NCBI RefSeq assembly: GCF_029894425.1
Contig: NZ_JARXYJ010000001.1
Location: forward strand, 9,816,501-9,880,500
Direction: 5' to 3'
Origin: Streptomyces sp. SAI-127
GTDB lineage: Bacteria; Actinomycetota; Actinomycetes; Streptomycetales; Streptomycetaceae
Length of the DNA stretch: 64,000 bases
Below the pieces are notes generated by a model. It worked only from the letters and a program-made list of their open reading frames with translations. It made no database searches and had not been told where the DNA came from. The position numbers and the translations under genes are program-made. Below are positions 1-64,000 of this stretch, in pieces. Position 1 is the first letter of the stretch; the number at the start of each line of letters is the position of its first letter.

Positions 1-93
1 CGCCCCAGATGCTAGGGGTAATACGGGCTGCGGCCAACATGGCGTACGCCACCTACGATGAACCGCCCCCGGTGACTCGACGAAAGGGCCCCC

Positions 94-675
94 ATGACCG
101 TCCGGCTCACCCTGCTGTGTGCCGCCGCCCGCACGGAACGCGCCGTACGCTTCGCCGACGACCCTCTCGACGAGCGGGCACTGGGCCGGGCGGAGGCCGC
201 CGCCGGAACCCTCCCGCGGGCCGGCACCGTCTACACGGCACCTTCTCGGCGCTGCACCGGGACGGCCGAGGCCCTTGGACGGGAGGCCGTCACGGCACAA
301 CCGGCGCTGCGGGACCTCGACATGGGTTCCTGGTACGGCCGCACACTCGACGAGATCGCGGCAACCGATCCCTCAGGACTGGCCAGTTGGCTCACCGATC
401 CGGAGGCGGCGCCGCACGGCGGGGAGAGCGTGGAGCAGGTCTGCGAACGCGTCGCCGCTTGGCTGGACGCGCTGCCGTCCGACGCGGGACGCGTGCTTGC
501 GGTGGTCGAACAGGCCGTGGCACGGGCCGCGGTGGTGCACGCGCTCGGGGCACCGCGCCAGGCGTTCTGGAGGATCGACGTCCTCCCGCTGTCCACCGTC
601 GAACTCACCGGGCGCAACGGCCGCTGGAATCTGCGGACGGCCGAGCTGCCGCTCAGTCCTCGCCCACCACGGTGA
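94..675 (+). CDS. Degenerate histidine-phosphatase-fold protein
   Basis: 193 aa. The overall pattern fits the histidine phosphatase (phosphoglycerate-mutase-like) family: an N-terminal hydrophobic strand, a DLDMGSWYG segment near residue 75 and an HGGESVEQVCERVAAWL helix near residue 110. The catalytic features are missing. The N-terminal RHG motif, whose histidine is phosphorylated in the family, reads LLCAAART (His replaced by Ala10), and the second active-site SHG reads VVEQAVA near residue 145. A phosphatase role is therefore doubtful; a binding or vestigial role is more likely. AAGGG lies 6 nt before the ATG. The 3' end overlaps the convergent serine hydrolase by 23 nt. The preceding 93 bases hold nothing I can identify. 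Confidence 0.7.
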   Translation: MTVRLTLLCAAARTERAVRFADDPLDERALGRAEAAAGTLPRAGTVYTAPSRRCTGTAEALGREAVTAQPALRDLDMGSWYGRTLDEIAATDPSGLASWLTDPEAAPHGGESVEQVCERVAAWLDALPSDAGRVLAVVEQAVARAAVVHALGAPRQAFWRIDVLPLSTVELTGRNGRWNLRTAELPLSPRPPR

Positions 676-1747
676 GGTCGTCCCCGAGGGCCGCGGCGAT
701 CCGCGCGGCCCGGACATGGTCGTCCAGCCGGCGGGTGAGATAGGCGCAGGCGTGCCCGCGCCCCAGCGACCACCAGGCCGCGGACCCGCCGATCCCGCCC
801 TTGGCGATCTTCCCCTTGTCGCGGACGAAGCCCAGCGTCCAGGTGAGCCGGGTCCCGAAGACCTCGTCGAAGTCGGTGACCTGGGCGGCGAGGAGCTCGG
901 CGTGCAGTTCGGGGCCCAGGAGCCCGCGCACCGGTCCGTCCTCGCTGGTCAGACGCGAGAAGAACTTGGCCGTCGAACTCGCCGTCGTCTGGAGGTTGGT
1001 GGCCCCGAACACCGACTGCCGCCACGCCCGGGAGTTGGTCCGGGTCGTGTCCAGGACGCCGTCGGGTATCTCCAACCACGGCCTGGCGTGCAGCTGTTCG
1101 GGCCAGTCGCTCCGGGCGTACTCGAGGTCGGCGACCCGCTCCAACGAGTCGTCCGGCACGCCGAACCAGGCGTCCAGACCGAGCGCCGGCCGCACCACCT
1201 CGTGGAAGAGTTCCCCCAGAGTCGTCCCTGCGGCGGCCCGCAGGACCCCGTCGACCAGATGGCCGTAGGTCAGCGCATGCTCCCCGAGGGATGTGCCGGG
1301 GACGTACTCCGGCGCCGCCCGCTCCAGGCTCCGCCGCAGCCCGGCGTCGTCCAGCGGGTCGAGAGCCGCGGCCTCGGCGGGGAAGCGGGGCTGGCCCGCC
1401 CGGTGGGTCAGCACCTGGCGCAGAGTGGTCCGCTCCTTGCCGTGGTCTCCGTATGCCTTCCAGTGCGCGGCGATCGGCTCGTCCAGCGCCAGGGCGCCGT
1501 CGCGTACGGCCGCCAGCGCCGTGAGCGTGACGAAGGACTTGGACAGGGAGTACGGCATGACGAGGGTGTCGTCGCGCCACGGGCGGCTGCGCCCGGCGTC
1601 GGCCCAACCGGCGCTCAGCCGCACCACTTCACGGCCGTCACGCCAGACGGAGACACCCGCCCCGGTCTCCAGACCCTCGTCCACCAACTCCTGTAAGACG
1701 CGGCACACTTGGCCGTATCCGTCCTCGGTGAACCCTTCCACGTCCAT
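653..1747 (-). CDS. Serine hydrolase, beta-lactamase/EstB-like family
   Basis: 364 aa, the usual size for class C-like beta-lactamase-fold esterases and peptidases (PF00144). The nucleophile motif SxxK is SLSK at residues 67-70, within MPYSLSKSFVTLTAL. The following GALALDEPIAAHW and LTHRAGQPRF segments are typical of the EstB/esterase subgroup. A TYGHLVDGVLRAAAG segment near residue 165 supplies the tyrosine of the YxN-like motif. There is no signal peptide, so it is probably cytoplasmic. GGAGGG lies 5 nt before the ATG. It is convergent with the histidine-phosphatase-fold gene, overlapping 23 nt, and downstream of and co-directional with the dehalogenase-like hydrolase, 64 nt away. The substrate cannot be predicted. 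Confidence 0.85.
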   Translation of the reverse strand: MDVEGFTEDGYGQVCRVLQELVDEGLETGAGVSVWRDGREVVRLSAGWADAGRSRPWRDDTLVMPYSLSKSFVTLTALAAVRDGALALDEPIAAHWKAYGDHGKERTTLRQVLTHRAGQPRFPAEAAALDPLDDAGLRRSLERAAPEYVPGTSLGEHALTYGHLVDGVLRAAAGTTLGELFHEVVRPALGLDAWFGVPDDSLERVADLEYARSDWPEQLHARPWLEIPDGVLDTTRTNSRAWRQSVFGATNLQTTASSTAKFFSRLTSEDGPVRGLLGPELHAELLAAQVTDFDEVFGTRLTWTLGFVRDKGKIAKGGIGGSAAWWSLGRGHACAYLTRRLDDHVRAARIAAALGDDLTVVGED

Positions 1748-1811
1748 GCTGTCCCTCCGTCCGTGTCGCCCGTCCCGGACAATACGGGGGAGGGGTATGT
1801 GGAGGCAACGG

Positions 1812-2696
1812 TCACGCTCCTCGAAGAGTGAGCTCCCGGACGGCCTTCGCCACGTCCGCCGGCGCTTCCTCCGCCATGAAGTGGCCGCAGGAGACGGTCG
1901 TATGGCGAAGGTCGTCGGCCCAGGCCTCCCACAGGGCGGTGGCCTCGTAGCCGAGTGCGGCTCCCCAGTCCTGCTGGAGCACGGTCACCGGCATGCCCAG
2001 CCGGTTCTCCGCGGCACGGTCGGCCTCGTCCTGCTCGACGTCGATGCCCGCGGAGGCGCGGTAGTCGGCGACGATCGACGGCACCGCCTCGCGGCAGGCC
2101 CGCAGATACTCCGCACGGACCGGAGCCGGGATCGCGTCGGGGCGGTTCGCCCACACGTCGAGGAAGTGGCCGAAGAACGCGTCCGCGCTCGCGGAGATCA
2201 TCCGCTCGGCGAGACCGGGCGGCTGGGCCATGAGGTAGAGGTGGAAGGCGACCGCCGCCGACGTGCCGTGCAGGGCGTCCCACATGTCGAGTGTCGGAAG
2301 GATGTCCAGACAGGCCAGGTGGGAGACCGCGTCCGGATGGTCGAGGCCCGCCCGGAAGGCGACCAGTGCGCCCCGGTCGTGCCCGGCCAGCGCGAACCGG
2401 GGATGCCCCAGCCGGCGTGCCAGGGTGACGACGTCGTTCGCCATGGTCCGCTTGGAGTAGGTGTGGGGGCCGTCCTCGCGCGGCTTGTCGCTGTCGCCGT
2501 AACCGCGCAGGTCGGGGCAGATCACTGTGTGGTCGGCCGCCAGGTCCGCCGCGACATGGCGCCACATCAGGTGGGTCTGCGGGAAGCCGTGCAGCAGGAC
2601 CACGGGTGTGCCGGTCCCTCCCACGGCCACATGGAGGGACACGTCCTCGGCGACGGACACGCGCTGGTACTCGAATCCGGCGATGGTGGGTCTCAC
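1812..2696 (-). CDS. Alpha/beta hydrolase, haloacetate-dehalogenase-like
   Basis: 294 aa from the GTG at 2696, chosen because GAAGAGAG lies 8 nt upstream and the product then begins MRPTIAGFEYQRVSV like relatives; an ATG at 2735 would add 13 residues. It shows HGFPQ at 36-40 (oxyanion region), PDLRGYGDSDKP, YSKRTMANDVV and the nucleophile motif GHDRGA with Asp107, all typical of haloacetate dehalogenases and epoxide hydrolases; the likely catalytic His is in CGHFMAEE near residue 274. In characterised fluoroacetate dehalogenases two arginines next to the nucleophile (DRGGR) bind the carboxylate; here the second position is Leu (DRGAL), so haloacetate may not be the substrate. It is divergent from the BTAD regulator. 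Confidence 0.8.
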   Translation of the reverse strand: MRPTIAGFEYQRVSVAEDVSLHVAVGGTGTPVVLLHGFPQTHLMWRHVAADLAADHTVICPDLRGYGDSDKPREDGPHTYSKRTMANDVVTLARRLGHPRFALAGHDRGALVAFRAGLDHPDAVSHLACLDILPTLDMWDALHGTSAAVAFHLYLMAQPPGLAERMISASADAFFGHFLDVWANRPDAIPAPVRAEYLRACREAVPSIVADYRASAGIDVEQDEADRAAENRLGMPVTVLQQDWGAALGYEATALWEAWADDLRHTTVSCGHFMAEEAPADVAKAVRELTLRGA

Positions 2697-2824
2697 AGCG
2701 GGGCTCTCTTCGGTCGTACGGCGAGTGGAAGGCATCGGTGTCCGGGCCCCGGACCGCCGATGAACCCAGGGTCCGGGGGGCGAATGAGCAACGAATGAAC
2801 GCGTGTACGTTGAGGTACGTGCGT

Positions 2825-4798
2825 GTGGTCGAGTTCGGAGTCCTGGGGTCGGTGGCGGCCTGGGACGAGACCAGGGAGCCGATCGCCCTGAAGGGTCCGA
2901 GGCATCGTGCGGTGCTGGCCCGCCTCCTCATCGCCCGCCGTGGGGTCGTGCCCGTTCCCCGCCTGGTGGAGGACCTGTGGCAGGGGGACCCGCCGGCGGA
3001 TGCCGTGGGTACCGTCCGGACCTTCGTCGCCGGGCTGCGGCGCGCTCTGGAACCCGAGCGGCCGCGCCGGACCCCGTCCCGCCTCCTCGTCACCGAAGGC
3101 CCCGGCTACGCGCTGCGCGCCGACCCCGCCCACGTCGACGCCCGGCGGTTCGAGCACGCCGTCGCCGCCGCGGCGGACCTGCCTCCCGCGCAGGCGGTGC
3201 CCCGGCTGACCGAGGCTCTGGAGCTGTGGCGCGGACCCGCCTACGCCGACTTCGCCGAGGAGCGCTGGGCGCGCGCGGAACGCTCCCGGCTCGCCGAGCT
3301 CCGGCTGACCGCCGTCGAACGCAGGGCCGAGGGCCGGCTCGCCCTCGGCGCCGCGGCCGACGCGGCAGCGGACCTCGACGCCCACGTGGCCGAGCACCCC
3401 TGGCGGGAGGACGCCTGGCAGCTGCTCGCCCTCGCCCTGTACCGCTCCGGACGCCAGGCCGACGCCCTGTCCGTCCTGCGGCGCGCCCGACAGTTGCTGC
3501 GTGAGCACCTCGGTGTGGAGCCGGGCCCCCGGCTCAGCCGCACCGAGCAGGACATCCTGCGGCACGCCGACCACCTGGACCCGGGCCCCTCGGACCCGGC
3601 CGCACAGGTCTGGGAGCAGGCCTCCGCGTCGTACGCGAGCATGGTCCCCCCGCGGGCACGCACCCGCCTGGAATCGACCGCGGGGCTGATGCGCGACCTC
3701 GCCGTCACCGGGGGCGGCGGCCTGGAAGCGGCACGGCGGCACCGCGCGGCGGCCGTGGCGGCGGCGGAGCAGCTGGGCGATCCGGAGCTGACGGCACGGG
3801 TCATCGGCGTCTACGACGTCCCCGCCGTCTGGACCCGTTCCGACGACCCCGCCCAGGCCGACCGGCTGGTGGGTGCGGCGGAACGCACCCTGCTCCTCCT
3901 GCCACCGGGCGCACCCGAGGCGGCAAGGGCACGGCTCCTGGCCACCGTGGCGGTGGAGTCCCGCGGCACCCTCCCCGAGGGGACACGCGCCCTTCAGGCG
4001 GCCCACCGGGCCGTCGAGAGCGCACGTCGGCTCAAAGACGCCGACCTGCTCGTCTTCGCCCTCAACGGCCTGTTCATGCAGACCTTCGAACGAGCCGGAC
4101 TCGCCACCCGGCGGGCGGAGATCGGCGCGGAGATCACCGAAGTGGCCGGCCGGCACGGCCTGTTCACCTACGAGGTCCTCGGCCACCTGATCCGGCTCCA
4201 AGCACACTGCGCCACCGCCGACTTCACGGCGGCGGACCGGCACGCGGCCGCCGCCGACGCGCTCGCCGAACGGCACGAGCTGCCTCTCGTCGCCGTCTTC
4301 ACCACGTGGTACCGCGCCCTGCGCACCGCGACGACAGAGCCTCCGCGGCTCGGCGAGTCCGCGTACCGGGCGGCCGCCAAGTCCCTGGAGGGCGCCGGAA
4401 TGCCCGGCCTGGAGCAGGGGTTGCTCCCCCTCGCCCTGCTGTGCCTGCGGCTGCACCACGGCCTTCCCGTCACCGCCGACCCGCACACCGACTGGGGCCC
4501 CTACGAGCCGTGGGTGCGCCCCCTGTTGCTGCTCGCCGATGGGCGCGACCAGGACGCCGTACGCCTGTTGGCTTCCGTGCCTTCCCCGCCCGGGGACCTC
4601 CTGCACGAGGCCCTGTGGAGCCTCCTCGCCCGCGCGGCGATCCAGGTGGACGACCGTCCGCTGATGCGGCGCGCCCAGCGCGCGCTCGAACCCGCCAGGG
4701 GCGAACTCGCGGGCGCCGCAAGCGGCTTGCTCACCGCCGGTCCTGTCGCGGACCACCTGGACGCGCTGGCCGCGGCGCTCGCACCGCACGCCTCTTGA
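2825..4798 (+). CDS. AfsR/SARP-type BTAD transcriptional regulator
   Basis: 657 aa from the GTG at 2825 (MVEFGVLGSV), which has GAGG 9 nt upstream; GTG 2819 or ATG 2795 are alternatives. Residues 1-90 form an OmpR-like winged helix (VEDLWQGDPPADAVGTVRTF). Residues about 95-245 form a bacterial transcriptional activation domain (ELWRGPAYADF, AEHPWREDAWQLLALALY, EHLGVEPGPRL). The remaining 400 residues are alanine-rich, helical and TPR-like; no Walker A NB-ARC motif is visible, so it is neither a minimal SARP nor a full AfsR. It likely binds direct repeats near its own promoter; the 128-bp gap to the divergent hydrolase is the obvious site. The 3' end is 74 nt before the rhamnosidase gene. Confidence 0.85.
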   Translation: MVEFGVLGSVAAWDETREPIALKGPRHRAVLARLLIARRGVVPVPRLVEDLWQGDPPADAVGTVRTFVAGLRRALEPERPRRTPSRLLVTEGPGYALRADPAHVDARRFEHAVAAAADLPPAQAVPRLTEALELWRGPAYADFAEERWARAERSRLAELRLTAVERRAEGRLALGAAADAAADLDAHVAEHPWREDAWQLLALALYRSGRQADALSVLRRARQLLREHLGVEPGPRLSRTEQDILRHADHLDPGPSDPAAQVWEQASASYASMVPPRARTRLESTAGLMRDLAVTGGGGLEAARRHRAAAVAAAEQLGDPELTARVIGVYDVPAVWTRSDDPAQADRLVGAAERTLLLLPPGAPEAARARLLATVAVESRGTLPEGTRALQAAHRAVESARRLKDADLLVFALNGLFMQTFERAGLATRRAEIGAEITEVAGRHGLFTYEVLGHLIRLQAHCATADFTAADRHAAAADALAERHELPLVAVFTTWYRALRTATTEPPRLGESAYRAAAKSLEGAGMPGLEQGLLPLALLCLRLHHGLPVTADPHTDWGPYEPWVRPLLLLADGRDQDAVRLLASVPSPPGDLLHEALWSLLARAAIQVDDRPLMRRAQRALEPARGELAGAASGLLTAGPVADHLDALAAALAPHAS

Positions 4799-4831
4799 CC
4801 TCGGCCGGAGCAGCGGCTAACGTTCCGGCGT

Positions 4832-4859
4832 TTGCCAGTGATTGAAACGATTCAATACC
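4832..4859 (+). promoter_or_regulatory. LacI-type operator inside a putative promoter of the GH106 gene
   Basis: ATTGAAACGATTCAAT at 4841-4856 is an imperfect palindrome with a central CG step and TTGAA/TTCAA arms, the layout of LacI/GalR-family sites. A possible -35 TTGCCA (4832-4837) and a -10-like CAATAC (4853-4858) bracket it, so a bound repressor would block polymerase. It lies 17 nt before the rhamnosidase start. No LacI gene is in the window. Promoter boxes are inferred; the palindrome is seen directly. Confidence 0.55.
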
Positions 4860-4872
4860 TTGGGGCGTCCAC

Positions 4873-7866
4873 ATGCATGAAGCCAACCCGCAGCGCGACG
4901 GCATATCCCGACGCGTGGTCCTGGCCGCCGGACTGACCGCGGGCGCCGCCGTGGCGCTCGGGGCGGGGGCCCCGTCAGCGGTGGCGGGGACGGGAGCGGC
5001 CGCCGAATGGTTCGCGGCCCCCGCCCGCTCGGTACGGCCCCGGTTCCGCTGGTGGTGGCCGGACGGTCTCGTGGACCCGGACGAGATCGCCCGCGAGATC
5101 GACCAGATCGCGGACGCGGGCTTCGGCGGTGTGGAGATCGCCGCCGTCCACCACAGCATCAAGGACAAGTCGGTCCTGGACACCGCACACCACGGCTGGG
5201 GGAGCAGACCCTGGCGGGACGGCGTCGAGGCCGCGCTGCGCCGCGCGGCGAGACGGGGACTCACCGTCGACCTCACCCTCGGCCCCAGCTGGCCCGTGGC
5301 CGTCCCCGGGCTCACGCCCGACGACGACGCCGCCGCCAAGGAACTCGCCCACGGCCGCGCCCCGTTGACCGGCGGCAGCACCTACCAGGGGCCCGTCCCG
5401 CCACCCGTCCACGCCGCGGCCGCGGGGGTGACCCGTCAGCAGCTCCTCGCCGTACAGGCCGCCCGGGTCGAGCCCGCCCACTCGACCCGCAAGGAGACCG
5501 GCCTCGACCCGGACAGCGTCCAGGACCTCACCGCGACCGTCACCGACGGCACGCTGACCTGGACCGCGCCCGAGGGCGGGGACTGGGTGCTCATCTCCTA
5601 CTGGGTGCGTGGTTCGGGCCAGCAGCCCGAGTCCGGCCCGCACTCCGCCCCGGCCGCCTACGCCGTCGACCACTTCAGCCCGGCCGGCACCACCGCGGTC
5701 ACCTCCTACTGGCAGGACCACCTGCTGACCCCCTCCGTGCGGCGCCTGTTGCGAGCCGCAGGGGGTTCTTTCTTCGAGGACTCCGTGGAGCTGGAGACCG
5801 ACGGCCTGACCTGGACACCCCTGCTGCCCGAGGCCTTCGAGAAGCACACCGGACGGCCGCTGCTGCCGTACCTGCCCGCCCTCGTCCTGGACAACAGCAA
5901 CCAGGTCTTCGCCTTCGAGGCCCAGTTCACCCGCCAGATCCGGCACGACTTCTGGGAGACCGTCTCCGGCCTCTTCAACCGCAACCACCTGACGGCCCTG
6001 CGGGACTGGGCGCACACCCTCGGCATGACCCTGCGCTCGCAGCCCTACGGCCTCCAGACGGACGCCATCGCCTCGGCCGCGATCCTCGACATCCCCGAGG
6101 GCGAGTCCCTCGGCTTCAAGAACCTGGACGACTACCGCTGCCTGGCCGGCGGCCGGGACATGGCCGGGCGAAGGATCCTGTCCTGCGAGGCGGGCGCCTA
6201 CAACGGATCCGCGTACAGCACGACCTGGGACCGCTTCCTGCGCACCATGGGCGGCGCCTACGCGGCCGGCGTCAACCAGACCGTCGTGCACGGCTTCTCC
6301 TACGCCACCGCCCCCGGGGTGAACTGGCCGGGATTCGCCGCCTTCAGCCCGTACAACGGCACCGCCGGGTACGGCGAGTCGTGGGGCCCGCGCCAGCCCA
6401 CCTGGCGGCACGTCCAGGACATCTCCGGATACCTGGGCCGCGTCCACCAGGTGCTGCAGACCGGTACCGCCAGAGCGGACGTCGCCGTGTTCCGGCAGAC
6501 CGGCTACACCGCCACCGGAATCGGCGCCTCCTGGTTCACGGCGACCGGCGTCCCGCTCGGCTGGACCCACCAGTTCCTCAGCGGACCCCTCCTCGACCTG
6601 CCCTCCGCGACCGTCTCGGACGGCCGGCTCGCCCCCGACGGTCCCGCCTACAAGGCCCTGTTCGTCGAGGGCGACTTCTTCTACGGCTCCACCCCCACGC
6701 TCGCCGTCGAGGACGCCCGCAAGATCCTCGCCCTGGCCGAGGCGGGACTTCCCGTGGTCCTGTTCGGAGCCTTCGACCAGGCACTGACTCCCGGGGTCCC
6801 GGACCAGGGGGAGACGGACCGGCTGCGTGAGATCCTCGCCCGGCTGCTCACGCTGCCCCACGTCGTCCGGATCACCGACAAGGCCGCGGTCGGCGACGCC
6901 CTCGCCGGGCTCGGGGTGAGCGCCGACGTACGGCACGCCACCGCGTCCACGCTCCTCAACGCCCACCGTGTCACCGCCGACGCGGACTTCTACTACCTCT
7001 GCAACGGCAAGCACGCCGAGACGGTCAAGCCGCCCGTGGCCGCGATCGACCACGACATCACCCTGCGCCGTACCCACGGCGGCAGGACCGTGCCGTATCT
7101 GCTCGATCCCTGGACGGGGGAGGCGGTCCGGCTCGCGCGCTACACCGAGGACGGGGCCGACATCACCCTGCGGGTCACGCTCCAGCCGGGGCAGACGACG
7201 ATCGTCGCCCTGGGACGGCCGGGGCTGTTCGGCGACCTCCATGGCAACAGCGCGCACGCCGAGGCGACCGACGCCGACGCGGTGCTGTTCACCGAGCGAG
7301 GGCTGACCCTGCGTGCCCGCACCGCCGGTACCTGGACCACCCGCCTGTCCCGGGGCCGAACCGCCACCACCAGGACCCCCGCAGTGCCCGCGCCGATCAC
7401 ACCGGACCGCTGGGAACTGGAGGTCGAGGACTGGTACCCGGGCTCGGACGCCACCCGGACCGAACACGTCCGGCGCGGCGTCACCCTCGAGACGCTGCGG
7501 CCCTGGTCGCAGATCCCCGAACTGGCCGACTCCGCGGGCATCGGTCGGTACCGCACCACGGTCACCCTGCCGGCCGACTGGACGCCTTCCCACGGCGCCG
7601 AGTTGGAGCTGGGGCAGGTCAGCGACACCTTCCGGGTGAGCGTCAACGGCAGGCGCCTGCCCGCGGCCGACCGGCTCCACCCCGTCGTCGACCTCGGCCC
7701 CTTCCTGCGGCGCGGCGAGAACACGATCGAGATCGAGGTGGCGACCCCGCTCATCAACCGGCTCAGGGTCGCGCAGCCCACGGTGTTCGGCGGGGTCGCC
7801 CGCCAGGACCACGGTCTGGTGGGCCCGGTGAGACTCGTGCCGTATGTGCAGGCGGTCGTGCGCTGA
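4873..7866 (+). CDS. Secreted GH106-family alpha-L-rhamnosidase-like glycosidase
   Basis: 997 aa, normal for GH106 enzymes, which hydrolyse alpha-L-rhamnosyl linkages in plant and microbial glycans. The N-terminus has a Tat signal (SRRVVLAAG, then a hydrophobic Ala/Gly stretch, likely cut near residue 40), implying export of a folded enzyme. The (beta/alpha)8 region begins PRFRWWWPDGLV, then IADAGFGGVEIAAVHH. Diagnostic family stretches are FFEDSVELETDGLTWTP near 300 and SCEAGAYNGSAYSTTW with YAAGVNQTVVHGFSY near 440-475, which carry conserved acidic and aromatic residues. The last 130 residues form a jelly-roll galactose-binding-like domain (GRYRTTVTLPADW, FRVSVNGRRL). It is a single gene with its own operator upstream and a strong terminator downstream. 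Confidence 0.88.
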   Translation: MHEANPQRDGISRRVVLAAGLTAGAAVALGAGAPSAVAGTGAAAEWFAAPARSVRPRFRWWWPDGLVDPDEIAREIDQIADAGFGGVEIAAVHHSIKDKSVLDTAHHGWGSRPWRDGVEAALRRAARRGLTVDLTLGPSWPVAVPGLTPDDDAAAKELAHGRAPLTGGSTYQGPVPPPVHAAAAGVTRQQLLAVQAARVEPAHSTRKETGLDPDSVQDLTATVTDGTLTWTAPEGGDWVLISYWVRGSGQQPESGPHSAPAAYAVDHFSPAGTTAVTSYWQDHLLTPSVRRLLRAAGGSFFEDSVELETDGLTWTPLLPEAFEKHTGRPLLPYLPALVLDNSNQVFAFEAQFTRQIRHDFWETVSGLFNRNHLTALRDWAHTLGMTLRSQPYGLQTDAIASAAILDIPEGESLGFKNLDDYRCLAGGRDMAGRRILSCEAGAYNGSAYSTTWDRFLRTMGGAYAAGVNQTVVHGFSYATAPGVNWPGFAAFSPYNGTAGYGESWGPRQPTWRHVQDISGYLGRVHQVLQTGTARADVAVFRQTGYTATGIGASWFTATGVPLGWTHQFLSGPLLDLPSATVSDGRLAPDGPAYKALFVEGDFFYGSTPTLAVEDARKILALAEAGLPVVLFGAFDQALTPGVPDQGETDRLREILARLLTLPHVVRITDKAAVGDALAGLGVSADVRHATASTLLNAHRVTADADFYYLCNGKHAETVKPPVAAIDHDITLRRTHGGRTVPYLLDPWTGEAVRLARYTEDGADITLRVTLQPGQTTIVALGRPGLFGDLHGNSAHAEATDADAVLFTERGLTLRARTAGTWTTRLSRGRTATTRTPAVPAPITPDRWELEVEDWYPGSDATRTEHVRRGVTLETLRPWSQIPELADSAGIGRYRTTVTLPADWTPSHGAELELGQVSDTFRVSVNGRRLPAADRLHPVVDLGPFLRRGENTIEIEVATPLINRLRVAQPTVFGGVARQDHGLVGPVRLVPYVQAVVR

Positions 7867-7873
7867 CCGACGA

Positions 7874-7905
7874 AGAGCGCGCCCGTCCCGTGCCGGGCGC
7901 GCTCT
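7874..7905. terminator. Bidirectional hairpin terminator
   Basis: A perfect 12-bp stem (AGAGCGCGCCCG paired with CGGGCGCGCTCT) with an 8-nt loop lies between the convergent rhamnosidase (stop 7866) and methyltransferase (stop 7908). It can serve both strands. There is no long U tract, as is usual in Streptomyces. Confidence 0.8.
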
Positions 7906-7907
7906 CG

Positions 7908-8540
7908 TTACGCGGGAAGCCCGCAGTACAGGAACAGCTGCGGTTCCGTGGTGCTTTCGGGATGGTCCGGGGTGAACTCCACGGCCTGCTCGTGCTCCAC
8001 GGCCAGACCCGCGTCACGCACCACGGCCACCACGTCCTCCGCGGCGAAACTCGTGGCCCGGACAGGCTGGCCCATGAACTCGACCGCCAGGTCCTCCACA
8101 TCCACGGGAACGGTGGCGAGCACCAGGCTCCCGCCCGGCCGCAGGGCCCGCGCCAGCCGCCCCAGCACCTCCGACTGCTCCGCCCGGGACATCTGCAGCA
8201 GCGAGAAGTACACGCACACCGCGTCGAACGACTCCTTCTCCAGCGGCAGTTCACGGATGTCCGCGTGGCGGAACTCGGCCTGCGGCACCTGCCGGCCGGC
8301 CAGGTCGACCATGACGGGAGAGACGTCCACTCCCAGCACCTCGTGACCCGCGGCCACCAGCGTCGACGCCGTGGGACGGCCGGTTCCGCTGCCGACGTCC
8401 AGGACCCGGCTCCCGGGGCCGAGCCTCCCGAGCAGCCACTCCAGGGACGCCAGGTGAGCCTCGGAACGCGCGAACGCCTTCTCGTACGTCAGCCCCAGCG
8501 CGTCGAAGACCGCTGCTGCCCGCTGCCCTTTGTCTGCCAC
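7908..8540 (-). CDS. Class I SAM-dependent methyltransferase
   Basis: 210 aa from the GTG at 8540 (MADKGQRAAAVFDALG), preferred because a GGGGGGAG tract lies about 6 nt upstream; a 230-aa reading from 8600 is less likely. Motif I is VLDVGSGTGRPTAS near residue 50, followed by VLGVDVSPVMVDLA (acidic adenosine contact), HADIRELPLEKESFDAV and LRPGGSLVLATVP. This is the Methyltransf_11/25 arrangement for small-molecule substrates. Nothing identifies the acceptor. It is divergent from the flavodoxin-fold gene at 8639. Confidence 0.85.
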   Translation of the reverse strand: MADKGQRAAAVFDALGLTYEKAFARSEAHLASLEWLLGRLGPGSRVLDVGSGTGRPTASTLVAAGHEVLGVDVSPVMVDLAGRQVPQAEFRHADIRELPLEKESFDAVCVYFSLLQMSRAEQSEVLGRLARALRPGGSLVLATVPVDVEDLAVEFMGQPVRATSFAAEDVVAVVRDAGLAVEHEQAVEFTPDHPESTTEPQLFLYCGLPA

Positions 8541-8638
8541 GACCTGCTCCCCCCTCGCGGTGTCCGGGCATCGTAGCCCGGCAGTGCCCGACGCCGGCAC
8601 GGCTTGCGGACGAAAGCCGAGGCGGGCAGGGTTCGACC

Positions 8639-9091
8639 GTGGCCACCCTGCTGATCGTGCATCACACGCCCTCGCCCAACTGCCAGGCGATGTTCGAAGC
8701 CGTCGTCTCCGGTGCGACGGCGCCGGAGATCGAGGGCGTCCGTGTCGTACGCCGCGCGGCCCTGTCCGCCACGGCCTCGGACGTGCTGGAGGCGGACGGC
8801 TACCTGCTCGGCACCCCGGCCAACCTCGGGTACATGTCCGGAGCCCTCAAGCACTTCTTCGACCAGGTCTACTACCCCTGCCTCGACGAGACGCGCGGCC
8901 GCCCGTTCGGCGTCTACGTGCACGGGGGCAACGACGTCACCGGAGCCCTGCGCGGCATCGAGTCGATCACGACGGGTCTCGGCTGGCGCAGTGCGGCCGA
9001 ACCGGTGACCGTCACCGGTGAACCGGCCAAGGCCGACATCGAGGCGTGCTGGGAGCTGGGGGCGACGGTCGCGGCAGGACTGATGACCTAG
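8639..9091 (+). CDS. NAD(P)H-dependent flavodoxin-fold oxidoreductase
   Basis: 150 aa with a GTG start. A flavodoxin-like fold is indicated by the N-terminal beta strand and phosphate loop TLLIVHHTPSPNCQAMFEAV, the FMN-contacting GYLLGTPANLGYMSGALKHF near residue 55-75 and GRPFGVYVHGGND near 92. This resembles the NADPH-dependent FMN reductase / WrbA-like group in a short form. It probably binds FMN and transfers hydride in the cytoplasm. Its last 4 nt overlap the convergent response regulator gene. Confidence 0.8.
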   Translation: MATLLIVHHTPSPNCQAMFEAVVSGATAPEIEGVRVVRRAALSATASDVLEADGYLLGTPANLGYMSGALKHFFDQVYYPCLDETRGRPFGVYVHGGNDVTGALRGIESITTGLGWRSAAEPVTVTGEPAKADIEACWELGATVAAGLMT

Positions 9092-9813
9092 GTGTCGCGG
9101 AGGGCGCCTTCCGTGGTGCCGCCCGGTGTGATCAGGCCGCTCTCGTAGGCGAGGACCACCGCCTGGACACGGTCGCGCAGGTCCAGCTTCGAAAGGATCC
9201 GGCCGATGTGTGTCTTCACCGTCGTCGGACTGAGGAACAGCCGCTCCGCGAGTTCGGCGTTGCTGAGCCCCGTCGCCAGCAGCCGCAGCACCTCCAGCTC
9301 ACGCGGCGTCAGCCCGGACAGGTCCCGGTGCAGGTCGGCCGATGGGGCGGCCTCCTCGCGCCGGGCGAAGCGCTCGATCAGGCGGCGGGTGATCGTGGGC
9401 GCCAGCAGGGCGTCGCCGGACCGCACCAGCCGTATCGCGGCCACCAGATGCTCGGGTGTGACGTCCTTGAGGAGGAAGCCACTGGCCCCTGCGGTGAGCG
9501 CGGCGTAGACGTAGTGGTCGAGGTCGTACGTGGTCAGGATGATCACCCGGATCTCGCCCGCGGTGTCGTCGGCGAGGATCCGCCGGGTGGCCTCGATGCC
9601 GTCCATGCCCGGCATCCGGATGTCCATGAGGACGACGTCGGGGCGGGTACGCCGGACCGCGGCAACCGCCTCCGCCCCGTCCGCCGCCTCCGCCGTCACC
9701 TCGATGCCGTCCGCGGTCAGGATCATCCCGAACCCGGTCCGTACGAGGGCCTGGTCGTCGGCGATGACGGCCCGCAGCCTGTCGCCGTTCACACCGTCAG
9801 CCAACGCAGCCAC
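9088..9813 (-). CDS. NarL/LuxR-family response regulator
   Basis: 241 aa. The receiver domain runs from about 14 to 130 with the acidic pair in AVIADDQALVRTG, the phosphoacceptor Asp in VVLMDIRMPGMDG, Thr in VIILTTYD and Lys in GFLLKDVTPEHL. The C-terminal LuxR HTH is LTPRELEVLRLLATGLSNAELAERLFLSPTTVKTHIGRIL. It pairs with the histidine kinase immediately upstream (45-nt gap). The first GTG is tight against GGGAG; a TTG at 9804, 8 nt after that GGGAG, is an equally good start. The likely target is the divergent ABC exporter. Confidence 0.92.
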   Translation of the reverse strand: MAALADGVNGDRLRAVIADDQALVRTGFGMILTADGIEVTAEAADGAEAVAAVRRTRPDVVLMDIRMPGMDGIEATRRILADDTAGEIRVIILTTYDLDHYVYAALTAGASGFLLKDVTPEHLVAAIRLVRSGDALLAPTITRRLIERFARREEAAPSADLHRDLSGLTPRELEVLRLLATGLSNAELAERLFLSPTTVKTHIGRILSKLDLRDRVQAVVLAYESGLITPGGTTEGALRDT

Positions 9814-9858
9814 TCCCTGCCCCTGCCGTTCGCCGAAGCCACCCCGAACTGTCGTCGC

Positions 9859-11157
9859 TCACACCGTCCGCCACGGCACCTCAGCTCTGATCCGGAAGCC
9901 CCCGGCGAGAGTCGGGCCGGCCGTCAGTGCGCCACCGTAGACCGCGAGGCGCTCCCGCAGACCGATCAGCCCGCGGCCGTTCCCGTCCACGGGCACCCCG
10001 TCGCGGACTCCGCCGGTGTCCATGACCTCGATCTCCAACCGGTCACCCGACCAGCCGACGGTGACGACGGCCTCGGCGCCGGGCGCGTGCTTGATGGTGT
10101 TGGTCAGCGCCTCCTGGACCACTCGGTACGCCGTGAGGTCCACACCGGGTGGCAGCGGTTCCGGGGGCAGCGAAACCGCGACGCCGACCGGTGTCCCGGC
10201 GGCCCGCACACGGTCGATCAGCGAGTCCAACTGCCCGAGGCCCGGCTGCGGTTCGAGGCCGTCGGCGGGGGAGTCCGGGCGGCCGGTGTCCGGCGCGGCC
10301 AACAGGCCCATCACATGCCGGAGTTCGGCCATCGCGGCCCGGCCCCCGGCCTCGACCGCGAGCAGTGCCTCCTTGGACCGCTCCGGGGCCGCGTCCATGA
10401 CCTTGCGCGCGGCGCCCGCCTGAATGACCATCACGCTCACATTGTGGGTCACGACGTCGTGCAACTCGGCGGCGATCCGGGCCCGTTCCTCCTCCACGGC
10501 CCTGCGTGTCGTCTCCTCGTGCGCCCGCTCCAGCGCGGCGAACCGGTCCCGGCTGGCCGCGAGGCGCCGCCGCCCGACCCGGACCACGCTGGCCACCACC
10601 CCCGCCACCAGCAGCACCACCCCGGGACTCGACCAGCCGGGCAGTACCGGCTGCGTCGACCGGAAGGCCACGCCGGCGAGGACGGCGGCGGCGACGAGGC
10701 CGGCCATGGCTCCCGCCCGGTGCCGGCTGTGCATCACCGCGCTGTAGGTGCCGATGACGCAGGTAAGAACGTTGATCCAGGAGGCGTCGTCGCCGATGGC
10801 CAGCCCCGCGCAGAGCACCACGGCGAACACGGTCAGCGGAAACCGCCGCCGTGCCGCCAGCGGCAGTGCGGACAGCACGATCAGTCCCCAGGGCGGTGAG
10901 GAGACCGGCGGCTCGATCCGCCCGCCCGGAAGAACGGGAGGCCGGGGCGGAACCGGCGCCCCGTACTCCATCTTCGACACCTGCACCGGCCCGTCACCGG
11001 GATAACGCGACGCCACCACCAGCGCGACCACCGTCAGCAGCACGGCCAGCAGCACGTCGAAGCACACCGACCGCCGTGACAGCTCAGCGCCCTTCACCTC
11101 CGGCCGCAGTGCGACACGCACCTGCCGACGCCATCCCCGCAGGTACTCCGTCTCCAT
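9859..11157 (-). CDS. Sensor histidine kinase, HisKA_3 (NarX/DesK-like)
   Basis: 432 aa from the ATG at 11157 (METEYLRGWRRQVRVAL). The N-terminal half carries about five membrane segments (VLLAVLLTVVALVVASRY, LIVLSALPLAARR, TVFAVVLCAGLAI, AMAGLVAAAVLAGV, GVVLLVAGVVASV). The HisKA_3 dimerisation domain contains the phosphorylated His in ARIAAELHDVVTHNVSVM; the HATPase has an N box (VVQEALTNTIKHAPG), DTGG and GLIGLRERLAVYGG. It forms a two-component pair with the regulator at 9088-9813 and is divergent from the ABC genes at 11376, an arrangement common for stress-responsive exporters. Confidence 0.92.
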   Translation of the reverse strand: METEYLRGWRRQVRVALRPEVKGAELSRRSVCFDVLLAVLLTVVALVVASRYPGDGPVQVSKMEYGAPVPPRPPVLPGGRIEPPVSSPPWGLIVLSALPLAARRRFPLTVFAVVLCAGLAIGDDASWINVLTCVIGTYSAVMHSRHRAGAMAGLVAAAVLAGVAFRSTQPVLPGWSSPGVVLLVAGVVASVVRVGRRRLAASRDRFAALERAHEETTRRAVEEERARIAAELHDVVTHNVSVMVIQAGAARKVMDAAPERSKEALLAVEAGGRAAMAELRHVMGLLAAPDTGRPDSPADGLEPQPGLGQLDSLIDRVRAAGTPVGVAVSLPPEPLPPGVDLTAYRVVQEALTNTIKHAPGAEAVVTVGWSGDRLEIEVMDTGGVRDGVPVDGNGRGLIGLRERLAVYGGALTAGPTLAGGFRIRAEVPWRTV

Positions 11158-11375
11158 ACGGACATTGTCGTGGTCCCCGGGCCCGTGCCGCGTCCGTCCG
11201 CATGACCAGCGTCCCCTCCGCCGGGCGTACTCCGCAGGGATGACCCCGCCCGTGCGTCCTCCGCACGGAGGGCCGCATCTCGGTGCTCCGGCCGACGCGC
11301 CCGAGACCCTTCGTTCCATACCTTCGCCACGCCGACAAGGACACGACCCGACGACCGACAGGACGGGCACCTCCC

Positions 11376-12068
11376 ATGACCGCAGTGATCGAACTGAAGG
11401 GCGTGGCCAAGCGCTACGACAACGCCGGCGCACCCGCGCTCGGACCGCTCGACCTCTCCGTCGCCCAGGGTGAGGCCCTCGCCGTGACCGGCCCCTCCGG
11501 CAGCGGCAAGTCCACGCTGCTGAACCTCGTCGCGGGCCTCGACAAGCCGACCGAGGGCACCGTGACCGTCGCCGGGCAGCAGGTCGACCGGCTCGGCGAG
11601 CACGCCCTGGCCCGGTTCCGCCGTGAACGGATCGGCATGGTCTTCCAGTTCTTCAACCTCCTCGACGACCTCACCGTCCTGGACAACATCCAGCTTCCCG
11701 CCCAGCTCACCGGAAGCTCACGGCGCAAGACGGAGGCCCGGGCGAAGGAGCTCATGGAGGTCCTGGGCATCCAGAAGCACGCCCGCGCCTACCCGGGCCG
11801 CCTCTCCGGCGGCGAACGCCAACGCGTCGCCGTCGCCCGGTCGTTGGTGAACCGGCCCGCACTGCTGCTCGCCGACGAACCGACCGGCGCCCTCGACAGC
11901 GCCTCGGGCCAGGACGTCCGGGACCTGCTGGTCGACCTGCACCGCGGCGGCCAGACCATCGTGCTCGTCACCCACGACCCGGCCCTGGCCGAGGCCTGCG
12001 CGAGCCGCACCGTCCACCTCGTCGACGGCCATGTCGCCCTCGACTCCCGCGCGGAGGCCGTGCGATGA
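11376..12068 (+). CDS. ABC transporter ATP-binding protein (MacB/LolD type)
   Basis: 230 aa from the ATG at 11376 (MTAVIELKGVAKRY). Walker A is GPSGSGKST, Q-loop VFQFFNLLDDLT, signature LSGGERQRVAVARSL, Walker B LLLADEPTGALDS and the switch His VLVTHD. The sequence is of the mechanotransmission type paired with FtsX permeases. Its stop overlaps the permease start (ATGA, 4 nt), so the two are translationally coupled. It is probably an exporter of lipophilic compounds or peptides, controlled by the divergent two-component system. Confidence 0.94.
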   Translation: MTAVIELKGVAKRYDNAGAPALGPLDLSVAQGEALAVTGPSGSGKSTLLNLVAGLDKPTEGTVTVAGQQVDRLGEHALARFRRERIGMVFQFFNLLDDLTVLDNIQLPAQLTGSSRRKTEARAKELMEVLGIQKHARAYPGRLSGGERQRVAVARSLVNRPALLLADEPTGALDSASGQDVRDLLVDLHRGGQTIVLVTHDPALAEACASRTVHLVDGHVALDSRAEAVR

Positions 12069-14413
12069 CCGGACCACTCCTGCGTGTCGTCCGCTCCGGG
12101 GTGGGCCGGCGCCGTGTGCAGACCGTCGTCATCGCCATCGCCACGATGATGGCCGTGGCGGCCGCCGTGGTCGCGGGTTCCCTCATGGTCGTCTCGAACG
12201 CGCCCTTCGACCATGCTTTCGCCGAGCAGCGGGGCGCCCACCTCACCACCGAGTTCGACCCGGCCAAGGCGACCGCCGGACAACTCGCGGCCACCGGACA
12301 GCTGGACACCGTCACCGCGAGCGCGGGGCCGTACCCCTCCACGGTCGTCGAGGCGGCGGACTCGTCCGGCCGCCGGCCCCCGGCCATGACGCTGGTCGGA
12401 CGCACCGGTCCGCACGCAGACGTGGACGACCTGGACCTCACGACCGGCCGGTGGGCGAGGAAACCGGGCGAGATCGTACTGAGCTCCTCCTACGAGGGTC
12501 CCGCCTTCAGGCTGGGCGACACCCTGACGGCCTCCGACACGACTCTCACGGTCGTCGGCTTCGCCACCTCGGCCAGCAAGACCGCCGACCTGTGGGCAAC
12601 TCCCTCGCAGGTCAGGGCCCTTGCCTCCAAGGAACACCCCGTCACCAGCCAGATGCTCTACCGCTTCGACTCGGCGGGCTCGAAGGGCGACATCGCCGCC
12701 GACCGCAAGAAGCTCCTCGCCGCCGTCCCGGCCGGTGCGCTCCTCGGCACCCAGTCCTACCTCGACACCAAGCGCGCCGCCGACCAGGGCGCCGCCCCGA
12801 CCATCCCGTTCCTCGTCGCCTTCGGGGTCCTCGGCATCGTCATGTCGGTGATCATCGTCGGCAGCGTCATCAGCGGCGCGGTCGGCACCAGCCTGCGCAG
12901 GATCGGCATCCTCAAGGCCATCGGCTTCACCCCGCGCGAAGTCGTCCGCGCCTATGTGGCCCAGGCGATCATCCCGGCAGCCGCGGGTATCGCGCTCGGA
13001 GTCGTCCTCGGCAACCTCCTGGCCGTACCGCTCCTCGACGACACCGAGCAGGCGTACGGCACGGCCACCCTGTCCGTGGCCTGGTGGGTGGATGTCGTGG
13101 TCCCCGCCGGCGCGCTGCTGGTCGTCGGGATCGCCGCCTTCGTCCCGGCGCTGCGGGCCGGGAGGCTGCGCACGGTCGAGGCCATCGCCGTGGGCCGGGC
13201 CCCGCGCACCGGACGCGGACAGTGGGCACACCGCGCGGCGGGACGGCTGCCGCTGCCCAGGGCGGTGACCTACGGTCTCGCCAGCCCCTTCGCGCATCCG
13301 GTCCGCACGCTCGCGATGCTGCTCGCCGTGGCGTTCGGCACGATCGCGGCGACCTTCGCCGTCGGCCTCACCTCCTCGCTGAACGAGGTCAGTTCGATAC
13401 AGGACCCCGAGAACCGTTCCGCGGTCACCGTCTTCACCGGCGGGCCGAGCGTCGCGGGCGGCGAGCACGTCCCCGCACCCGGCACCACGGAGCCCGAGCC
13501 GGCCGACCCGGCACAGGTCAGCGCCGCCATCAAGGCACAGTCGGGCACCGCCTCGTACTACGGCATGGGCCAGCAGGACGCCACCGTGGCCGGGGTCTCC
13601 GGAGCCGTCCGGGCGACCCTCTACCAGGGCGACTCCAGTAGGGGCGGCTACGCCATGGTCTCCGGGCACTGGCTCGACGGCGCGGGCCAGGTCGTCGTGC
13701 CCGGCCAGTTCCTGGAGACCACCGGTACCGAGATCGGCGACACCGTACGCGTGACCGTCGGGAAGGAGACGGCCGTCCTGCGGATAGTCGGCGAGGCCTT
13801 CGGCAGCTCGGACGACGTGCTGGAGATCCAGGTGAACTCCGCGGACTTCCCCGCGACCAGGCCCCAGGTGTTCCTCGTCGACGTGAAACCGGGCGTCTCC
13901 GCCGTCGCGTACGCCGAGAAGCTCGCCGCGCGGATCGAGCCCCTCGGCGCCGACGCCCGGGCCAACACGCCGTCCGAGCAGGACAACTTCGTGCTCATCC
14001 TGAACACGATGGCCGCGCTCCTCACCCTGATGCTCGTGTCCGTCGCAGGCCTCGGCGTCCTCAACTCCGTCGTTCTGGACACCCGGGAGCGCGTCCACGA
14101 CCTGGGCGTGTGCAAGGCGCTCGGCATGTCACCCCGGCAGACCGTGAGCCTCGTCCTCGCCTCGGTGGCCGGCATCGGCGTGCTCGGCGGTCTGGTCGGC
14201 GTCCCCGCCGGATACGCCCTGCACGGATTCGTGCTCCCGGTGATGGGACACGCGGCCGGCACCGGCCTGCCCAGGTCCGTCCTCGATGTCTACGACACCC
14301 CGCAACTGCTCCTGCTGGGCCTGGCCGGTCTCGTCATCGCCCTGCTGGGCGCGATGCTCCCGGCGGGCTGGGCGGCGAAGTCCCGCACGGCGACGGCCCT
14401 GCGCACGGAGTAG
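12065..14413 (+). CDS. FtsX-type ABC transporter permease
   Basis: 782 aa. One N-terminal membrane helix (VVIAIATMMAVAAAVVAGSL) is followed by an extracytoplasmic MacB-like domain, then a three-helix FtsX block near residues 240-370 (GVLGIVMSVIIVGSVISGAV, IIPAAAGIALGVVLGNLLA, VVVPAGALLVVGIAAFVPAL). A second helix near 415 (LAMLLAVAFGTIAATFAVGL) starts a second periplasmic domain, and a second FtsX block ends the protein (LNTMAALLTLMLVSVAGLGV, LLLLGLAGLVIALLGAML). This duplicated layout is standard for streptomycete single-chain permeases. It ends 3 nt from the convergent alanyl-tRNA-synthetase-like gene. Confidence 0.9.
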   Translation: MTGPLLRVVRSGVGRRRVQTVVIAIATMMAVAAAVVAGSLMVVSNAPFDHAFAEQRGAHLTTEFDPAKATAGQLAATGQLDTVTASAGPYPSTVVEAADSSGRRPPAMTLVGRTGPHADVDDLDLTTGRWARKPGEIVLSSSYEGPAFRLGDTLTASDTTLTVVGFATSASKTADLWATPSQVRALASKEHPVTSQMLYRFDSAGSKGDIAADRKKLLAAVPAGALLGTQSYLDTKRAADQGAAPTIPFLVAFGVLGIVMSVIIVGSVISGAVGTSLRRIGILKAIGFTPREVVRAYVAQAIIPAAAGIALGVVLGNLLAVPLLDDTEQAYGTATLSVAWWVDVVVPAGALLVVGIAAFVPALRAGRLRTVEAIAVGRAPRTGRGQWAHRAAGRLPLPRAVTYGLASPFAHPVRTLAMLLAVAFGTIAATFAVGLTSSLNEVSSIQDPENRSAVTVFTGGPSVAGGEHVPAPGTTEPEPADPAQVSAAIKAQSGTASYYGMGQQDATVAGVSGAVRATLYQGDSSRGGYAMVSGHWLDGAGQVVVPGQFLETTGTEIGDTVRVTVGKETAVLRIVGEAFGSSDDVLEIQVNSADFPATRPQVFLVDVKPGVSAVAYAEKLAARIEPLGADARANTPSEQDNFVLILNTMAALLTLMLVSVAGLGVLNSVVLDTRERVHDLGVCKALGMSPRQTVSLVLASVAGIGVLGGLVGVPAGYALHGFVLPVMGHAAGTGLPRSVLDVYDTPQLLLLGLAGLVIALLGAMLPAGWAAKSRTATALRTE

Positions 14414-14416
14414 CTC

Positions 14417-15586
14417 TCACCCCTCTCGGCGCAGGCCGAGAACCAGGTCGCGGGGCAGGCCGTGGGTGTCGTGGAGGTACTCGTAGTCCTCCTTGCTCAG
14501 CGGCCCCCGGTACCGCGGCCCGGACAGCAGACGCAGGCCGCGCTCCAGCAGCCTGTCGAACCGGCGTTCCTCCTCCAGCAGCACGTCACGGACCAGCCCT
14601 GTCCCGCAGCTCGTACGGAAGTGGTCCAGCGTGTGCTGGAGGAGCTCCACCGGCAGGTCGGAGAGGGTGCGGGACGGGTCCTCGCGCCGCAGGGTGGTGA
14701 GCAGGCGGCGGACCACGCGCCGCAGGACGTAACCGCGGCCGGTGTTGGACGGCCGTACCCCGTCGCCGATCACGACGACACCGGAGCGCAGATGGTCGCT
14801 GACCAGACGCAGCGACGGCTCGTCGAGTTCCCACAGGGGAGGCAGCAGCCGCATCCATGGCTCGAACAGGTCGGTGTCGTAGACCGAGTCATGGCCCTGC
14901 AGGATGGTGACCAGGCGCTCCAGCCCCATGCCGGTGTCGACGCTCGGACGATCGAGGGGCTGGAGAGAGCCGTCCTCGAGGCGGCGGTACCGCATGACGA
15001 CGTGGTTCCAGATCTCCACCCACCGCGGGTCCGTGGTGGGGGTGCCCTGAGGCGGGGTGACGCCGGTCCACACGAAGATCTCCGAGTCGGGGCCGCACGG
15101 GCCGACGGGCCCGTTGGACCACCAGTTGTCCTCCCGGGTGAGTTCCACGGGAACTCCCGACTCCTGCCAGGTGCGCAGCGATTCGAGATCGGGGCCCACC
15201 TGCTCGTCACCGCCGAAGACCGTGACGTGGAGCCTCTCCCGGGGGATGCCGAAACCGTCACGGAGCAGCTCGTAGCCCCAGCGCAGGCTCTGGGAGTGGC
15301 CGTAGTCGCCCAGCGACCACGAGCCGAGCATCTCGAACACCGTCAGATGGGTGGAGTCGCCGATCTCGTCGAGATCGGTGGTGCGCAGACAGCGCTGCAC
15401 ATTGACGAGGCGGCCACCCCGGGGGTGGGGGCGGCCCTCCAGATAGGGGGTGAGCGGGTGCATGCCCGAGGTGGTGAACAGCACCGGGTCCCCGGGCGGT
15501 GGCAGCAGTGTGCTGCCCGTGATCAGGTGGTGTCCGCGCTCGCGGTAGAAGTCGGTGAAGACGCGTACGGTCCGGTCCGTGTCCAT
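14417..15586 (-). CDS. Stand-alone alanyl-tRNA synthetase-like catalytic domain
   Basis: 389 aa against about 880-890 aa for bacterial AlaRS. It keeps the class II aminoacylation core: FYRERGHHLITGSTLLPP at the N-terminus, motif 2 LVNVQRCLRTTDLDEIGD followed by TVFEMLGSWSLGDYG, EDNWWSNGPVGPCGPDSEIF, and motif 3 SVDTGMGLERLVTILQG. The helical tRNA-recognition region is also present (NTGRGYVLRRVVRRLL). It ends right after HDTHGLPRDLVLGLRREG, the equivalent of the YDTYGFPIDL motif, so the editing (HxxxH) and C-Ala domains are absent. It may charge a tRNA or a non-tRNA acceptor, act as a resistant or trans-edited enzyme, or be a relic. The GAAGGA ribosome site is 8 nt upstream of the ATG. Confidence 0.85.
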   Translation of the reverse strand: MDTDRTVRVFTDFYRERGHHLITGSTLLPPPGDPVLFTTSGMHPLTPYLEGRPHPRGGRLVNVQRCLRTTDLDEIGDSTHLTVFEMLGSWSLGDYGHSQSLRWGYELLRDGFGIPRERLHVTVFGGDEQVGPDLESLRTWQESGVPVELTREDNWWSNGPVGPCGPDSEIFVWTGVTPPQGTPTTDPRWVEIWNHVVMRYRRLEDGSLQPLDRPSVDTGMGLERLVTILQGHDSVYDTDLFEPWMRLLPPLWELDEPSLRLVSDHLRSGVVVIGDGVRPSNTGRGYVLRRVVRRLLTTLRREDPSRTLSDLPVELLQHTLDHFRTSCGTGLVRDVLLEEERRFDRLLERGLRLLSGPRYRGPLSKEDYEYLHDTHGLPRDLVLGLRREG

Positions 15587-15592
15587 GGCAGT

Positions 15593-15680
15593 GGTCCTTC
15601 GGTCTCGTGGGACCGGAAACGACCGCGGGAACAGACGGCGACCAGAGGTCCTGCACCGGCGATCCGTTTCCGGCCGCCGG
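15593..15680 (-). promoter_or_regulatory. Candidate attenuator upstream of the AlaRS-like gene
   Basis: On the transcribed (minus) strand three complementary pairs overlap. CCGGAAACG (15673-15665) pairs perfectly with CGTTTCCGG (15621-15613). CCGGCG (15680-15675) pairs with CGCCGG (15661-15656) and encloses the first element. GGTCC (15614-15610) pairs with GGACC (15597-15593), which is part of the GAAGGACC ribosome-binding site. The second and third structures compete with the first. Such repeats also arise by chance in GC-rich DNA, so a regulatory role is inference. Confidence 0.3.
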
Positions 15681-15693
15681 GGAGTGGGGGAGG

Positions 15694-15762
15694 TCAGGCG
15701 TCGGCAGCCGGCGAGCTGGTCGCTCGCGCGGCTGCGGTGTGGGTACGGCTGCTGATCTCCAT
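15694..15762 (-). CDS. Possible 22-codon alanine-rich leader peptide
   Basis: An ATG-to-TGA frame encodes a 22-residue peptide (7 Ala, including an AAA run and a terminal AADA) ending 107 nt upstream of the AlaRS-like start on the same strand. A ribosome-binding site is not evident. A TTGACC (15770-15765) followed 17 nt later by CGTACC could alternatively be promoter boxes, which would leave this frame untranscribed or leaderless. Its position before an alanyl-tRNA-synthetase-like gene and before the alternative hairpins is the only argument for function. Confidence 0.25.
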   Translation of the reverse strand: MEISSRTHTAAARATSSPAADA

Positions 15763-15795
15763 GCGGTCAACGGTACGCACAGGTGTCCCGGCCCG

Positions 15796-16167
15796 TCACT
15801 CGGATTTCCCGGAGGGGGCCCTGCCGTAGCCCTTGCACCGCTGTTCCTGCCGTATCAGCGACCGGCCTCCGTGCGCCGCGTGCGCCTCGGCCAGCGCGAT
15901 GCGCAGTGCCGGGCGGATCTCCGCCGGCAGGCTGCCGAGGTCGGGCCAGCGCACGACGTGCTGGGCGACGTCCCGCAGCTTGGTGTTGGTGCGCTGGGAC
16001 ACCGTCTTGAGGACCTCCCACCCCTGGTCGGGACGGAGACCGCTGAGGGCGAGGACGACACCGATCGCCTGGTCGACGACGGCGTGAGAGACAAGGGCCT
16101 GCCGGAGCTGGGCGATTTCCTCCTGGAGTTCTTCGATCTTCACAACCAGCTCTTCGTGTTGCGTCAT
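15796..16167 (-). CDS. ANTAR-domain RNA-binding protein
   Basis: 123 aa from the ATG at 16167 (MTQHEELVVKIEELQEEIAQ). A short coiled coil leads into the three-helix ANTAR fold: LRQALVSHAVVDQAIGVVLALSGLRPDQGWEVLKTVSQ then NTKLRDVAQHVV, with the conserved Ala/Gly and aromatic spacing of AmiR/NasR antiterminators. ANTAR proteins bind paired hexaloop hairpins in nascent RNA. No N-terminal GAF or receiver domain is present, so the signal input, if any, comes from a partner. A basic tail (RQEQRCKGYGRAPSGK) follows. It is divergent from the AraC-type gene. Confidence 0.88.
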   Translation of the reverse strand: MTQHEELVVKIEELQEEIAQLRQALVSHAVVDQAIGVVLALSGLRPDQGWEVLKTVSQRTNTKLRDVAQHVVRWPDLGSLPAEIRPALRIALAEAHAAHGGRSLIRQEQRCKGYGRAPSGKSE

Positions 16168-16378
16168 GCAGTCCTGTCGCCCTCTCCCTCTGGTGCACGG
16201 CGACTCCCGCGGCCGCCGCCCGTCCAGCCTGGACGCAAGGGTCCGTCCGTGACGAGCCACCGGACGCACACCTTGTGACCAGGCAGGACAGAAAACGAAA
16301 CGCGGTCGCGAAGCATCGCGGCATTCGCGGGTATGTGCGAAAGACGAGCCGAGCAGAGAGCGGGAGGACCTGGCTGCG

Positions 16379-17338
16379 ATGGAGACGCTGACGTTCGACA
16401 GCGACGACCTGGACCGTACTGAGGACTTCCTCAGTCATGCCTACGCGAAGATGCGGATCGGCAGCGGTACGTCGGACAGCAGCCGTGCCCGGATCCACCG
16501 CACCGCCATCGACTCGGTGAGCGTCGACGAACTCGACCTGGACTTCGACATGAGCTACGCCGTCACCCCGCTGGGCCGGATCTGCCTGTGCGTGGTCCAC
16601 GAGGGCACCATCGAGGACCACGTCTACCAAGGTGTCTCGGACTCTTTCGGCCCCGGCGACGTGGTGTCCTTCGCCCCTCCGGAACTGTCCTACGCGGGCC
16701 GTATCCAGGCGGCCCGCTACAACATCACGATGCTGGACCCGGAGCTGCTCACCCAGGTCGCGGGGGTCACGGGCGGACGGCACCCGGAACCGGTCCGGCT
16801 GACCGGACACCGGCCGCACACCCCCGCCGCCGGCGACCGGCTGCGGTCGACCATCCGCTATGTGCAGGACCACGTGCTGTCGGATCCCGCGGTCGCCGAC
16901 CAGCCCCTCGTCGCCTCCACCGCCGCCCAGCACCTTGCGGCGACCGTCCTGGCCACGTTCCCCCACACGGCCGCCACCGACCCCACCGGCTCCGAGCGCC
17001 AGGACGCCCACCCCGCCGCCCTGCGCCGCGCCCTCGCCTACATCGACGACCACGCCGACCGGCCCCTCACCGTCGCCCAGATCGCGGAAGCGGCCCACGT
17101 CAGCGTCCGCGCGCTGCAGTACGCCTTCCGCCGGCACCTGGACAGCACCCCGCTCGCGTACGTCCGGCAGGCCCGCCTGTCCCACGCGCATGACGAGCTG
17201 ACGGCCGCCGACCCCGAGGACGGAGCCACCGTCACCGACATCGCCGCCCGCTGGGGCTTCTACCACCCGGGCCGTTTCGCCACCCTCTACCGGCACTCCT
17301 ACGACCGCTCACCGCGCCGTACCCTGCACGACGGCTGA
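16379..17338 (+). CDS. AraC-family transcriptional regulator
   Basis: 319 aa. The N-terminal 180 residues resemble the AraC_binding_2 (PF14525) sensory domain found in streptomycete regulators (FDMSYAVTPLGRICLCVVHEG, FGPGDVVSFAPP). The C-terminal 105 residues hold two HTH motifs: PLTVAQIAEAAHVSVRALQYAFRRHLDSTP and ATVTDIAARWGFYHPGRFATLYRHSYDRSP, the second with the AraC signature. GGGAGGA lies about 11 nt before the ATG. It is divergent from the ANTAR gene; the target is unknown. Confidence 0.9.
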   Translation: METLTFDSDDLDRTEDFLSHAYAKMRIGSGTSDSSRARIHRTAIDSVSVDELDLDFDMSYAVTPLGRICLCVVHEGTIEDHVYQGVSDSFGPGDVVSFAPPELSYAGRIQAARYNITMLDPELLTQVAGVTGGRHPEPVRLTGHRPHTPAAGDRLRSTIRYVQDHVLSDPAVADQPLVASTAAQHLAATVLATFPHTAATDPTGSERQDAHPAALRRALAYIDDHADRPLTVAQIAEAAHVSVRALQYAFRRHLDSTPLAYVRQARLSHAHDELTAADPEDGATVTDIAARWGFYHPGRFATLYRHSYDRSPRRTLHDG

Positions 17339-17434
17339 CGTCCTGTCTGCGGCTGGTGACAAAGCGCCCACGGGGCCCTGCGTTCTTGTGAGCAACCGCC
17401 GAGAGGCGTGCCCGCGCAGCCCTACGGTCCCAGC

Positions 17435-19147
17435 ATGAACACGAGTCGCAGCAGAGGAAGAACCCCTGAAACGCTACGTGTCGCGGCGCTGGCGGTGCTG
17501 CTGACCACCGGGGCGTTCACCCCGTCGGCGTCCGCGGACAGCGCGAGAACCGAGACACCCGTCGGGACGAGCGGGGGTGTGACCGAGACCGTCGTACGCG
17601 TGAAGGCACCCCTTCCGGCGTCCTTCGGGGCCCGTCCGGCGGCGTGCGACTGGCTGTCGTATCTGCGCTACCGGTCCTCGTCGGGGCCCGCGTCATCGGC
17701 CGACGCCGACCGGGTCCTGGTCGCTCAACCGGGCATCCTGGAGGGCGCCGGAGCCTTCGACAGCGTCGCCCGCAACACCGTGGCGCGCGCCGCCGAGCAG
17801 GGCCGTCACATCGAGTTCTGGGCCCTGGACCGGCGCTCCAACTGCCTTGAGGACCGCACCGGAATCACCTCCGGCGACCAGCACACCGCCGTCGACTACT
17901 ACTACCGCGGCAAACAGGTCCAGGGCCGCACCTTCGCCGGGTTCGTCGGCAACGACAAGCTCGGATGGATGGCGAAGCTCGGCATCGAGCAGACCGTGCG
18001 CGACGAGTACGACCTGCTCGCCGCCGAGTTGCCCGACCAGGGCGTCCGCAAGGACAAGGTGCTGTGCGGCGGCCACTCGCTCGGCGGTGTCATCACCGGG
18101 TACTTCGCCGCCGCCGACTTCGACGGCGACCCCGCCACCACCGCCGACGCCGGACACAACCAGTGCGCCGGCTACTTCGCCCTCGACACCACCGTCTCCA
18201 CATCCCTCGCCGACCTGAGCGGCAGCATCCCGGACGACACCAACCTGCCGGACGTGGGCCTCGGTTACGGCGTCGTCCAGGCCGGACTCGACAGCGGACT
18301 GCTCCCACGCTCGCTGTCGGCGCCCGTCCTGCTCAACCCCGAGACCATGACCCTGCTCGCCATCGCGGGCGTGGGCGCCCTGCAGGATCCGGGCGGCGAG
18401 GCCGATCTGCCGAGTTATCTGCCCGCCAACACCAACATCGAGGCCACCAACCGCTTCCTGTTCTCCAAGGACACGGCCACCTTCCTCACCGGCTCACCCG
18501 CGGTGAAGGACTTCCGGCTCACCAACGAGGCGATCCTCGGTTCGCTGATGGACGACCAGTCCGTGCCGCTCGCGTTCCTTCAGAGCAGCGTGGGCTTCTT
18601 CGACGGCGGGCCCATCACCGACAAGAACTTCCCCGCGGCCAACGGGAGTTCGTCGCAGCCGGGCCTCTTCGGCACCGAGTACAAGGCCATTCCCGCACAG
18701 CCGCACGGTCCGCTCTACACCTGGCGCAACTACGACCGGGTCGGCGACCCGGACGACCCCGGGTACCGGTCGTCGGACGGAACCCCGTTCACCGCGGCGG
18801 GCAAGGAGGTCACCGACATCCGGGAGCTGGCGCGCAGCATGGCCGCTCAGCCGCTGGACTTCACCGAGCAGTACTTCCCGACCAAGCTGGTCACCGACAT
18901 CCAGCTGGCCACATCCCCGCAGGTGAAGCGGCTCGTCGTGCACCCCGACGGGCTCACCGCCAACCCGACGCTCACGGTCCTCGCGGGTGACGGACTGCTC
19001 GCCGGCCGGGTCCCCGCCGACCTGCACCCCGTGGTAGCGGACGGCTACCAGCACCTCGACGTGCTGACCGCGGCGCCGGTACAGAACAATGGCCGGCCGG
19101 AGCCGGTGTCCACCGCGCTCACGGAGTTCGCGCGTACACCTCGATAG
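17435..19147 (+). CDS. Secreted alpha/beta-hydrolase (lipase-like)
   Basis: 570 aa from the ATG at 17435 (MNTSRSRGRTPETLRVAALA); a GTG at 17408 is in frame but has its GAGAGG only 1 nt away. The signal peptide is VAALAVLLTTGAF followed by PSASADS. The nucleophile elbow is CGGHSLGG near residue 220, embedded in DKVLCGGHSLGGVITGYFAAADF. Paired Cys in the mature protein suggest disulfides, as expected of an exported enzyme. Asp and His partners cannot be assigned by eye. No close named family is recognised; lipase, esterase or polyester hydrolase are possibilities. A strong hairpin follows the stop codon. Confidence 0.8.
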   Translation: MNTSRSRGRTPETLRVAALAVLLTTGAFTPSASADSARTETPVGTSGGVTETVVRVKAPLPASFGARPAACDWLSYLRYRSSSGPASSADADRVLVAQPGILEGAGAFDSVARNTVARAAEQGRHIEFWALDRRSNCLEDRTGITSGDQHTAVDYYYRGKQVQGRTFAGFVGNDKLGWMAKLGIEQTVRDEYDLLAAELPDQGVRKDKVLCGGHSLGGVITGYFAAADFDGDPATTADAGHNQCAGYFALDTTVSTSLADLSGSIPDDTNLPDVGLGYGVVQAGLDSGLLPRSLSAPVLLNPETMTLLAIAGVGALQDPGGEADLPSYLPANTNIEATNRFLFSKDTATFLTGSPAVKDFRLTNEAILGSLMDDQSVPLAFLQSSVGFFDGGPITDKNFPAANGSSSQPGLFGTEYKAIPAQPHGPLYTWRNYDRVGDPDDPGYRSSDGTPFTAAGKEVTDIRELARSMAAQPLDFTEQYFPTKLVTDIQLATSPQVKRLVVHPDGLTANPTLTVLAGDGLLAGRVPADLHPVVADGYQHLDVLTAAPVQNNGRPEPVSTALTEFARTPR

Positions 19148-19160
19148 ACGGACGGTATGC

Positions 19161-19196
19161 GAAGGGCCCGGGAGGAAGCCTCCTCCCGGGCTCTTC
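19161..19196 (+). terminator. Hairpin terminator of the lipase-like gene
   Basis: A 16-bp stem with one G:U wobble (GAAGGGCCCGGGAGGA against TCCTCCCGGGCTCTTC) and a 4-nt loop lies 14 nt after the stop codon. It is the first copy of a 60-bp repeat whose second copy is at 19287-19346. Confidence 0.85.
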
Positions 19197-19285
19197 TGTG
19201 CGCTGTCGCTCAGACCTTGCGGGTGACGGACTGCTCGTCGGCGGTGTCCAAACAACGGCCGGACCGAACTGGTGTCCAGACATGT

Positions 19286-19323
19286 GGAAGGGCCCGGGAG
19301 GGAAACTCCTCCCGGGCCCTTCC
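19286..19323 (-). terminator. Hairpin terminator downstream of the cutinase gene
   Basis: A perfect 16-bp stem (GGAAGGGCCCGGGAGG with CCTCCCGGGCCCTTCC) and a GAAACT loop lie 12 nt past the cutinase stop codon. As a perfect palindrome it can also stop transcription arriving from the lipase side. Confidence 0.9.
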
Positions 19324-19335
19324 GTCCGCGCTCGC

Positions 19336-19977
19336 TCAGACCTTGCCCGCGGCGAAGGTCGCGGCCGCGTCGGCGTTCGCCGTGTAGCCGAGGTGCGCGA
19401 GTGTGTCGTTGCCGCCCGCTTCGCAGACCGGGTCACCCTTGGCGCAGAAGTCGATGGTGCGGCTCTGGTACGTGCCGGTGACGCTCTTGCCGATCGCCCG
19501 GATCGGGTTGCCGAACAGCAGCACCGCGGCCACCCGTGACTCCAGCGCGGCGGGAATGGTGGCCACGATGGGACTGCCGACCACGGCACCGGCGCTGCTG
19601 ATGCCGATGGAGTTGTCGACGACATTCGCGCCCTGCGAATAGCCGACCAGAATGAAACGCTGATTCGGACAGGCGGCCGCCTGGCTGTTCACGTGGTTCA
19701 CCAGATCCCTGTTGCCCTGCGCGGCCGAGGTGAGGGAAAGGTCCGCGGGGTAGTTCACCTTGTAGCTGCTCACATTCCGGCCCGTGAGTTTCCTCTGGAG
19801 CGCGGAGTACACCGGGTCACCGACGATCAGGCCGAGGTTGCCCGGCTCGAACGTGCCGCGAGCGGCGACGACGTCGATGTCCGAGCAGGCCGCGGCGGAT
19901 GCCGGTGGCGCCGAGACGGTGGCCACACCGGCTCCGCCGACCAGCGAGAGCGCGGCGAGGTACAAGCGAATACGCAT
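19336..19977 (-). CDS. Secreted cutinase-family serine esterase
   Basis: 213 aa from the ATG at 19977, with AAAGGA 5 nt upstream. A Sec signal peptide (LYLAALSLVGGAGVATVSAP, ASA cut site) precedes ACSDIDVVAARGTFEPG, the N-terminal cutinase motif. The nucleophile is Ser in VGYSQGANVV near residue 117; the catalytic Asp is in KGDPVCEAGG and His in LAHLGYT, the family order, with Cys residues positioned for the usual disulfides. It would cleave cutin, polyesters or lipids outside the cell. It follows the PucR gene by 80 nt on the same strand, at the distal end of the PKS operon; cutinase-fold Rv3802c (Culp6) sits in the mycobacterial mycolate locus. Confidence 0.92.
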   Translation of the reverse strand: MRIRLYLAALSLVGGAGVATVSAPPASAAACSDIDVVAARGTFEPGNLGLIVGDPVYSALQRKLTGRNVSSYKVNYPADLSLTSAAQGNRDLVNHVNSQAAACPNQRFILVGYSQGANVVDNSIGISSAGAVVGSPIVATIPAALESRVAAVLLFGNPIRAIGKSVTGTYQSRTIDFCAKGDPVCEAGGNDTLAHLGYTANADAAATFAAGKV

Positions 19978-20057
19978 GGGGATCCTTTGAGGGTGGGGCG
20001 TGTGATACGCCTGTGGAAAGGACGTCCCGAAACTTATTCGCTTGACCATGAGAGGTG

Positions 20058-21290
20058 TTATGGACGGGAATTCAGAAATTCCTCGCTCTTTTGTGCCGTG
20101 GTGAGTGCCAGAATGAGATCCAGACGGGCGCCTGGATCGTGCAGGGCGTCACCGAAGACTTTCTCCAGCTGACGCAGCCGATAACGCACCGTCTGCGGAT
20201 GGACATGGAGACGGGCGGCGACGTCGGGCACATTGCTGCCGCTGAGCAGCCACGCCAGCAGCGTCTCGGCGAGCCGCTCGCGCTGCCCCTCCGACACCGC
20301 CTCGAGCGGTGCGAGGGCCCGCCCCCGCAGTTGGTCGAGCATCGGCTCGTCGCTGTGCAGCAGCAGGGTCGACAGGTGGTCCGCGCAGCGCACCACCCCC
20401 TGCCGGGGGAGGATCCCGCGCCCCATCAACCCCAGCGCCCGGACGGCCCAGCGCAACGACTGGGCCGCGTCGGCGAGCGGCACCGTCGGCCCGATCGCGG
20501 CCGGCCGCCCCCGCAGCGCGAGGCTGAACGCCCGGCCCCCGAAGCGCCCGGAGCCGTCCGGGTCGGGGATCAGCATCCGCGGCGGCCGCGACTCCATGTC
20601 CACCAGAGCCCCCGCGGCGGCCAGCGGCCACTCCTCCTCCCGCTGGTCCGGCGTGGCCGCGAGCGCGACGACCGCGACCTGCCTGGGCACCGACCACCGG
20701 GCACCGTGCGCCAGGTCCTGCACCGCCGCGGGTGCGACCGGACCCTCGCCGAGCAGCAGGTCCAGCAGGCGTCTGCGACGCCGCTCGAGCTCGTCGGTGT
20801 TGTGCGCGCGCGCCTCGGAGTACCCGGCAGCGGCCGCCTCCGCGACCTCGTGCACGGTGCGGAAGGCGAGCTCGCCCAGCGCCGTGACCACCGCGGAGTC
20901 GAGGCCGAGTTGCTCGGCCGTCCGGCCCATCAGGCGCCAGGCGTGCAGCCCGCCGACCCGCAGCGCGGACTGCAAGGCGTCCAGGCTGCGCCCCTCCAGG
21001 GCCTCACCGCGCCCGAGTTCGTAGTACGTCGCCGCGATCGCGTCCCCGCGGCCGCGCGGGTCGGCGATGTGGTCGACGAACAGGGTCAGCGCCTGCACCA
21101 CACCGGCTCTGAGGTTCTCGCGGTACGTTCCGTCGGCCGGGCGCGCGTACTCGGGCACCTGCCGGCGGACCTCCTCCTCGACCTCGTCGGCGACGTCCTC
21201 CAGCTGGGCGCGCAGCAGTTCGGCCAGGTCGGGCGGGACCGCGGCGGCGCCGCGGCCCTCCGGGACGCCGTGCGGGGCGGGGGTGGCCAA
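20058..21290 (-). CDS. PucR-family transcriptional regulator
   Basis: 410 aa from a TTG at 21290 (LATPAPHGVPEGRG), chosen because an AAAGGAGGG sequence, a near-perfect Shine-Dalgarno, lies 7 nt upstream; an in-frame ATG at 21413, overlapping the esterase stop by 1 nt, would add 41 low-complexity residues. The N-terminal half resembles an RsbRD-like helical domain (LLRAQLEDVADEVEEEVRRQVP, RTVHEVAEAAAAGYSEARA), the middle is a CdaR-like region, and the C-terminal PucR HTH is LAETLLAWLLSGSNVPDVAARLHVHPQTVRYRLRQLEKVFG. It is the last gene before the cutinase and probably regulates the operon it closes. Confidence 0.88.
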   Translation of the reverse strand: MATPAPHGVPEGRGAAAVPPDLAELLRAQLEDVADEVEEEVRRQVPEYARPADGTYRENLRAGVVQALTLFVDHIADPRGRGDAIAATYYELGRGEALEGRSLDALQSALRVGGLHAWRLMGRTAEQLGLDSAVVTALGELAFRTVHEVAEAAAAGYSEARAHNTDELERRRRRLLDLLLGEGPVAPAAVQDLAHGARWSVPRQVAVVALAATPDQREEEWPLAAAGALVDMESRPPRMLIPDPDGSGRFGGRAFSLALRGRPAAIGPTVPLADAAQSLRWAVRALGLMGRGILPRQGVVRCADHLSTLLLHSDEPMLDQLRGRALAPLEAVSEGQRERLAETLLAWLLSGSNVPDVAARLHVHPQTVRYRLRQLEKVFGDALHDPGARLDLILALTTAQKSEEFLNSRP

Positions 21291-21412
21291 GGGGGGCCCT
21301 CCTTTCACCCGGAAGCGGCTCACCCGCGGGCCGTTGCCCGTGGGGCGAGGGGTAAGTCCTGTGTTGGACGGACGACCCCTGCGTTGCGTTCCGTGCCCCG
21401 ACGGTACCGACA

Positions 21413-22336
21413 TCACTGCGGCACCCCCAGACCTCGGGCGAGCAACGGCCACGACGCGGTGAACTCCTGCTTCCAGTAAGCCCAGCTGTGCCCTCCTCCT
21501 GCGTAGAAGTGTGTGGTGACCGGGATGCGCTGCAGCGCGAGCGTGTCGGTGAAGGCATGGGCGGAGGGCCACAGGGCGCTCTCCAGGGCCTCGGGCAGCC
21601 AGTCACCCGTGCCTCCCGCCAGCCCGCTGCCGCTGGAGACGTACAGGGCGGTGCCGCGCAGTCCCGCGGCCCGGTTCCGCGGGTTGAAGTCGCGCCAGGT
21701 GAGCAGGTTCAGGAACGGATTGCCCCACAGCGACGTGGGCACCAGGTTCTCGCGGGCCACGATGGCGTCCATCAGGGTGGGGACACCGGGCGCCATGGTG
21801 TCGAGGATCCCGCTGTAGGAGGCCGCCGCGGTGAACATGCCCGGGTGCCGTGCCGCGTGCGCCATCGCGCCGTAGCCGCCGGTGGACACCCCCGCGACGA
21901 CCCGTACACCGGAGGCCCGGTAGTCGCGGGCGAGCAGCGCCGGAACCTCCTTCAGCTGGAAGGTCTCGTAGTCGGGCCCGCCGCGCCAGGCGGTGGGGAT
22001 CCCGGTGGGCCCCGCGTCGGGCATCGCCACGATCAGGTCCCGGCCCTCGGTGAAGGCCTCGATGTCCGTCTCCCGCGTCCAGGACGTGTAGTCGTCGTGG
22101 GCCCCGTGCAGCAGGTACAGCACGGGGTAGGTGCGGGTGGGCTGCGAGCCGAAGCCCGACGGCAGGATCAGCCGCACCGGCGCACTGCGGCCGAGCGCGG
22201 CGGAGGACACGGACACGTCGACGGTGCGTGACCCCACCGCGGCGGCGGTCCGGGCGCCGAACAGGACGGCCAGACCGGCACCGGCCGCGGCCTTGGTGAC
22301 GGTACGTCGGGACACTCCGGTGGTGCGACGGTGCAT
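21413..22336 (-). CDS. Tat-exported antigen-85/esterase-D-like hydrolase
   Basis: 307 aa. The signal peptide has a twin-arginine start (SRRTVTKAAAGAGLAVLFGA). The mature domain is the putative esterase family (PF00756) that includes mycobacterial antigen 85 mycolyltransferases and esterase D: PVLYLLHGAHDDYTSW, nucleophile VAGVSTGGYGAMAHAARHP near residue 150, and HFYAGGGHSWAYWKQEF with the catalytic His near residue 287. The acid residue is not certain. It starts 22 nt after the PKS stop and so is co-transcribed with it. In mycobacteria Fbp proteins transfer mycoloyl groups; by context this protein may act on the PKS product, but the family is broad and simple esterase activity is equally compatible. 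Confidence 0.85.
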   Translation of the reverse strand: MHRRTTGVSRRTVTKAAAGAGLAVLFGARTAAAVGSRTVDVSVSSAALGRSAPVRLILPSGFGSQPTRTYPVLYLLHGAHDDYTSWTRETDIEAFTEGRDLIVAMPDAGPTGIPTAWRGGPDYETFQLKEVPALLARDYRASGVRVVAGVSTGGYGAMAHAARHPGMFTAAASYSGILDTMAPGVPTLMDAIVARENLVPTSLWGNPFLNLLTWRDFNPRNRAAGLRGTALYVSSGSGLAGGTGDWLPEALESALWPSAHAFTDTLALQRIPVTTHFYAGGGHSWAYWKQEFTASWPLLARGLGVPQ

Positions 22337-22358
22337 GGCGGCTCTCCTCGGATCACGT

Positions 22359-25300
22359 TCAGCGGGTCCCTTCGGCGAGCTCGCGCCCCAGACGGGCGGC
22401 GATCTCGTCGACGTGCGGCGGGTCGAGCAGCGACAGGTGGTGTCCCGCGACCGGTACGACGGTCAGGCGCGGGCACACCTCGTCCCAGCCCAGCGTCTGG
22501 TCGTCGCGTTCGTAGGCGGGGTCGCGCACGGTGTGCGGAGCGGGCTCCGTGGCCCGGTACAGGACCACCCGCCCGTCGTGAAGGCCCGGCCGGTGGGCCT
22601 CGCCGATCCTCAGGTCCAGGTAGGAGGAGCGCTGGTGCTCCAGGGCGGCGGGCGGCACATCGGCGGACGCGCGCAGGATCCCCAGCACGGTGTCGATGCG
22701 TTCTCCGTCGTCGTCCATCGCGACGAGGTCGTCGTACGGCAGCTCGAGCCGGACCCCGTAGGCGTCGCTGACGTGCCGGGCGAACCCCTCGAAGTGGGCG
22801 CGGAGCCGTTCGGCCGGTGTCCGGTCCGGCTGGGGGAGGGGGCGTACGGAGTCGATGAGGACCACGAGCTCCACGTCCCGCCCCGCCGCGGTCAGTTGCC
22901 GCGCGGTCTCCTGGGCGACGAAGCCGCCGAAGGACCAGCCGCCCAGCAGACAGGGCCCGTCGGGGTGGACGGCCGTGACGGCTTCGGCGTAGCGGCGCGC
23001 CTTCTCGGTCACCGTGGGGGCGTCTTCGAGGCGTTCGAGACCGTACACCGACAGCTTGTCTCCCAGCCGTTCGGCCAGTGCCCGGTAGACGTCGGTCGTT
23101 CCGCCGGCGGCGTGCACGAGGAAGAGCGGGGGACGGCCGGCGGTGACGTGCAGCGGGCGTACCGGCCCCGGCCGGACACGGTCGGCCAGCTCTTGCACGG
23201 TGGTGGCGCCGAGCAGGTCGCGCAGCGGCAGCTCGGTGCCGAACTCGCGCTCGACGGCGGTGCGGACACGGACCGCCATCAGCGAGTCGAGCCCGAGGCC
23301 GGCCAGGGCGGTGGCGGGAGTGACCCGGCCCGCGGGGTGGCCGGTGACCGTGGCGATGTGGTGGCACAGGCGGGCGGCGACGGTGGTGTCCTCGGGCACC
23401 TCGGCCCCGGTTTTCGCGGACGCCGCTGCCGGAAGGTCGGCAGGCACCTCGGGCCGCGTCTTCGTAGGTGCCGACCCCCGCCCGTCCGTCCACCAGTGCC
23501 GCACGTGCTTCCAGCGCGGCGCGGGCAGGTCGACGACCCGCCCCGGCGGCAGCGGCAGCCGTCCGCCCGCGCAGTACAAGGTCCCCACCTGCGTGAGGAA
23601 GTCGGCGCATCCGTCGGCCTCCCGCCGGAGCGTGCCGATCGTGAGGGCACCGGGCACGTTGTCCGTGATGGCCCGGCCCAGGACCGGGTGGGGCGAGATC
23701 TCGACGAAGGCGGTGTGGCCGTCGGCGGCGGCCGCGGCGACGGCCCGGTCCAGCCGCACGGGCCGCCGCAGGTTCGCGGCCCAGTGAGCGGCGTCGAAGA
23801 CACAGTCGCCGCGCGGATCGTCCAGGACGGTGGAGTAGACCGGCACGAGGGGCGCTCTGCCTCCGACGTCGGCCAGGGACTCGGTCAACTCCGCGAGCAG
23901 CGGCTCGACCTGGGGCGAGTGCCCGGCGCCGACGACCCGCATGGAACGAGCCGCCCGCCCTTCCCGCTCCAGCCACCGCACCAGCCGTGCCACCGCCGGT
24001 TCCTCACCGGTGACGACCTTCTGCCCGGGCGAGGAGTGAACGGCGACGTGCACACCGGGGAAGTCCCGGGCCAGCGCGTCGAGTTCGCCGTCGTCGAGGT
24101 CGACGACCGCCATGGCACCGCCCTGCAATCTGCTGAGCAGCCTTGCCCGTACGGCGACGATCCGGGCGCCCTCCGACACGTCCAGCGCACCCGCGCACAC
24201 CGCGGCGGCCACCTCGCCCAGGGAGTGGCCGATGACGGCGGCGGGCTCGACGCCGTAGGAACGCCACAACTCGGCCAGCGCCACCTGGAGTCCGAACAGA
24301 ACGGGCTGGGCCACCTCCAGCCGGTCGAGTTCGCTCCCGGACGCGAGACGGTCGTACAGGGACAGCCCGCACTCCGCGTCGAGCTTCTCCACGGCGGCGG
24401 CGAAGGCGGGCTCCTCGGTGAGCAACAGGCGTCCCATTCCTGCCCATTGGCTGCCGTACCCGGAGAAGACCCACACCGGGCCCGGCCCTACGAGATCACG
24501 CTCACAGGTCACGACCTGCCTGTGCGGGCACCCCTGCGCCAACGCGCCCAGCCCGTCCGTGAGTTCGTCATGGTCCCGGGCGACCACGGCCGCCCGCACC
24601 CCTCCGCGGCCGGTCCGTCCGGCCAGCGTGCGCGCCACGTCGGCGGGATGCGCGGCCGCCGTCCGGAGCCAGTCGGCGAGCCGGGCCGCGGTGTCCCGCA
24701 GCCGCTCCTCGTCCACGTCGGACAGGAGATGGAGCCGGGCCCCGGGCTCCTCGCCCGGTCGCGCGGGCAGCACGCCGGGTCGCCATTCCTCCAGCACCGC
24801 GTGGGCGTTGGTGCCGCCGAACCCGAACCCGGAGACCCCGGCCGTGGCGGTGCCGCCGTAGCGCGGCCACGGCTCGTCCTCGGACACCACCCGCAGCCGT
24901 ACGTCGTCCAGGGCGCTGCCCTCGGAGCAGTGCAGGGAGGGCGGGATGACGTCGTGGTGCAGGGCGAGCACGGTCTTCACCAGCCCGGCGATGCCCGCGG
25001 CGGACTCCAGGTGCCCCAGGTTCGACTTCACCGAGCCGAGGAGCAGCGGCTGGTCGGGGTCGCGGCCCGCACCGAGGACGGCGCCGAGCGCGCCCGCCTC
25101 GATCGGATCGCCGAGCGGGGTGCCGGTGCCGTGCGCCTCGACGTAGTCGACGTGGGCGGGGGTGAGCCCGGCCCGGGCGTACGCGGTGGTCAACAGCGCC
25201 TGCTGGGCGGCCGGGTTGGGGGCGAGGAGGCCGTTGGAGCGGCCGTCGGAGTTGACGGCCGTGGCGCGGATGACGGCGAGCACACGGTCGCCGTCCCGCT

Positions 25301-26324
25301 CGGCGTCGGACAGCCGCTTCAGGAGCACGGCCGCACAGCCCTCCCCGCGGCCGATGCCGTCGGCGTCCGGTGAGAACGGCTTGCACCGGCCGTCCGGCGC
25401 GAGGGCGCCCGCCCGCCGGAACGCCACGGTGACGGTGGGGGAGAGCAGCAGGTTGACGCCCGCGGCGATCGCCGTGTCGCTCTCGCCCGTCCGCAGGCTC
25501 ACGCAGGCGTGGTGCACCGCGACGAGCGAGGAGGAGCAGGCGGTGTCCACGGCCATGCTCGGCCCACGGGTGTCCAGCACATACGCCAGCCGGCCCGCGG
25601 CCACGCTCAGCGCACCGCCCGCCGGCGCCCAGGGATCCACGGCCGCCGGGTCGGCGCCGGTCAGCGCACCGTACTCCGGGGCGGAGACCCCGACGAAGAC
25701 ACCGGTAGCGGTGCCCGCGAGGGACGCGGCCGGGACGGCGGCATGGGCCAGGGCCTCGTGGACGACCTCCAGGAGGATCCGCTGCTGCGGGTCCATCACT
25801 CCGGCCTCACGCGGGGTGATCCGGAAGAAGTCCGCGTCGAACCCGGCGATGTCGTCGAGGTAGCCGCCGTACGGGAGCGCGTCCTCGGGCGGGAAGGGGG
25901 TGAAGTCGCGCCAACGGTCCTCCGGGACCCGTCTGATCGCGTCGATGCCATCGGTCAGTAGCCGCCAGTAGTCGGCCGGGCCGTGTACACCGCCGGGGAG
26001 GCGGCAGCCGAGCCCGATGACGGCGATCGGCTCCGAGGTGGGCGGAGCCACCGCGGCGGGCGTCGGCGGCGGGGGCTGCGACGGCGTACGGCACAAGTGC
26101 GCCACCAGAGCCTCCCCGGTGGGCGCCTCCCACAGCAACGTCGCCGGCAGCTCGCGTCCCGTCAGCCGGGAGAGTTCCCCGGCCAGCACGACCGCTTCCC
26201 GCGAGGACATGCCGAGATCCGCCAGCGGCCGGTCCATCGCGACCTCCGCGACGGCCGTACCGGTCCACGCGGCGACCCGCTCGGCGATCAGACGGCGTAT
26301 CGCGCCCGCGTCCACGGCCCTCAC
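22359..26324 (-). CDS. Pks13-architecture polyketide synthase (ACP-KS-AT-ACP-TE)
   Basis: 1321 aa with a GTG start overlapping the ligase stop by 4 nt. Domains: ACP1 about 1-80, with the FAAL-partner motif DLGMSSREAVVLAGEL (phosphopantetheine Ser41); KS about 100-525 with DTACSSS, EAHGTGTPLGDP and GHLESAAG; AT about 610-900 with GHSLGE; ACP2 about 985-1060 with GLGLDSLMAVRVR; TE about 1075-1315 with GGWSFGG and GHHLSLLDPP. No KR, DH or ER. This order equals mycobacterial Pks13, which condenses a meromycoloyl chain with a carboxyacyl-CoA. The AT selectivity site reads GAGHS, neither HAFH (malonyl) nor YASH (methylmalonyl), so an unusual extender is likely. One condensation would give a 2-alkyl-3-keto acyl product, released by the TE. 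Confidence 0.93.
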   Translation of the reverse strand: MRAVDAGAIRRLIAERVAAWTGTAVAEVAMDRPLADLGMSSREAVVLAGELSRLTGRELPATLLWEAPTGEALVAHLCRTPSQPPPPTPAAVAPPTSEPIAVIGLGCRLPGGVHGPADYWRLLTDGIDAIRRVPEDRWRDFTPFPPEDALPYGGYLDDIAGFDADFFRITPREAGVMDPQQRILLEVVHEALAHAAVPAASLAGTATGVFVGVSAPEYGALTGADPAAVDPWAPAGGALSVAAGRLAYVLDTRGPSMAVDTACSSSLVAVHHACVSLRTGESDTAIAAGVNLLLSPTVTVAFRRAGALAPDGRCKPFSPDADGIGRGEGCAAVLLKRLSDAERDGDRVLAVIRATAVNSDGRSNGLLAPNPAAQQALLTTAYARAGLTPAHVDYVEAHGTGTPLGDPIEAGALGAVLGAGRDPDQPLLLGSVKSNLGHLESAAGIAGLVKTVLALHHDVIPPSLHCSEGSALDDVRLRVVSEDEPWPRYGGTATAGVSGFGFGGTNAHAVLEEWRPGVLPARPGEEPGARLHLLSDVDEERLRDTAARLADWLRTAAAHPADVARTLAGRTGRGGVRAAVVARDHDELTDGLGALAQGCPHRQVVTCERDLVGPGPVWVFSGYGSQWAGMGRLLLTEEPAFAAAVEKLDAECGLSLYDRLASGSELDRLEVAQPVLFGLQVALAELWRSYGVEPAAVIGHSLGEVAAAVCAGALDVSEGARIVAVRARLLSRLQGGAMAVVDLDDGELDALARDFPGVHVAVHSSPGQKVVTGEEPAVARLVRWLEREGRAARSMRVVGAGHSPQVEPLLAELTESLADVGGRAPLVPVYSTVLDDPRGDCVFDAAHWAANLRRPVRLDRAVAAAAADGHTAFVEISPHPVLGRAITDNVPGALTIGTLRREADGCADFLTQVGTLYCAGGRLPLPPGRVVDLPAPRWKHVRHWWTDGRGSAPTKTRPEVPADLPAAASAKTGAEVPEDTTVAARLCHHIATVTGHPAGRVTPATALAGLGLDSLMAVRVRTAVEREFGTELPLRDLLGATTVQELADRVRPGPVRPLHVTAGRPPLFLVHAAGGTTDVYRALAERLGDKLSVYGLERLEDAPTVTEKARRYAEAVTAVHPDGPCLLGGWSFGGFVAQETARQLTAAGRDVELVVLIDSVRPLPQPDRTPAERLRAHFEGFARHVSDAYGVRLELPYDDLVAMDDDGERIDTVLGILRASADVPPAALEHQRSSYLDLRIGEAHRPGLHDGRVVLYRATEPAPHTVRDPAYERDDQTLGWDEVCPRLTVVPVAGHHLSLLDPPHVDEIAARLGRELAEGTR

Positions 26325-28021
26325 TCGGCGCCGTCCGTCGCGTAGGCACCCGCCAGATACCGCTCACGTGTCAGCGCCCGCGACACCTTGCCGCTCGACG
26401 TCCGCGGCACCGTGCCCGGCGGGACGAGCAGGACGTCGGCGAGGCGCACCCCGTGCCGTCCGGACACAGCCGCACGCACGGCCCGTACCAGAGCCGGTAC
26501 GTCGATCCCGGCGAGGTGCGTGGTCCGCGTGTGCTCGGCGACTACGACTACCCGCTCACCGGAGCCGCCCGCGACCCCGAACGCGGCGAGCCGGTCGCGC
26601 CGGATGGCCGGATGCGTGTCCTGGACGGTGGCCTCCAGGTCCTGCGGATAGTGATTGCGTCCGTCGACGACGATCAGGTCCTTCAGCCGACCGGTGACGA
26701 TCAACTGCCCCTCCAGGACCGTTCCCAGGTCACCGGTGCGCAGCCGGCCGTCGGTTCCGAAGACGCGCCGGGTCTGCTCTTGCTGGTTCCAGTAGCCGCG
26801 GCCCACGTTGGGGCCCCGCACCTGGATCTCACCGACCTCGCCCTCGGACAGACGGTCGCCGGAGACGGGATCGACGATAAGGACCTGCTGTCCCGCCGGA
26901 GTGCCGCAGCCCGCCAGCAGCACGGCCCTCGGATCGTCCGGCCGTGCGGGCAGCGCCTTGCCCTCGGCGAGCGCGTCCCGGTCGAGGGCGAACCGGCGCA
27001 ACGGTTCCCCGGGCCGGGCGGCGCTGACGAAGACGGTCGCCTCGGCGAGCCCGTACGAGGGACAGTGGGTCTCCGCGACGAGCCCCTGACCGGCGAAGGC
27101 CGCCTGGAACCTGTCGGCCGTGCCGGGGCGGACCGGCTCACTGCCGTTGATCAGCGCGGCGACCCCGTCCAGCCGCAGCTCCGCCTTCTGCGCGTCGGTC
27201 ACCGCGGAGGCGCAGTAGTCGTAGGCGAAGTTGGGCGCCGCGCTCAGGGCGCGCGGATGCGCGGCCAACAGCCGCAGCCAGCGCGCGGGTTCGTGCAGGA
27301 AGGCGACCGGATCCATGAGTACCGACAGCAGCCCCCGCACCACCGGGGCGGCGATGCTCAGGACGAGCCCCATGTCGTGGTACAGCGGCAGCCAGCCCAC
27401 GCACGTCGCCGGATGGGCATCCGCGCCGTAGGCGCTCAGCGCCTGCCGGGCGTTGGCGACGACATTGGCGTGACTGATCTCCACGCCCGCCGGGGTACGG
27501 GTCGAACCGGAGGTGTACTGGAGGTAGGCGACCTCCGCGTCGGCCGGCTCCAGGTCTCGCGCGGCGGCGTCCGGGACCTGGTCCACGGCGACGACCCGGT
27601 CGCACAACTCCTGTACCTCACCCAGGTGCCGGCTCGTCGTCACGACGACCGAAGGACGCGCGTCGGCCAGGACCGCTGTCAGCCGGTCCCCCTGGCCCGG
27701 CAGACCGGGCGGATACAGCGGTACGGCGATGAGGCCGGCGGCGAGCGTCGCCAGGAACCCGGTGACGTACTCCAGCCCCTGGGGGCACAGCAGCGCGACC
27801 CGCGCCCCGGGCTCGGCCTCCTCGGCGATCCGGGCGGCCACCGCCCGTACGCGCACGTCGAGCCGGCGCCAGGTCAGCGTGCGATGGACGCCACGCGAAT
27901 CCGGGGCGGGATGGTCGACGAAGGTGAACGCCCGGCGTTCGGGGGCGGTTCGGGCCCAGTGGTGTACGTACTCCGGCAGACTCCGGAACGCGGGGGCGAA
28001 CGGGGGACGGCGGTTGTCCAT
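26321..28021 (-). CDS. FadD32-like fatty-acyl-AMP ligase
   Basis: 566 aa from the ATG at 28021 (MDNRRPPFAPAFRSLPEYV), with GAGGAG about 9 nt upstream. Adenylation motifs: YLQYTSGSTRTPAGVEISH (P-loop), the FAAL-typical GWLPLYHDMGLVLSIAAPV, SYGLAEATVFVSA (A5-like), GEIQVRGPNVGRGYWNQQE, TGDLGTVLEGQLIVTGRLKDLIVVDGRNHYP (A7/A8) and SSGKVSRALTRERYL with the A10 lysine. FAALs make acyl-AMP and pass the acyl chain directly to a carrier protein, not CoA. The partner is the N-terminal ACP of the PKS, whose start overlaps this stop by 4 nt. It follows the carboxylase gene by 25 nt. Confidence 0.93.
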   Translation of the reverse strand: MDNRRPPFAPAFRSLPEYVHHWARTAPERRAFTFVDHPAPDSRGVHRTLTWRRLDVRVRAVAARIAEEAEPGARVALLCPQGLEYVTGFLATLAAGLIAVPLYPPGLPGQGDRLTAVLADARPSVVVTTSRHLGEVQELCDRVVAVDQVPDAAARDLEPADAEVAYLQYTSGSTRTPAGVEISHANVVANARQALSAYGADAHPATCVGWLPLYHDMGLVLSIAAPVVRGLLSVLMDPVAFLHEPARWLRLLAAHPRALSAAPNFAYDYCASAVTDAQKAELRLDGVAALINGSEPVRPGTADRFQAAFAGQGLVAETHCPSYGLAEATVFVSAARPGEPLRRFALDRDALAEGKALPARPDDPRAVLLAGCGTPAGQQVLIVDPVSGDRLSEGEVGEIQVRGPNVGRGYWNQQEQTRRVFGTDGRLRTGDLGTVLEGQLIVTGRLKDLIVVDGRNHYPQDLEATVQDTHPAIRRDRLAAFGVAGGSGERVVVVAEHTRTTHLAGIDVPALVRAVRAAVSGRHGVRLADVLLVPPGTVPRTSSGKVSRALTRERYLAGAYATDGAE

Positions 28022-28046
28022 CGGGCAGGTCTCCTCGCGGGGCAGG

Positions 28047-29600
28047 TCAGAGCGGGATGTTGCCGTGCCGGCGCTCCGGCATCGGGGAGCGCTTGCCGCG
28101 CAGCGCGCGCAGGGCACGGCAGATGTGGTCACGGGTGTCGCGCGGGGCGATCACGGCGTCGACGTAGCCGCGCTCGGCGGCGAGATAGGGCGTCCCGTGC
28201 GTGCTCTCGTACGCGTCCACGAGCTGGGCCCGCAGCGCCTCGGGATCCTCGGCGGCGGCGAGTTCACGCCGGTGCAGGACGCCCACCGCGCCCTCGGCGC
28301 CCATCACCGCGATCCGTGCGGTGGGCCAGGCGAGGTTGATGTCGGCGCCCAGGTGCTTGGAGCCCATCACCGCGTACCCGCCGCCGTACGCCTTGCGCAC
28401 CACCACCGTCACCTTCGGCACGGTCGCCTCGGCGTAGGCGTACAGCAGTTTGGCGCCGCGCCGGATGATCCCGGCCTGCTCCTGCCGGACCCCGGAGAGG
28501 TAGCCCGGCACATCGGCGAAGGTCAGCAGCGGAATGCCGAACGCGTCACAGAACCGTACGAAACGCGCCGCCTTCTCGGAGGCGTCGATGTCCAGCACGC
28601 CCGCCGCGTGCGACGGCTGGTTGGCGACGACGCCGACGGGAGCCCCGTCGACGAGGGCCAGCGCACAGATGATGTTCGGCGCGAACAGCTCCTGGACCTC
28701 CAGGAGTTCACCGTCGTCGACGACCGCCCGCAGGATGTCCCGCATGTCGTACGCCTGCCCGAGCCGGTCCGGCACGATCTCGTCGAGCGGCACGTCGGCG
28801 GGCGGTGGCAAGGGAGCGTACTGCGGCGGCCGCTCCAGGTTGTTGGCGGGCAGGTACGACAGCAGTTCCCGTACGGTGTCCAGGGCCTCCGCCTCGTCGG
28901 CGGCGAGGAAGTGGGCGTTGCCGTTGAGGGAGTTGCTGGTGCGGGCGCCGCCCAGCTCCTCGGCGCTGGTGCGCTCCCCGGTGACCGCCTCGATGACGTC
29001 GGGACCGGTGACGAACATGTGCGAGGCGCCGTCCACCATCACGGTGAAGTCGGTGATGGCGGGGGAGTAGGCGGCCCCGCCGGCACACGGGCCCAGGACG
29101 ACGGAGATCTGCGGGATCACCCCGGACGCCTGGACGTTGCGGCGCACCAGCTCGGCGTAGAGGGCGAGCGAGACGACGCCCTCCTGGATGCGGGCGCCGC
29201 CACCGTCGTTGAGCCCGATGACCGGGCATCCCGTCCGGAGGGCGAGATCCATGAGGGCCACGGTCTTCTCGCCGAAGGCCTCGCCCATGCTGCCGCCGAA
29301 GACCGTGGAGTCCTGGGCGAACACGCAGACGGGACGGCCGTCGATCGTGCCGCACCCGGTGATCACCCCGTCCCCGTAGGGACGACGGGCACCGTCCCCG
29401 GTGGGCCGGGACCGTACGAACAGACCGGTCTCGGTGAACGAGCCGGGGTCCAGCAGCAGGTCGATCCGCTCCCGGGCACCGAACTTGCCGCGCCTTCTCG
29501 GCCCGTTCCCCGCCACGGCCTGCGCCCGGCGGGCCTCGAGCGCGAGGACGCGGTCGGCGGTGCGGTCCGGCAGACGTGTCGTCGTCACCTCTAGTGTCAC
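28047..29600 (-). CDS. Acyl-CoA carboxylase beta (carboxyltransferase) subunit
   Basis: 517 aa from the GTG at 29600, which has GGAGG 5 nt upstream; a GTG at 29606 abuts that site. Both crotonase-like halves are present: KFGARERIDLLLDPGSF, FAQDSTVFGGSMGE and GLNDGGGARIQEGVVSL, GPCAGGAAYSPAITDF, then DVPGYLSGVRQEQAGIIRRG, RKAYGGGYAVMGSKHLGAD and IAVMGAEGAVGVLHRREL. It resembles PccB/AccD5/AccD4. The acyl-pocket position that is Asp422 in S. coelicolor PccB aligns with Ala in GGGYAVMG, which could enlarge the pocket (inference). It needs a biotin-carrier alpha subunit encoded elsewhere. As first gene of the operon it would supply the carboxyacyl-CoA extender. Confidence 0.93.
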   Translation of the reverse strand: MTLEVTTTRLPDRTADRVLALEARRAQAVAGNGPRRRGKFGARERIDLLLDPGSFTETGLFVRSRPTGDGARRPYGDGVITGCGTIDGRPVCVFAQDSTVFGGSMGEAFGEKTVALMDLALRTGCPVIGLNDGGGARIQEGVVSLALYAELVRRNVQASGVIPQISVVLGPCAGGAAYSPAITDFTVMVDGASHMFVTGPDVIEAVTGERTSAEELGGARTSNSLNGNAHFLAADEAEALDTVRELLSYLPANNLERPPQYAPLPPPADVPLDEIVPDRLGQAYDMRDILRAVVDDGELLEVQELFAPNIICALALVDGAPVGVVANQPSHAAGVLDIDASEKAARFVRFCDAFGIPLLTFADVPGYLSGVRQEQAGIIRRGAKLLYAYAEATVPKVTVVVRKAYGGGYAVMGSKHLGADINLAWPTARIAVMGAEGAVGVLHRRELAAAEDPEALRAQLVDAYESTHGTPYLAAERGYVDAVIAPRDTRDHICRALRALRGKRSPMPERRHGNIPL

Positions 29601-30096
29601 AGCCACCTCCGAAGTGGCCTTCGAATATGGCAGCGCCTCCGCGGCGGGCCGAGCCCAACGTCGTTCTGTTTGCGCGAGGTGAGTCCCGCGGGGCCGGCCT
29701 TAGTCCGTGAGTGACAAGGGCCTGTGCGCGATGTGGAGCGCCCCTGTGCACTGCATTTGAGACAACCTGGCCGGAGGGAAGGTGCAGACCTATTCCGGAG
29801 GTCGGCCTTTTCGCAGGCTGTGGGACGGCGAGTGCGAGTACCGAAGCACGTGAATGAGTCAGTTCTCCGATTCGGTTCGACCGGCCGGTTGATAGTTCAA
29901 CGGGGGCGCTGCAACAATCCCGGTCCTGGCCTCGTCGCCACCCCCGACTCCCCGGCCGACCGCCCTACCGGGCTTGTCGTCAAGCGCGAATTCGAATGAC
30001 GTGAATTCCAGATTCACGAACCCCCCACAAGTCCGCACGAGCTTGACTCCGGCGTGCCTTTGATGCCACGACCGGCGCGGAGTAAAGAAGGTGCAT
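29601..30096. other. Non-coding divergent promoter region
   Basis: About 495 bases between the carboxylase gene (minus) and the DUF485 gene (plus). Short frames exist on both strands, but none has a ribosome site, family resemblance or codon bias I trust. The stretch is less GC-rich than its neighbours. It contains an inverted repeat, GTGAAT-TCCAG-ATTCAC at 30001-30017, 80 nt before the DUF485 start, a plausible operator. Promoters for the PKS operon and for the symporter operon should both lie here. Confidence 0.6.
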
Positions 30097-30531
30097 GTGT
30101 CACGGCACTCCACGGGGCTCGGCGGGCCGCCGCCCCCCTACGAAACGGGCCCCGAACCGGCGGACCGCCAATCGGTGTCCCGCGAGCCCGCGTATCAGGC
30201 GCTGCGCCGCGGCCACCGCCGCTTCGGTGTCCGGGCCACGGCCGTCGCCGTCGGCGGCTTCCTGCTCTACGTCCTGCTGTCCAGCTTCGTGCCCGGTCTG
30301 ATGAACACCTCCGTGAGCGGCCATCTCACGGTCGGACTGGCGCTGGGTCTCGGGCAGTTCGTGCTGATGGGCGTGATCGTGTGGCGCTACCTCGTCCACA
30401 TGCGCACCCGGGTCACCCCGGTGGTCCGCGGTCTGCGCGGGCTGGTCCGCCACCAAGAGACAGCGGAACGCGAACGCGCCGCCTTCGAGGCACGCACGGC
30501 CCCCCGCGGTGAGGAGTACCGCCCATGGTGA
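30097..30531 (+). CDS. DUF485 membrane protein
   Basis: 144 aa from the GTG at 30097, which has AAGAAGG 5 nt upstream (a GTG at 30091 overlaps it). After about 40 polar residues there are two membrane helices (ATAVAVGGFLLYVLLSSFVPG and LTVGLALGLGQFVLMGVIVWRYL) and a charged C-terminal tail, the DUF485 (YjcH) pattern with the VHMRTRVTP segment. DUF485 proteins almost always precede an acetate/pyruvate-type sodium symporter, and here the stop overlaps the symporter start by 7 nt. Its role as a small accessory subunit is inferred. Confidence 0.88.
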   Translation: MSRHSTGLGGPPPPYETGPEPADRQSVSREPAYQALRRGHRRFGVRATAVAVGGFLLYVLLSSFVPGLMNTSVSGHLTVGLALGLGQFVLMGVIVWRYLVHMRTRVTPVVRGLRGLVRHQETAERERAAFEARTAPRGEEYRPW

Positions 30532-32117
30532 GGCTCGGCGCCGCCGTCGTGGACCGCCTCAGTCTGCAGCTGACGCTCGTGCTCTTCCTGTCCGTGGTCG
30601 TGGTGACCCTGTTCACCGCGTTGCTCACCGCACCCCAACGCGACGAGATCGGCGAGTTCTACCTCGGCAACCGCGCCATGTCCCCGCTGCGCAACGGACT
30701 GGCGATGTGCGGCGACTACCTGTCGGCCGCGACCCTCCTGGGCAGCACCGGCCTGGTCGCCCTGACCGGCTACGACGGACTGCTCTACCTGTGCGGCACC
30801 GCGGTCGCCTGGATGATGGTCCTGCTGCTGATCGCCGAACCCCTGCGCAACACCGGCAAGTTCACCCTCGGTGACACCCTGGCCGTACGGCTGACGCGAA
30901 TGCAGCGGCCGGTCCGCCTCGCCCTGGCCCTGTGCACGCTGGCCGTCACCACCCTCTACCTCGTCGCTCAACTCGTCGGCAGTGTCGCGCTGTTGACCCA
31001 GTTCACCGGCGAACCCAGCGCCGCCACCCGCACCCTGTGCGTCATCGTCATCGGCACCGTGGTCATCGTCTACGCCGCCATCGGAGGCATGCCCGGCGCC
31101 ACCTTCATCCAGGTCGTCAAGGCGGTCATGCTCATCTGCGGCGTCACCGTGGCCGGCGTGATGGTGCTCCACCGCTTCGACTGGAACTTCGAGAACCTGC
31201 TCGCCGCCGCCGCGGACAACAGCGGGCAGGGCGCGCGGTTCCTGGAGCCCGGGCTGCGTTACGGAGCCAGCGCCACCAGCAAACTCGACTTCTTCAGCCT
31301 GCAGTTGGCCATTGTGCTCGGGCTCGCCGCTCTCCCGCACGTGATGATGCGCCTGCTCGCCCCGAAGTCGGTCGACGTCCTGCGCACCTCGGTGGTGTGG
31401 GCCATGGGCCTGGTCAGCCTCGTCTGCCTGGCGGCCGGCATCCTCGGCCTCGGCGCCACCGCGGTCCTGGGCAGCGACACCATCGCGGAGAACGACCGCA
31501 CGGGGAACGCGGCCGTGCTGCTGCTGGCGCACGAACTGGGCGGCGCCATCCTGACGGCCCTGCTGTCCTGTCTCGCCTTCGTCACCCTCCTCGCGGTCGC
31601 CGCGGGGCTCACCCTGGCCGCCGCCTCCTCGCTCGCCCACGACCTCTACGGTGAGGTGATCCGCAAGGGCAGGGCGACGGAGACGGAAGAGCTGGCCGTG
31701 GCCCGGCTCGCTGCGGCCGTCATCGGCATCCTCGGCATGTCGCTCGCCCTGATCTCCTGGGGCGCCAACTCCGCGACCCTCGCCTTCCTCGCTTTCGCGA
31801 TCGCCGCCTCCGCCATCCTCCCGACCCTCGTGTACAGCCTCTTCTGGCGGCGGTTCACCGCTCAGGGCGCCCTCCTCAGCCTCTGCGGGGGCCTGCTCTC
31901 CTCGGTCCTCCTCGTCGTCTTCTCCCCGGTCGTCTCCTCCGCCCCCGCCTCGCTCTACCCGGACGCCGATTTCGCCTGGTTTCCCTTGCAGAATCCCGGA
32001 ATCGTCTCCATTCCGGCCGGCTTTCTCCTCGGCTGGCTGGGCTCGATACTCAGCCCTCCGGAGACGAAGGAGACATATGAGGACTTCGAAGTGCGCAGCC
32101 TCGTAGGGGTCGACTAG
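30525..32117 (+). CDS. Sodium:solute symporter, ActP/MctC-like
   Basis: 530 aa with about 13 hydrophobic segments. Family signatures include FYLGNRAMSPLRNGLAMCGDYLSAATLLGSTG (the conserved start of the SSS core), YAAIGGMPGATFIQVVKAVML and LPHVMMRLLAPKSVDVLRTSVVWAMG. With a DUF485 partner this matches acetate/propionate/pyruvate transporters (ActP, MctC). It would import a short monocarboxylate with sodium or proton. A link with the acyl-CoA-consuming PKS operon across the divergent promoter is possible but unproven. Confidence 0.9.
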   Translation: MVRLGAAVVDRLSLQLTLVLFLSVVVVTLFTALLTAPQRDEIGEFYLGNRAMSPLRNGLAMCGDYLSAATLLGSTGLVALTGYDGLLYLCGTAVAWMMVLLLIAEPLRNTGKFTLGDTLAVRLTRMQRPVRLALALCTLAVTTLYLVAQLVGSVALLTQFTGEPSAATRTLCVIVIGTVVIVYAAIGGMPGATFIQVVKAVMLICGVTVAGVMVLHRFDWNFENLLAAAADNSGQGARFLEPGLRYGASATSKLDFFSLQLAIVLGLAALPHVMMRLLAPKSVDVLRTSVVWAMGLVSLVCLAAGILGLGATAVLGSDTIAENDRTGNAAVLLLAHELGGAILTALLSCLAFVTLLAVAAGLTLAAASSLAHDLYGEVIRKGRATETEELAVARLAAAVIGILGMSLALISWGANSATLAFLAFAIAASAILPTLVYSLFWRRFTAQGALLSLCGGLLSSVLLVVFSPVVSSAPASLYPDADFAWFPLQNPGIVSIPAGFLLGWLGSILSPPETKETYEDFEVRSLVGVD

Positions 32118-32224
32118 CCGATTTCCTGCCGCCTTCCGGGAATCGTGTGACGAATGCGTGGATATTTCGTCGACGGCAGATCATGGCTTGCGGCAACAAC
32201 TCCCGTGCAGTAATTAGGTGATGC

Positions 32225-32893
32225 ATGAACTTGTTCAACCGTGGCACCCCGTTCCGTCGCGCGGACCGCACGGAACGCGCCGCCGGCGCCCAGCCCCCCA
32301 CCGGGTCGTCGGCCACTGCCACAGCCGTCCTTCCTGATCCTGGACTGGCGGCCCTGACCGGGGAATGGGCCATCGACCCCGCACACAGCAGGATCGGCTT
32401 CTCCGTACGCCACGCCATGGTGACCACCGTGCGCGGGGCGTTCCTGGAGTACCAGAGCCGCCTCTACTTCGACGGCCGCGACCCGTCCCGCTCGAAGGCG
32501 GAGATCGTCATCTCCACCGGGAGCGTCGACACCGGCGTGGAACAGCGCGACGGCCACCTCGTGGGCCGCGACTTCCTGGACGCCGCGACCTATCCGCGCA
32601 TGCGGTTCGTGAGCACCGGCGTGGAAGCCGTCGGCCCCGACGTGTACCGGATGAGCGGTGACCTCACCATCAAGGCGACCACCCGCCCCGTCGTCCTGGA
32701 ACTCACCTACATAGGCCATGTCACCGACCCGTTCGGCTACCAACGGGCCGGCTTCGACGGCACCACCACCATCAACCGCTCCGAATGGGGCCTGACCTAC
32801 AGCACCAGGCTCGCCGAGGGCGGCGCCATGGTCAGCGAGAAAGTACGCCTTCAGTTCGACATCGCCGCGATCCGCACGCCTCCGGCCGGCTGA
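32225..32893 (+). CDS. YceI-family isoprenoid/lipid-binding protein
   Basis: 222 aa. A 45-residue polar extension precedes the YceI lipocalin-like barrel: LTGEWAIDPAHSRIGFSVRHAMVTTVRGAF, then FDGRDPSRSKAEIVISTGSVDTG, RDGHLVGRDFLDAATYPRMRFVS, GDLTIKATTRPVVLELTY and FDGTTTINRSEWGLTY. YceI proteins bind polyisoprenoids or other amphiphiles. No secretion signal is seen, so it is probably cytoplasmic. It is followed by a strong hairpin. Confidence 0.92.
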   Translation: MNLFNRGTPFRRADRTERAAGAQPPTGSSATATAVLPDPGLAALTGEWAIDPAHSRIGFSVRHAMVTTVRGAFLEYQSRLYFDGRDPSRSKAEIVISTGSVDTGVEQRDGHLVGRDFLDAATYPRMRFVSTGVEAVGPDVYRMSGDLTIKATTRPVVLELTYIGHVTDPFGYQRAGFDGTTTINRSEWGLTYSTRLAEGGAMVSEKVRLQFDIAAIRTPPAG

Positions 32894-32909
32894 TCGGTCC
32901 CTACCGCGA

Positions 32910-32949
32910 GGAGCGGGCCACGAACTCGTCCGAGTTCGTGGCCCGCTCC
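32910..32949. terminator. Bidirectional hairpin terminator
   Basis: A perfect 19-bp stem (GGAGCGGGCCACGAACTCG with its complement) and a 2-nt loop lie between the convergent YceI gene (stop 32893) and P450 gene (stop 32967). It is one of the strongest hairpins in the window. Confidence 0.92.
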
Positions 32950-32966
32950 GGTGTTCCAGGGGCCGA

Positions 32967-34361
32967 TCAGCGCCCGCGCACCAGCCCCGCGAGGTAGCGC
33001 CACAGCGACGAACGCGGCCGTACGGCGTCGTCGGCCGGAGCCGATCCGACCGGCGCGGGAAGGGCAGGGGGAGGGGGCACCGGCAGGGCCGGCGCGTCCG
33101 AGAGGGTGTAACGCACCGGGAGTGACCGCAGACCACGCATGAACGGCGAGGACCGCCAGGGCAGTTGGTCGACGGGCAGGGACAACTCCAGCCCGGACAG
33201 CCGCTCGAAGAGCCTGCTCACCCCGATCGCCGCCGCGCCACCGGCCAGTTCCCGGGCCGGACACTGCCGTGGGCCCGCGCCCCAGGACAGATGTGCCCGC
33301 GTGCTGATGGTCGACTCGGGGCAGACCTTGCCCGCGAAGGCCGGGTCCGCGTGCGCGGCACCGACCGACACCCACACCGGATCGCCCGCCGCGATGGTGT
33401 ACTCGCCGAGCCGCATGTCGGTCAGCGGGAACCGCGGCACGAAGTTGATCAGCGGGGGCTTCTGCATCACCACCCGGTTCATGGTCTCCCTGATCAGCCC
33501 GGCCGACAGACTGGCGCTCGCGGGGAGGCTCCCGGTGATGACCTCGACGACCGTGTTGGAGATCAGGATGCCGACATGGTCCGAGGTCATCCCGAGCAGC
33601 ATCATCAGCTCGCGCGACAACTCCTCGACGCTCAGCCCGGGATGGGAGGCGAGCAGATAGGAGGGGAAGTCGTCGCCGGGTTCCTTCATCTTCGACGCGC
33701 CCAGCTCCGACAGGGTCGCCAGCAGCCGCTCCAGCGCGGGTCCCGCGTCCGGCCCGGCGTCCAGCACCCGCCACATGTCCATCAGCGCGTCGTCGTGCTG
33801 CGAGCCGGGGAAGCCGAGCAGGTGACTCGCCACCATCAACGGCAACGGCCGCGCGAACTGTGCCGACAGATCGGCCCACCCCGTGCGCCCGCCCTGCGAG
33901 AACAGCGTGATCAGCTCGTCGGCGTCACGGGTGATCTTCGCCTTGAGCCGCTTGGCCACCGGATGCCGGGGATCCTGGAAGGGCCGGAGCGCGGTGTCCC
34001 AGGCCACCCGAAGGCCACGGTAGCCCTCACCGCCCTGGATCAGCACGTGGTTGACGTCCAGCGACGGCGCGAGCGGCCAGTCCGCGGGCAGCCGCCCTTC
34101 CCGCCGTGCCCGCCAGTTCTCCAGCCCCTTCGGCCAGTCGTGGTCGTCACGGAGAACCTGGAAGGCCTCCTCGTAGCCCAGCACGAGCCAGACGGGCACC
34201 CCCAGCAGGTCGACCGGCGCGACCGGGCCGTGCGCCCGGCGCAGACGCTCGTACACGATCGCCGGATCCCGTTCGTAGTCGCGGGTCATGAGCGGTTCGA
34301 GACTCATCGACTCCAGCGACCCGTGACCGGCTGCCGATCCGCTGTTCAGTTGGACCCCCAT
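32967..34361 (-). CDS. Atypical cytochrome P450 lacking ExxR
   Basis: 464 aa with GGAAGGAAG just before the ATG. The heme-thiolate loop is intact (HLSWGAGPRQCPARELAGG, Cys ligand near residue 366). The I-helix, normally AGxET/D, reads LLGMTSDHVG, so the acid-alcohol pair for oxygen activation is not conserved. The K-helix ExxR reads ETMN (then R one residue later), so the invariant Arg is missing; the CYP157 family of Streptomyces is a known ExxR-less precedent. The long N-terminal region (DWPKGLENWRARREGRLP) and a proline-rich tail of about 45 residues (PPPPALPAPVG) also differ from typical class I P450s. No ferredoxin or reductase is adjacent. Substrate unknown. Confidence 0.9.
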   Translation of the reverse strand: MGVQLNSGSAAGHGSLESMSLEPLMTRDYERDPAIVYERLRRAHGPVAPVDLLGVPVWLVLGYEEAFQVLRDDHDWPKGLENWRARREGRLPADWPLAPSLDVNHVLIQGGEGYRGLRVAWDTALRPFQDPRHPVAKRLKAKITRDADELITLFSQGGRTGWADLSAQFARPLPLMVASHLLGFPGSQHDDALMDMWRVLDAGPDAGPALERLLATLSELGASKMKEPGDDFPSYLLASHPGLSVEELSRELMMLLGMTSDHVGILISNTVVEVITGSLPASASLSAGLIRETMNRVVMQKPPLINFVPRFPLTDMRLGEYTIAAGDPVWVSVGAAHADPAFAGKVCPESTISTRAHLSWGAGPRQCPARELAGGAAAIGVSRLFERLSGLELSLPVDQLPWRSSPFMRGLRSLPVRYTLSDAPALPVPPPPALPAPVGSAPADDAVRPRSSLWRYLAGLVRGR

Positions 34362-34471
34362 GGCTTCCTTCCCTCGGTCAGGCGCTACGCCAGAGTAATG
34401 TGACCCGCTGCGCTGCCCTCATGGCGGGGGGTGATTATCGCCCCGGCGCACCGGGGAGCCGGAGGAACGAC

Positions 34472-34501
34472 GAACGGCACCGCCCGGCGGCGGTGCCGTT
34501 C
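34472..34501 (-). terminator. Hairpin terminator of the GH53 gene
   Basis: A perfect 13-bp stem (GAACGGCACCGCC with GGCGGTGCCGTTC) and a CGGC loop start 17 nt beyond the galactanase stop codon on the minus strand. Confidence 0.85.
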
Positions 34502-34518
34502 CTGGTCCAAGTCGTCCC

Positions 34519-35637
34519 CTACGGGGTCCACTTGATGTTCGGGTTCACATTGCCGGTCCAGTTGAAGACCGCCATGTTGTCCCAGCCGTTGCCGCTGTTG
34601 TTGATGTCGGCCGGGTCCCAGCCGTTGCCCTTCACCGCGTACCAGGTGGGCTCCCAGTAGAAGACCCCGATGGCGCCGTTGCTGCGGGCGGCGTTCTGCA
34701 CGGCGGTGAAGTTGTCCGCCTGCCCCTGCCAGCTGAGCGGATAGCCCGAGCAGCCGGTCGTTATGGAGTTGGCGGTGCTGTCGGCGTTGGCCGAGGTGAA
34801 CGGGTACGCCGTCTCGGCGATGATGACGTTCTTGCCGTAGCGCGACTTCATGTCGGCCACGACGCTGCCCATGTTGGCGATCGTGCCGTGCCACGGGCAG
34901 TAGTAGGACAGCCCGGTGATGTCCCAGTTGACGCCCTTGGCCTTGATGCCGTCGTAGAACCAGCGGGCGTTCGCGTCACTGTCGGCGTCGGCCGTGTGGA
35001 TGATCACCTGGGTGCCGCTGTTGCACGCCTTGGTCGCGTTGTAGCCCGACTTGAGCAGCAGACTGAGGTTGGTGAAGTCGTTGTTGACGACCTTGCCCTC
35101 GTTCCACAGCATGCCGACGTTGATCTCGTTGCCGATCTGCACGCTGTCCGGGGTGGTGCCCTGCGACTTGAGGCTGTTGCAGACGTCGTACGTGTAGTTG
35201 TAGACGTCGGTCTGCAGCTGGCTGATGTTGTGGCCGGCCCACGCCGCGGGCTTGTTCTGGTTGCCCGGGTCCGCCCAGGTGTCCGAGTAGTGGAAGTCGA
35301 CCAGCAGCTTGAGCCCCTTGGCCTTCACCTGCTTCGCGTACGACAGCACCTTGGCCTTGTTGTTGTAGCCGCTCGCGGGGTTGTTCCAGACCCGCAGGCG
35401 GACGTAGTTGACGCCGAGGCCCTTGAGGATGTCCAGCGGGTCCTTGGCGGTGCCGCTCGCGTCGTAGTACTTGGCACCGAGGTCGAGGGCGCGCTGGGCG
35501 GTCGACACATCGGCACCGAGCATGGTGAGCGAACCGGCGGCAGAGGCGCTGGGCGTGGTGAGCAGGGATGCGGGCAGGGCGAGGGCCACCAGGAGCATGG
35601 CGGCTCTCACGAGGCGGCGCGGACCTTTGACGGTCAT
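34519..35637 (-). CDS. Secreted GH53 endo-beta-1,4-galactanase
   Basis: 372 aa from the ATG at 35637, with AAGGAGG 5 nt upstream. The signal peptide is LVRAAMLLVALALPASLL with cleavage near ASA-AGSL. The TIM barrel starts MLGADVSTAQRALDLG and continues YYDASGTAKDPLDILKGLG, NYVRLRVWNNP, KLLVDFHYSDTWADPGNQ. The acid/base Glu is in VQIGNEINVGMLW and the nucleophile Glu in NVIIAETAYPFT. It cleaves galactan side chains of pectic arabinogalactan. About 340 mature residues is normal for a single-domain GH53; no carbohydrate-binding module is attached. An operator-like palindrome lies 38 nt upstream. Confidence 0.94.
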   Translation of the reverse strand: MTVKGPRRLVRAAMLLVALALPASLLTTPSASAAGSLTMLGADVSTAQRALDLGAKYYDASGTAKDPLDILKGLGVNYVRLRVWNNPASGYNNKAKVLSYAKQVKAKGLKLLVDFHYSDTWADPGNQNKPAAWAGHNISQLQTDVYNYTYDVCNSLKSQGTTPDSVQIGNEINVGMLWNEGKVVNNDFTNLSLLLKSGYNATKACNSGTQVIIHTADADSDANARWFYDGIKAKGVNWDITGLSYYCPWHGTIANMGSVVADMKSRYGKNVIIAETAYPFTSANADSTANSITTGCSGYPLSWQGQADNFTAVQNAARSNGAIGVFYWEPTWYAVKGNGWDPADINNSGNGWDNMAVFNWTGNVNPNIKWTP

Positions 35638-35675
35638 CCCGACCTCCTTGTCTGACATGACCATGTGGATGAGTT

Positions 35676-35691
35676 CTGTGAGCGTTCACAG
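35676..35691 (-). promoter_or_regulatory. LacI-type operator upstream of the GH53 gene
   Basis: CTGTGAGCGTTCACAG is a 16-bp inverted repeat with 6-bp perfect arms around a GCGT centre, close to the TGTGAGCG-CTCACA consensus of lac/galactoside repressors. It is centred about 46 nt before the galactanase start, suitable for repression by a galactan-utilisation LacI regulator not present in the window. Confidence 0.6.
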
Positions 35692-35773
35692 TAGGAGGTG
35701 CTGATGGCGCTGTAAATACATGTGTCGGCAGCATTTCTACGAGGTTAGAGCAGTGCTGGACGTGAGGGTGGAT

Positions 35774-35787
35774 TGTGTACGTACACA
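35774..35787. promoter_or_regulatory. Orphan 14-bp perfect palindrome
   Basis: TGTGTACGTACACA is a perfect palindrome resembling GntR/TetR-type operators. It lies about 137 nt upstream of the galactanase start and about 30 nt before the relic XRE gene, and could have belonged to either. Confidence 0.4.
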
Positions 35788-35802
35788 GTTTCTTGTGGTC
35801 GG

Positions 35803-35985
35803 GTGCAGACGGAACTGGCCGCCGCTCTGGCGTGAGCCAGGCGCAGGTGAGCCGCCGTCAGTCCGGAACCGCCGCCTGGAGCCTGGCCGACGGCGACGCG
35901 GTAGCCACGGACTACGGCATCGGTCCGCTGGACCTCCTGGCCGGGCCCACCCGGGCCACGCCCGCTGGGGACGGGGGAGTGGTTG
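35803..35985 (+). pseudogene. Relic of a small XRE/HTH DNA-binding protein
   Basis: One frame reads VQTELAAALA then stop at 35833. Shifting frame at that point continues as GVSQAQVSRRQSG, TAAWSLADGDAVATDYG and IGPLDLLAGPTRA. Together these resemble the recognition helix and C-terminal part of small streptomycete XRE-family regulators (helix-turn-helix with QVSRRQSG). Neither frame alone makes an intact protein; the N-terminus is not recognisable and the downstream reading frame runs on without similarity. I read this as a frameshifted, truncated gene. The rest of 35692-36095 holds nothing else I can identify. Confidence 0.45.
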
Positions 35986-36095
35986 GACGGGCGGTGACGT
36001 CTGTTCCGGGCAAACTCCCAACACCGCAGCCAAAAGGCGTCCGCCGGTGCGGACGCCCCTGGAGAAGGTCGCGGTCTGACGCCGCGCGCTGCATG

Positions 36096-36467
36096 TCAGC
36101 CGAGTATCTCGGCCGCCTTGGTCATCGGCCCTCCTGCGTCACCGGTATTGACCGTTCCCGCCGGTTCGAACAACAGGATGGCGGTCTCCTCGTCTGCCCG
36201 GGGGCAGTGTTCGACTCCGCGGGGAACCACGAACAACTCGCCGGGTTCCAGCACCACGTCGCCATCCCTGAGCTGGATGGTGAGCCGCCCGCTGATGACC
36301 AGGAACAGTTCATCGGTGTCCTCGTGGGTGTGCCAGACGAACTCCCCCTTTAGTTTGGCCAGCTTGACCTCGTAGTCGTTGAGCACAGCCACTTGCTTCT
36401 GCGACCACAGCTCGCTGAACTGCGCCAGCTTGTCGGCGAGGTTGACGGGAACAGCGGACTCGGACAT
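36096..36467 (-). CDS. Small cupin-fold protein
   Basis: 123 aa from the ATG at 36467, with GGAGGG about 7 nt upstream. Cupin motif 1 is [22 protein letters not shown] (two His and one Glu for metal), and motif 2 is [17 protein letters not shown] (third His). The preceding [24 protein letters not shown] strand pattern is typical of mannose-6-phosphate-isomerase-like single cupins of unknown role. All metal ligands are present, so it probably binds a divalent metal. It is divergent from the ComB-like gene with about 110 nt between them. Confidence 0.88.
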
Positions 36468-36578
36468 CGGGAATCCCTCCTCAAGGGCCGGTCGACCAAC
36501 CGGTGTCACCAGCCTGTCGCGCCCGGGCTCCGCCAGTCTTGTACGTTCCTGACGTCAGTGCCTGGAGACCGCCGGTCC

Positions 36579-37298
36579 ATGCGCGATCATGGCCGGATGG
36601 ACGCTCGTTTCCTTGGCATCGCTCAGCTGGTCGACACGCCGTCCGTGGCGGTCGTGGTCGACGTCATGCGTGCTTTCACGGTGGCTGCCTGGGCCTTTGG
36701 CCAGGGGGCGGAGAAGATCGTTCTTGCCGAGTCGCTGGACGAGGCCCTGGCACTCAAGGGCCGCCACCCGGACTGGGTGGCGCTCAAGGACGGTCCGCCC
36801 GCGCCCGGGTTCGACACCGTCAACTCGCCGGGCCTGCTGCGTTCCCTCGACTTCGGCGGACGGACCGTCGTGCAGAAGACCACGGCCGGGACGGTCGGCG
36901 CCCTCGCGGTCAAGGAGGCGTCGCTGGTGCTGTGTGCTGGCTTCGTCGTGGCGGGGGCGACGGCTCGACTCCTGCGGACCCGCAAGTGCGCCGATGTCAC
37001 GTTCGTGGTGACCGGCGAGGATGGGCACGCCGACGAGGACCTGGCCTGTGCTCAGTACATCGCTCGGAGGGCCACCGGGGCCGGCACGGACGCAGCCGAG
37101 TTCCTCCGCCGTGCCGGCGAGTCGCGTGCCGCCGCCGAGCTGGCGGAGGGTGTGCGGCAAGGAGTCCATCCTGATGACGTCGCGCTCTGTCTTGAACTCG
37201 ACCGGTTCCCTTTTGCCATGGTGGCGACCTTGGAGGACTCGCTCATGGTGCTGCGTCGATGCGCAGTGCCTTCGCCGACCGCCGAGGCTTCGATCTGA
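36579..37298 (+). CDS. comB: 2-phosphosulfolactate phosphatase family (ComB-like)
   Basis: 239 aa from the ATG at 36579 (GGAG 11 nt upstream); an ATG at 36597 ([10 protein letters not shown]) is also possible. Family landmarks are [29 protein letters not shown] near the N-terminus, [26 protein letters not shown] near 85-110, [19 protein letters not shown] and [19 protein letters not shown]. ComB (PF04029) removes phosphate from 2-phospho-3-sulfolactate in methanogen coenzyme M synthesis; bacterial relatives have unclear substrates, perhaps sulfolactate metabolism. No ComA or other coenzyme M gene is nearby. It stands alone between the cupin and kinase genes. Confidence 0.85.
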
Positions 37299-37399
37299 CG
37301 GTGCGGTGGTGTGCATCATGCAGGTGCGGTGCACGGGGCCGGATTGGGCGGCTGTCGGCAGACCCGGGTCGGGTGTGACCGTGCCCGGCCCGCCTCCGT

Positions 37400-38110
37400 C
37401 TACTCCCTCCAGCCCGCTGTCTCCGCGGCGCGTTCCTGCCACTGCCTCACCCCTGGACCGTGCGGATCCCCTCGGTGGCAGAACTGCTCCAGGTCGGCGC
37501 ACCTGGCCAGCATGGCGGCCTGGCGAACCGGCCACGCGGGCACGGCCCCGCCGTAGGCGTTGAAGAAGTGGTCGAGTTCCTGGTGGTGCTCGGCGTGGTG
37601 CATCCGCACGATCCACTCGCACCAGGCCAGATCCTCGACCGCGTCACCGAGGTGGGCGAACTCCCAGTCGACCACGGCAGTGACCTGGAAGGACTCCGGG
37701 TCCAGGAGCAGGTTGTTGGGCCCGAAGTCCCCGTGGACGAGCACCTTGCCGGCATCGTGCGCGCCCGCCCCGAGGACGCTCGGCGCGGTCTCATGGATGC
37801 GACGCAGGAGCACCCCGCAGGCTTCCAGGACCTGTGCCGCGTGACCCGCCTCCACCAGTTCCTGGCCCGGCGCACCGGCCACGAACCCGAGCGTGAGGAC
37901 CCCGTCGTCCACGCCACGCACCGGAGGTACCGGCAGCTTCCCCTGCAGCCGGGTCAACAACGCGTACTCCCGCGCACGCCTGATCCCCGCATCGGGCCCT
38001 TCGTAGGTCTTCTCCACCACCGATCCGTCGCCGACGGTGCGGTTGGTGTAGCCGTGCTTCAACGGGCGCATCCACCGATCATCGTCCACGGCACCGCACT
38101 GCGCTTGCAC
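37400..38110 (-). CDS. Aminoglycoside-phosphotransferase-fold kinase
   Basis: Start uncertain: GTG 38110 has GAGG 9 nt upstream (236 aa); ATG 38125 and ATG 38071 (MRPLKHGYTNRTVGDG, where family similarity begins) are alternatives. Kinase features are RPLKHGYTNRTVGDGSVVEKTY (nucleotide-binding strands with Lys), the Brenner motif VLVHGDFGPNNLLLD near residue 140 (catalytic Asp and Asn) and VVDWEFAHLGDAVEDLAW (metal-binding DxE/D). This APH/choline-kinase fold includes antibiotic kinases but also metabolic kinases. At about 230 aa it is shorter than typical resistance enzymes, and the phosphoacceptor is unknown. Confidence 0.82.
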   Translation of the reverse strand: MQAQCGAVDDDRWMRPLKHGYTNRTVGDGSVVEKTYEGPDAGIRRAREYALLTRLQGKLPVPPVRGVDDGVLTLGFVAGAPGQELVEAGHAAQVLEACGVLLRRIHETAPSVLGAGAHDAGKVLVHGDFGPNNLLLDPESFQVTAVVDWEFAHLGDAVEDLAWCEWIVRMHHAEHHQELDHFFNAYGGAVPAWPVRQAAMLARCADLEQFCHRGDPHGPGVRQWQERAAETAGWRE

Positions 38111-38292
38111 CAACCCCGACCTCATTCTCCGCGTGAGCCGTGTTGATCTCGGACGCGCGAGCAGGGTCTGGTGCGCGGGGATCGAGCAGGAAGCCATAGG
38201 CGCCTCAACGGCGTTACCAACAGGTCGACTTGATTGCAAAAGTTCGAGGGGGCGAGTCTGGAACCCACTCCTTCATGGGCAGGATGATCACC

Positions 38293-40275
38293 ATGGTCAA
38301 CGCCCCGAGCCCGTTCCACCACCACCTCGTCGAGCAACCGCGCCTGACCGACCTGGCCCTCACTCCCGACGGCACCCGCCTGATCGCGTCCGTCCAGACC
38401 CTCGACGACGAGGGCACGCGGTACGTGTCGGAGTTGTGGGAGGTGGATCCGGCGGGCGAGCGCGAGGCCCGTCTCGTGGCCGGATCCGTCCCGGGCGACT
38501 CCGCCCCCGCCTTCACTGCCGACGGCAGCCTGTTGTTCCTCTCCGAACGTGACCCGCACGAGCCGCCGGGAGCCGCGCTGTGGGCGCTGTCCGAGAACGG
38601 AGAGGCCGAGCGGATCGTCCACCACCCGGGCGGTGTGACCGCGTTCACCGCCGCCCCCGGTGCGCCCACGCTCGCCTGGACAGCCGCTCTTCTGCCGGGT
38701 GCTGCGGATGCCGACACCCACGCCGCCCTGCTCCACGAGCGGCATCGGGCACGCGTCACCGCGGTCCTGTACGAGGCGACCCCCACCCGAGCCGGCGGTG
38801 TGGACCTCGGCCCCGCCGAACCGCACACCTTCGTCCGTCGTGGCGAGGCCCCGCCGGTCGACGCGGGCGGTCAAGGCCTCGCGGGCGCCGGCGACATGGC
38901 CCTCTCCCCGGACGGGTCGGTGGTCGCCTACACACGGGCCCCGACGAGCGCCGCCCCGGACACGAACGTGGTGGTGATCGCCGACGCGGCAACCGGCATG
39001 GAGCGTCGTACCTTCTCTCTGCCGGGCCACCAGTACCACCGCCCGGTCTTCACCGCCGACGGCACGCGCCTGATCTGCCAACGCCAGCGGGAGGAGACGT
39101 ACGACATGGAGTGGCGCGTCACCCTCGTCGCCCTCGACCCCGTATCAGGCGAAGAGACGGACCTCCTGCCGGACTTCGACAACTGGCCCTGGCCCGGACG
39201 GGCGATACCCTCTCCGGTCGCCGGGGACGCCACGCTGTGGTTCACCGGCGACGAGCGGGGCCACTGCCCGGTCTTCCGCCGTGACCCGGACGGCACAGTC
39301 ACCCGCCTCACCGCTTCCGGCGCGTACTCCTCCCTCTGCGTGACGCCTGACGGGTCCCTCCTCTACGCCCTGCGCGGCGCGCTCGACAGTTCGCCCCAGG
39401 TAACCCGCCTGGACGCCACCGAGCCAGACCAGCAGCCCACCGTCCTCAAGGCACCGGGCGACCTCGGCCCCCTCCCCGGTTCACTGACCGAGGTGCACAC
39501 GACCGCGGACGACGGCTTCGCACTCCGCGCCTGGCTGATCCTGCCCGAGGGCGCGGGGCCCGACCACCCGTCACCGCTCCTCGTCGAGGCGCACGGCGGA
39601 CCCCAGTCGTCCTGGAGCGGCTGGCCCGGGCAGTGGAACCCGTGGCCCTTCGTGGCCCGTGGCTACGCCGTACTCCTGCCCGATCCGGCCCTGTCCACCG
39701 GATACGGGCAGCAGATGCAGGCACGCGGACGCGGCCAGTACGGCGGCCGGCCCTACCGCGATGTCATCGCCCTGACCGACGCCGCGCTGGCCCGCGCCGA
39801 CCTCGACGCGGGCCGAACAGCCCTTGCCGGCTGGTCCTTCGGCGGCTATCTCGCGGGCCGCGCCGCGACCCTGACCGACCGCTTCAGAGCAGTCGTCACA
39901 CACGCCGGGATGTGGAACATGGAGGTCTTCCAGAGCGACACCGACATGCACACGTACTTCCGCAAAATCTACGGCGACCCGCGCACCCGGCGCGAACGCT
40001 ACGAGGCCGACTCGCCCCACCTCGACGTGGAGAACCTGACGACACCGATGCTGATCGTGCACGGCGGCAAGGACTACCGGGTCCCGGTGGGCCAGTCCCT
40101 GGCACTCCACCACGACCTCCAACGCCAGGGTGTACCCGCCAAGTTCCTGTACTTCCCGGACGAGAGCCACGGCATCGGAGCCCCGAACCACCTGCGCCTC
40201 GTGTACGAGACCGCCCTGAACTTCCTCGACCACCATGTCCTCGGCGAGGAGTGGAAGCGGCCGGGGCTCGTGTGA
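38293..40275 (+). CDS. S9-family prolyl-oligopeptidase-like peptidase
   Basis: 660 aa from the ATG at 38293 (AGG 9 nt upstream; ATGs at 38284 and 38275 are in frame). The first 400 residues form a beta propeller with repeating blades (LTPDGTRLIASV, FTADGSLLFLSERD, LSPDGSVVAYTRAP, FTADGTRLICQRQ, VTPDGSLLYALRG). The C-terminal hydrolase domain has HGGPQSSWSGW, nucleophile AGWSFGGYLAGRAATL near residue 520, Asp in LIVHGGKDYRVPVGQ and His in FPDESHGIGAPNH. This is the acylaminoacyl-peptidase/DPP-IV-like group. No signal peptide is seen, so it is probably cytoplasmic and acts on short peptides. Confidence 0.93.
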   Translation: MVNAPSPFHHHLVEQPRLTDLALTPDGTRLIASVQTLDDEGTRYVSELWEVDPAGEREARLVAGSVPGDSAPAFTADGSLLFLSERDPHEPPGAALWALSENGEAERIVHHPGGVTAFTAAPGAPTLAWTAALLPGAADADTHAALLHERHRARVTAVLYEATPTRAGGVDLGPAEPHTFVRRGEAPPVDAGGQGLAGAGDMALSPDGSVVAYTRAPTSAAPDTNVVVIADAATGMERRTFSLPGHQYHRPVFTADGTRLICQRQREETYDMEWRVTLVALDPVSGEETDLLPDFDNWPWPGRAIPSPVAGDATLWFTGDERGHCPVFRRDPDGTVTRLTASGAYSSLCVTPDGSLLYALRGALDSSPQVTRLDATEPDQQPTVLKAPGDLGPLPGSLTEVHTTADDGFALRAWLILPEGAGPDHPSPLLVEAHGGPQSSWSGWPGQWNPWPFVARGYAVLLPDPALSTGYGQQMQARGRGQYGGRPYRDVIALTDAALARADLDAGRTALAGWSFGGYLAGRAATLTDRFRAVVTHAGMWNMEVFQSDTDMHTYFRKIYGDPRTRRERYEADSPHLDVENLTTPMLIVHGGKDYRVPVGQSLALHHDLQRQGVPAKFLYFPDESHGIGAPNHLRLVYETALNFLDHHVLGEEWKRPGLV

Positions 40276-40305
40276 CGCCGGTCGATCACGAGGCCGGCTC
40301 GGGCG

Positions 40306-41100
40306 TCAGTGGGTGGGGATGCCCAGATCCGTGGCGACCGAGTCCGCGCGGACGAAGACGGACACCGGGAACTGCTCGTCGCAGTACTTGTTGCCGGACG
40401 ACACGATTCCCACCACCTTGGCGCCGCTGATCAATGGCCCGCCGGAGTCTCCGGGGCAGATGCTGTCGGTGGTGCCGGGGCGGGGCATGCCACACAGCAT
40501 CGCGGCGGGGTCGGTCTCGGGCTCGGTGTACGGCTGGCAGTCGGCGACGGGGGAGAGGACGAGCGTGGTCTGCTTGAGCCGGGTTCCGCCGATGCCGGGC
40601 CCGGTGCGGCCCCAGCCGAGCGCGGTGGCCTTGCGGCCCTCGGTCACCAGCTTGCCGTCCTTGGGGCCGGCCACCGGGATCGTCCGGTACGGCATCGGCC
40701 GGTCCAGGGTGAGGACCGCGGCGTCGTAGGCGTAACCGGGCCCGCCGTAACGCGAGTCCATCCGGGCCGAGGTGACCTCCCGCACCGTGCCGTCGGTGCC
40801 GTCCACCCGGGTGCGGCCGCCGATGACCCGCAGCGTGGACACATCACCGGCGCTCTCCACGCAGTGGCCGGCCGTGAGCACCTTCGTGGGCGCGACGAGC
40901 GTGCCACCGCAGAACTGCCTGCCGTTGAACTCGATCAACATGGCGTACGGCCGGGCCTTCGTGGTGGCCGGACCGCCGCCCTTGATCGCGGAGGCGGGAG
41001 CGGCGGTGGACCAGAGCGCGGCCGCGGCGAGCACGGCGGTGGTGACGACGGCGGTCGTGCGCGTTCCGGGACGGGTGGATCTGGCGGCGCGGATCGGCAT
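40306..41100 (-). CDS. Secreted trypsin-like serine protease (S1A)
   Basis: 264 aa with AGGGGGAAA before the ATG. The signal peptide (TTAVVTTAVLAAAALWSTAAP, ASA) leads into IKGGGPATTKARPY, the activation N-terminus (IVGG in most trypsins, IKGG here). The catalytic triad is His in LTAGHCVES, Asp in YAYDAAVLTLDRP and Ser in CPGDSGGPL. Cys pairs fit the S1A disulfides. SICPGDSGG has Ser rather than trypsin's Asp at the usual S1-pocket position before CxGDSGG, so chymotrypsin- or elastase-like specificity is possible. It is likely a zymogen cleaved on or after export. Confidence 0.93.
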   Translation of the reverse strand: MPIRAARSTRPGTRTTAVVTTAVLAAAALWSTAAPASAIKGGGPATTKARPYAMLIEFNGRQFCGGTLVAPTKVLTAGHCVESAGDVSTLRVIGGRTRVDGTDGTVREVTSARMDSRYGGPGYAYDAAVLTLDRPMPYRTIPVAGPKDGKLVTEGRKATALGWGRTGPGIGGTRLKQTTLVLSPVADCQPYTEPETDPAAMLCGMPRPGTTDSICPGDSGGPLISGAKVVGIVSSGNKYCDEQFPVSVFVRADSVATDLGIPTH

Positions 41101-41284
41101 TGCGGTTTCCCCCTGAACTGCTTGGCGCGGGACATGGATCGGCCCCGCGTGGTGTGGTCGGTGGGGAGGACGAGCGTCAGGGGCGAATCGGTTTCGGGGA
41201 ACGCGGTGCCTGGCTTCGGCGCACGCATCAGGGTGACCGGCTTCGTAACCGCCACGAGCAGCCGTCGAGCCCTGTGCGCCGGCT

Positions 41285-41911
41285 TCACTCGAAGAGGATG
41301 TGCCGCAGCAGCCGCGTGAGATATGCGGTGAGTTGTTCCGGCGGCATCGAGGCGAGCGGGTCGGTTCGCGCGATGTACCGGCTGAAGGCGGTCCCGATCA
41401 TCAGGGAACCCACGAGCGCCACCCGGGCGTCCAGATCGTCGTCCCGAGCCGCCGTCCCGTCGGGGAGGAGCACGGACCGGTAGACGGCGGCACTGCGCTC
41501 CTGCATCGCGGACAGCAGGTCGGCGGCGGCGCGTTCGTCCGATGCTGCACCCCGTACGAGGGCGACGAGCGGATCGCCCACGGCGTCGGTCTCCATCCGA
41601 CGTACGAAGGCGTCGGCGATCCGGTCGGGCAGTGTCGCCGGGTCCCCGGCCGCCACCTGCTCCAGATCACGATTGCCCGGAACCGCCGCCAGGAAGAGCC
41701 GTTCCTTCGAGGCGAAGTGACGTGTGATCAGACCGTGGGTGACACCGGCCCGGCCGGCGATGTCCCTGAGGGTGGTGCGGGCGTAACCGCGCTCGGCGAA
41801 GGCGTGGCGTGCCGCGTCCAGAATGGCCGCCCGGTGCCCCTCGGGGTCACGCCGGCGCCTGCGCGGCGGACTCCCCGTCTCGTCCCGGCCTTTCGCGGCG
41901 CCCTCTTCCAT
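41285..41911 (-). CDS. TetR-family repressor
   Basis: 208 aa from the ATG at 41911 (MEEGAAKGRDETG). After an Arg-rich tail comes the TetR HTH: GHRAAILDAARHAFAERGYARTTLRDIAGRAGVTHGLITRHFASKERLFLAAV, with the recognition helix in AGVTHGLITRHF. The ligand domain (LPDRIADAFVRRMET, DPLVALVRGAASDERA, ALVGSLMIGTAFSRYI) resembles the TetR_C subgroup common in actinobacteria. It is divergent from the SDR gene and the long AT-rich palindrome at 41961-41982 lies between their starts, strongly suggesting repression of both genes with relief by a small ligand. Confidence 0.92.
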   Translation of the reverse strand: MEEGAAKGRDETGSPPRRRRRDPEGHRAAILDAARHAFAERGYARTTLRDIAGRAGVTHGLITRHFASKERLFLAAVPGNRDLEQVAAGDPATLPDRIADAFVRRMETDAVGDPLVALVRGAASDERAAADLLSAMQERSAAVYRSVLLPDGTAARDDDLDARVALVGSLMIGTAFSRYIARTDPLASMPPEQLTAYLTRLLRHILFE

Positions 41912-41960
41912 GTGATCACTGTACTTCCGGCCCGAGCCACGTGGGCCGGCCCGGCTATGG

Positions 41961-41982
41961 TTAATATCCAAGTGGATATTAA
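41961..41982. promoter_or_regulatory. 22-bp palindromic operator of the TetR/SDR pair
   Basis: Perfect 10-bp arms TTAATATCCA and TGGATATTAA flank a 2-nt AG centre. It is strikingly AT-rich for this genome, lies 49 nt from the TetR start and 42 nt from the SDR start, and has the size and symmetry of TetR-dimer sites. Confidence 0.85.
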
Positions 41983-42024
41983 GAGTTGGGTGCGCCCAAC
42001 CGGCAGCTGAAGGACGGTCACCGT

Positions 42025-42711
42025 ATGACCAGCACACTCGTGGTAGGCGGCAGCGGCGGACTGGGCGCAGTGATCGCCCGGCACTTCGCCGACCGCGGCG
42101 ATGACGTCGTCGTCACCAGCAGGGACAAGGCGCGGTCGCAGGCCACCGCCGCCCGGATCGGCCCCGGCACACGAGGGCTGGCCCTCGACCTCGGCCAACC
42201 GGAGACGATCGGTGCCGCGTTGGCGGACGTGACCGAGGTCGACCACGTGGTCATCACCGCGGTCGGCCAGGCGGCGAACTCCCTGGCGCAGTTCAACGTC
42301 ACCGATGCCGTGGCGGCCGTGACCATGAAGCTCGTCGGCTACGCCGAGACCGTCCGTGTGCTGCGCGACCGCTTCAACCCCGGCGCCTCCGTCGTTCTCT
42401 TCGGCGGGCTCGCCAAGGAACGCCCGTACCCCGGCTCGACCATCGTCAGTACCTTCAACGCCGGTATCACCGGCCTGGTGCGGACCCTCGCCGTGGAGAT
42501 CGCCCCGCACCGCGTGAACGCCCTGCACCCCGGCCTGATCGGCGACAGCCCGAAGTGGCGTGACGTCCCCGACCCGCCGCACTCGGCCCAGACGCCGATC
42601 GGACGGCTGGTGACCATGGCCGAGATCGCCGACGCCACCGAGTTCCTGCTCCGCAACACCGGCGTCAACGCCCACGACCTGCACATGGACGGTGGCCTCC
42701 TCGCCACCTGA
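42025..42711 (+). CDS. SDR-fold protein with non-canonical active site
   Basis: 228 aa from the ATG at 42025. The Rossmann motif is STLVVGGSGGLGAVIARHFADRG, then VVTSRDKARSQATAARI and a VVITAVGQAAN segment in place of NNAG. Where SDRs have Ser...YxxxK this protein reads GSTIVSTFNAGITGLVRTLAVEIAPHRVNALHPG, with Val and Asn at the Tyr and Lys positions, so classical hydride chemistry is questionable. The GG(S/T)GGLG loop still suggests NAD(P) binding. It is probably repressed by the divergent TetR through the shared palindrome. Confidence 0.88.
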   Translation: MTSTLVVGGSGGLGAVIARHFADRGDDVVVTSRDKARSQATAARIGPGTRGLALDLGQPETIGAALADVTEVDHVVITAVGQAANSLAQFNVTDAVAAVTMKLVGYAETVRVLRDRFNPGASVVLFGGLAKERPYPGSTIVSTFNAGITGLVRTLAVEIAPHRVNALHPGLIGDSPKWRDVPDPPHSAQTPIGRLVTMAEIADATEFLLRNTGVNAHDLHMDGGLLAT

Positions 42712-42729
42712 CCCGTGCTCACGGGAGCC

Positions 42730-45700
42730 TCAGCCGCCCGATGCGGGCCGCAGCCGCAGCGTCAGGATCTGGAACGGCCGCAGCGACAACCGGACACCGT
42801 CCGCCAGCTGTTGGTGGCTCGACGGGTCGTCCAAGGGTCGTTCCAGCAGGTCGGTCACCAGGGAAGAGGCCAGCGGGAAACCGGTGGTGAGTGTGGCCGC
42901 CGCCCGGGTACCGCGGGACTCGTAGAGCCGTACGACGACGTCTCCGCTGCGGTCGTCGGCGAGCTTGACCGCCTCCACGATCACGCCCTCGTGGTCCACC
43001 GACACCAGCGGGGCGACCGTCGCACTGCCCGGCACCGCACGCTCGGGCAGGTTGAAGCGGTACCCCTCGCGCCTCGCGTCTGCGACATCGGCGCCGATGA
43101 CCAGCGCGTAGCCGAGCCGGTGGGTGCCCTGGTCCTGGTCCGGGTCGGGGAAGCGAGCGGCGCGCAGCAGGGAGAGGCGGACCGTGGTGGTCGTACCGCC
43201 GTCGGGGCGCACGTCACGGGTGACGTCGTGGCCGTAGGAGGAGTCGTTGACCAGGGCGGCTCCCCAGTCGGGCTCGCCGACGTGCAGGAACCGGTGGGCG
43301 CACGTCTCGAACTTCGCTGCGTCCCAGCTGGTGTTGGTGTGCGTGGGCCGCTCGACGTGTCCGAAGGGGATCTCGGCGGTGGAGTGGGCGGCCCGGACGT
43401 CCAGTGGGAAGGCCGCCTTGAGGAACTTCTCCCGCTCGTGCCAGTCGGCAACCGTGTCGATCACCAGCCCGCGCGACCCGGCCGGCAACGTCAGAGTCTG
43501 CTCGATCCTCGACGCGCCGAAGACCCGGACCACCCGGACACCGTCGGCGGTCGCCGTCACGGACTCGGCATCGGTGAGGTCGCGCACGGTGTTGCGGTAG
43601 AAGACGTCGACGTCCCAGGCGTCCCACTGGTTGGGGAAGTCCTGGTGCAACTGGAGCAGGTTGCCGACCGCCCCGGGAGCCAGCGCCTCCCGTCCGGCGG
43701 TGTGGTCGTAGGCGGAGGTGATCAGACCGCGGGCGTCCACCACGACCCGCACCAGACCGTTGTCGAGGACGAACCCGTCCCCGTCCGGCACCGGTGGCAC
43801 CGGCACGTCGACGGCTTCGGGGCGCGGACCCGCGCCGAACGCCGCGACACCGCCCCGGGCGTGCGGCGCGGAGTTGAAGACGACCGTGCCTCCAGCCACC
43901 GTGCCTCCAGCCACCGACCCTCCAGGATCCCCGGCCAACACCCCCTGAGCGGCGCCGATCAGCTCCTCCAGTTCCCGGGCCACGGCCGCGTACGTCTCCT
44001 CCGCCTCCCGGTGCACCCAGGCGATCGACGTCCCGGGCAGGATGTCGTGGAACTGATGCAGGAGCACCGTCTTCCACAGCCGGTCCAGGGCGTCGTACGG
44101 ATACGGCTGCCCGTGCCGTACGGCCGCGGTCGCTGCCCACAACTCCGTCTCGCGCAGCAGGTGTTCGCTGCGCCGGTTGCCCTGCTTGGTGGCGAGCTGG
44201 CTGGTCAGCGTGCCGCGATGGAACTCCAGGTAGAGCTCCCCGGACCACACCGGTGCGCCGCCGTTGGCCTCGTACTCGTCGTGCGCGCGCCGGAAGAAGT
44301 CGACCGGCCCCTCCATCTCGACGCGCGCCGAGCCCTCCAGGTCCCTGAGCCGGTCGGCGCGCGCCAGCATCTCGCGCGTGGGGCCGCCACCGCCGTCGCC
44401 GTAGCCGAAGGGAATGAGGGAGTGGTTGGCTCCGGCCTTGTCCTGGAAGTTCCGCACGCTGTGGGCGACGTCGGCGCCGGACAGGTCGCCGTTGTAGCTG
44501 TCGACGGGCGGGAAGTGGCTGAAGATCCGGGTGCCGTCGATGCCCTCCCACCAGAACGTGTGGTGCGGGAACTTGTTGGTGGTGTTCCAGGACATCTTCT
44601 GGGTCAGGAACCACTTCACCCCGGCCAGCTTCATCAGCTGCGGCAGGGCCGCGTTGTAGCCGAAGGTGTCCGGCAGCCACATCTCCTCGGTCTCGACGCC
44701 GAACTCCTCCAGGAAGAACCGCTTTCCGTGGACGAACTGGCGCACCAGGGCCTCGCCGCCGCTGATGTTGGTGTCGGGCTCCACCCACAGGCTGCCGGCC
44801 GGCAGGAACTGCCCGGTCTTCGCCTTCTCCTGCGCCCGTGCGTACACCTCGGGGCGGTGCTCCTTCAGCCAGGCGAGTTGCTGCGCCTGGGACATCACGA
44901 ACTTGAACTCCGGGTGGTCGTCCATGAGGTGGGTGACGTTGGAGACCGTCCGGGCCACCTTGCGCACGGTCTCGCGCAGCGGCCACAGCCAGGCGGTGTC
45001 GATGTGGGCGTGCCCCACCGCCGAGATGCGGTGCGCGCTCGCGTGCGCGGGCGATGCGAGCACGGGGGCGAGGACTGCCCGCGCGGCGGCCGCGCCACCG
45101 CTGATGTCCTGCAGGTCGAGTTCGTCCAGCGCGCGTTCGACGGCCCGGAGGACCTGCCACCGGCGCGGGGCGTCCGGGGACAGCTCGGGCATCAGCTGGT
45201 CCAACACCTCCAGATCCTGCACGAGTTCGTGGACCTCCCGGTCGAACACGGCGAGGTCCAGACGCCGTAGCCGGTAAAGGGGCTCGCCGGGGTCCGCGGC
45301 CGGGTCTCCCAACCACGGCGCCCGGCCGCCCACCGACGTGGGGCCGAAGGTGAGCTCGCCGGGAGCGGTGTGCATGACGACCGGGTTGGCGGCGGCCTCG
45401 ATGCAGGCGACGAACTCCTCACCGCCTGCGGCTCGTTCGGTCACCGGCAGCCAGGTGTTGCGCGGGTTGAGCGCCTTCACCGCGGTGCCGTCCGGCCGGT
45501 AGACCAGCCCCTCGGCGGAGAAGCCCGCGGAGTGGGTGGCGAATCCGAGGTCCAGTACGGCCTCGACCGTCTCGCCGGCCCAGTCCGCCGGGATCGTCCC
45601 GCTGACCTTGAACCAGCTCGTGGACCAGGCAGGACCCCACCACTCGCCGACCCGGGCCGGCCGGTAGGGAGCCGCCAGGCCCTCGGGGACCGGGACCGGC

Positions 45701-45822
45701 TCGCCGGGGGCGTTCCAGATCTCCACGTGGAGAGGGACGGACCGGGCATGGACGGCGGGCCGTATCCGCTCGTTGAGCACGCGGGCCAGCCGCTGTTCGG
45801 TGACTTCACGGTCGTTGTGCAT
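42730..45822 (-). CDS. GH38 alpha-mannosidase
   Basis: 1030 aa, standard for bacterial class II alpha-mannosidases. The N-terminal 250 residues are the ancillary beta domain (WWGPAWSTSWFKVSGTIPADW). The catalytic domain begins ISAVGHAHIDTAWLWPLRETVRK (zinc-binding His and Asp), with LPAGSLWVEPDTNISGGE, the nucleophile Asp in MWLPDTFGYNAALPQLMKL, and LLHQFHDILPGTSIAWVH with another zinc His. A beta-sandwich fills the C-terminal 400 residues. No signal peptide: it acts in the cytoplasm on imported mannosides. It follows the ABC permease by 52 nt and belongs to that operon. A 15-bp tandem repeat at 43890-43919 encodes a VAGGT-type linker repeat. Confidence 0.94.
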   Translation of the reverse strand: MHNDREVTEQRLARVLNERIRPAVHARSVPLHVEIWNAPGEPVPVPEGLAAPYRPARVGEWWGPAWSTSWFKVSGTIPADWAGETVEAVLDLGFATHSAGFSAEGLVYRPDGTAVKALNPRNTWLPVTERAAGGEEFVACIEAAANPVVMHTAPGELTFGPTSVGGRAPWLGDPAADPGEPLYRLRRLDLAVFDREVHELVQDLEVLDQLMPELSPDAPRRWQVLRAVERALDELDLQDISGGAAAARAVLAPVLASPAHASAHRISAVGHAHIDTAWLWPLRETVRKVARTVSNVTHLMDDHPEFKFVMSQAQQLAWLKEHRPEVYARAQEKAKTGQFLPAGSLWVEPDTNISGGEALVRQFVHGKRFFLEEFGVETEEMWLPDTFGYNAALPQLMKLAGVKWFLTQKMSWNTTNKFPHHTFWWEGIDGTRIFSHFPPVDSYNGDLSGADVAHSVRNFQDKAGANHSLIPFGYGDGGGGPTREMLARADRLRDLEGSARVEMEGPVDFFRRAHDEYEANGGAPVWSGELYLEFHRGTLTSQLATKQGNRRSEHLLRETELWAATAAVRHGQPYPYDALDRLWKTVLLHQFHDILPGTSIAWVHREAEETYAAVARELEELIGAAQGVLAGDPGGSVAGGTVAGGTVVFNSAPHARGGVAAFGAGPRPEAVDVPVPPVPDGDGFVLDNGLVRVVVDARGLITSAYDHTAGREALAPGAVGNLLQLHQDFPNQWDAWDVDVFYRNTVRDLTDAESVTATADGVRVVRVFGASRIEQTLTLPAGSRGLVIDTVADWHEREKFLKAAFPLDVRAAHSTAEIPFGHVERPTHTNTSWDAAKFETCAHRFLHVGEPDWGAALVNDSSYGHDVTRDVRPDGGTTTTVRLSLLRAARFPDPDQDQGTHRLGYALVIGADVADARREGYRFNLPERAVPGSATVAPLVSVDHEGVIVEAVKLADDRSGDVVVRLYESRGTRAAATLTTGFPLASSLVTDLLERPLDDPSSHQQLADGVRLSLRPFQILTLRLRPASGG
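43888..43925. repeat. 15-bp tandem repeat inside the GH38 gene
   Basis: GTGCCTCCAGCCACC occurs twice in tandem with a partial third unit (GACCCTCCAG). Translated on the minus strand it gives a repeated five-residue linker (GSVAGGTVAGGTV). The unit preserves frame, so copy-number change would alter only the linker length between the catalytic and beta-sandwich regions. Confidence 0.7.
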
Positions 45823-45874
45823 CAGGTGTCCGTCTCCGTGCGAAGTACTACGAGGTGGGGGGAACGAGTCCGGG

Positions 45875-46771
45875 TCAGCCCTTGAGCGCGCCGCCGAGCG
45901 CGAAGCCGCCGCCGAGTTTGCGGGCCAGCAGCAGGTAGAGCATCACCACGGGCAGCGAGTAGAGGAGCGAGAACGCCGACAACTGCCCGTACTGCGTCTG
46001 GTCGTGGGCGGAGAGGAAGGTGAACACGCTGACGGATGCGGGGAGTTTCTCCGGGGACAGCAGCAGGATGAAGGGGACGAAGAAGTTCCCCCACATGCCG
46101 ATGAACGTGAAGATGGTGACGACGACGACACCCGGCCGCATCAGCGGCAGCACCACCCGCCACAGCACCTGCATGGTGTTCGCGCCGTCGATACGGGCGG
46201 CCTCCTCCAGCACGATCGGGACACCGTCCATGAAGTTCTTCATCAGCCAGATCCCGAACGGCAGCGCGGACGCGGCCAGGAACAGGGTCGTGCCCGGCAT
46301 CGAGTCGATCAGGTTCACCTGCACGAACATGCTGTACACGGGGATCATCACGGCGGTGATGGGCAGCCCGGTGGAGAACAGGATCGTGTACAGGAACGGT
46401 CGGCGCACCCGGGACCGGTAGCGCGAGAGCGGGTAGGCACACAGGACCGACGCCACCACGGTCACCGCCGTGCCGAAGCCGCACAGCAGCAGGCTGTTGA
46501 GCATCGGCCGGTAGGTCGTGTCGACGTTGAGTACCGCGTCGAAGTTGTCGAGCGTCAGCGCCGAGGGCCACGTCAGCCGGAAGGAGTTGGTGTCGCTCAC
46601 CGAGGCGAGCACCATCCACAGCAGCGGCAGGACGTACACGACCGACACGGCGATCAGGACGAGGTTGATCGCGAGGCGACCGGGACGCATGCGGCGCGGA
46701 GGCCGGGCAGCGGGTGCCGGGACCGTCTTCTTCGAGACGGGTGGGGCGGGGGGAGTGGCGACGGCGGCCAT
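45875..46771 (-). CDS. Carbohydrate ABC transporter permease (MalG-like)
   Basis: 298 aa from the ATG at 46771, which overlaps the previous gene's stop by 1 nt. After a 30-residue basic, proline-rich N-terminus there are six membrane segments (INLVLIAVSVVYVLPLLWMV, LLLCGFGTAVTVVASVLCAY, PFLYTILFSTGLPITAVMIP and others). The EAA loop that contacts the ATPase is LEEAARIDGANTMQVLWRVVLPLMRPGV near residue 205. It is the second permease of the CUT1-type importer; no ATPase is encoded here, so a shared MsiK-type ATPase elsewhere is expected. Confidence 0.93.
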   Translation of the reverse strand: MAAVATPPAPPVSKKTVPAPAARPPRRMRPGRLAINLVLIAVSVVYVLPLLWMVLASVSDTNSFRLTWPSALTLDNFDAVLNVDTTYRPMLNSLLLCGFGTAVTVVASVLCAYPLSRYRSRVRRPFLYTILFSTGLPITAVMIPVYSMFVQVNLIDSMPGTTLFLAASALPFGIWLMKNFMDGVPIVLEEAARIDGANTMQVLWRVVLPLMRPGVVVVTIFTFIGMWGNFFVPFILLLSPEKLPASVSVFTFLSAHDQTQYGQLSAFSLLYSLPVVMLYLLLARKLGGGFALGGALKG

Positions 46772-47694
46772 CAGTCGTCCTCCAGTTTCAGCAGCCGGAT
46801 GTACACGACGGAGAAGAGGGCGCCGACGACCAGCAGGACGAGGGCGATGGCGGTTCCGTAACCGATCAGGCTGTTCTGGAAGGCCTGTTGGTACATGAAG
46901 ATCGGCAGTGTCTCGCTCTTGTTGCCGGGGCCGCCGCGGGTCATGGTGTAGATCAGCCCGAAGACGGAGAGCGTCTGGAGCGTGATCAGCATCAGGTTGG
47001 TCAGGATCGAGGGCCTGATGACCGGCAGCACGACCCGCCACAGCCGCTGCCAGGGGCCCGCTCCGTCCATCTCGGCGGCCTCCACCAACTCCTGCGGTAC
47101 GTCGTTGATGGCGGCGGTGAAGACCATCAGCGAGAAGGCGGTGCCGCGCCACACGTTGGCCAGGCACACCGCGAGGATGGGCATCGTGTAGAGCCAGTTC
47201 TGGTCCGGCAGATGCACCGCGTCCAGAAGCGAGTTGAGTGAGCCCTGGTCGTAGAAGAAGGCGTACATCAGATAGCCGGCGACCACCTCGGGCAGCACCC
47301 ACGCGGCGATGACCACGCCGTTGACGAGTGCCCGTACCGGCTGGGTGGCCTTCTGCGTCAGGACCGCGAGCGCGAGCCCGAGGGTGTTCTGGCCGACGAC
47401 CGCGGAGCCGACCACGAACAGCAGGGTCAGCCACATCGCGTTGAGGAAGTCGGTGTCCTCGAACGCCCTGGTGAAGTTGTCGAAGCCGACGAAGTCGGTC
47501 CCGGCGGCACCGGTGAGCTGCATGTCGGTGAACGCGTAGTACACGCAGTACGCGATCGGGCCGGCCAGGAAGACGGCCAGCAGGACCACGGCCGGGATCG
47601 TGGGCAGGCCGCGCAGCAGCGAGCGGGCGGGCGCCCCGCGGGACCGGCGGTGGTGACCGCCGGTCCCGTGAGGCGCCGGGGCGAGGGCGGTCAC
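46771..47694 (-). CDS. Carbohydrate ABC transporter permease (MalF-like)
   Basis: 307 aa. Six membrane segments begin LPTIPAVVLLAVFLAGPIAYCVYY, with DFVGFDNFTRAFED before the second, and the EAA loop is LVEAAEMDGAGPWQRLWRVVLPVIRPSI near residue 215. The GGPGNKSETLPIFMYQQAF loop is characteristic of CUT1 MalF-type subunits. Its start overlaps the solute-binding protein stop by 4 nt and its stop overlaps the MalG-like start, so the three are translationally coupled. Confidence 0.94.
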   Translation of the reverse strand: MTALAPAPHGTGGHHRRSRGAPARSLLRGLPTIPAVVLLAVFLAGPIAYCVYYAFTDMQLTGAAGTDFVGFDNFTRAFEDTDFLNAMWLTLLFVVGSAVVGQNTLGLALAVLTQKATQPVRALVNGVVIAAWVLPEVVAGYLMYAFFYDQGSLNSLLDAVHLPDQNWLYTMPILAVCLANVWRGTAFSLMVFTAAINDVPQELVEAAEMDGAGPWQRLWRVVLPVIRPSILTNLMLITLQTLSVFGLIYTMTRGGPGNKSETLPIFMYQQAFQNSLIGYGTAIALVLLVVGALFSVVYIRLLKLEDD

Positions 47695-49070
47695 GAAGTG
47701 CCCTCCGCGGTCTTGTCGTCGCCCACCGCCGCCTTGACATCGTTATCGAAGGTCGAGGCGGCCTTGTCGACGGAGGCCTGACCGGTCGTCACGGACTCCA
47801 TCGCCTTCTGGATCGCGGTTGAGACCTGGTTGTACTCGGGCAGCCCGGGCCGGTAGTGGGTGTCGGCGACCAGCTCCGTGAAGAACTTGTTGGTCGGTAC
47901 CGAGTTCAGGTACGTCGGGTCCGACGCGACGTCCGTGCGCACCGCGATGTTGGCGTTGGTCGCGTTCCACTTGGCGGCGTTGGTCTTCGTCTGGAGTGTG
48001 GTCGACAGGAACTTCCAGGCCAGGTCGGGGTTCTTGGCCTTTGCCGGGATCGACCAGGCCCAGCCGCCCGACATGCTCGTACGGCCGGGCGCCTGACCGT
48101 TCTGGGTCGGCATGGCCGCGGTCCCCATCACCGACTGCCACTCGTTCCACGGCTTGGCCGCCGACGAACTCCAGTTGTTGGGCATCCAGGAGCCGTCGAT
48201 GTCGATCGCCAGCTTGCCCTCGGGGATGAGCTCGGTGCCCACGGCGGTCCCGAAGTTGGCGCCCAGCGCCTGCTCCTTGGCCGGGCCGAGCCCCTGGCCG
48301 TACACGGTGTGGACGAAGTCCAGTGCGTCCTTGAAGCCCTGGCTGCCCACCACCCACTTCTTCTGCGAGGCGTCGTAGAGCGACTTGTCGCCGGCAGGAG
48401 TGCCGTACAGGAGCATCTCGAAGCCCTGCATGGAGGAGGCCTCGCCGCCCGCCTGGCCGGTGTAGAGGTTCAGCGGGGTGACGTCGGGCAGCTTCGCCTT
48501 GATCTTTCTGGCGGCGGCGATCACGTCGGCCCAGGTCTTCGGCTGCCAGGGCACGGAGATCCCGGCCTTCTGGAGAAGCTGCTTGTTGTACCAGATCCCG
48601 CGGGTGTCGGTGTCGTCCGGTACGGCGTAGGTCTTGCCGTCGGAGGCTCCGGTCACCGCGCCCTTGGCGGCCTTGGCGTACTGCGACCAGTCGGCCCACT
48701 TGGCGGTGTAGGTGTCCAGCGGCTTGAGGTAGCCGCCCGCGATGTCGGAGTTGATGAGCGCGGTGTCCTCGTAGACCAGGTCGGGCGCGGTCGCGGGGGA
48801 GCGCATCATGAGCTGGAGTTTGGTGTAGTAGTCGTTCTCGGAGGCGGTCACCGGCACGAGGGTCACCTTGGTGCCCGGGTTGGCCTTGGTGAACTCCTTC
48901 ACCCTCGAGGCGAGGAAGTTGGCCTGGAGCTTGTTGGTGCTGTCCAGGTTCTGCCAGTAGACGACCTTGATGGACTTGGCCGAGCTGCCTGACGAGCCCG
49001 AACCGCAGCCGGTGGCGGCCAGGGCGGTGGCGGCGGTGAAGGCCGCGGCGGTGACGATTCTCGAGCGCAC
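47691..49070 (-). CDS. Sugar ABC transporter solute-binding lipoprotein
   Basis: 459 aa. The N-terminus is a lipoprotein signal with lipobox LAATGC, so the mature protein is anchored on the outer face of the membrane by Cys22. The SBP type 1 fold is shown by IKVVYWQNLDSTNKLQANFLASRVKEFTKANPGTKVTLVPV, PDLVYEDTALINSDIAGGYLKPLD, GIWYNKQLLQKAGI and GKLAIDIDGSWMPNNW. First gene of the operon SBP - permease - permease - GH38. The coupling with a cytoplasmic mannosidase suggests the cargo is a mannose-containing oligosaccharide. Divergent from the ROK regulator. Confidence 0.94.
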   Translation of the reverse strand: MRSRIVTAAAFTAATALAATGCGSGSSGSSAKSIKVVYWQNLDSTNKLQANFLASRVKEFTKANPGTKVTLVPVTASENDYYTKLQLMMRSPATAPDLVYEDTALINSDIAGGYLKPLDTYTAKWADWSQYAKAAKGAVTGASDGKTYAVPDDTDTRGIWYNKQLLQKAGISVPWQPKTWADVIAAARKIKAKLPDVTPLNLYTGQAGGEASSMQGFEMLLYGTPAGDKSLYDASQKKWVVGSQGFKDALDFVHTVYGQGLGPAKEQALGANFGTAVGTELIPEGKLAIDIDGSWMPNNWSSSAAKPWNEWQSVMGTAAMPTQNGQAPGRTSMSGGWAWSIPAKAKNPDLAWKFLSTTLQTKTNAAKWNATNANIAVRTDVASDPTYLNSVPTNKFFTELVADTHYRPGLPEYNQVSTAIQKAMESVTTGQASVDKAASTFDNDVKAAVGDDKTAEGTS

Positions 49071-49209
49071 AGTGGTTCCTCCGGGACGCGAAACCTGAGG
49101 GAAAGCCGCGAGTTTTTCGGCCTGGACGCCAGCCCGGACGACGCCCCACGCTCTGCGCCACCCTGCGCTGATCGGCCTGGATGGCCGGAATTTGATGGGC
49201 GTCAGCTAA

Positions 49210-49224
49210 ATCCATTTGATGGAT
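49210..49224. promoter_or_regulatory. Inverted repeat between ROK regulator and ABC operon
   Basis: ATCCAT-TTG-ATGGAT has perfect 6-bp arms, lies 140 nt upstream of the solute-binding protein start and 48 nt before the ROK start, in an otherwise AT-richer stretch. It is the best candidate operator for the ROK regulator. Confidence 0.55.
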
Positions 49225-49271
49225 GAAGTCAATGCTTCGAGTATGTAAACTTTCGCCACGGGAGTGCCGGG

Positions 49272-50549
49272 GTGGCGGATGTGAGGGGATCAGGTGACCG
49301 ACAGGTGACGATGCTCAGCGGGACGAACCTGCCGCGGGTCGGCGGCTACAACCAGGCCGTCGTCCTGGACGCCATCCGCACCACGGGACAGGTGAGCCGG
49401 GTCGAGCTGGCCGCCCTCACCGGCCTGACCAACCAGACCGTCTCCAACGTCGTCCGCAAGCTCCTCGACGCGGGCCTCGTGGCCGAATCCGGCCAGGCCC
49501 CCTCCAGCGGCGGCAAGCGCCGCACCCTGCTGACCATCCGGGCCGACGGGGCGTGCGCGGTCGGCGTCCACCTCGACCCCGAGGCCGCGGTCATCGTGGT
49601 GGTCGACCTGGCCGGCGAGGTGATCGGCAGCCGACGGCTGCGGCTCACCGACCCGGGCGACCCGGCCGACGTCGTGGACCGCATCGCGCGCACCACCGGG
49701 CGCCTCCTCGACCGCAGCGCCGTGGACCGCACCCGCCTGCTCGGCCTCGGCATCGCCGCGCCCGGGCCCCTCGACGGCAGCACCGGCGCCGTGGTGTCCC
49801 CGCCGAACTTCCCCGGCTGGGGCCGCGTGCCCCTCGCGGACATGTTCGCCGCCGCCACCGGCCTGCCCGTCGCCCTCGACAACGACGCCACCGCCGCAGC
49901 CATCGGCGAGCGCTGGATCGGCGGCGCGGACCGGGCGGGCAGCTTCCTGTTCATCTACCTCGGCACGGGCGTCGGCGCCGGTATCGTCCTCAACAACACG
50001 GTCCTGCACGGCGATTCGGGCAACGCCGGCGAGTTCGGCCACATGGCCGTGGAGCCCGGTGACCGTGTCTGCCACTGCGGTGCGATGGACTGCCTCGGCC
50101 CGTATGTCAGCCCGGCCGCGATCATCGACGACCTGCTGCGCCTGCACGGCCGGACCGCCGCCGACCGCATCGGCCTCACCGGTACGCCCGACTCCGTGCA
50201 CCACGACTGGAAGGCCCTGCGCCGAGCGGCCCGCGCGGACGACCCCGACGCCTGCGATGTCGTACGGCGTGCCGCGCGCCGTATCGGCGAGGCCGCGCGC
50301 GGCGCTGCCAGCCTCCTCGACGTCAGCCGGGTGGTCCTCGGCGGCGAGGCGCTGCGCGGCATCGAGCCGATCATCCGCGAGGAGGTCGAGGCCGCCGTCA
50401 ACCGCACGTCCGTCGCCCGTACGATCCGCGCGGTCGCCGTCGAGCAGAGTGTGATCGGCGAGACGGTGGGCGCGGTGGGGGCGGCGTCGCTGGTGCTGCA
50501 CGGGAACTATGCGCCGGGGTGGCGGATGCTGACGGATGTGCCGGGCTGA
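49272..50549 (+). CDS. ROK-family transcriptional regulator
   Basis: 425 aa from the GTG at 49272, 7 nt after GGAG (GTGs at 49281 and 49305 are also in frame). An N-terminal winged HTH (NQAVVLDAIRTTGQVSRVELAALTGLTNQTVSNVVRKLLDAG) is followed by a ROK sugar-kinase-like domain: LGLGIAAPGPLDGSTG, VALDNDATAAAIGERW, FIYLGTGVGAGIVLNN and GNAGEFGHMAVEPGDRVCHCGAMDCLGPYVS, the zinc-binding CxCGxxGCLE-like motif with CHCGAMDCL. Such proteins are usually repressors released by a sugar or sugar phosphate; the divergent mannoside importer operon is the likely target. Confidence 0.93.
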   Translation: MADVRGSGDRQVTMLSGTNLPRVGGYNQAVVLDAIRTTGQVSRVELAALTGLTNQTVSNVVRKLLDAGLVAESGQAPSSGGKRRTLLTIRADGACAVGVHLDPEAAVIVVVDLAGEVIGSRRLRLTDPGDPADVVDRIARTTGRLLDRSAVDRTRLLGLGIAAPGPLDGSTGAVVSPPNFPGWGRVPLADMFAAATGLPVALDNDATAAAIGERWIGGADRAGSFLFIYLGTGVGAGIVLNNTVLHGDSGNAGEFGHMAVEPGDRVCHCGAMDCLGPYVSPAAIIDDLLRLHGRTAADRIGLTGTPDSVHHDWKALRRAARADDPDACDVVRRAARRIGEAARGAASLLDVSRVVLGGEALRGIEPIIREEVEAAVNRTSVARTIRAVAVEQSVIGETVGAVGAASLVLHGNYAPGWRMLTDVPG

Positions 50550-50608
50550 AGTGGGGGCGGGGCGCGTCGAGTTGGGGCTGGGCTGATGTCCTGTGTCCGA
50601 AGTCCGGG

Positions 50609-51061
50609 TCAGTTCCGGGGTTCCGGGTCCGGGGCTTCGTAAGGCCAGACATCGTCCGGGAAGACTCGCGCGAACCAATGGGGCTGGACGTCCCGAAGCC
50701 GCAGTGTGCGCCAGCGGCGTGGGTCGGCAGGTTCCGGGACGGCGACCTCGACGTCCGGGCCGTAGGCGAAGAGGCGCTCCTGGCAGACACCACAGGGTGC
50801 CAGGATCCAGTACCCGCGATCCTTGTCGGCGGCGGTCACGCACACGGACGCCACCACGCGCCGCCCCAGTTTGAAGGCCTCACAGATGGCGCCCGTCTCG
50901 TGGCAGAGGCCCACCGCGCTGTTCGGCGCGTCCGGGGCAGTGCTCGTGAGGATCGCTCCGTCGTCGAGGCGCAGCGCGGCGGCCCCGGACCAGTCCTGTC
51001 CGGGGAAGCGGTGGCGGGCCAGCCCGATGGCGGCGTCCACGAGTTCCTGATCAACGGCCAT
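50609..51061 (-). CDS. Cytidine-deaminase-like protein
   Basis: 150 aa from the ATG at 51061 (MAVDQELVDAAIGLA). The zinc-site motifs of cytidine/blasticidin-S deaminases are present: CHETGAICEAF near residue 54 (the C-A-E motif reads CHE, with Cys as ligand and Glu as proton shuttle) and APCGVCQERLFAYGPDVEV near 88 (PCGxC). GAAALRLDDGAILTST forms the usual preceding strands. The C-terminal tail (LRLRDVQPHWFARVFPDDVWPY) resembles the substrate-lid region. It may salvage cytidine or deaminate a nucleoside antibiotic. It is convergent with the ROK gene and divergent from the MMPL gene. Confidence 0.88.
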   Translation of the reverse strand: MAVDQELVDAAIGLARHRFPGQDWSGAAALRLDDGAILTSTAPDAPNSAVGLCHETGAICEAFKLGRRVVASVCVTAADKDRGYWILAPCGVCQERLFAYGPDVEVAVPEPADPRRWRTLRLRDVQPHWFARVFPDDVWPYEAPDPEPRN

Positions 51062-51264
51062 GGAGGAAACGTACCTCCGGCGGACCCGTCCACGCCCAAG
51101 TCGGACTGGTGCGTAGGCACTAGGACACGGGAGTGGGTGGTCCGGGTGCACCAGGGGAGGACGGCGGCGGAGGACGATGCCCGGCGGGGCGCCGGAAGGA
51201 AGGGTTGGAGGCGTGCGAATCCCGCGCATTCCCCCTGCCTCGCGGCGTCTGGAGTGATCAACAG

Positions 51265-53508
51265 GTGGCTACTTTTCTTTACCGGATCGGACGGTGGGCC
51301 TTCCGGCGGCGCCGTCTCGTGGGCGGTCTGTGGCTGAGCGCCTTGCTGCTGGCCGTCGCTGCCGCCGCCATGGCGCCGGCCGGGGAGGAAGAGGACCTCT
51401 CCATGCCCGGCACTGAGTCGCAGAAGGCGTTCGACCTGCTGGACGAGCGCTTCCCGCAGAGCAACTCCCAGGGAGCCGAGGCCCGCTTGGTGTTCCGGGC
51501 CCCGGACGGGCAGCGGGTGACGGCCGGCGAGAACAAGGCGGCCGTCGAGGACGCGCTCGGCTCGCTGGACGGAGGCGGTCAGGTCGCGTCGACCACCGAC
51601 CCCTATACGACCGGCGCGGTCAGCGAGGACGGCACCATCGCCTACTCCACGATCACCTACACCGCGGACGCCGTCGACCTGACCGGGTCGACGAAGAGCG
51701 CCCTCGAGGACGCGGCGAGCCAGGCCCGGGACGCGGGGCTGACCGTGGAGATCGGCGGTTCGGCCCTGGACGCGGAAGAGGAACTGGGCGGTACGACGGA
51801 ACTCATCGGCGTGGCGGTGGCGGCGGTGGTGCTGGTCCTCGCCCTCGGCTCGCTGGTCGCGGCCGGACTGTCACTGCTGACCGCGTTCACGGGCGTGGCC
51901 ATCGCCTTCGGTCTGGTCTCCGCACTGGCCGTTCCACTGGGTCTGACATCCACCGTCGCCATCCTGGCCCTGATGCTGGGCCTGGCGGTCGGCATCGACT
52001 ACGCACTGTTCATCACCTCCCGCTTCCGGGACGAGCGCGCCCAGGGCAGCGAGCCCGAGGAGGCCGCCGGCCGGGCGGTGGGCACGGCCGGATCCGCGGT
52101 CGTCTTCGCCGGCGCGACCGTCATCATCGCCCTGGCCGGGCTGGGAGTCGTCGGAATCCCCGAACTCACCAAGATGGGCATGGGCGGCGCGGGTGCCGTG
52201 GCCCTGGCCGTACTCGTCGCCCTGACCCTGGTCCCCGCGCTGTTCGGCTTCTTCGGGCGACGGGTGCTGTCCCGCCGTATCCGCAAGGCCACCAGCCCGG
52301 GAAGCGAGCGCCCGCAACGGGTGCCCGCCGCGGCCGACCGGCCCGGGCTCGGCACCCGCTGGGCGCGGTTCGTGCTGCGCCGGCCGGTGGCCGTGCTGAT
52401 GATCTCAGGACTCGGTCTCGGCGCCGTCGCCCTACCGGCGCTGAGCCTCGAACTCGGGCTGCCCGGCGACGAGTCCAAGTCGGTGGAGACAACCCAGCGC
52501 CGTGCCTACGATCTGCTGTCGGAAGGCTTCGGCCCCGGCTTCAACGGCCCGTTGACCGTGGTCGTGGACATGTCGGCGTCCGAGGACACCCGGGCCACCA
52601 CGGACCTGGTCGTCAAGACCGTCGGGGGAGTGGACGGGGTCGCATCGGTCGGTGATCCGGTGCTCAGCCGGACCAAGGACACGGCCGTCATCACCGCCGT
52701 CCCGCGGACCGCGCCGAACAGCGGCGAGACCAAGGACCTGGTGCACGCGATCCGGGACGCGGTCCCGGGCGTCGAGGCCGACACGGGCGCCGCCGTCCTG
52801 GTGACCGGCACCACCGCGATGAACATCGACATCTCCGAAGCCATGTCCGACGCCCTCGTCCCGTATCTGACCGTGGTCATCGGCCTGGCGGTGCTCCTGC
52901 TGACGGTGGTCTTCCGCTCGCTGCTGGTCCCGGTCAAGGCCGCGCTCGGCTTCCTGCTGTCGGTGGGTGCCGCGTTCGGCGTCCTCGTCGCCGTCTTCCA
53001 GTGGGGCTGGGCGGCGGACCTGCTCGGCATCGAACAGACCGGACCGGTCATGTCGCTGATGCCGATTCTCATCATCGGCATAGTGTTCGGCCTCGCCATG
53101 GACTACGAGGTCTTCCTCCTCACCCGGATGCGGGAGGCCTACGTCCACGGCGCGTCTCCCGGCGAGGCGATCGTCAGCGGATTCCGGCACAGCGGACGTG
53201 TGGTGGCCGCGGCGGCGATCATCATGATCAGCGTGTTCGCCGGTTTCGTCGGGATGACCAGCCCGACCATCCAGACGATGGGCGTCGGCCTGGCCGCCGC
53301 CGTCGCCTTCGACGCCTTCGTGGTCCGGATGGCGATCGCCCCCGCTGTCCTGGCACTGCTCGGCCACCGGGCCTGGTGGCTGCCTCGTATCCTGAACCGT
53401 GTGCTGCCGAATGTGGATATCGAGGGTGAGGCACTGAGCAGGCATGTCCCGGCCGCTACGGCCGAGCCGGACGCGGCGGTGCGGCGGCTCCCCGTCGGGC
53501 GGGACTGA
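51265..53508 (+). CDS. MMPL/RND-superfamily membrane transporter
   Basis: 747 aa from the GTG at 51265 (VATFLYRIGRWAFRRRR), 10 nt after GGAG. Two similar halves each have one helix, an extracytoplasmic domain and a five-helix bundle. The first bundle includes GVAVAAVVLVLALGSLVAAGL and LALMLGLAVGIDYALFITSRFRDER (the GxxxDY proton-relay motif); the second includes LTVVIGLAVLLLTVVFRSLL and ILIIGIVFGLAMDYEVFLLTRMREAYVHG. MMPL proteins export lipids or lipophilic compounds by proton motive force. The histidine kinase starts 7 nt downstream, so transporter, kinase and regulator form one operon. Confidence 0.93.
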   Translation: MATFLYRIGRWAFRRRRLVGGLWLSALLLAVAAAAMAPAGEEEDLSMPGTESQKAFDLLDERFPQSNSQGAEARLVFRAPDGQRVTAGENKAAVEDALGSLDGGGQVASTTDPYTTGAVSEDGTIAYSTITYTADAVDLTGSTKSALEDAASQARDAGLTVEIGGSALDAEEELGGTTELIGVAVAAVVLVLALGSLVAAGLSLLTAFTGVAIAFGLVSALAVPLGLTSTVAILALMLGLAVGIDYALFITSRFRDERAQGSEPEEAAGRAVGTAGSAVVFAGATVIIALAGLGVVGIPELTKMGMGGAGAVALAVLVALTLVPALFGFFGRRVLSRRIRKATSPGSERPQRVPAAADRPGLGTRWARFVLRRPVAVLMISGLGLGAVALPALSLELGLPGDESKSVETTQRRAYDLLSEGFGPGFNGPLTVVVDMSASEDTRATTDLVVKTVGGVDGVASVGDPVLSRTKDTAVITAVPRTAPNSGETKDLVHAIRDAVPGVEADTGAAVLVTGTTAMNIDISEAMSDALVPYLTVVIGLAVLLLTVVFRSLLVPVKAALGFLLSVGAAFGVLVAVFQWGWAADLLGIEQTGPVMSLMPILIIGIVFGLAMDYEVFLLTRMREAYVHGASPGEAIVSGFRHSGRVVAAAAIIMISVFAGFVGMTSPTIQTMGVGLAAAVAFDAFVVRMAIAPAVLALLGHRAWWLPRILNRVLPNVDIEGEALSRHVPAATAEPDAAVRRLPVGRD

Positions 53509-53515
53509 GCCGGCC

Positions 53516-54862
53516 ATGACGAACACAGGGGGCGGTGGCCCGCGACCACGCGGCACGTGGTGGCGGGAGGGAGCGATCACGGCGACGGCGTTCGCGCTCT
53601 GTCTGCTCGGCGGCGTGGTGAAGGACGACGGCAGCACGCTGTCACCGCCGTCCGCCGTCGCCTACTTCATCGCCGTGGTGTCCTGTGCCGTGCTGCCGGT
53701 GCGGCACCGGGCGCCCCTGGCCGCCATGGCGGTCACGACCGCGAGCGGCGTGCTGGCGCCGTTCCTGGGCCTCCTGCTGAGTCCGCTCATCGCGGCTCCC
53801 GCCGTGATCACCGCTTACTCCTATGCGCTCACCGCGCGCACCGAACGGCGCGCGGTGAGCGCGGTGGCGCTCATCTCCGTGGCGCTGCTGGTCGCCTCGA
53901 CCCCCCTGTTCGGGGCCCTGTCCTGGAAGGACGCGAGCAGGGTCGGAGCGGTGGCGGCGTTCCCACTGGTGGCGGGCGTACTCGGGCACTCGGTGCGGAA
54001 CCGGCGGGCCTACCTGGCGGCCATGGAGGAGCGTGCGCTGCGGGCCGAGCAGAGCCGGGACAGCGAGGCGCGCCGCAGAGTGGCCGAGGAACGGGTGCGC
54101 ATCGCCCGCGAACTGCACGACCTCGTGGCCCATCAGATCACCCTGGCCAACGCGCAGGCCACGGTCGCCGCCCACCTCTTCGACACTCGCCCGGAGCAGA
54201 CCCGCAAGAGCCTCAAGGAGCTCGTCGAGACCACCAGCGACGCGCTCGACGAACTGCGGGCCACAGTGGGCCTGTTGCGTCAGTCCGGGGAGGCGGCCGT
54301 GCCCGCCGAACCGGCGCCCGGCCTGTCCCGGCTTCCCACGCTCCTCGAATCCTTCCGCCGCGCGGGACTTGAGGTGTCGGCGCACCAGGAGGGCACGGCC
54401 AGGCCGCTGCCGCCGGGAGTCGACCTCACCGCCTACCGCATCGTCCAGGAGGCCCTGACCAACGTGACCAAGCACGCCGGTACCCGTAGCGCCCGGGTGC
54501 GCCTCGTCTGGAATCGCGACCGTGTGACCATCACGGTCGCCGACGACGGAGGGGGCGCCCGAATGGCATCGGCCGCCGCCGCGGGGCCGCGTGCGGCCAC
54601 GGCGGGGGACCGTCCGCCCGGTTACGGACTGATCGGGATGCGTGAGCGTGCCACCGCGGTCGGGGGGCACCTCTCCGCGGGCAGGCGCCCGGAGGGCGGT
54701 TTTCTCGTCTCCGCCCAACTCCCCCTCCCGCCCGCCAAGGACGCGACGCACGGAACGGACCGAGCAACAGCCGTCGAGAGCCGGATGGCCGACGCAGCGA
54801 CAGGCGACGGACGGACAGGCGACGGACGGGCGGCCGACGCAGAGGCCGGGGATGCGCTGTGA
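53516..54862 (+). CDS. Sensor histidine kinase, HisKA_3
   Basis: 448 aa. Four or five N-terminal membrane segments (ITATAFALCLLGGVV, AYFIAVVSCAVLPV, AVTTASGVLAPFLGLLLSPLIA, AVSAVALISVALLVAST, VGAVAAFPLVAGVLG) lead to the phosphoacceptor His in EERVRIARELHDLVAHQITLAN. The HATPase has VQEALTNVTKHAGTR, VADDGGG and GYGLIGMRERATAVGG. The C-terminal 45 residues are low-complexity with repeated GDGR/ADA units (a 12-bp-like repeat at 54795-54830). It overlaps the response regulator start by 4 nt. Confidence 0.92.
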   Translation: MTNTGGGGPRPRGTWWREGAITATAFALCLLGGVVKDDGSTLSPPSAVAYFIAVVSCAVLPVRHRAPLAAMAVTTASGVLAPFLGLLLSPLIAAPAVITAYSYALTARTERRAVSAVALISVALLVASTPLFGALSWKDASRVGAVAAFPLVAGVLGHSVRNRRAYLAAMEERALRAEQSRDSEARRRVAEERVRIARELHDLVAHQITLANAQATVAAHLFDTRPEQTRKSLKELVETTSDALDELRATVGLLRQSGEAAVPAEPAPGLSRLPTLLESFRRAGLEVSAHQEGTARPLPPGVDLTAYRIVQEALTNVTKHAGTRSARVRLVWNRDRVTITVADDGGGARMASAAAAGPRAATAGDRPPGYGLIGMRERATAVGGHLSAGRRPEGGFLVSAQLPLPPAKDATHGTDRATAVESRMADAATGDGRTGDGRAADAEAGDAL

Positions 54863-55677
54863 CGCTCCGCGTGCTGCTTGCCGACGATCAGGCCCTGCTG
54901 CGGGGCGCCTTCCGGTTGCTTCTCGACTCCGCCGACGACATCACCGTGGTCGGTGAGGCAGCCGACGGCAGGGAGGCGGTGAGACTCACCCGGGAACTGC
55001 GCCCGGACGTGGTGGTCATGGACATCCGGATGCCCGAGGTGGACGGCCTCACCGCCACGTCGGAGATCTGCGCGGACCCGGAACTGCGCGCCAGCCGCAT
55101 CCTGATCCTCACCACGTACGAGACCGACGAATACGTCGCCCAGGCGCTGCGCGCGGGTGCGGGCGGCTTCATCGGCAAGGGCATCGGCGCCGAGGACCTG
55201 CTGGACGCCGTGCGGACGATCGCCGACGGCGACACACTTCTGTCCCCCGCCGCGACCCGTTCCCTGGTCGCCCGTTTCCTGGCCACACCGGACGAAGTCC
55301 CGTCGCACCGCCCCGAACAGCTCGCCGTGCTCACCCCGCGTGAACGCGAGATGGTGGCTCTGGTCGCGACCGGCCTGTCCAACCAGGAGATCGCCGAGCG
55401 GATGTTCCTCAGCCCCTTCACCGTCCGCGCCCACGTGCAGCGCGCCATGACGAAGCTGGACGCCCGCGACCGGGCGCAACTCTCGTCGTCATCGCCTACC
55501 GGACGGGCCTGGCCCAGGCTGCCCCCGACCACCTGTCGTAGCACCCGCACTCGCTCGCCGCGCGCATCGGGCGGCGTGCTCCGGTGCGCCACGAGAGCGC
55601 GGCGCACACATCAAGCAGGTCCATCCCTTGCGCGGAGGTTTCTCAGGTCAGGTTCAGGCCGCCGTCGAGCACGATGA
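54859..55677 (+). CDS. NarL-family response regulator with 3' frameshift
   Basis: GTG start overlapping the kinase stop. The receiver has VLLADDQALLRGAF, phosphoacceptor Asp in VVVMDIRMPEVDG, Thr in LILTTYET and Lys in GGFIGKGIGAEDL; the LuxR HTH is LTPREREMVALVATGLSNQEIAERMFLSPFTVRAHVQRAMTKLDARDRAQL. After that Leu (about 55481) the frame departs from the family: the reading frame given runs 65 unrelated residues into the next gene, whereas a 2-nt shift gives LVVIAYRTGLAQAAPDHLS and a stop at 55541, the normal ending. An extra TC in a CTCT tract explains it. The DNA-binding domain is intact, so the protein could work either way. Confidence 0.85.
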   Translation: MTLRVLLADDQALLRGAFRLLLDSADDITVVGEAADGREAVRLTRELRPDVVVMDIRMPEVDGLTATSEICADPELRASRILILTTYETDEYVAQALRAGAGGFIGKGIGAEDLLDAVRTIADGDTLLSPAATRSLVARFLATPDEVPSHRPEQLAVLTPREREMVALVATGLSNQEIAERMFLSPFTVRAHVQRAMTKLDARDRAQLSSSSPTGRAWPRLPPTTCRSTRTRSPRASGGVLRCATRARRTHQAGPSLARRFLRSGSGRRRAR

Positions 55678-56384
55678 CCTCGCCGGTCAGATAGCCGCTG
55701 CCGATCACCGACGCCACGAGGTCGGCCACGTCGGAGGGGAGGGCCGGGCGGTGCATCGGTGCGCGGTCCCGCCACAGTTCGTGCGCCTGCACCCAGTTCT
55801 TCGTCATCGGCGTGTCCACGAGACCCGGCGCCACCGCGTTGACCCGCACGTCGGGCCCGAGCGCGGCCGCGAGCAGCCGGGTGACGTGGTTCAGCGCGGC
55901 CTTGCTCGCCGCGTACGGCACCGAGGAACCCTTGGGCCGTACGCCGGCGTGGCTGGTGATGTTGACGATGCTGCCGCCGCCGGGGGGACTGCCGTAGCGC
56001 CGGAAGGGCCGCGGTGCACAGCACCCAGGGTGCGATGAGGTTGACCTCCAGCAGGCGCCGCCAGTCCGCCGGGGTCGCGGCGGCAAGGTCCGCGTGCGGG
56101 ATCGGCCAGCTGATGCCCGCGTTGTTCACCAGAACGTCCAGCCGCCCGAAGTGACCCAGTGCCGTCTCGACCAGCCCCCGGGCTTCCTCCTCCACTTCGA
56201 GATCGGCCTGTACGTAGGCGCCGCCGAGTTCCGCCGCCAGCGCTCGCCCGGCCTCCGTGCTGCGCCGCGAGTGCACGACGACCCGCGTCCCGTCCGCCGC
56301 GAGGCGCCGTGCGACGGCCTCGCCGATCCCCGACGTGGACCCGGTGACCAGGGCGACGGGCCCGCCGCCTTGTTGGATGCTCAT
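55643..56384 (-). pseudogene. Short-chain dehydrogenase, frameshifted
   Basis: The first frame from the ATG at 56384 reads PVALVTGSTSGIGEAVARRLAADG, VNNAGISWPIPHADL and NLIAPWVLCTAALPALRQ, then loses similarity near 55990. A second frame picks up immediately with GSPPGGGSIVNITSHAGVRPKGS and continues through the catalytic YAASKAALNHVTRLLAAALGP and VNAVAPGLVDTPMTKNW to the ending GSGYLTGEVIVLDGGLNLT. Joined, they make a complete 247-aa classical SDR with Ser and YxxxK. The break falls in a run of six C followed by GGC repeats. It is either a true frameshift or a sequencing error. It is read on the same strand as the HxlR gene. Confidence 0.8.
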
Positions 56385-56439
56385 GACAGTGGATCTTGTC
56401 ACGGCCTCCGCGGGGCCCGGTCACCGGTTTCTAGCGTTT

Positions 56440-56802
56440 CTAGCCCGCCCTCTCCTCCGTCCCCTGAGCCGTCGGCCGCCCGCGCCCCCATGCGGCCAGC
56501 GGCCGGAGCGCGTCGTTGAGGCGCTCGCCGTCCTCGGTCAGTGAGTACTCGACGCGCGGCGGCACCTCGTCGTAGGACACACGGCGCACCACCCCGTCCG
56601 TCTCCATCTCGCGCAGGTGGGAGGCGAGCACCTTCTCGGTGACCCCCGGAAGCAGTCGGCGCAGCTCGCCGAAGCGGCGGCAGGGGTGCTCGTGGAGCGC
56701 CCACAGGATCAGCACCTTCCACTTGCCGCCGATCACCTCCATCGCGGCGTCGATCCCGCAGACGTGTCCGTCCGGCGTGCCCGGCCGGTTCAGCGTTGTC
56801 AT
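56440..56802 (-). CDS. HxlR-family transcriptional regulator
   Basis: 120 aa, typical size. The winged HTH is CGIDAAMEVIGGKWKVLILWALHEHPCRRFGELRRLLPGVTEKVLASHLREMETDGVVRRVSYDEVPPRVEYSLTEDGERL, with the conserved Cys near the N-terminus that is redox- or electrophile-sensitive in several family members. It is divergent from the imine-reductase-like gene (96 nt) and upstream of the SDR on the same strand, the usual context for HxlR control of NAD(P)H-dependent enzymes. Confidence 0.93.
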   Translation of the reverse strand: MTTLNRPGTPDGHVCGIDAAMEVIGGKWKVLILWALHEHPCRRFGELRRLLPGVTEKVLASHLREMETDGVVRRVSYDEVPPRVEYSLTEDGERLNDALRPLAAWGRGRPTAQGTEERAG

Positions 56803-56898
56803 GCCCCACCCCTCCGACGTGCTCGCTCACCTCGGGGTAACCACCCACTCCGAAGTGCGTACTTGATCAGCCGCGGGCCTGTGACCAGCCTAATCGGT

Positions 56899-57775
56899 AT
56901 GACACAGAACACCGTTGAGAAGGACTCCGTCACGCTGCTGGGCCTCGGTGCGATGGGCACCGCGCTGGCCCGTACCTGGCTTGCCGCCGGCCACCCGCTC
57001 ACCGTCTGGAACCGCACCCCGGCCCGAGCCGCCTCGCTCGCCGCGGAGGGCGCGAAGGCCGCCGACAGCGCTGCCGCCGCGGTCGCCGCGAACTCCCTGG
57101 TCGTCGTCTGCCTGTTGGACGACGCCTCGGTCGAGGACGCGTTGGCCGGCACCGACCTGGTCGGCAGAGACCTGGTCAACCTGACCACCAGTACCCCTGC
57201 CCAGGCCCGTGCCCGCGCCGAGTGGGCCCGCGAGCGCGGTGCCCACTATCTGGACGGCGGGATCATGGCCGTCCCGCCGATGATCGGTGTCCCGGAGTCC
57301 GGCGGCTACGTCTTCTACAGCGGCTCGCGGGAGTTGTTCGAGCGGCACCGGGAGACGCTGGTCGTTCCGGCCGGCACCGTCTACGTCGGCCACGACGCGG
57401 GGTTCGCGGCGCTGTACGACATGGCCCTGCTCAGCGCCATGTATGTTCGCCGGGGCCGCCCACGCCTTCGCCCTGATCCGCAAGGAGGACATCGACCCCG
57501 CGTCGCTCGCCCCGCTGCTCGCCGACTGGCTCGCCGCGATGGCCCCGGCCGTGCACCGGACCGCCGACCAGCTGCGCAGCGGCGACTACACCCAAGGTGT
57601 CGTCTCCAACCTCGCCATGCAGGTGGCCGGCACACCGGCCTTCCTGAGCACCGCCGAACAGCAGGGCGTGAGCACCGAACTGCTCAGCCCGTACTTCGCG
57701 TTGATGCGCCGCCGTCTGGCCGAGGGCAGCGGGGAGGAGGACCTGACGGGCGTCGTCGACCTGCTGGTCCGCTGA
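56899..57775 (+). pseudogene. Imine-reductase/beta-hydroxyacid-dehydrogenase-like gene, frameshifted
   Basis: The first frame begins SVTLLGLGAMGTALARTWLAAGHPLTVWNRTPARA (NADP-binding Rossmann), continues NLTTSTPAQARARAEWARERGAHYLDGGIMAVPPMIG and AGFAALYDMALLSAMY, then loses similarity at about 57440-57446. The next frame resumes MFAGAAHAFALIRKEDIDPASLAPLLADWL and ends DLTGVVDLLVR at 57775. The whole fits streptomycete imine reductases, whose catalytic residue sits in the LYDxALL helix just before the break. The sequence ATGTATGTTC suggests loss of about 5 nt between ATG repeats. Divergent from HxlR. Confidence 0.8.
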
Positions 57776-57836
57776 CGGGCCGTTCACCGTACGGGCCGCC
57801 GTGCGGGCACCGCTTCCCGGACGGCCGACGCCGTGG

Positions 57837-58655
57837 TCACGGCTTGATGCCCACCCCGGCCCACGCGCTGACCTCGGCGTCGGTGAGCTCCGGGCCGGAG
57901 CCCTGAGGATCGTCCGGGCGCCACCGGTGGGTCAGGGAGATGCCGGGCTCGAGCAGGTCGAGGCCCTTGAAGAAGCGGGCGACCTCCTGCTGGCTGCGGA
58001 CCTGGGCCCGGGTGCCGGCGGCGGCGTAGATGCCGACGAGCTTCTCCCACAGCTCCGGGGCGAAGTCGCCCGTGCAGTGGCTCACGGCCAGCGCGCTGCC
58101 CGAGGGCAGGGCGTCCAGGAGTCGGGAGACGATGCCGTACGGGTCCCAGTCGTCCGGGACGAAGTGCAGGATGGCGTTGAGGGACAGGGCCACGGGCCGG
58201 TTCAGGTCCAGTGTCCTGGCCAGCTCGGGGGAGCTGAGTATCGCCTCGGGGTCGGTGAAGTCGCCCTGGACGTAAGCCGTGCGGCCCTCGGGGGTGTTGC
58301 GCATCAGGCGCTCGGCGTACTTGAGGACCAGGGGGTCGTTGTCGGCGTAGACCACGCGAGCCTCGGGAGCCACGGACTGCGCGACCTGGTGCAGGTTCGG
58401 CTCGGTGGGGATGCCGGTGCCGATGTCCAGCCACTGGCGCACGCCGTACTCCCGCGCGAGGACACGGGTGGCGCGGTGCATGAAGGAGCGGATCTCGCGG
58501 GCGCACGTGAAGATGCCGGGGTAGGTGGCCGCGACGGTCTCGGCCGCCTGCTTGTCGACGTCGAAGTGGTCCTTGCCGCCGAGGTAGTAGTCGTACATCC
58601 GGGCGGAGTGGGGCCGACTGGTGTCGATCTCCCGCGCGGCGTGGGAGTTGGTCAT
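57837..58655 (-). CDS. PF04672-family SAM-dependent methyltransferase
   Basis: 272 aa. Family marks: ARMYDYYLGGKDHFDVDKQAAE near residue 20, FMHRATRVLAREYGVRQWLDIGTGIPTEPNLHQVAQ (SAM motif I variant), ARVVYADNDPLVLKYAERLM, YVQGDFTDPEAIL, LNAILHFVPDDWDPYGIV and LSHCTGDFAPELW. This streptomycete family (formerly DUF574) is of unknown substrate and often sits beside XRE/DUF397 pairs, as here. A paralogue lies at 62032-62844. Confidence 0.92.
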   Translation of the reverse strand: MTNSHAAREIDTSRPHSARMYDYYLGGKDHFDVDKQAAETVAATYPGIFTCAREIRSFMHRATRVLAREYGVRQWLDIGTGIPTEPNLHQVAQSVAPEARVVYADNDPLVLKYAERLMRNTPEGRTAYVQGDFTDPEAILSSPELARTLDLNRPVALSLNAILHFVPDDWDPYGIVSRLLDALPSGSALAVSHCTGDFAPELWEKLVGIYAAAGTRAQVRSQQEVARFFKGLDLLEPGISLTHRWRPDDPQGSGPELTDAEVSAWAGVGIKP

Positions 58656-58730
58656 CCTGTCCCTTTCAGGTGGTGTGCGTGGGGGTGTCGGGCAGGTCGC
58701 TGCCGGGGCAGGTCCGGCTCGGGTCGTGGT

Positions 58731-58982
58731 TCAGCCGACCGTGAGATGGTCGGCGAGGCCTCGCTTGACGCCCGCGACGAACGCGGCGATCTCCTGCGGG
58801 GTGTAGATCAGCGCGGGTCCGGCCGGATCGGTCGACTGCCGCAGCGCCACCCGGCCGTCGGCCAGCAGCTTCGTCTGGACGCACTGGCCGCCGTTGGGCC
58901 CGCTCCACGGGGACTCCCAGCCCTGCTCGCCCAGGTCGGTGGCCGGCATCCCGTTGTAGACGTGACAGTCGGTGCTGGTCAT
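58731..58982 (-). CDS. DUF397 protein
   Basis: 83 aa from the ATG at 58982, overlapping the XRE gene stop by 4 nt. The DUF397 pattern is clear: WESPWSGPNGGQCVQTKLLADGRVALRQSTDPAGPALIYTPQEIAAFVAGVKRGLADHL, where the W..S..S....CV core and a DS/DP-GP-L-FTxxEWxxF-like ending are conserved. DUF397 proteins pair with WhiJ/AbaA-like XRE regulators in Streptomyces development and probably bind them, as an antitoxin-like or regulatory partner. Confidence 0.93.
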   Translation of the reverse strand: MTSTDCHVYNGMPATDLGEQGWESPWSGPNGGQCVQTKLLADGRVALRQSTDPAGPALIYTPQEIAAFVAGVKRGLADHLTVG

Positions 58983-59854
58983 GAGTACTCCTTGCGCATG
59001 CGGTTCAGCAGCGCCTTGCTGTCCGCGTCCGAGGTCAGCAGCGACATGCGGTTGTGCGCCTCCAGATGCGCCGACACGTCCGAGCGCTGGTCCAGGTACA
59101 TCGCGCCGGAGAGGACCTCGGTGTACACGATGTCCGGCAGCTCCGGCTCCTCGAAGCGGAAGTAGGTGAACGGCGCGCACGCGCCCACGTGGGCGCCGGC
59201 GGTGAACGGCACCACGTCGACGCTGACGTGCTCCAGCTCCGAGACCTCCAGGAGCCGTTCGATCTGCTCCCGCATGACCTCGGGGCCGCCGACCACCCGG
59301 TGCAGCACGGCCTCTTCCAACACCACCCACAGCGTGGGCGCGTCGGGTCTCTCCAGCAGACTCTGGCGGCGCAGCCGCAGGTCCACGCGCCGCCCGAGGT
59401 CGTCGTCTGCCTCGCCCGGGAACCCGCCGCGCAGGACGCCGCGCGCGTAGGCGTGGGTCTGCAGCAGCCCCGTGACGTAGTGGGGCTCGTAGGCGCGCAA
59501 TGTCCTGGCCCCGGCCTCCAGGCTGACGTAGGCGCTGAACCAGTTCGGCAGGACGTCCCGGTAGGTGTGCCACCAGCCGGGCTCGTTGGCCCGCTCGGCC
59601 AGGACGACGAACTCCTCGATCTCCTGCTGGCCGGCCCCGTAGGTCTCCAGCAGCTTCTCCACGTAGAGGGGCTTGAGGGCGACCTCGGCCTTCTCCAGGC
59701 GGCGGATCGTCAGGGATGTCACCCTCAGGGCCCTGGCCGCGTCCTCCAGCGAGGCCCCCGCGCCCTGGCGCCGCTCCTGCAGACGGCGGCCCAGGATCAT
59801 GCGCAGCACGGTGGGAGCACTGGTGCCACCGGTGCTCGTACGGCCTTCGCTCAC
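58979..59854 (-). CDS. WhiJ/AbaA-like XRE-family regulator
   Basis: 291 aa from the GTG at 59854, with AGGAGG about 8 nt upstream. The N-terminal HTH is LGRRLQERRQGAGASLEDAARALRVTSLTIRRLEKAEVALK. The C-terminal 200 residues are the DUF5753 domain: WWHTYRDVLPNWFSAYVSLEAGARTLRAYEPHYVTGLLQTHAYARGVL, DLRLRRQSLLERPDAPTLWVVLEEAVLHRVVGG and HVSVDVVPFTAGAHVGACAPFTYFRF. This class includes WhiJ, which controls aerial-hypha differentiation together with DUF397 partners. It is co-translated with the downstream DUF397 gene. Confidence 0.93.
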   Translation of the reverse strand: MSEGRTSTGGTSAPTVLRMILGRRLQERRQGAGASLEDAARALRVTSLTIRRLEKAEVALKPLYVEKLLETYGAGQQEIEEFVVLAERANEPGWWHTYRDVLPNWFSAYVSLEAGARTLRAYEPHYVTGLLQTHAYARGVLRGGFPGEADDDLGRRVDLRLRRQSLLERPDAPTLWVVLEEAVLHRVVGGPEVMREQIERLLEVSELEHVSVDVVPFTAGAHVGACAPFTYFRFEEPELPDIVYTEVLSGAMYLDQRSDVSAHLEAHNRMSLLTSDADSKALLNRMRKEYS

Positions 59855-59953
59855 GTCCTGACCTCCTGAGGGGCTGTCACCGGCTCGAGTCTGACAGTGA
59901 CTTGATGACTCCACCAGACGGATATCGGCTTTCTGAAATTATCAGGGGGCTGG

Positions 59954-59983
59954 TTGCAGGTTGAACTTGGGTGCGAGCATAGT
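59954..59983 (+). promoter_or_regulatory. Possible promoter of the RsbW-like gene
   Basis: TTGCAG (59954-59959), an 18-nt spacer and CATAGT (59978-59983) are plausible -35/-10 boxes in the 261-nt gap between the divergent XRE and ATPase genes. It is a sequence match only. Confidence 0.3.
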
Positions 59984-60115
59984 GACTTGTGTGAACCGTG
60001 CCGCCGAACGCGAGCACGGTGACGTCAACCGTCCCCACCCTGTGGCGTGTTGGCATCCCCCGTCCTCGATGCTGCTCGCCCGGCCGCGCCGCCGCCCCCA
60101 CGGAAGGCCAACACC

Positions 60116-60559
60116 GTGTCCCCCCACACGACGACCTCGTCCCCGCAGCTGTTAGACGCCGTGGACCAGGAACGAACCCACTGGATCGAACTTCCGGCCC
60201 ACCGCTCCAGCGTCGGTGTCGCCCGGCGCTCCGTCGGCACCCGGCTCAAGGCCTGGAGCCTGCCGGGCGAACTGTGCTCGGACGCGGTGCTGCTCCTGTC
60301 CGAACTGGCCACCAACGCCGTGTGCCACACCCTCAGCGCGCGCATCCTGTGCGGCATCGGCGTGGTCACCGACGGGATCCTCCGGCTGGAGGTGCACGAC
60401 CACGACCACTCGGGCCCCACGCTGCGCCGGTGCCGGGCGGGGCTCGACGACGAGGGCGGGCGAGGGCTGTTCCTGGTGGAGCAGCTCGCGGACACCTGGG
60501 GGGTGGACCGCTCGAGACTCACCGGCGGCAACGCGGTATGGGCGAACCTGTCGGCCTGA
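60116..60559 (+). CDS. RsbW-like ATP-binding (anti-sigma-type) protein
   Basis: 147 aa from the GTG at 60116, with GGAAGG 8 nt upstream. It is a minimal GHKL ATPase: N box LCSDAVLLLSELATNAVCHT with the metal-binding Asn, a D..D G1-like LEVHDHDHSGPTLR, and G2 GGRGLFLVEQLADTWGVD. Such proteins are serine kinases or anti-sigma/anti-anti-sigma switch partners. Streptomyces have dozens. A SpoIIE-type phosphatase is convergent next to it (stops 2 nt apart), suggesting a partner-switch pair. Confidence 0.9.
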   Translation: MSPHTTTSSPQLLDAVDQERTHWIELPAHRSSVGVARRSVGTRLKAWSLPGELCSDAVLLLSELATNAVCHTLSARILCGIGVVTDGILRLEVHDHDHSGPTLRRCRAGLDDEGGRGLFLVEQLADTWGVDRSRLTGGNAVWANLSA

Positions 60560-60560
60560 A

Positions 60561-61868
60561 CTAGCCCTTGGTGGGTGTTAGTTCGGCGAGGAGCAGGGTG
60601 CGGTCGTCCGCGCCGGCCGGATCGGAGGGGGCATTGAGCAGCCGTCGGCACAGGGAGGGGAGCGGGTCGTGGTCGACGGCGGCCGCGTCGAGCGCCTGGG
60701 CGAGGCGGGCGATCTGGTGGTCTATGTCGGAGTCCCGCGACTCGACCAGACCGTCGCTGTAGAGCACGAGCAGTGCGGGCTCGTCGATGCTCAGCACGGT
60801 CGGCTCGTAGGCGCCCGCACCGAGACCGAGCGGCAGGCCCGCGCCGACCAGTGTGACCGGAGCGGTCCGGCCGTCCGGCCGGCGCAGCAGCGGCGGAGGG
60901 TGACCGGCACCCACGAGGGTGCAGGTGCCGCGCCGGGCGTCCCACTCGGCGTAGATGCAGGTCGCGAAGGACGCGCCCGGGGTGTCGCTGGCGAGCGCGT
61001 CGAGTCGTCGTATGAGGTCGACGGCGGGGATGTCGAGACCGGCCAGCGTGCGTACGGCGGTGCGCAGCTGGATCATCGCCACGGCCGACTCCGGGCCGTG
61101 CCCCATGGCGTCCCCGACGATCAGGCTGACCCGGTCGCCCGGCCGTCTCAGCACGTCGAACCAGTCACCGCCGATGATCGAGCCCTGTCCGGCGGGCAGG
61201 GAGCCGTGGGCGATGCGGCAGCCCTCGACCTCCTGGATCGTGCCCGGCAGCAGGCTGCCCCGGATGGCCAGGGCGGTGCGGCGCTCGTGCTCGTAGCGGC
61301 GCGCGTTGTCCAGGGCGACCGAGGCCCGCGCGGCCAGCGACTCCACGGCCGCGATCTCCGCGGTCAGGAACGGCCCGCGGTCCGGTCCGCGGGAGCAGGC
61401 GACGAAGCCGATCGCCCCGCCCCGCAGCCGCAGCGGCACCACGAGGAAGGAGCGCGTCTTGAGGAGTTCGCCGATGCGCGCGTCCTCATCGGCGGAGGCG
61501 GCGAGCCGTTCGGCCGTGTGGTCGTCGACCGAGTCGAGCAACTGTGCGTGTCCGTCGACCAGGGCGCGGGCGTACGGGGTCTCGCGGGGAAAGACGAGCA
61601 CCTCGCCGACCGGCAGGGTGCGCTCCCAGGACTCGGGCGCGTCCGTGCCCACCCGCAGGGCCAGCCTGCGGGCCTCGATCTGGGCGGGGTCCGCGCCGGC
61701 GTACGTGGTCTCCTCGCGCCGCCACCGCTCCAGCAGATAGAGGGACGCCGCGTCGCAGAAACCGGGCGTCAGCGCGTGCACGACATGGCTGCCGGTCAGC
61801 CCCAGGTCGAGTTCCGAGCCGATGACGTCGGCCGCGGGGGAGAAGGCCGACCGGCGGGGCGGGGGCAC
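60561..61868 (-). CDS. GAF-SpoIIE (PP2C-type) serine phosphatase
   Basis: About 435 aa if begun at the GTG at 61868; no clear ribosome site marks the start, and a CTG at 61913 after GGAAAGG is an alternative. The GAF-like sensor spans about 20-200 (FCDAASLYLLERW, RSFLVVPLRLRGGAIGFVACSR, EIAAVESLAARASVALDNARRYEHE). The PP2C/SpoIIE domain has IIGGDWFDVLRRPGDRVSLIVGDAMGHGPESAVAMIQLRTAVR (metal Asp residues), LVGAGHPPPLL, LVLYSDGLVESRD and AGADDRTLLLAEL. It dephosphorylates an anti-sigma antagonist in partner-switching systems; the RsbW-like neighbour is a candidate partner. Divergent from the second PF04672 gene. Confidence 0.9.
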   Translation of the reverse strand: MPPPRRSAFSPAADVIGSELDLGLTGSHVVHALTPGFCDAASLYLLERWRREETTYAGADPAQIEARRLALRVGTDAPESWERTLPVGEVLVFPRETPYARALVDGHAQLLDSVDDHTAERLAASADEDARIGELLKTRSFLVVPLRLRGGAIGFVACSRGPDRGPFLTAEIAAVESLAARASVALDNARRYEHERRTALAIRGSLLPGTIQEVEGCRIAHGSLPAGQGSIIGGDWFDVLRRPGDRVSLIVGDAMGHGPESAVAMIQLRTAVRTLAGLDIPAVDLIRRLDALASDTPGASFATCIYAEWDARRGTCTLVGAGHPPPLLRRPDGRTAPVTLVGAGLPLGLGAGAYEPTVLSIDEPALLVLYSDGLVESRDSDIDHQIARLAQALDAAAVDHDPLPSLCRRLLNAPSDPAGADDRTLLLAELTPTKG

Positions 61869-62031
61869 GGCGGCGGGGGTGTCGTCGGAGCGGCTGTGCG
61901 GTTCGTTCCGCAGGGTCGTGGTGCCTTTCCGGGTGGGGGTCCGGGCGCCCGGCGCGGGACAACTGATCGCCAGACGTAGACAGCAACTATATGATGAGTC
62001 GTCAAGTACCTTGGTGGGAAAGGACGTTCTG

Positions 62032-62844
62032 GTGACCGACACGGATGCTCTGCCGCCAGGGACCGATCCGGACAAGGCGAGCGTAGCCCGGATGTACGAC
62101 GCGATGCTGGGCGGGGAGCACAACTTCGCCATCGACCGGGAAGCGGTGGCGGCCGTCACGGCCATCGACCCCCAGGTGCGCACGCTGGCCCGCGCCAACC
62201 GGGCCTTCCTCGGGCGGGCGGTGCGCTTCCTGGCCCGGTCCGGTGTCCGGCAGTTCATCGACCTCGGCTCGGGGATACCGACGCAGGGCAACGTCCACGA
62301 GGTGGCCCAGGCGGCGAGCCCGCGGGCCCGGGTGGTCTACGTCGACAAGGATCCGGTGGCCGTCGCCCACAGCATCACCCTGCTTGCCGACAACCCGTAC
62401 GCCGACATCGTCGACGCCGACATCCGGCGGCCGGCCGACGTCCTGGCCTCGCCGCAGGTGCGCGAGCTGATCGACTTCGACCAGCCGGTCGCCGTGCTCA
62501 TGGTCGCGATCCTGCACTTCGTCGCGCCCGAGGAGAACCCGGCCGGAATCGTCGCCGCCTTCCGGGACGCACTGCCCGACGGCAGCTGGCTGGCCCTGTC
62601 CCACGCCACCAACCAGGATCGCCCCGACACGGCCGCCGCGGTCACCCAGCTGTACCGCTCCCGGGCCACCTCACCGGTCACCGTCCGCTCCCACCAGGAG
62701 ATCCAGGACCTCTTCACCGGCTTCGAGCTGACCGAACCGGGCCTGGTCCACGTACCCCTGTGGCGTCCGGACGAGAACGAGGGCATCCCGGAGAACCCGT
62801 CGGAGTACTGGGTGTACGCGGGGGTCGGGCGCAAGAGCGCGTGA
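62032..62844 (+). CDS. PF04672-family SAM-dependent methyltransferase (second copy)
   Basis: 270 aa from the GTG at 62032, with GGGAAAGGA about 8 nt upstream. Family motifs: VARMYDAMLGGEHNFAIDREAV, FLARSGVRQFIDLGSGIPTQGNVHEVAQ, ARVVYVDKDPVAVAHSITLL, LMVAILHFVAPEENPAGIVAAFRDALPDG, LSHATNQD and HVPLWRPD near the C-terminus. It is clearly paralogous to the gene at 57837-58655 but divergent enough (different lengths and many substitutions) to be an old duplicate. The substrate is unknown. Confidence 0.93.
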   Translation: MTDTDALPPGTDPDKASVARMYDAMLGGEHNFAIDREAVAAVTAIDPQVRTLARANRAFLGRAVRFLARSGVRQFIDLGSGIPTQGNVHEVAQAASPRARVVYVDKDPVAVAHSITLLADNPYADIVDADIRRPADVLASPQVRELIDFDQPVAVLMVAILHFVAPEENPAGIVAAFRDALPDGSWLALSHATNQDRPDTAAAVTQLYRSRATSPVTVRSHQEIQDLFTGFELTEPGLVHVPLWRPDENEGIPENPSEYWVYAGVGRKSA

Positions 62845-62899
62845 CCCCCGCGACGGTCCCGCCCCGAGGGGGCACACGGGTTGTGCTTGACGGGGGCTC

Positions 62900-64000
62900 T
62901 CACCCCGCGATGGAGTCCAGCTGTTCCGCCGCCGGGCGCAGCGCCCACAGGTCGCCGCCCGGTGGCGCCTCCAGCAGCGGAACAGCCCTGCGCGCCCGCG
63001 CGTCGCCCGCGTCGGCGGCCGCGTGCACGACGTCGGTCGCCGCGTACCGGAGGAACTCCAGCTCCGGATGGGGCCATGCGGCGACTCCGGTCGCGGCGGG
63101 CAACAGATAGTCCACCGCCTTGAACAGGCTCTGCCCGTCCGGGCCTCGGTACGCCCACAGATCGACCCCGACATGCCGGCCGATGGCCGCGAGCCGGGTG
63201 TAGGCGACCAGGTCGAAGGTCGAGTAGTGCCAGCTCCGGGTGCGGGTCAGCTCCTGCGGCTGGCTGCCGTCGGCCGCGATCTGCGGCGCGATGCGCTTGC
63301 CGCGGGCGTCCAGAACCGTGCGGCGGGCCAGGGCCCTGTCGCCGGTCGCACAGGCGAGGCCGGCGAGCAGCATGTCGTAGAAGGTGCCGTGGTTGTTGGT
63401 GGCGGCCGCCTCCTGCTTGCCGAAGTCACTGTCCTTGAGCCAGCCGAGGAAGGCGGTGTTCCACTCCCTCATGCCGGTGCGGTCCTTCCCGCTCCAGCCC
63501 GGAGCGCCGGTGTCCAGCAGGGCGAGCGCGTCGAGGACGCTGGTGTACGACTGCGAGAAGTCGATGATGCCGATGGCCCGCCCGTCGTACTTGCAGGGGA
63601 TGAACTGGGCGTGGTCCAGGTGGGGGTTCATCCTCGTGGCCGGGTCGAGGAACCAGGTGCGCAGCACCTGCCCGGCCTTGCGTGCGTGCCGCCTTTCGCC
63701 GGTGTAGTACCAGGCGAGGGAGAGGTCGTACGCGGAGTCGAAGACCTTCTCGACATCCTGACGGTCGGTGCCGGAGTCGACCTCGGGATTGCGCTCGCCG
63801 TCACGCTGGACGTACGGGCAGCCCCATGGGTTGTCGGCGGTCGGGGTCCGGGAGGGCCACCAGTACGGGGCCTGGCTGAGGTAGTCGTGGACGTCGCCGC
63901 CGGGGGCGGGCCTGGGCTTGTCGACGACGGTCCAGGGGCCCTGGTCCAGCCACTTGTCGGCGCGGAACGTCAACGCCCGCACCGCGCGCCGTAGTTGCGG
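62900..64000 (-). CDS. Alginate-lyase-family (PF05426) protein, 5' end outside window
   Basis: The visible 366 codons are open to the window edge, so the start and any signal peptide are missing. Family features: YLSQAPYWWPSRTPTADNPWGCPYVQRDGERNPEV near the N-terminus, TWFLDPATRMNPHLDHAQFIPCKYDGRAIGIIDFSQSY with the catalytic-region His and Tyr, ATNNHGTFYDMLLAGLACATGD with the conserved NNHG (His/Asn neutraliser pair) and ELTRTRSWHYSTFDLVAYTRLA with a Tyr. This alpha/alpha-toroid family includes mannuronate lyases; members in Streptomyces may act on other uronates. Confidence 0.88.
   Translation of the reverse strand, partial: PQLRRAVRALTFRADKWLDQGPWTVVDKPRPAPGGDVHDYLSQAPYWWPSRTPTADNPWGCPYVQRDGERNPEVDSGTDRQDVEKVFDSAYDLSLAWYYTGERRHARKAGQVLRTWFLDPATRMNPHLDHAQFIPCKYDGRAIGIIDFSQSYTSVLDALALLDTGAPGWSGKDRTGMREWNTAFLGWLKDSDFGKQEAAATNNHGTFYDMLLAGLACATGDRALARRTVLDARGKRIAPQIAADGSQPQELTRTRSWHYSTFDLVAYTRLAAIGRHVGVDLWAYRGPDGQSLFKAVDYLLPAATGVAAWPHPELEFLRYAATDVVHAAADAGDARARRAVPLLEAPPGGDLWALRPAAEQLDSIAG

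Follow-up and report, generated by a model that had tools for sequence, protein, structure and literature searches.

A conserved six-gene operon of Streptomyces, predicted sister of the mycolate condensation locus and linked to the suberinase Sub1

The operon described here, from Streptomyces sp. SAI-127, is probably sister to the locus for mycolate condensation: judged by their sequences, its enzymes would carry out a Claisen condensation yielding a 2-alkyl-3-oxo acyl lipid, which would then be exported. Mycolic acids are not known from this group of soil Streptomyces. The presence of mycolate-like enzymes there therefore suggests that lipid chemistry of this kind may be more ancient and more widespread than has been assumed, and the origin of mycolate chemistry becomes testable in bacteria that are harmless to handle in the laboratory. 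In the available part of PMC9900942, the fadD32-pks13-accD4 locus is stated to be exclusive to mycolate-producing mycobacteria and Corynebacterineae. Outside that stated range, about one in nine of the Streptomyces species sampled keep a related gene set, with a Pks13-type TE and an AccD4-type carboxyltransferase. No report of a Pks13/FadD32/AccD4-type locus in Streptomyces was found by title or abstract, in a search that covered subscription journals thinly, and earlier reports may exist.

The six genes occupy positions 19336-29606 of the window, the 64-kb stretch of DNA that was analysed, all on the minus strand. Their coding order is carboxyltransferase, fatty-acyl-AMP ligase (FAAL), polyketide synthase (PKS), esterase, PucR regulator, then cutinase. 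The features used below are as follows.

17408-19147, plus strand: conserved secreted hydrolase-like protein with a GHSLGG motif, a kept neighbour of the operon
19336-19977, minus strand: secreted cutinase, Sub1 orthologue (PF01083, 144 bits)
20058-21413, minus strand: PucR-type regulator (PF13556), present at 62/62 loci with room
21413-22336, minus strand: Tat-type PF00756 esterase, 307 aa, mycolyltransferase fold, best PDB sequence PS1
22359-26324, minus strand: Pks13-related synthase ACP-KS-AT-ACP-TE, 1321 aa (Pfam)
22362-23144, minus strand: TE domain, Pks13 type, S1131/D1158/H1296 (PDB ranking, TE tree)
23160-23384, minus strand: C-terminal ACP (Pfam), Ser1014 present in LDSL
23550-24488, minus strand: AT domain, S701/H802 (Pfam and trees)
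23919-23930, minus strand: AT GAGH motif, residues 799-802 (alignment)
24780-26039, minus strand: KS domain, C263/H398/H438 (Pfam and trees)
26070-26324, minus strand: N-terminal ACP, Ser41 in LGMSSREA, aligned with Pks13 LGLSSRDA, Ser in all rows examined
26321-28021, minus strand: FAAL, 566 aa (PF00501), closest solved structures FadD32-type
28047-29606, minus strand: acyl-CoA carboxyltransferase beta subunit, AccD4-like, 519 aa (PF01039, 612 bits)
28371-28373, minus strand: Ala412 codon, at the position of PccB Asp422 by alignment to the PccB D422A structure 3ibb and the 49-row alignment
29145-29147, minus strand: Val154 codon, at the PccB Phe position taken as the one facing MccB Gly161, MccB itself being outside the alignment

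A sequence-only reading of this DNA had described five tightly spaced minus-strand genes with a cutinase 80 nt further on, and the recomputed coordinates agree. The gap between the carboxyltransferase stop (28047) and the ligase ATG (28021) is 25 nt, the PKS start overlaps the ligase stop by 4 nt (26321-26324), 22 nt lie between the PKS stop (22359) and the esterase start (22336), base 21413 belongs both to the stop of the esterase and to what is likely the PucR start, and 80 nt separate the PucR stop (20058) from the likely cutinase ATG (19977). The six genes of that reading stand, but the left limit it gave, 19286, falls 50 nt past where the cutinase gene stops, and the conserved plus-strand gene at 17408-19147 has to be added to its neighbourhood. 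This gene, convergent with the operon, is part of the conserved neighbourhood at 57 of the 60 loci with room; it matched no Pfam or NCBIfam family, and its predicted structure (mean pLDDT 36) was not used. A PADLOC search at the locus gave no match.

The order and strand of the six genes are kept at 58/58 orthologous loci, picked by PKS match and counted only where there was room on both sides, and the grouping therefore goes beyond chance. Like the mycolata fadD32-pks13-accD4 locus, the operon gathers in one place a FAAL, an ACP-KS-AT-ACP-TE synthase, an AccD4-type carboxyltransferase and an Ag85/PS1-type esterase. A gene order unlike that of mycobacteria had nevertheless been noticed, and the order AccD-FAAL-PKS at all 58 Streptomyces-type loci confirms it: AccD comes last in the mycolata locus and first here, and the PucR and suberinase genes are parts of the Streptomyces operon. 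A ligase orthologue is present in 17 of 150 Streptomyces genomes. S. canus DSM 40017 and S. coeruleorubidus ATCC 13740 are two carriers that are not pathogenic. Among the best 80 of 287 candidates, relatives were also found in Actinokineospora and Saccharopolyspora, in the genome family (f17) that we take to be Pseudonocardiaceae, and the Actinokineospora loci L086 and L088 have the mycolata order FAAL-PKS-AccD. New here are the six-gene synteny, the mycobacterial order in Actinokineospora, and the Sub1 orthology with its co-occurrence with the ligase.

In the proposed pathway, whose substrates, product, acceptor and role we infer, the ligase would turn a fatty acid into acyl-AMP and charge the N-terminal ACP with it. 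Together with a biotin subunit whose gene lies elsewhere, the AccD4-like carboxyltransferase would convert a medium or long acyl-CoA into 2-alkylmalonyl-CoA, and the AT would pass the 2-alkylmalonyl unit to the C-terminal ACP. The KS would couple both chains by decarboxylative Claisen condensation, and the Pks13-type TE would hand the resulting 2-alkyl-3-oxo acyl chain either to water or to some acceptor. Outside the cell, the mycolyltransferase-like esterase, exported by the Tat route, would transfer this acyl chain; the cutinase of Sub1 type would either act on the same lipid or supply fatty acids from plant polyesters. The domain order ACP-KS-AT-ACP-TE without reductive domains, proposed from the letters, was recovered with Pfam, which found no KR, DH or ER in the PKS; the catalytic residues of both ACPs, KS, AT and TE are intact.

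The view of the esterase as a Tat-exported, Ag85-like PF00756 protein proved sound. It carries a twin-arginine stretch (SRRTVTK), and the top 19 Foldseek and top 22 VIA rows of the structure searches are mycolyltransferases or the Ag85-family relative MPT51. Residues S151/E252/H283, which we take to be the Ag85 catalytic triad, are invariant in a 10-row alignment; the titles of Ag85C structures name S124, E228 and H260 mutants. Both the Ag85/PS1 fold and the Ser-Glu-His set are therefore present. The esterase tree lacks an outgroup, the G000 paralogues being too distant.

The earlier likening of the cutinase to Rv3802c was not supported: tblastn gave no match at 1e-8, and phmmer gave only traces of 16-17 bits in Corynebacterium loci. 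The published Sub1 cloning primers, as given in the available part of their source, match both ends of the cutinase of S. scabiei locus L040 with zero mismatch, and the operon cutinase compares with this protein at 82%. By these sequence matches, it is the orthologue of the assayed S. scabiei suberinase Sub1, whose gene sits at the matching point of an identical row of genes. Sub1 is reported as specifically suberin-induced in the available parts of PMC7104285 and PMC5158115; the main text of PMC7104285, as far as available, mentions no operon, neighbours or gene cluster. Among 150 Streptomyces genomes, the cutinase orthologue occurs in 16 and the ligase orthologue in 17, with both in 15 (raw counts that ignore strain kinship). 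The suberin induction and this coincidence favour a role in plant polyester use, in which long fatty, omega-hydroxy and dicarboxylic acids freed by the suberinase would be converted by ligase, carboxylase and PKS into a surfactant or storage lipid during growth on cork or cuticle. Such a role is compatible with the chemistry preferred here. It is somewhat doubtful, as no cutinase match was found in the fetched stretches of Actinokineospora-type and other Streptomyces relatives. The operon ties an assayed cork- and PET-degrading enzyme to a putative lipid pathway; the literature search found no earlier mention of this connection.

The top PDB match of the carboxyltransferase is PccB, but plain PccB was rejected because residues A412 and V154 and the tree position contradict it. 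In a midpoint-rooted tree of 49 rows, 45 of them different and stambomycin MccB not among them, the protein shares a group with AccD4 and with the AccD of the Actinokineospora operon, and PccB/AccD5 lie outside it (support 98/87). Rows from AccD4 loci have Ala at the PccB Asp422 position in 12/12 cases, and their second site is occupied by Gly, Ala or Ser; the operon AccD follows this pattern, with A412 at the former and no Phe at the latter, although its V154 is larger than the AccD4 residues. According to the available part of PMC5187497, the Asp-to-Ala change enables PccB to bind longer chains, butyryl-CoA being one example, whose counterpart rule is that Phe at the second site marks enzymes for at most 4 carbons. 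The Ala and Val point toward longer acyl chains, of unspecified length. MccB was also considered as nearest carboxylase and rejected, with 661 bits against the operon AccD and 695-697 for PccB.

On the side of the AT, GAGHS is found in 6/6 rows of the Streptomyces operon type, and the 42 Pks13 rows (8 being second copies of the same loci) have GASH in 28, GAGH in 13 and GSSH in 1. GAGH in the AT, together with Ala/Val in the AccD, therefore points to a 2-alkylmalonyl extender. The motif is a rule of thumb, because the PKS of the FAAL-PKS locus L168, whose KS lies outside the clade, carries AAGH. GAGH also occurs in the AT of primycin module 18; the available part of PMC7522111 ties it to extenders from butyl- to hexylmalonyl rather than to long chains. 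The stambomycin/primycin systems, with an MccB-type acyl-CoA carboxylase and a GAGH acyltransferase, share with the operon the Ala at the PccB Asp position, the lost Phe and GAGH, but they build a macrolide module, unlike the single condensation with its own TE expected here. A one-module pathway with a small extender, joining a fatty acid to methyl-, ethyl- or butylmalonyl into a 2-short-alkyl-3-oxo acid or ketone that serves as signal, volatile or antibiotic, could thus accommodate GAGH and the bulkier V154, as well as the lack of ketoreductase and MMPL genes in the operon and of MMPL and reductase among the 18 scanned ORFs of the window. It is unlikely, given the kinship of TE, KS and AccD to the mycolate set and the mycolyltransferase-fold esterase gene adjoining the PKS, also found at most fetched relative loci.

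The kinship to Pks13 and AccD4 put forward in the sequence-only reading is upheld by the trees. The TE places Pks13 and the operon family in one clade (100/99), with long branches meeting at the split from other TEs. For this tree, 9 of 30 fetched PF00975 loci (L294-L323) yielded rows of at least 190 aa, and the remaining 21 matched the profile too poorly. Two of the 9, L322 and L317, duplicate loci of the family or of Pks13. The seven top PDB sequences for the operon TE are all Pks13 (135-140 bits), and the next match has 69 bits. The KS groups with Pks13 (97/95) in a tree of 74 of 103 KS domains, with Pks13 rows reduced from 42 (including 8 loci fetched twice, L217-L224) to 14 and one 38-bit match removed; KS-AT does likewise (99/95). 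Branch order inside the operon family differs between the KS, KS-AT and TE trees, and in a wider KS tree a 45-row group including the PKS of locus L205, which we label PpsA-like from its FAAL followed by ACP-KS-AT PKSs, is weak (74/95).

Profile searches gave a mixed answer. The Pks13 (NF040607) and FadD32 (NF038339) NCBIfam models were matched at 1164 and 485.7 bits, but below their curated cut-offs of 2100 and 975. The Pks13 cut-off was passed by 0/199 Streptomyces genomes (E <= 1e-250 per stretch) against 55/61 genomes of the family (f4) that we take to be the mycolata. The other best Streptomyces matches, at 926-1030 bits, are relatives in the operon PKS family. The score was rejected as proof of membership and is not specific, because the L012 PKS, outside the family, reaches 885 bits. 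The FAAL identity proposed earlier is sound (PF00501, FadD32-type structures), its likeness to FadD32 less so: the operon FAALs form their own clade (95/92), sister to FadD32 at 86/22. Because the Pks13 cut-off is missed and an AU test on KS-AT does not reject the PpsA-like PKS as nearer than Pks13 (p 0.101), the operon PKS family is classed, on sequence, as a sister family of Pks13. Convergence, that is, an ordinary FAAL-loaded modular PKS of PpsA type which lost its reductive domains and resembles Pks13 in architecture only, is improbable: this AU value and the score of the L205 KS with the operon KS (509 bits, whereas the KS domains of Pks13 at L096-L099 reach 423-456) speak for it, but the TE clade, the AccD4 grouping, the exclusion of L205 from the KS clade and its AT motif (VAPH, neither GAGH nor GASH) speak against it, and the PKS does not fall among ordinary modular PKSs unrelated to Pks13.

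Pks13 is described with a DH* half domain and a third ACP in the available parts of PMC11649247 and PMC9900942, and among the two synthases these are found only there. The AT-to-TE stretch measures 136 aa in the operon PKS and 130-204 aa in 6 rows of its type, against 371-509 aa in the 42 Pks13 rows (8 duplicates), which leaves no room for both elements. The operon PKS thus offers a minimal Pks13 relative, free of extra domains, for biochemistry. Whether the operon was ancestral or independently assembled had been left open; its components share ancestry with those of the mycolate machinery, and the reductive domains may have been lost separately in Pks13 and the Streptomyces family (AU p 0.049, borderline). 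Tentatively, some Streptomyces might export a mycolate-like 2-long-alkyl-3-oxo acyl ester built from plant polyester fatty acids freed by the suberinase. In that case an older actinobacterial FAAL-PKS-AccD-mycolyltransferase family, whose ancestor had DH and KR, would include mycolate condensation as one of its branches; mycobacteria would have kept half of a DH, broken, as a remnant, and Streptomyces would have separately lost the whole block.

Mycobacteria also have PpsA-type FAAL-loaded PKSs and FAAL-mmpL glycolipid loci. The operon resembles them in its FAAL with N-terminal ACP loading (as at L205), and differs from the L205 PKSs in their AT motif and in their having no TE match. FAAL-MMPL-esterase clusters occur in an actinobacterial family, and MMPL adjoins FAAL in two scanned relatives.

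As judged from sequence, the operon is a sister of the mycolate locus. The window spans positions 9816501-9880500 of contig C1 of the source genome (G000), about 0.1 Mb from the end of this 9971768-base contig. The organism is a Streptomyces near S. canus, whose PKS relatives are 95-96% identical. The gene set and spacings proposed by the sequence-only reading were rechecked on the window sequence and are correct. The features are as follows, in window coordinates.

28047-29606, minus strand: AccD4-like carboxyltransferase (AccD)
26321-28021, minus strand: fatty-acyl-AMP ligase (FAAL)
22359-26324, minus strand: Pks13-related synthase (PKS)
21413-22336, minus strand: Tat-type PF00756 esterase
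20058-21413, minus strand: PucR regulator
19336-19977, minus strand: cutinase
17408-19147, plus strand: secreted 579-aa protein with a GHSLGG motif, tail to tail with the cutinase

Pfam detects KS, AT, two carrier domains and TE in the PKS, and no reductive domain. Its catalytic residues are intact and identical to those of the aligned Pks13 rows (42/42 for ACP-N, KS and AT; 32/32 for ACP-C; 41/42 with one gap for the TE serine), 8 of the 42 rows being second copies. By the curated test, the protein is not a member of Pks13. The scanned genes around the operon (SSF transporter, YceI, GH53, AraC, ABC permease) look unrelated to it. A 389-aa protein (14417-15586, minus strand) scores 286 bits against the class II alanyl-tRNA synthetase family, over positions 5-404 of 552, and would be a short stand-alone paralogue. 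The sole match of a 464-aa protein (32967-34361, minus strand) is a weak cytochrome P450 (24 bits). A second FAAL of the source genome, 44% identical, adjoins a protein with a PF00756 stretch (L170, C1:5006000-5025000).

Conservation was assessed on the best 80 of 287 candidate loci. The PKS is at least 70% identical in 70 of them, the window-type loci (record titles: 69 Streptomyces, one Actinobacteria bacterium). The six genes occur on one strand in a fixed order in 58/58 loci with room on both sides. Gene by gene, again where there is room, the counts are 68/68 for AccD and for the ligase, 62/63 for the esterase, 62/62 for PucR and 60/60 for the cutinase; the convergent 579-aa ORF, which matched no Pfam or NCBIfam family, is present in 57/60. 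Among 150 Streptomyces species, orthologues of the ligase (at least 77%) were found in 17 and of the cutinase (at least 80%) in 16, one further genome having a 44% cutinase. Both occur together in 15 genomes, an overlap with a chance probability of 1.3e-17, uncorrected for strain kinship; all three genomes that have one orthologue but not the other are drafts in 630 to 1020 contigs.

The sequence-only reading had set the cutinase beside mycobacterial Rv3802c, an assignment that is corrected here: it is the orthologue of the suberinase Sub1. The cloning primers of sub1, the suberinase gene of S. scabiei (PMC7104285), fit the start and end of the cutinase in the S. scabiei locus with zero mismatch, and sub1 likewise comes after AccD, ligase, PKS, esterase and PucR. 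Sub1 is reported to be inducible by suberin (PMC7104285, PMC5158115) and to act on cutin, suberin and PET.

The best PDB match of the window carboxyltransferase is 3ibb, the D422A mutant of PccB, and its Ala412 aligns with PccB Asp422. Its Val154 occupies the position of the PccB Phe taken to face MccB Gly161. In a 49-row alignment, each of the 15 PccB/AccD5-type rows pairs the Phe with Asp or Cys, and each of the 12 AccD4-locus rows pairs Ala with Gly, Ala or Ser. This Phe is described as universal among carboxylases for at most four carbons, and the Asp-to-Ala change in PccB as permitting longer chains such as butyryl-CoA (PMC5187497). The window AT carries GHSLG and GAGH. GHSQG with GAGH has been linked to butyl- to hexylmalonyl units (PMC7522111). 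GAGHS is invariant in six window-type rows, and the related Streptomyces types A and KR have GAGHS, AAGHS or TAGHS (12/12). Five Actinokineospora/Saccharopolyspora ATs read GAGHS, GAGHA, AAGHS, VAGHS and AAAHS, and L168, a FAAL-PKS with a KS placed outside the clade, has AAGHS as well. The 42 Pks13 rows (8 second copies) show GASHT (28), GAGHT (13) or GSSHT (1), and other mycolata PKSs sampled HAFH, YASH, YGSH, VASH, VAPH, VAFH or VPYH.

The chemistry is probably a Claisen-type joining of two fatty acids, giving a 2-alkyl-3-oxo acyl product. One acid would enter as acyl-AMP and the other as 2-alkylmalonyl-CoA, and the TE would free the chain. As the operon lacks a reductase, the keto group may persist or be reduced by an enzyme encoded elsewhere, or decarboxylation of the free acid may yield a ketone. 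Both the exported esterase and the cutinase suggest that the product is used outside the cell. That this is a mycolate-like exported lipid supplied by plant polyesters is a tentative and rather doubtful extension. The kinship to the mycolate locus put forward by the sequence-only reading was largely right; the product that it proposed is hypothetical.

In the DH-KR type of Actinokineospora/Saccharopolyspora (five loci), esterase and PucR are each found in four. Two Actinokineospora loci (L086, L088) combine FAAL, ACP-KS-AT-DH-KR-ACP-TE, AccD behind the PKS, esterase and PucR; the mycolata locus shares their FAAL-PKS-AccD order, but they retain reductive domains. The window type and type A are short between AT and TE (130-204 and 128-245 aa, respectively), Pks13 is intermediate (371-509), and the DH-KR and KR types are the longest (881-1254). 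After its AT, Pks13 has a stretch that aligns with the beginning of the Pseudonocardiaceae DH (HHalign probability 95, the shared AT linker being part of the match), versus only 5.8 for the KR type, in agreement with the dead DH half described in Pks13 (PMC11649247). Because of these lengths, this match and the dead DH half, the domains may have been lost twice, separately; since the alternative, a single non-reducing clade, has a p of 0.049, the two losses are a suggestion.

The six type A loci of Streptomyces contain FAAL, ACP-KS-AT-ACP-TE and esterase, with no AccD within the stretch, as well as a zinc ADH (3/3 loci scanned) and an MFS gene (2/2 scanned). The esterase was found in four of six KR-type loci. 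Several FAAL loci can share a genome: G110 has a window-type ligase and a KR-type cluster, G128 types A and KR. In the genome family f17, taken to be Pseudonocardiaceae, the ligase occurs at E <= 1e-120 in 25/120 genomes, and some of 20 fetched stretches have an esterase or ACP-KS PKS several kilobases off. In the two where a neighbour of the FAAL was scanned, L258:7222-15872 and L245:7406-13386, that neighbour is an MMPL transporter, accompanied by a mycolyltransferase-like esterase, in L258 also by a glycosyltransferase, and by an ACP-KS PKS kilobases off; these are possibly glycolipid loci.
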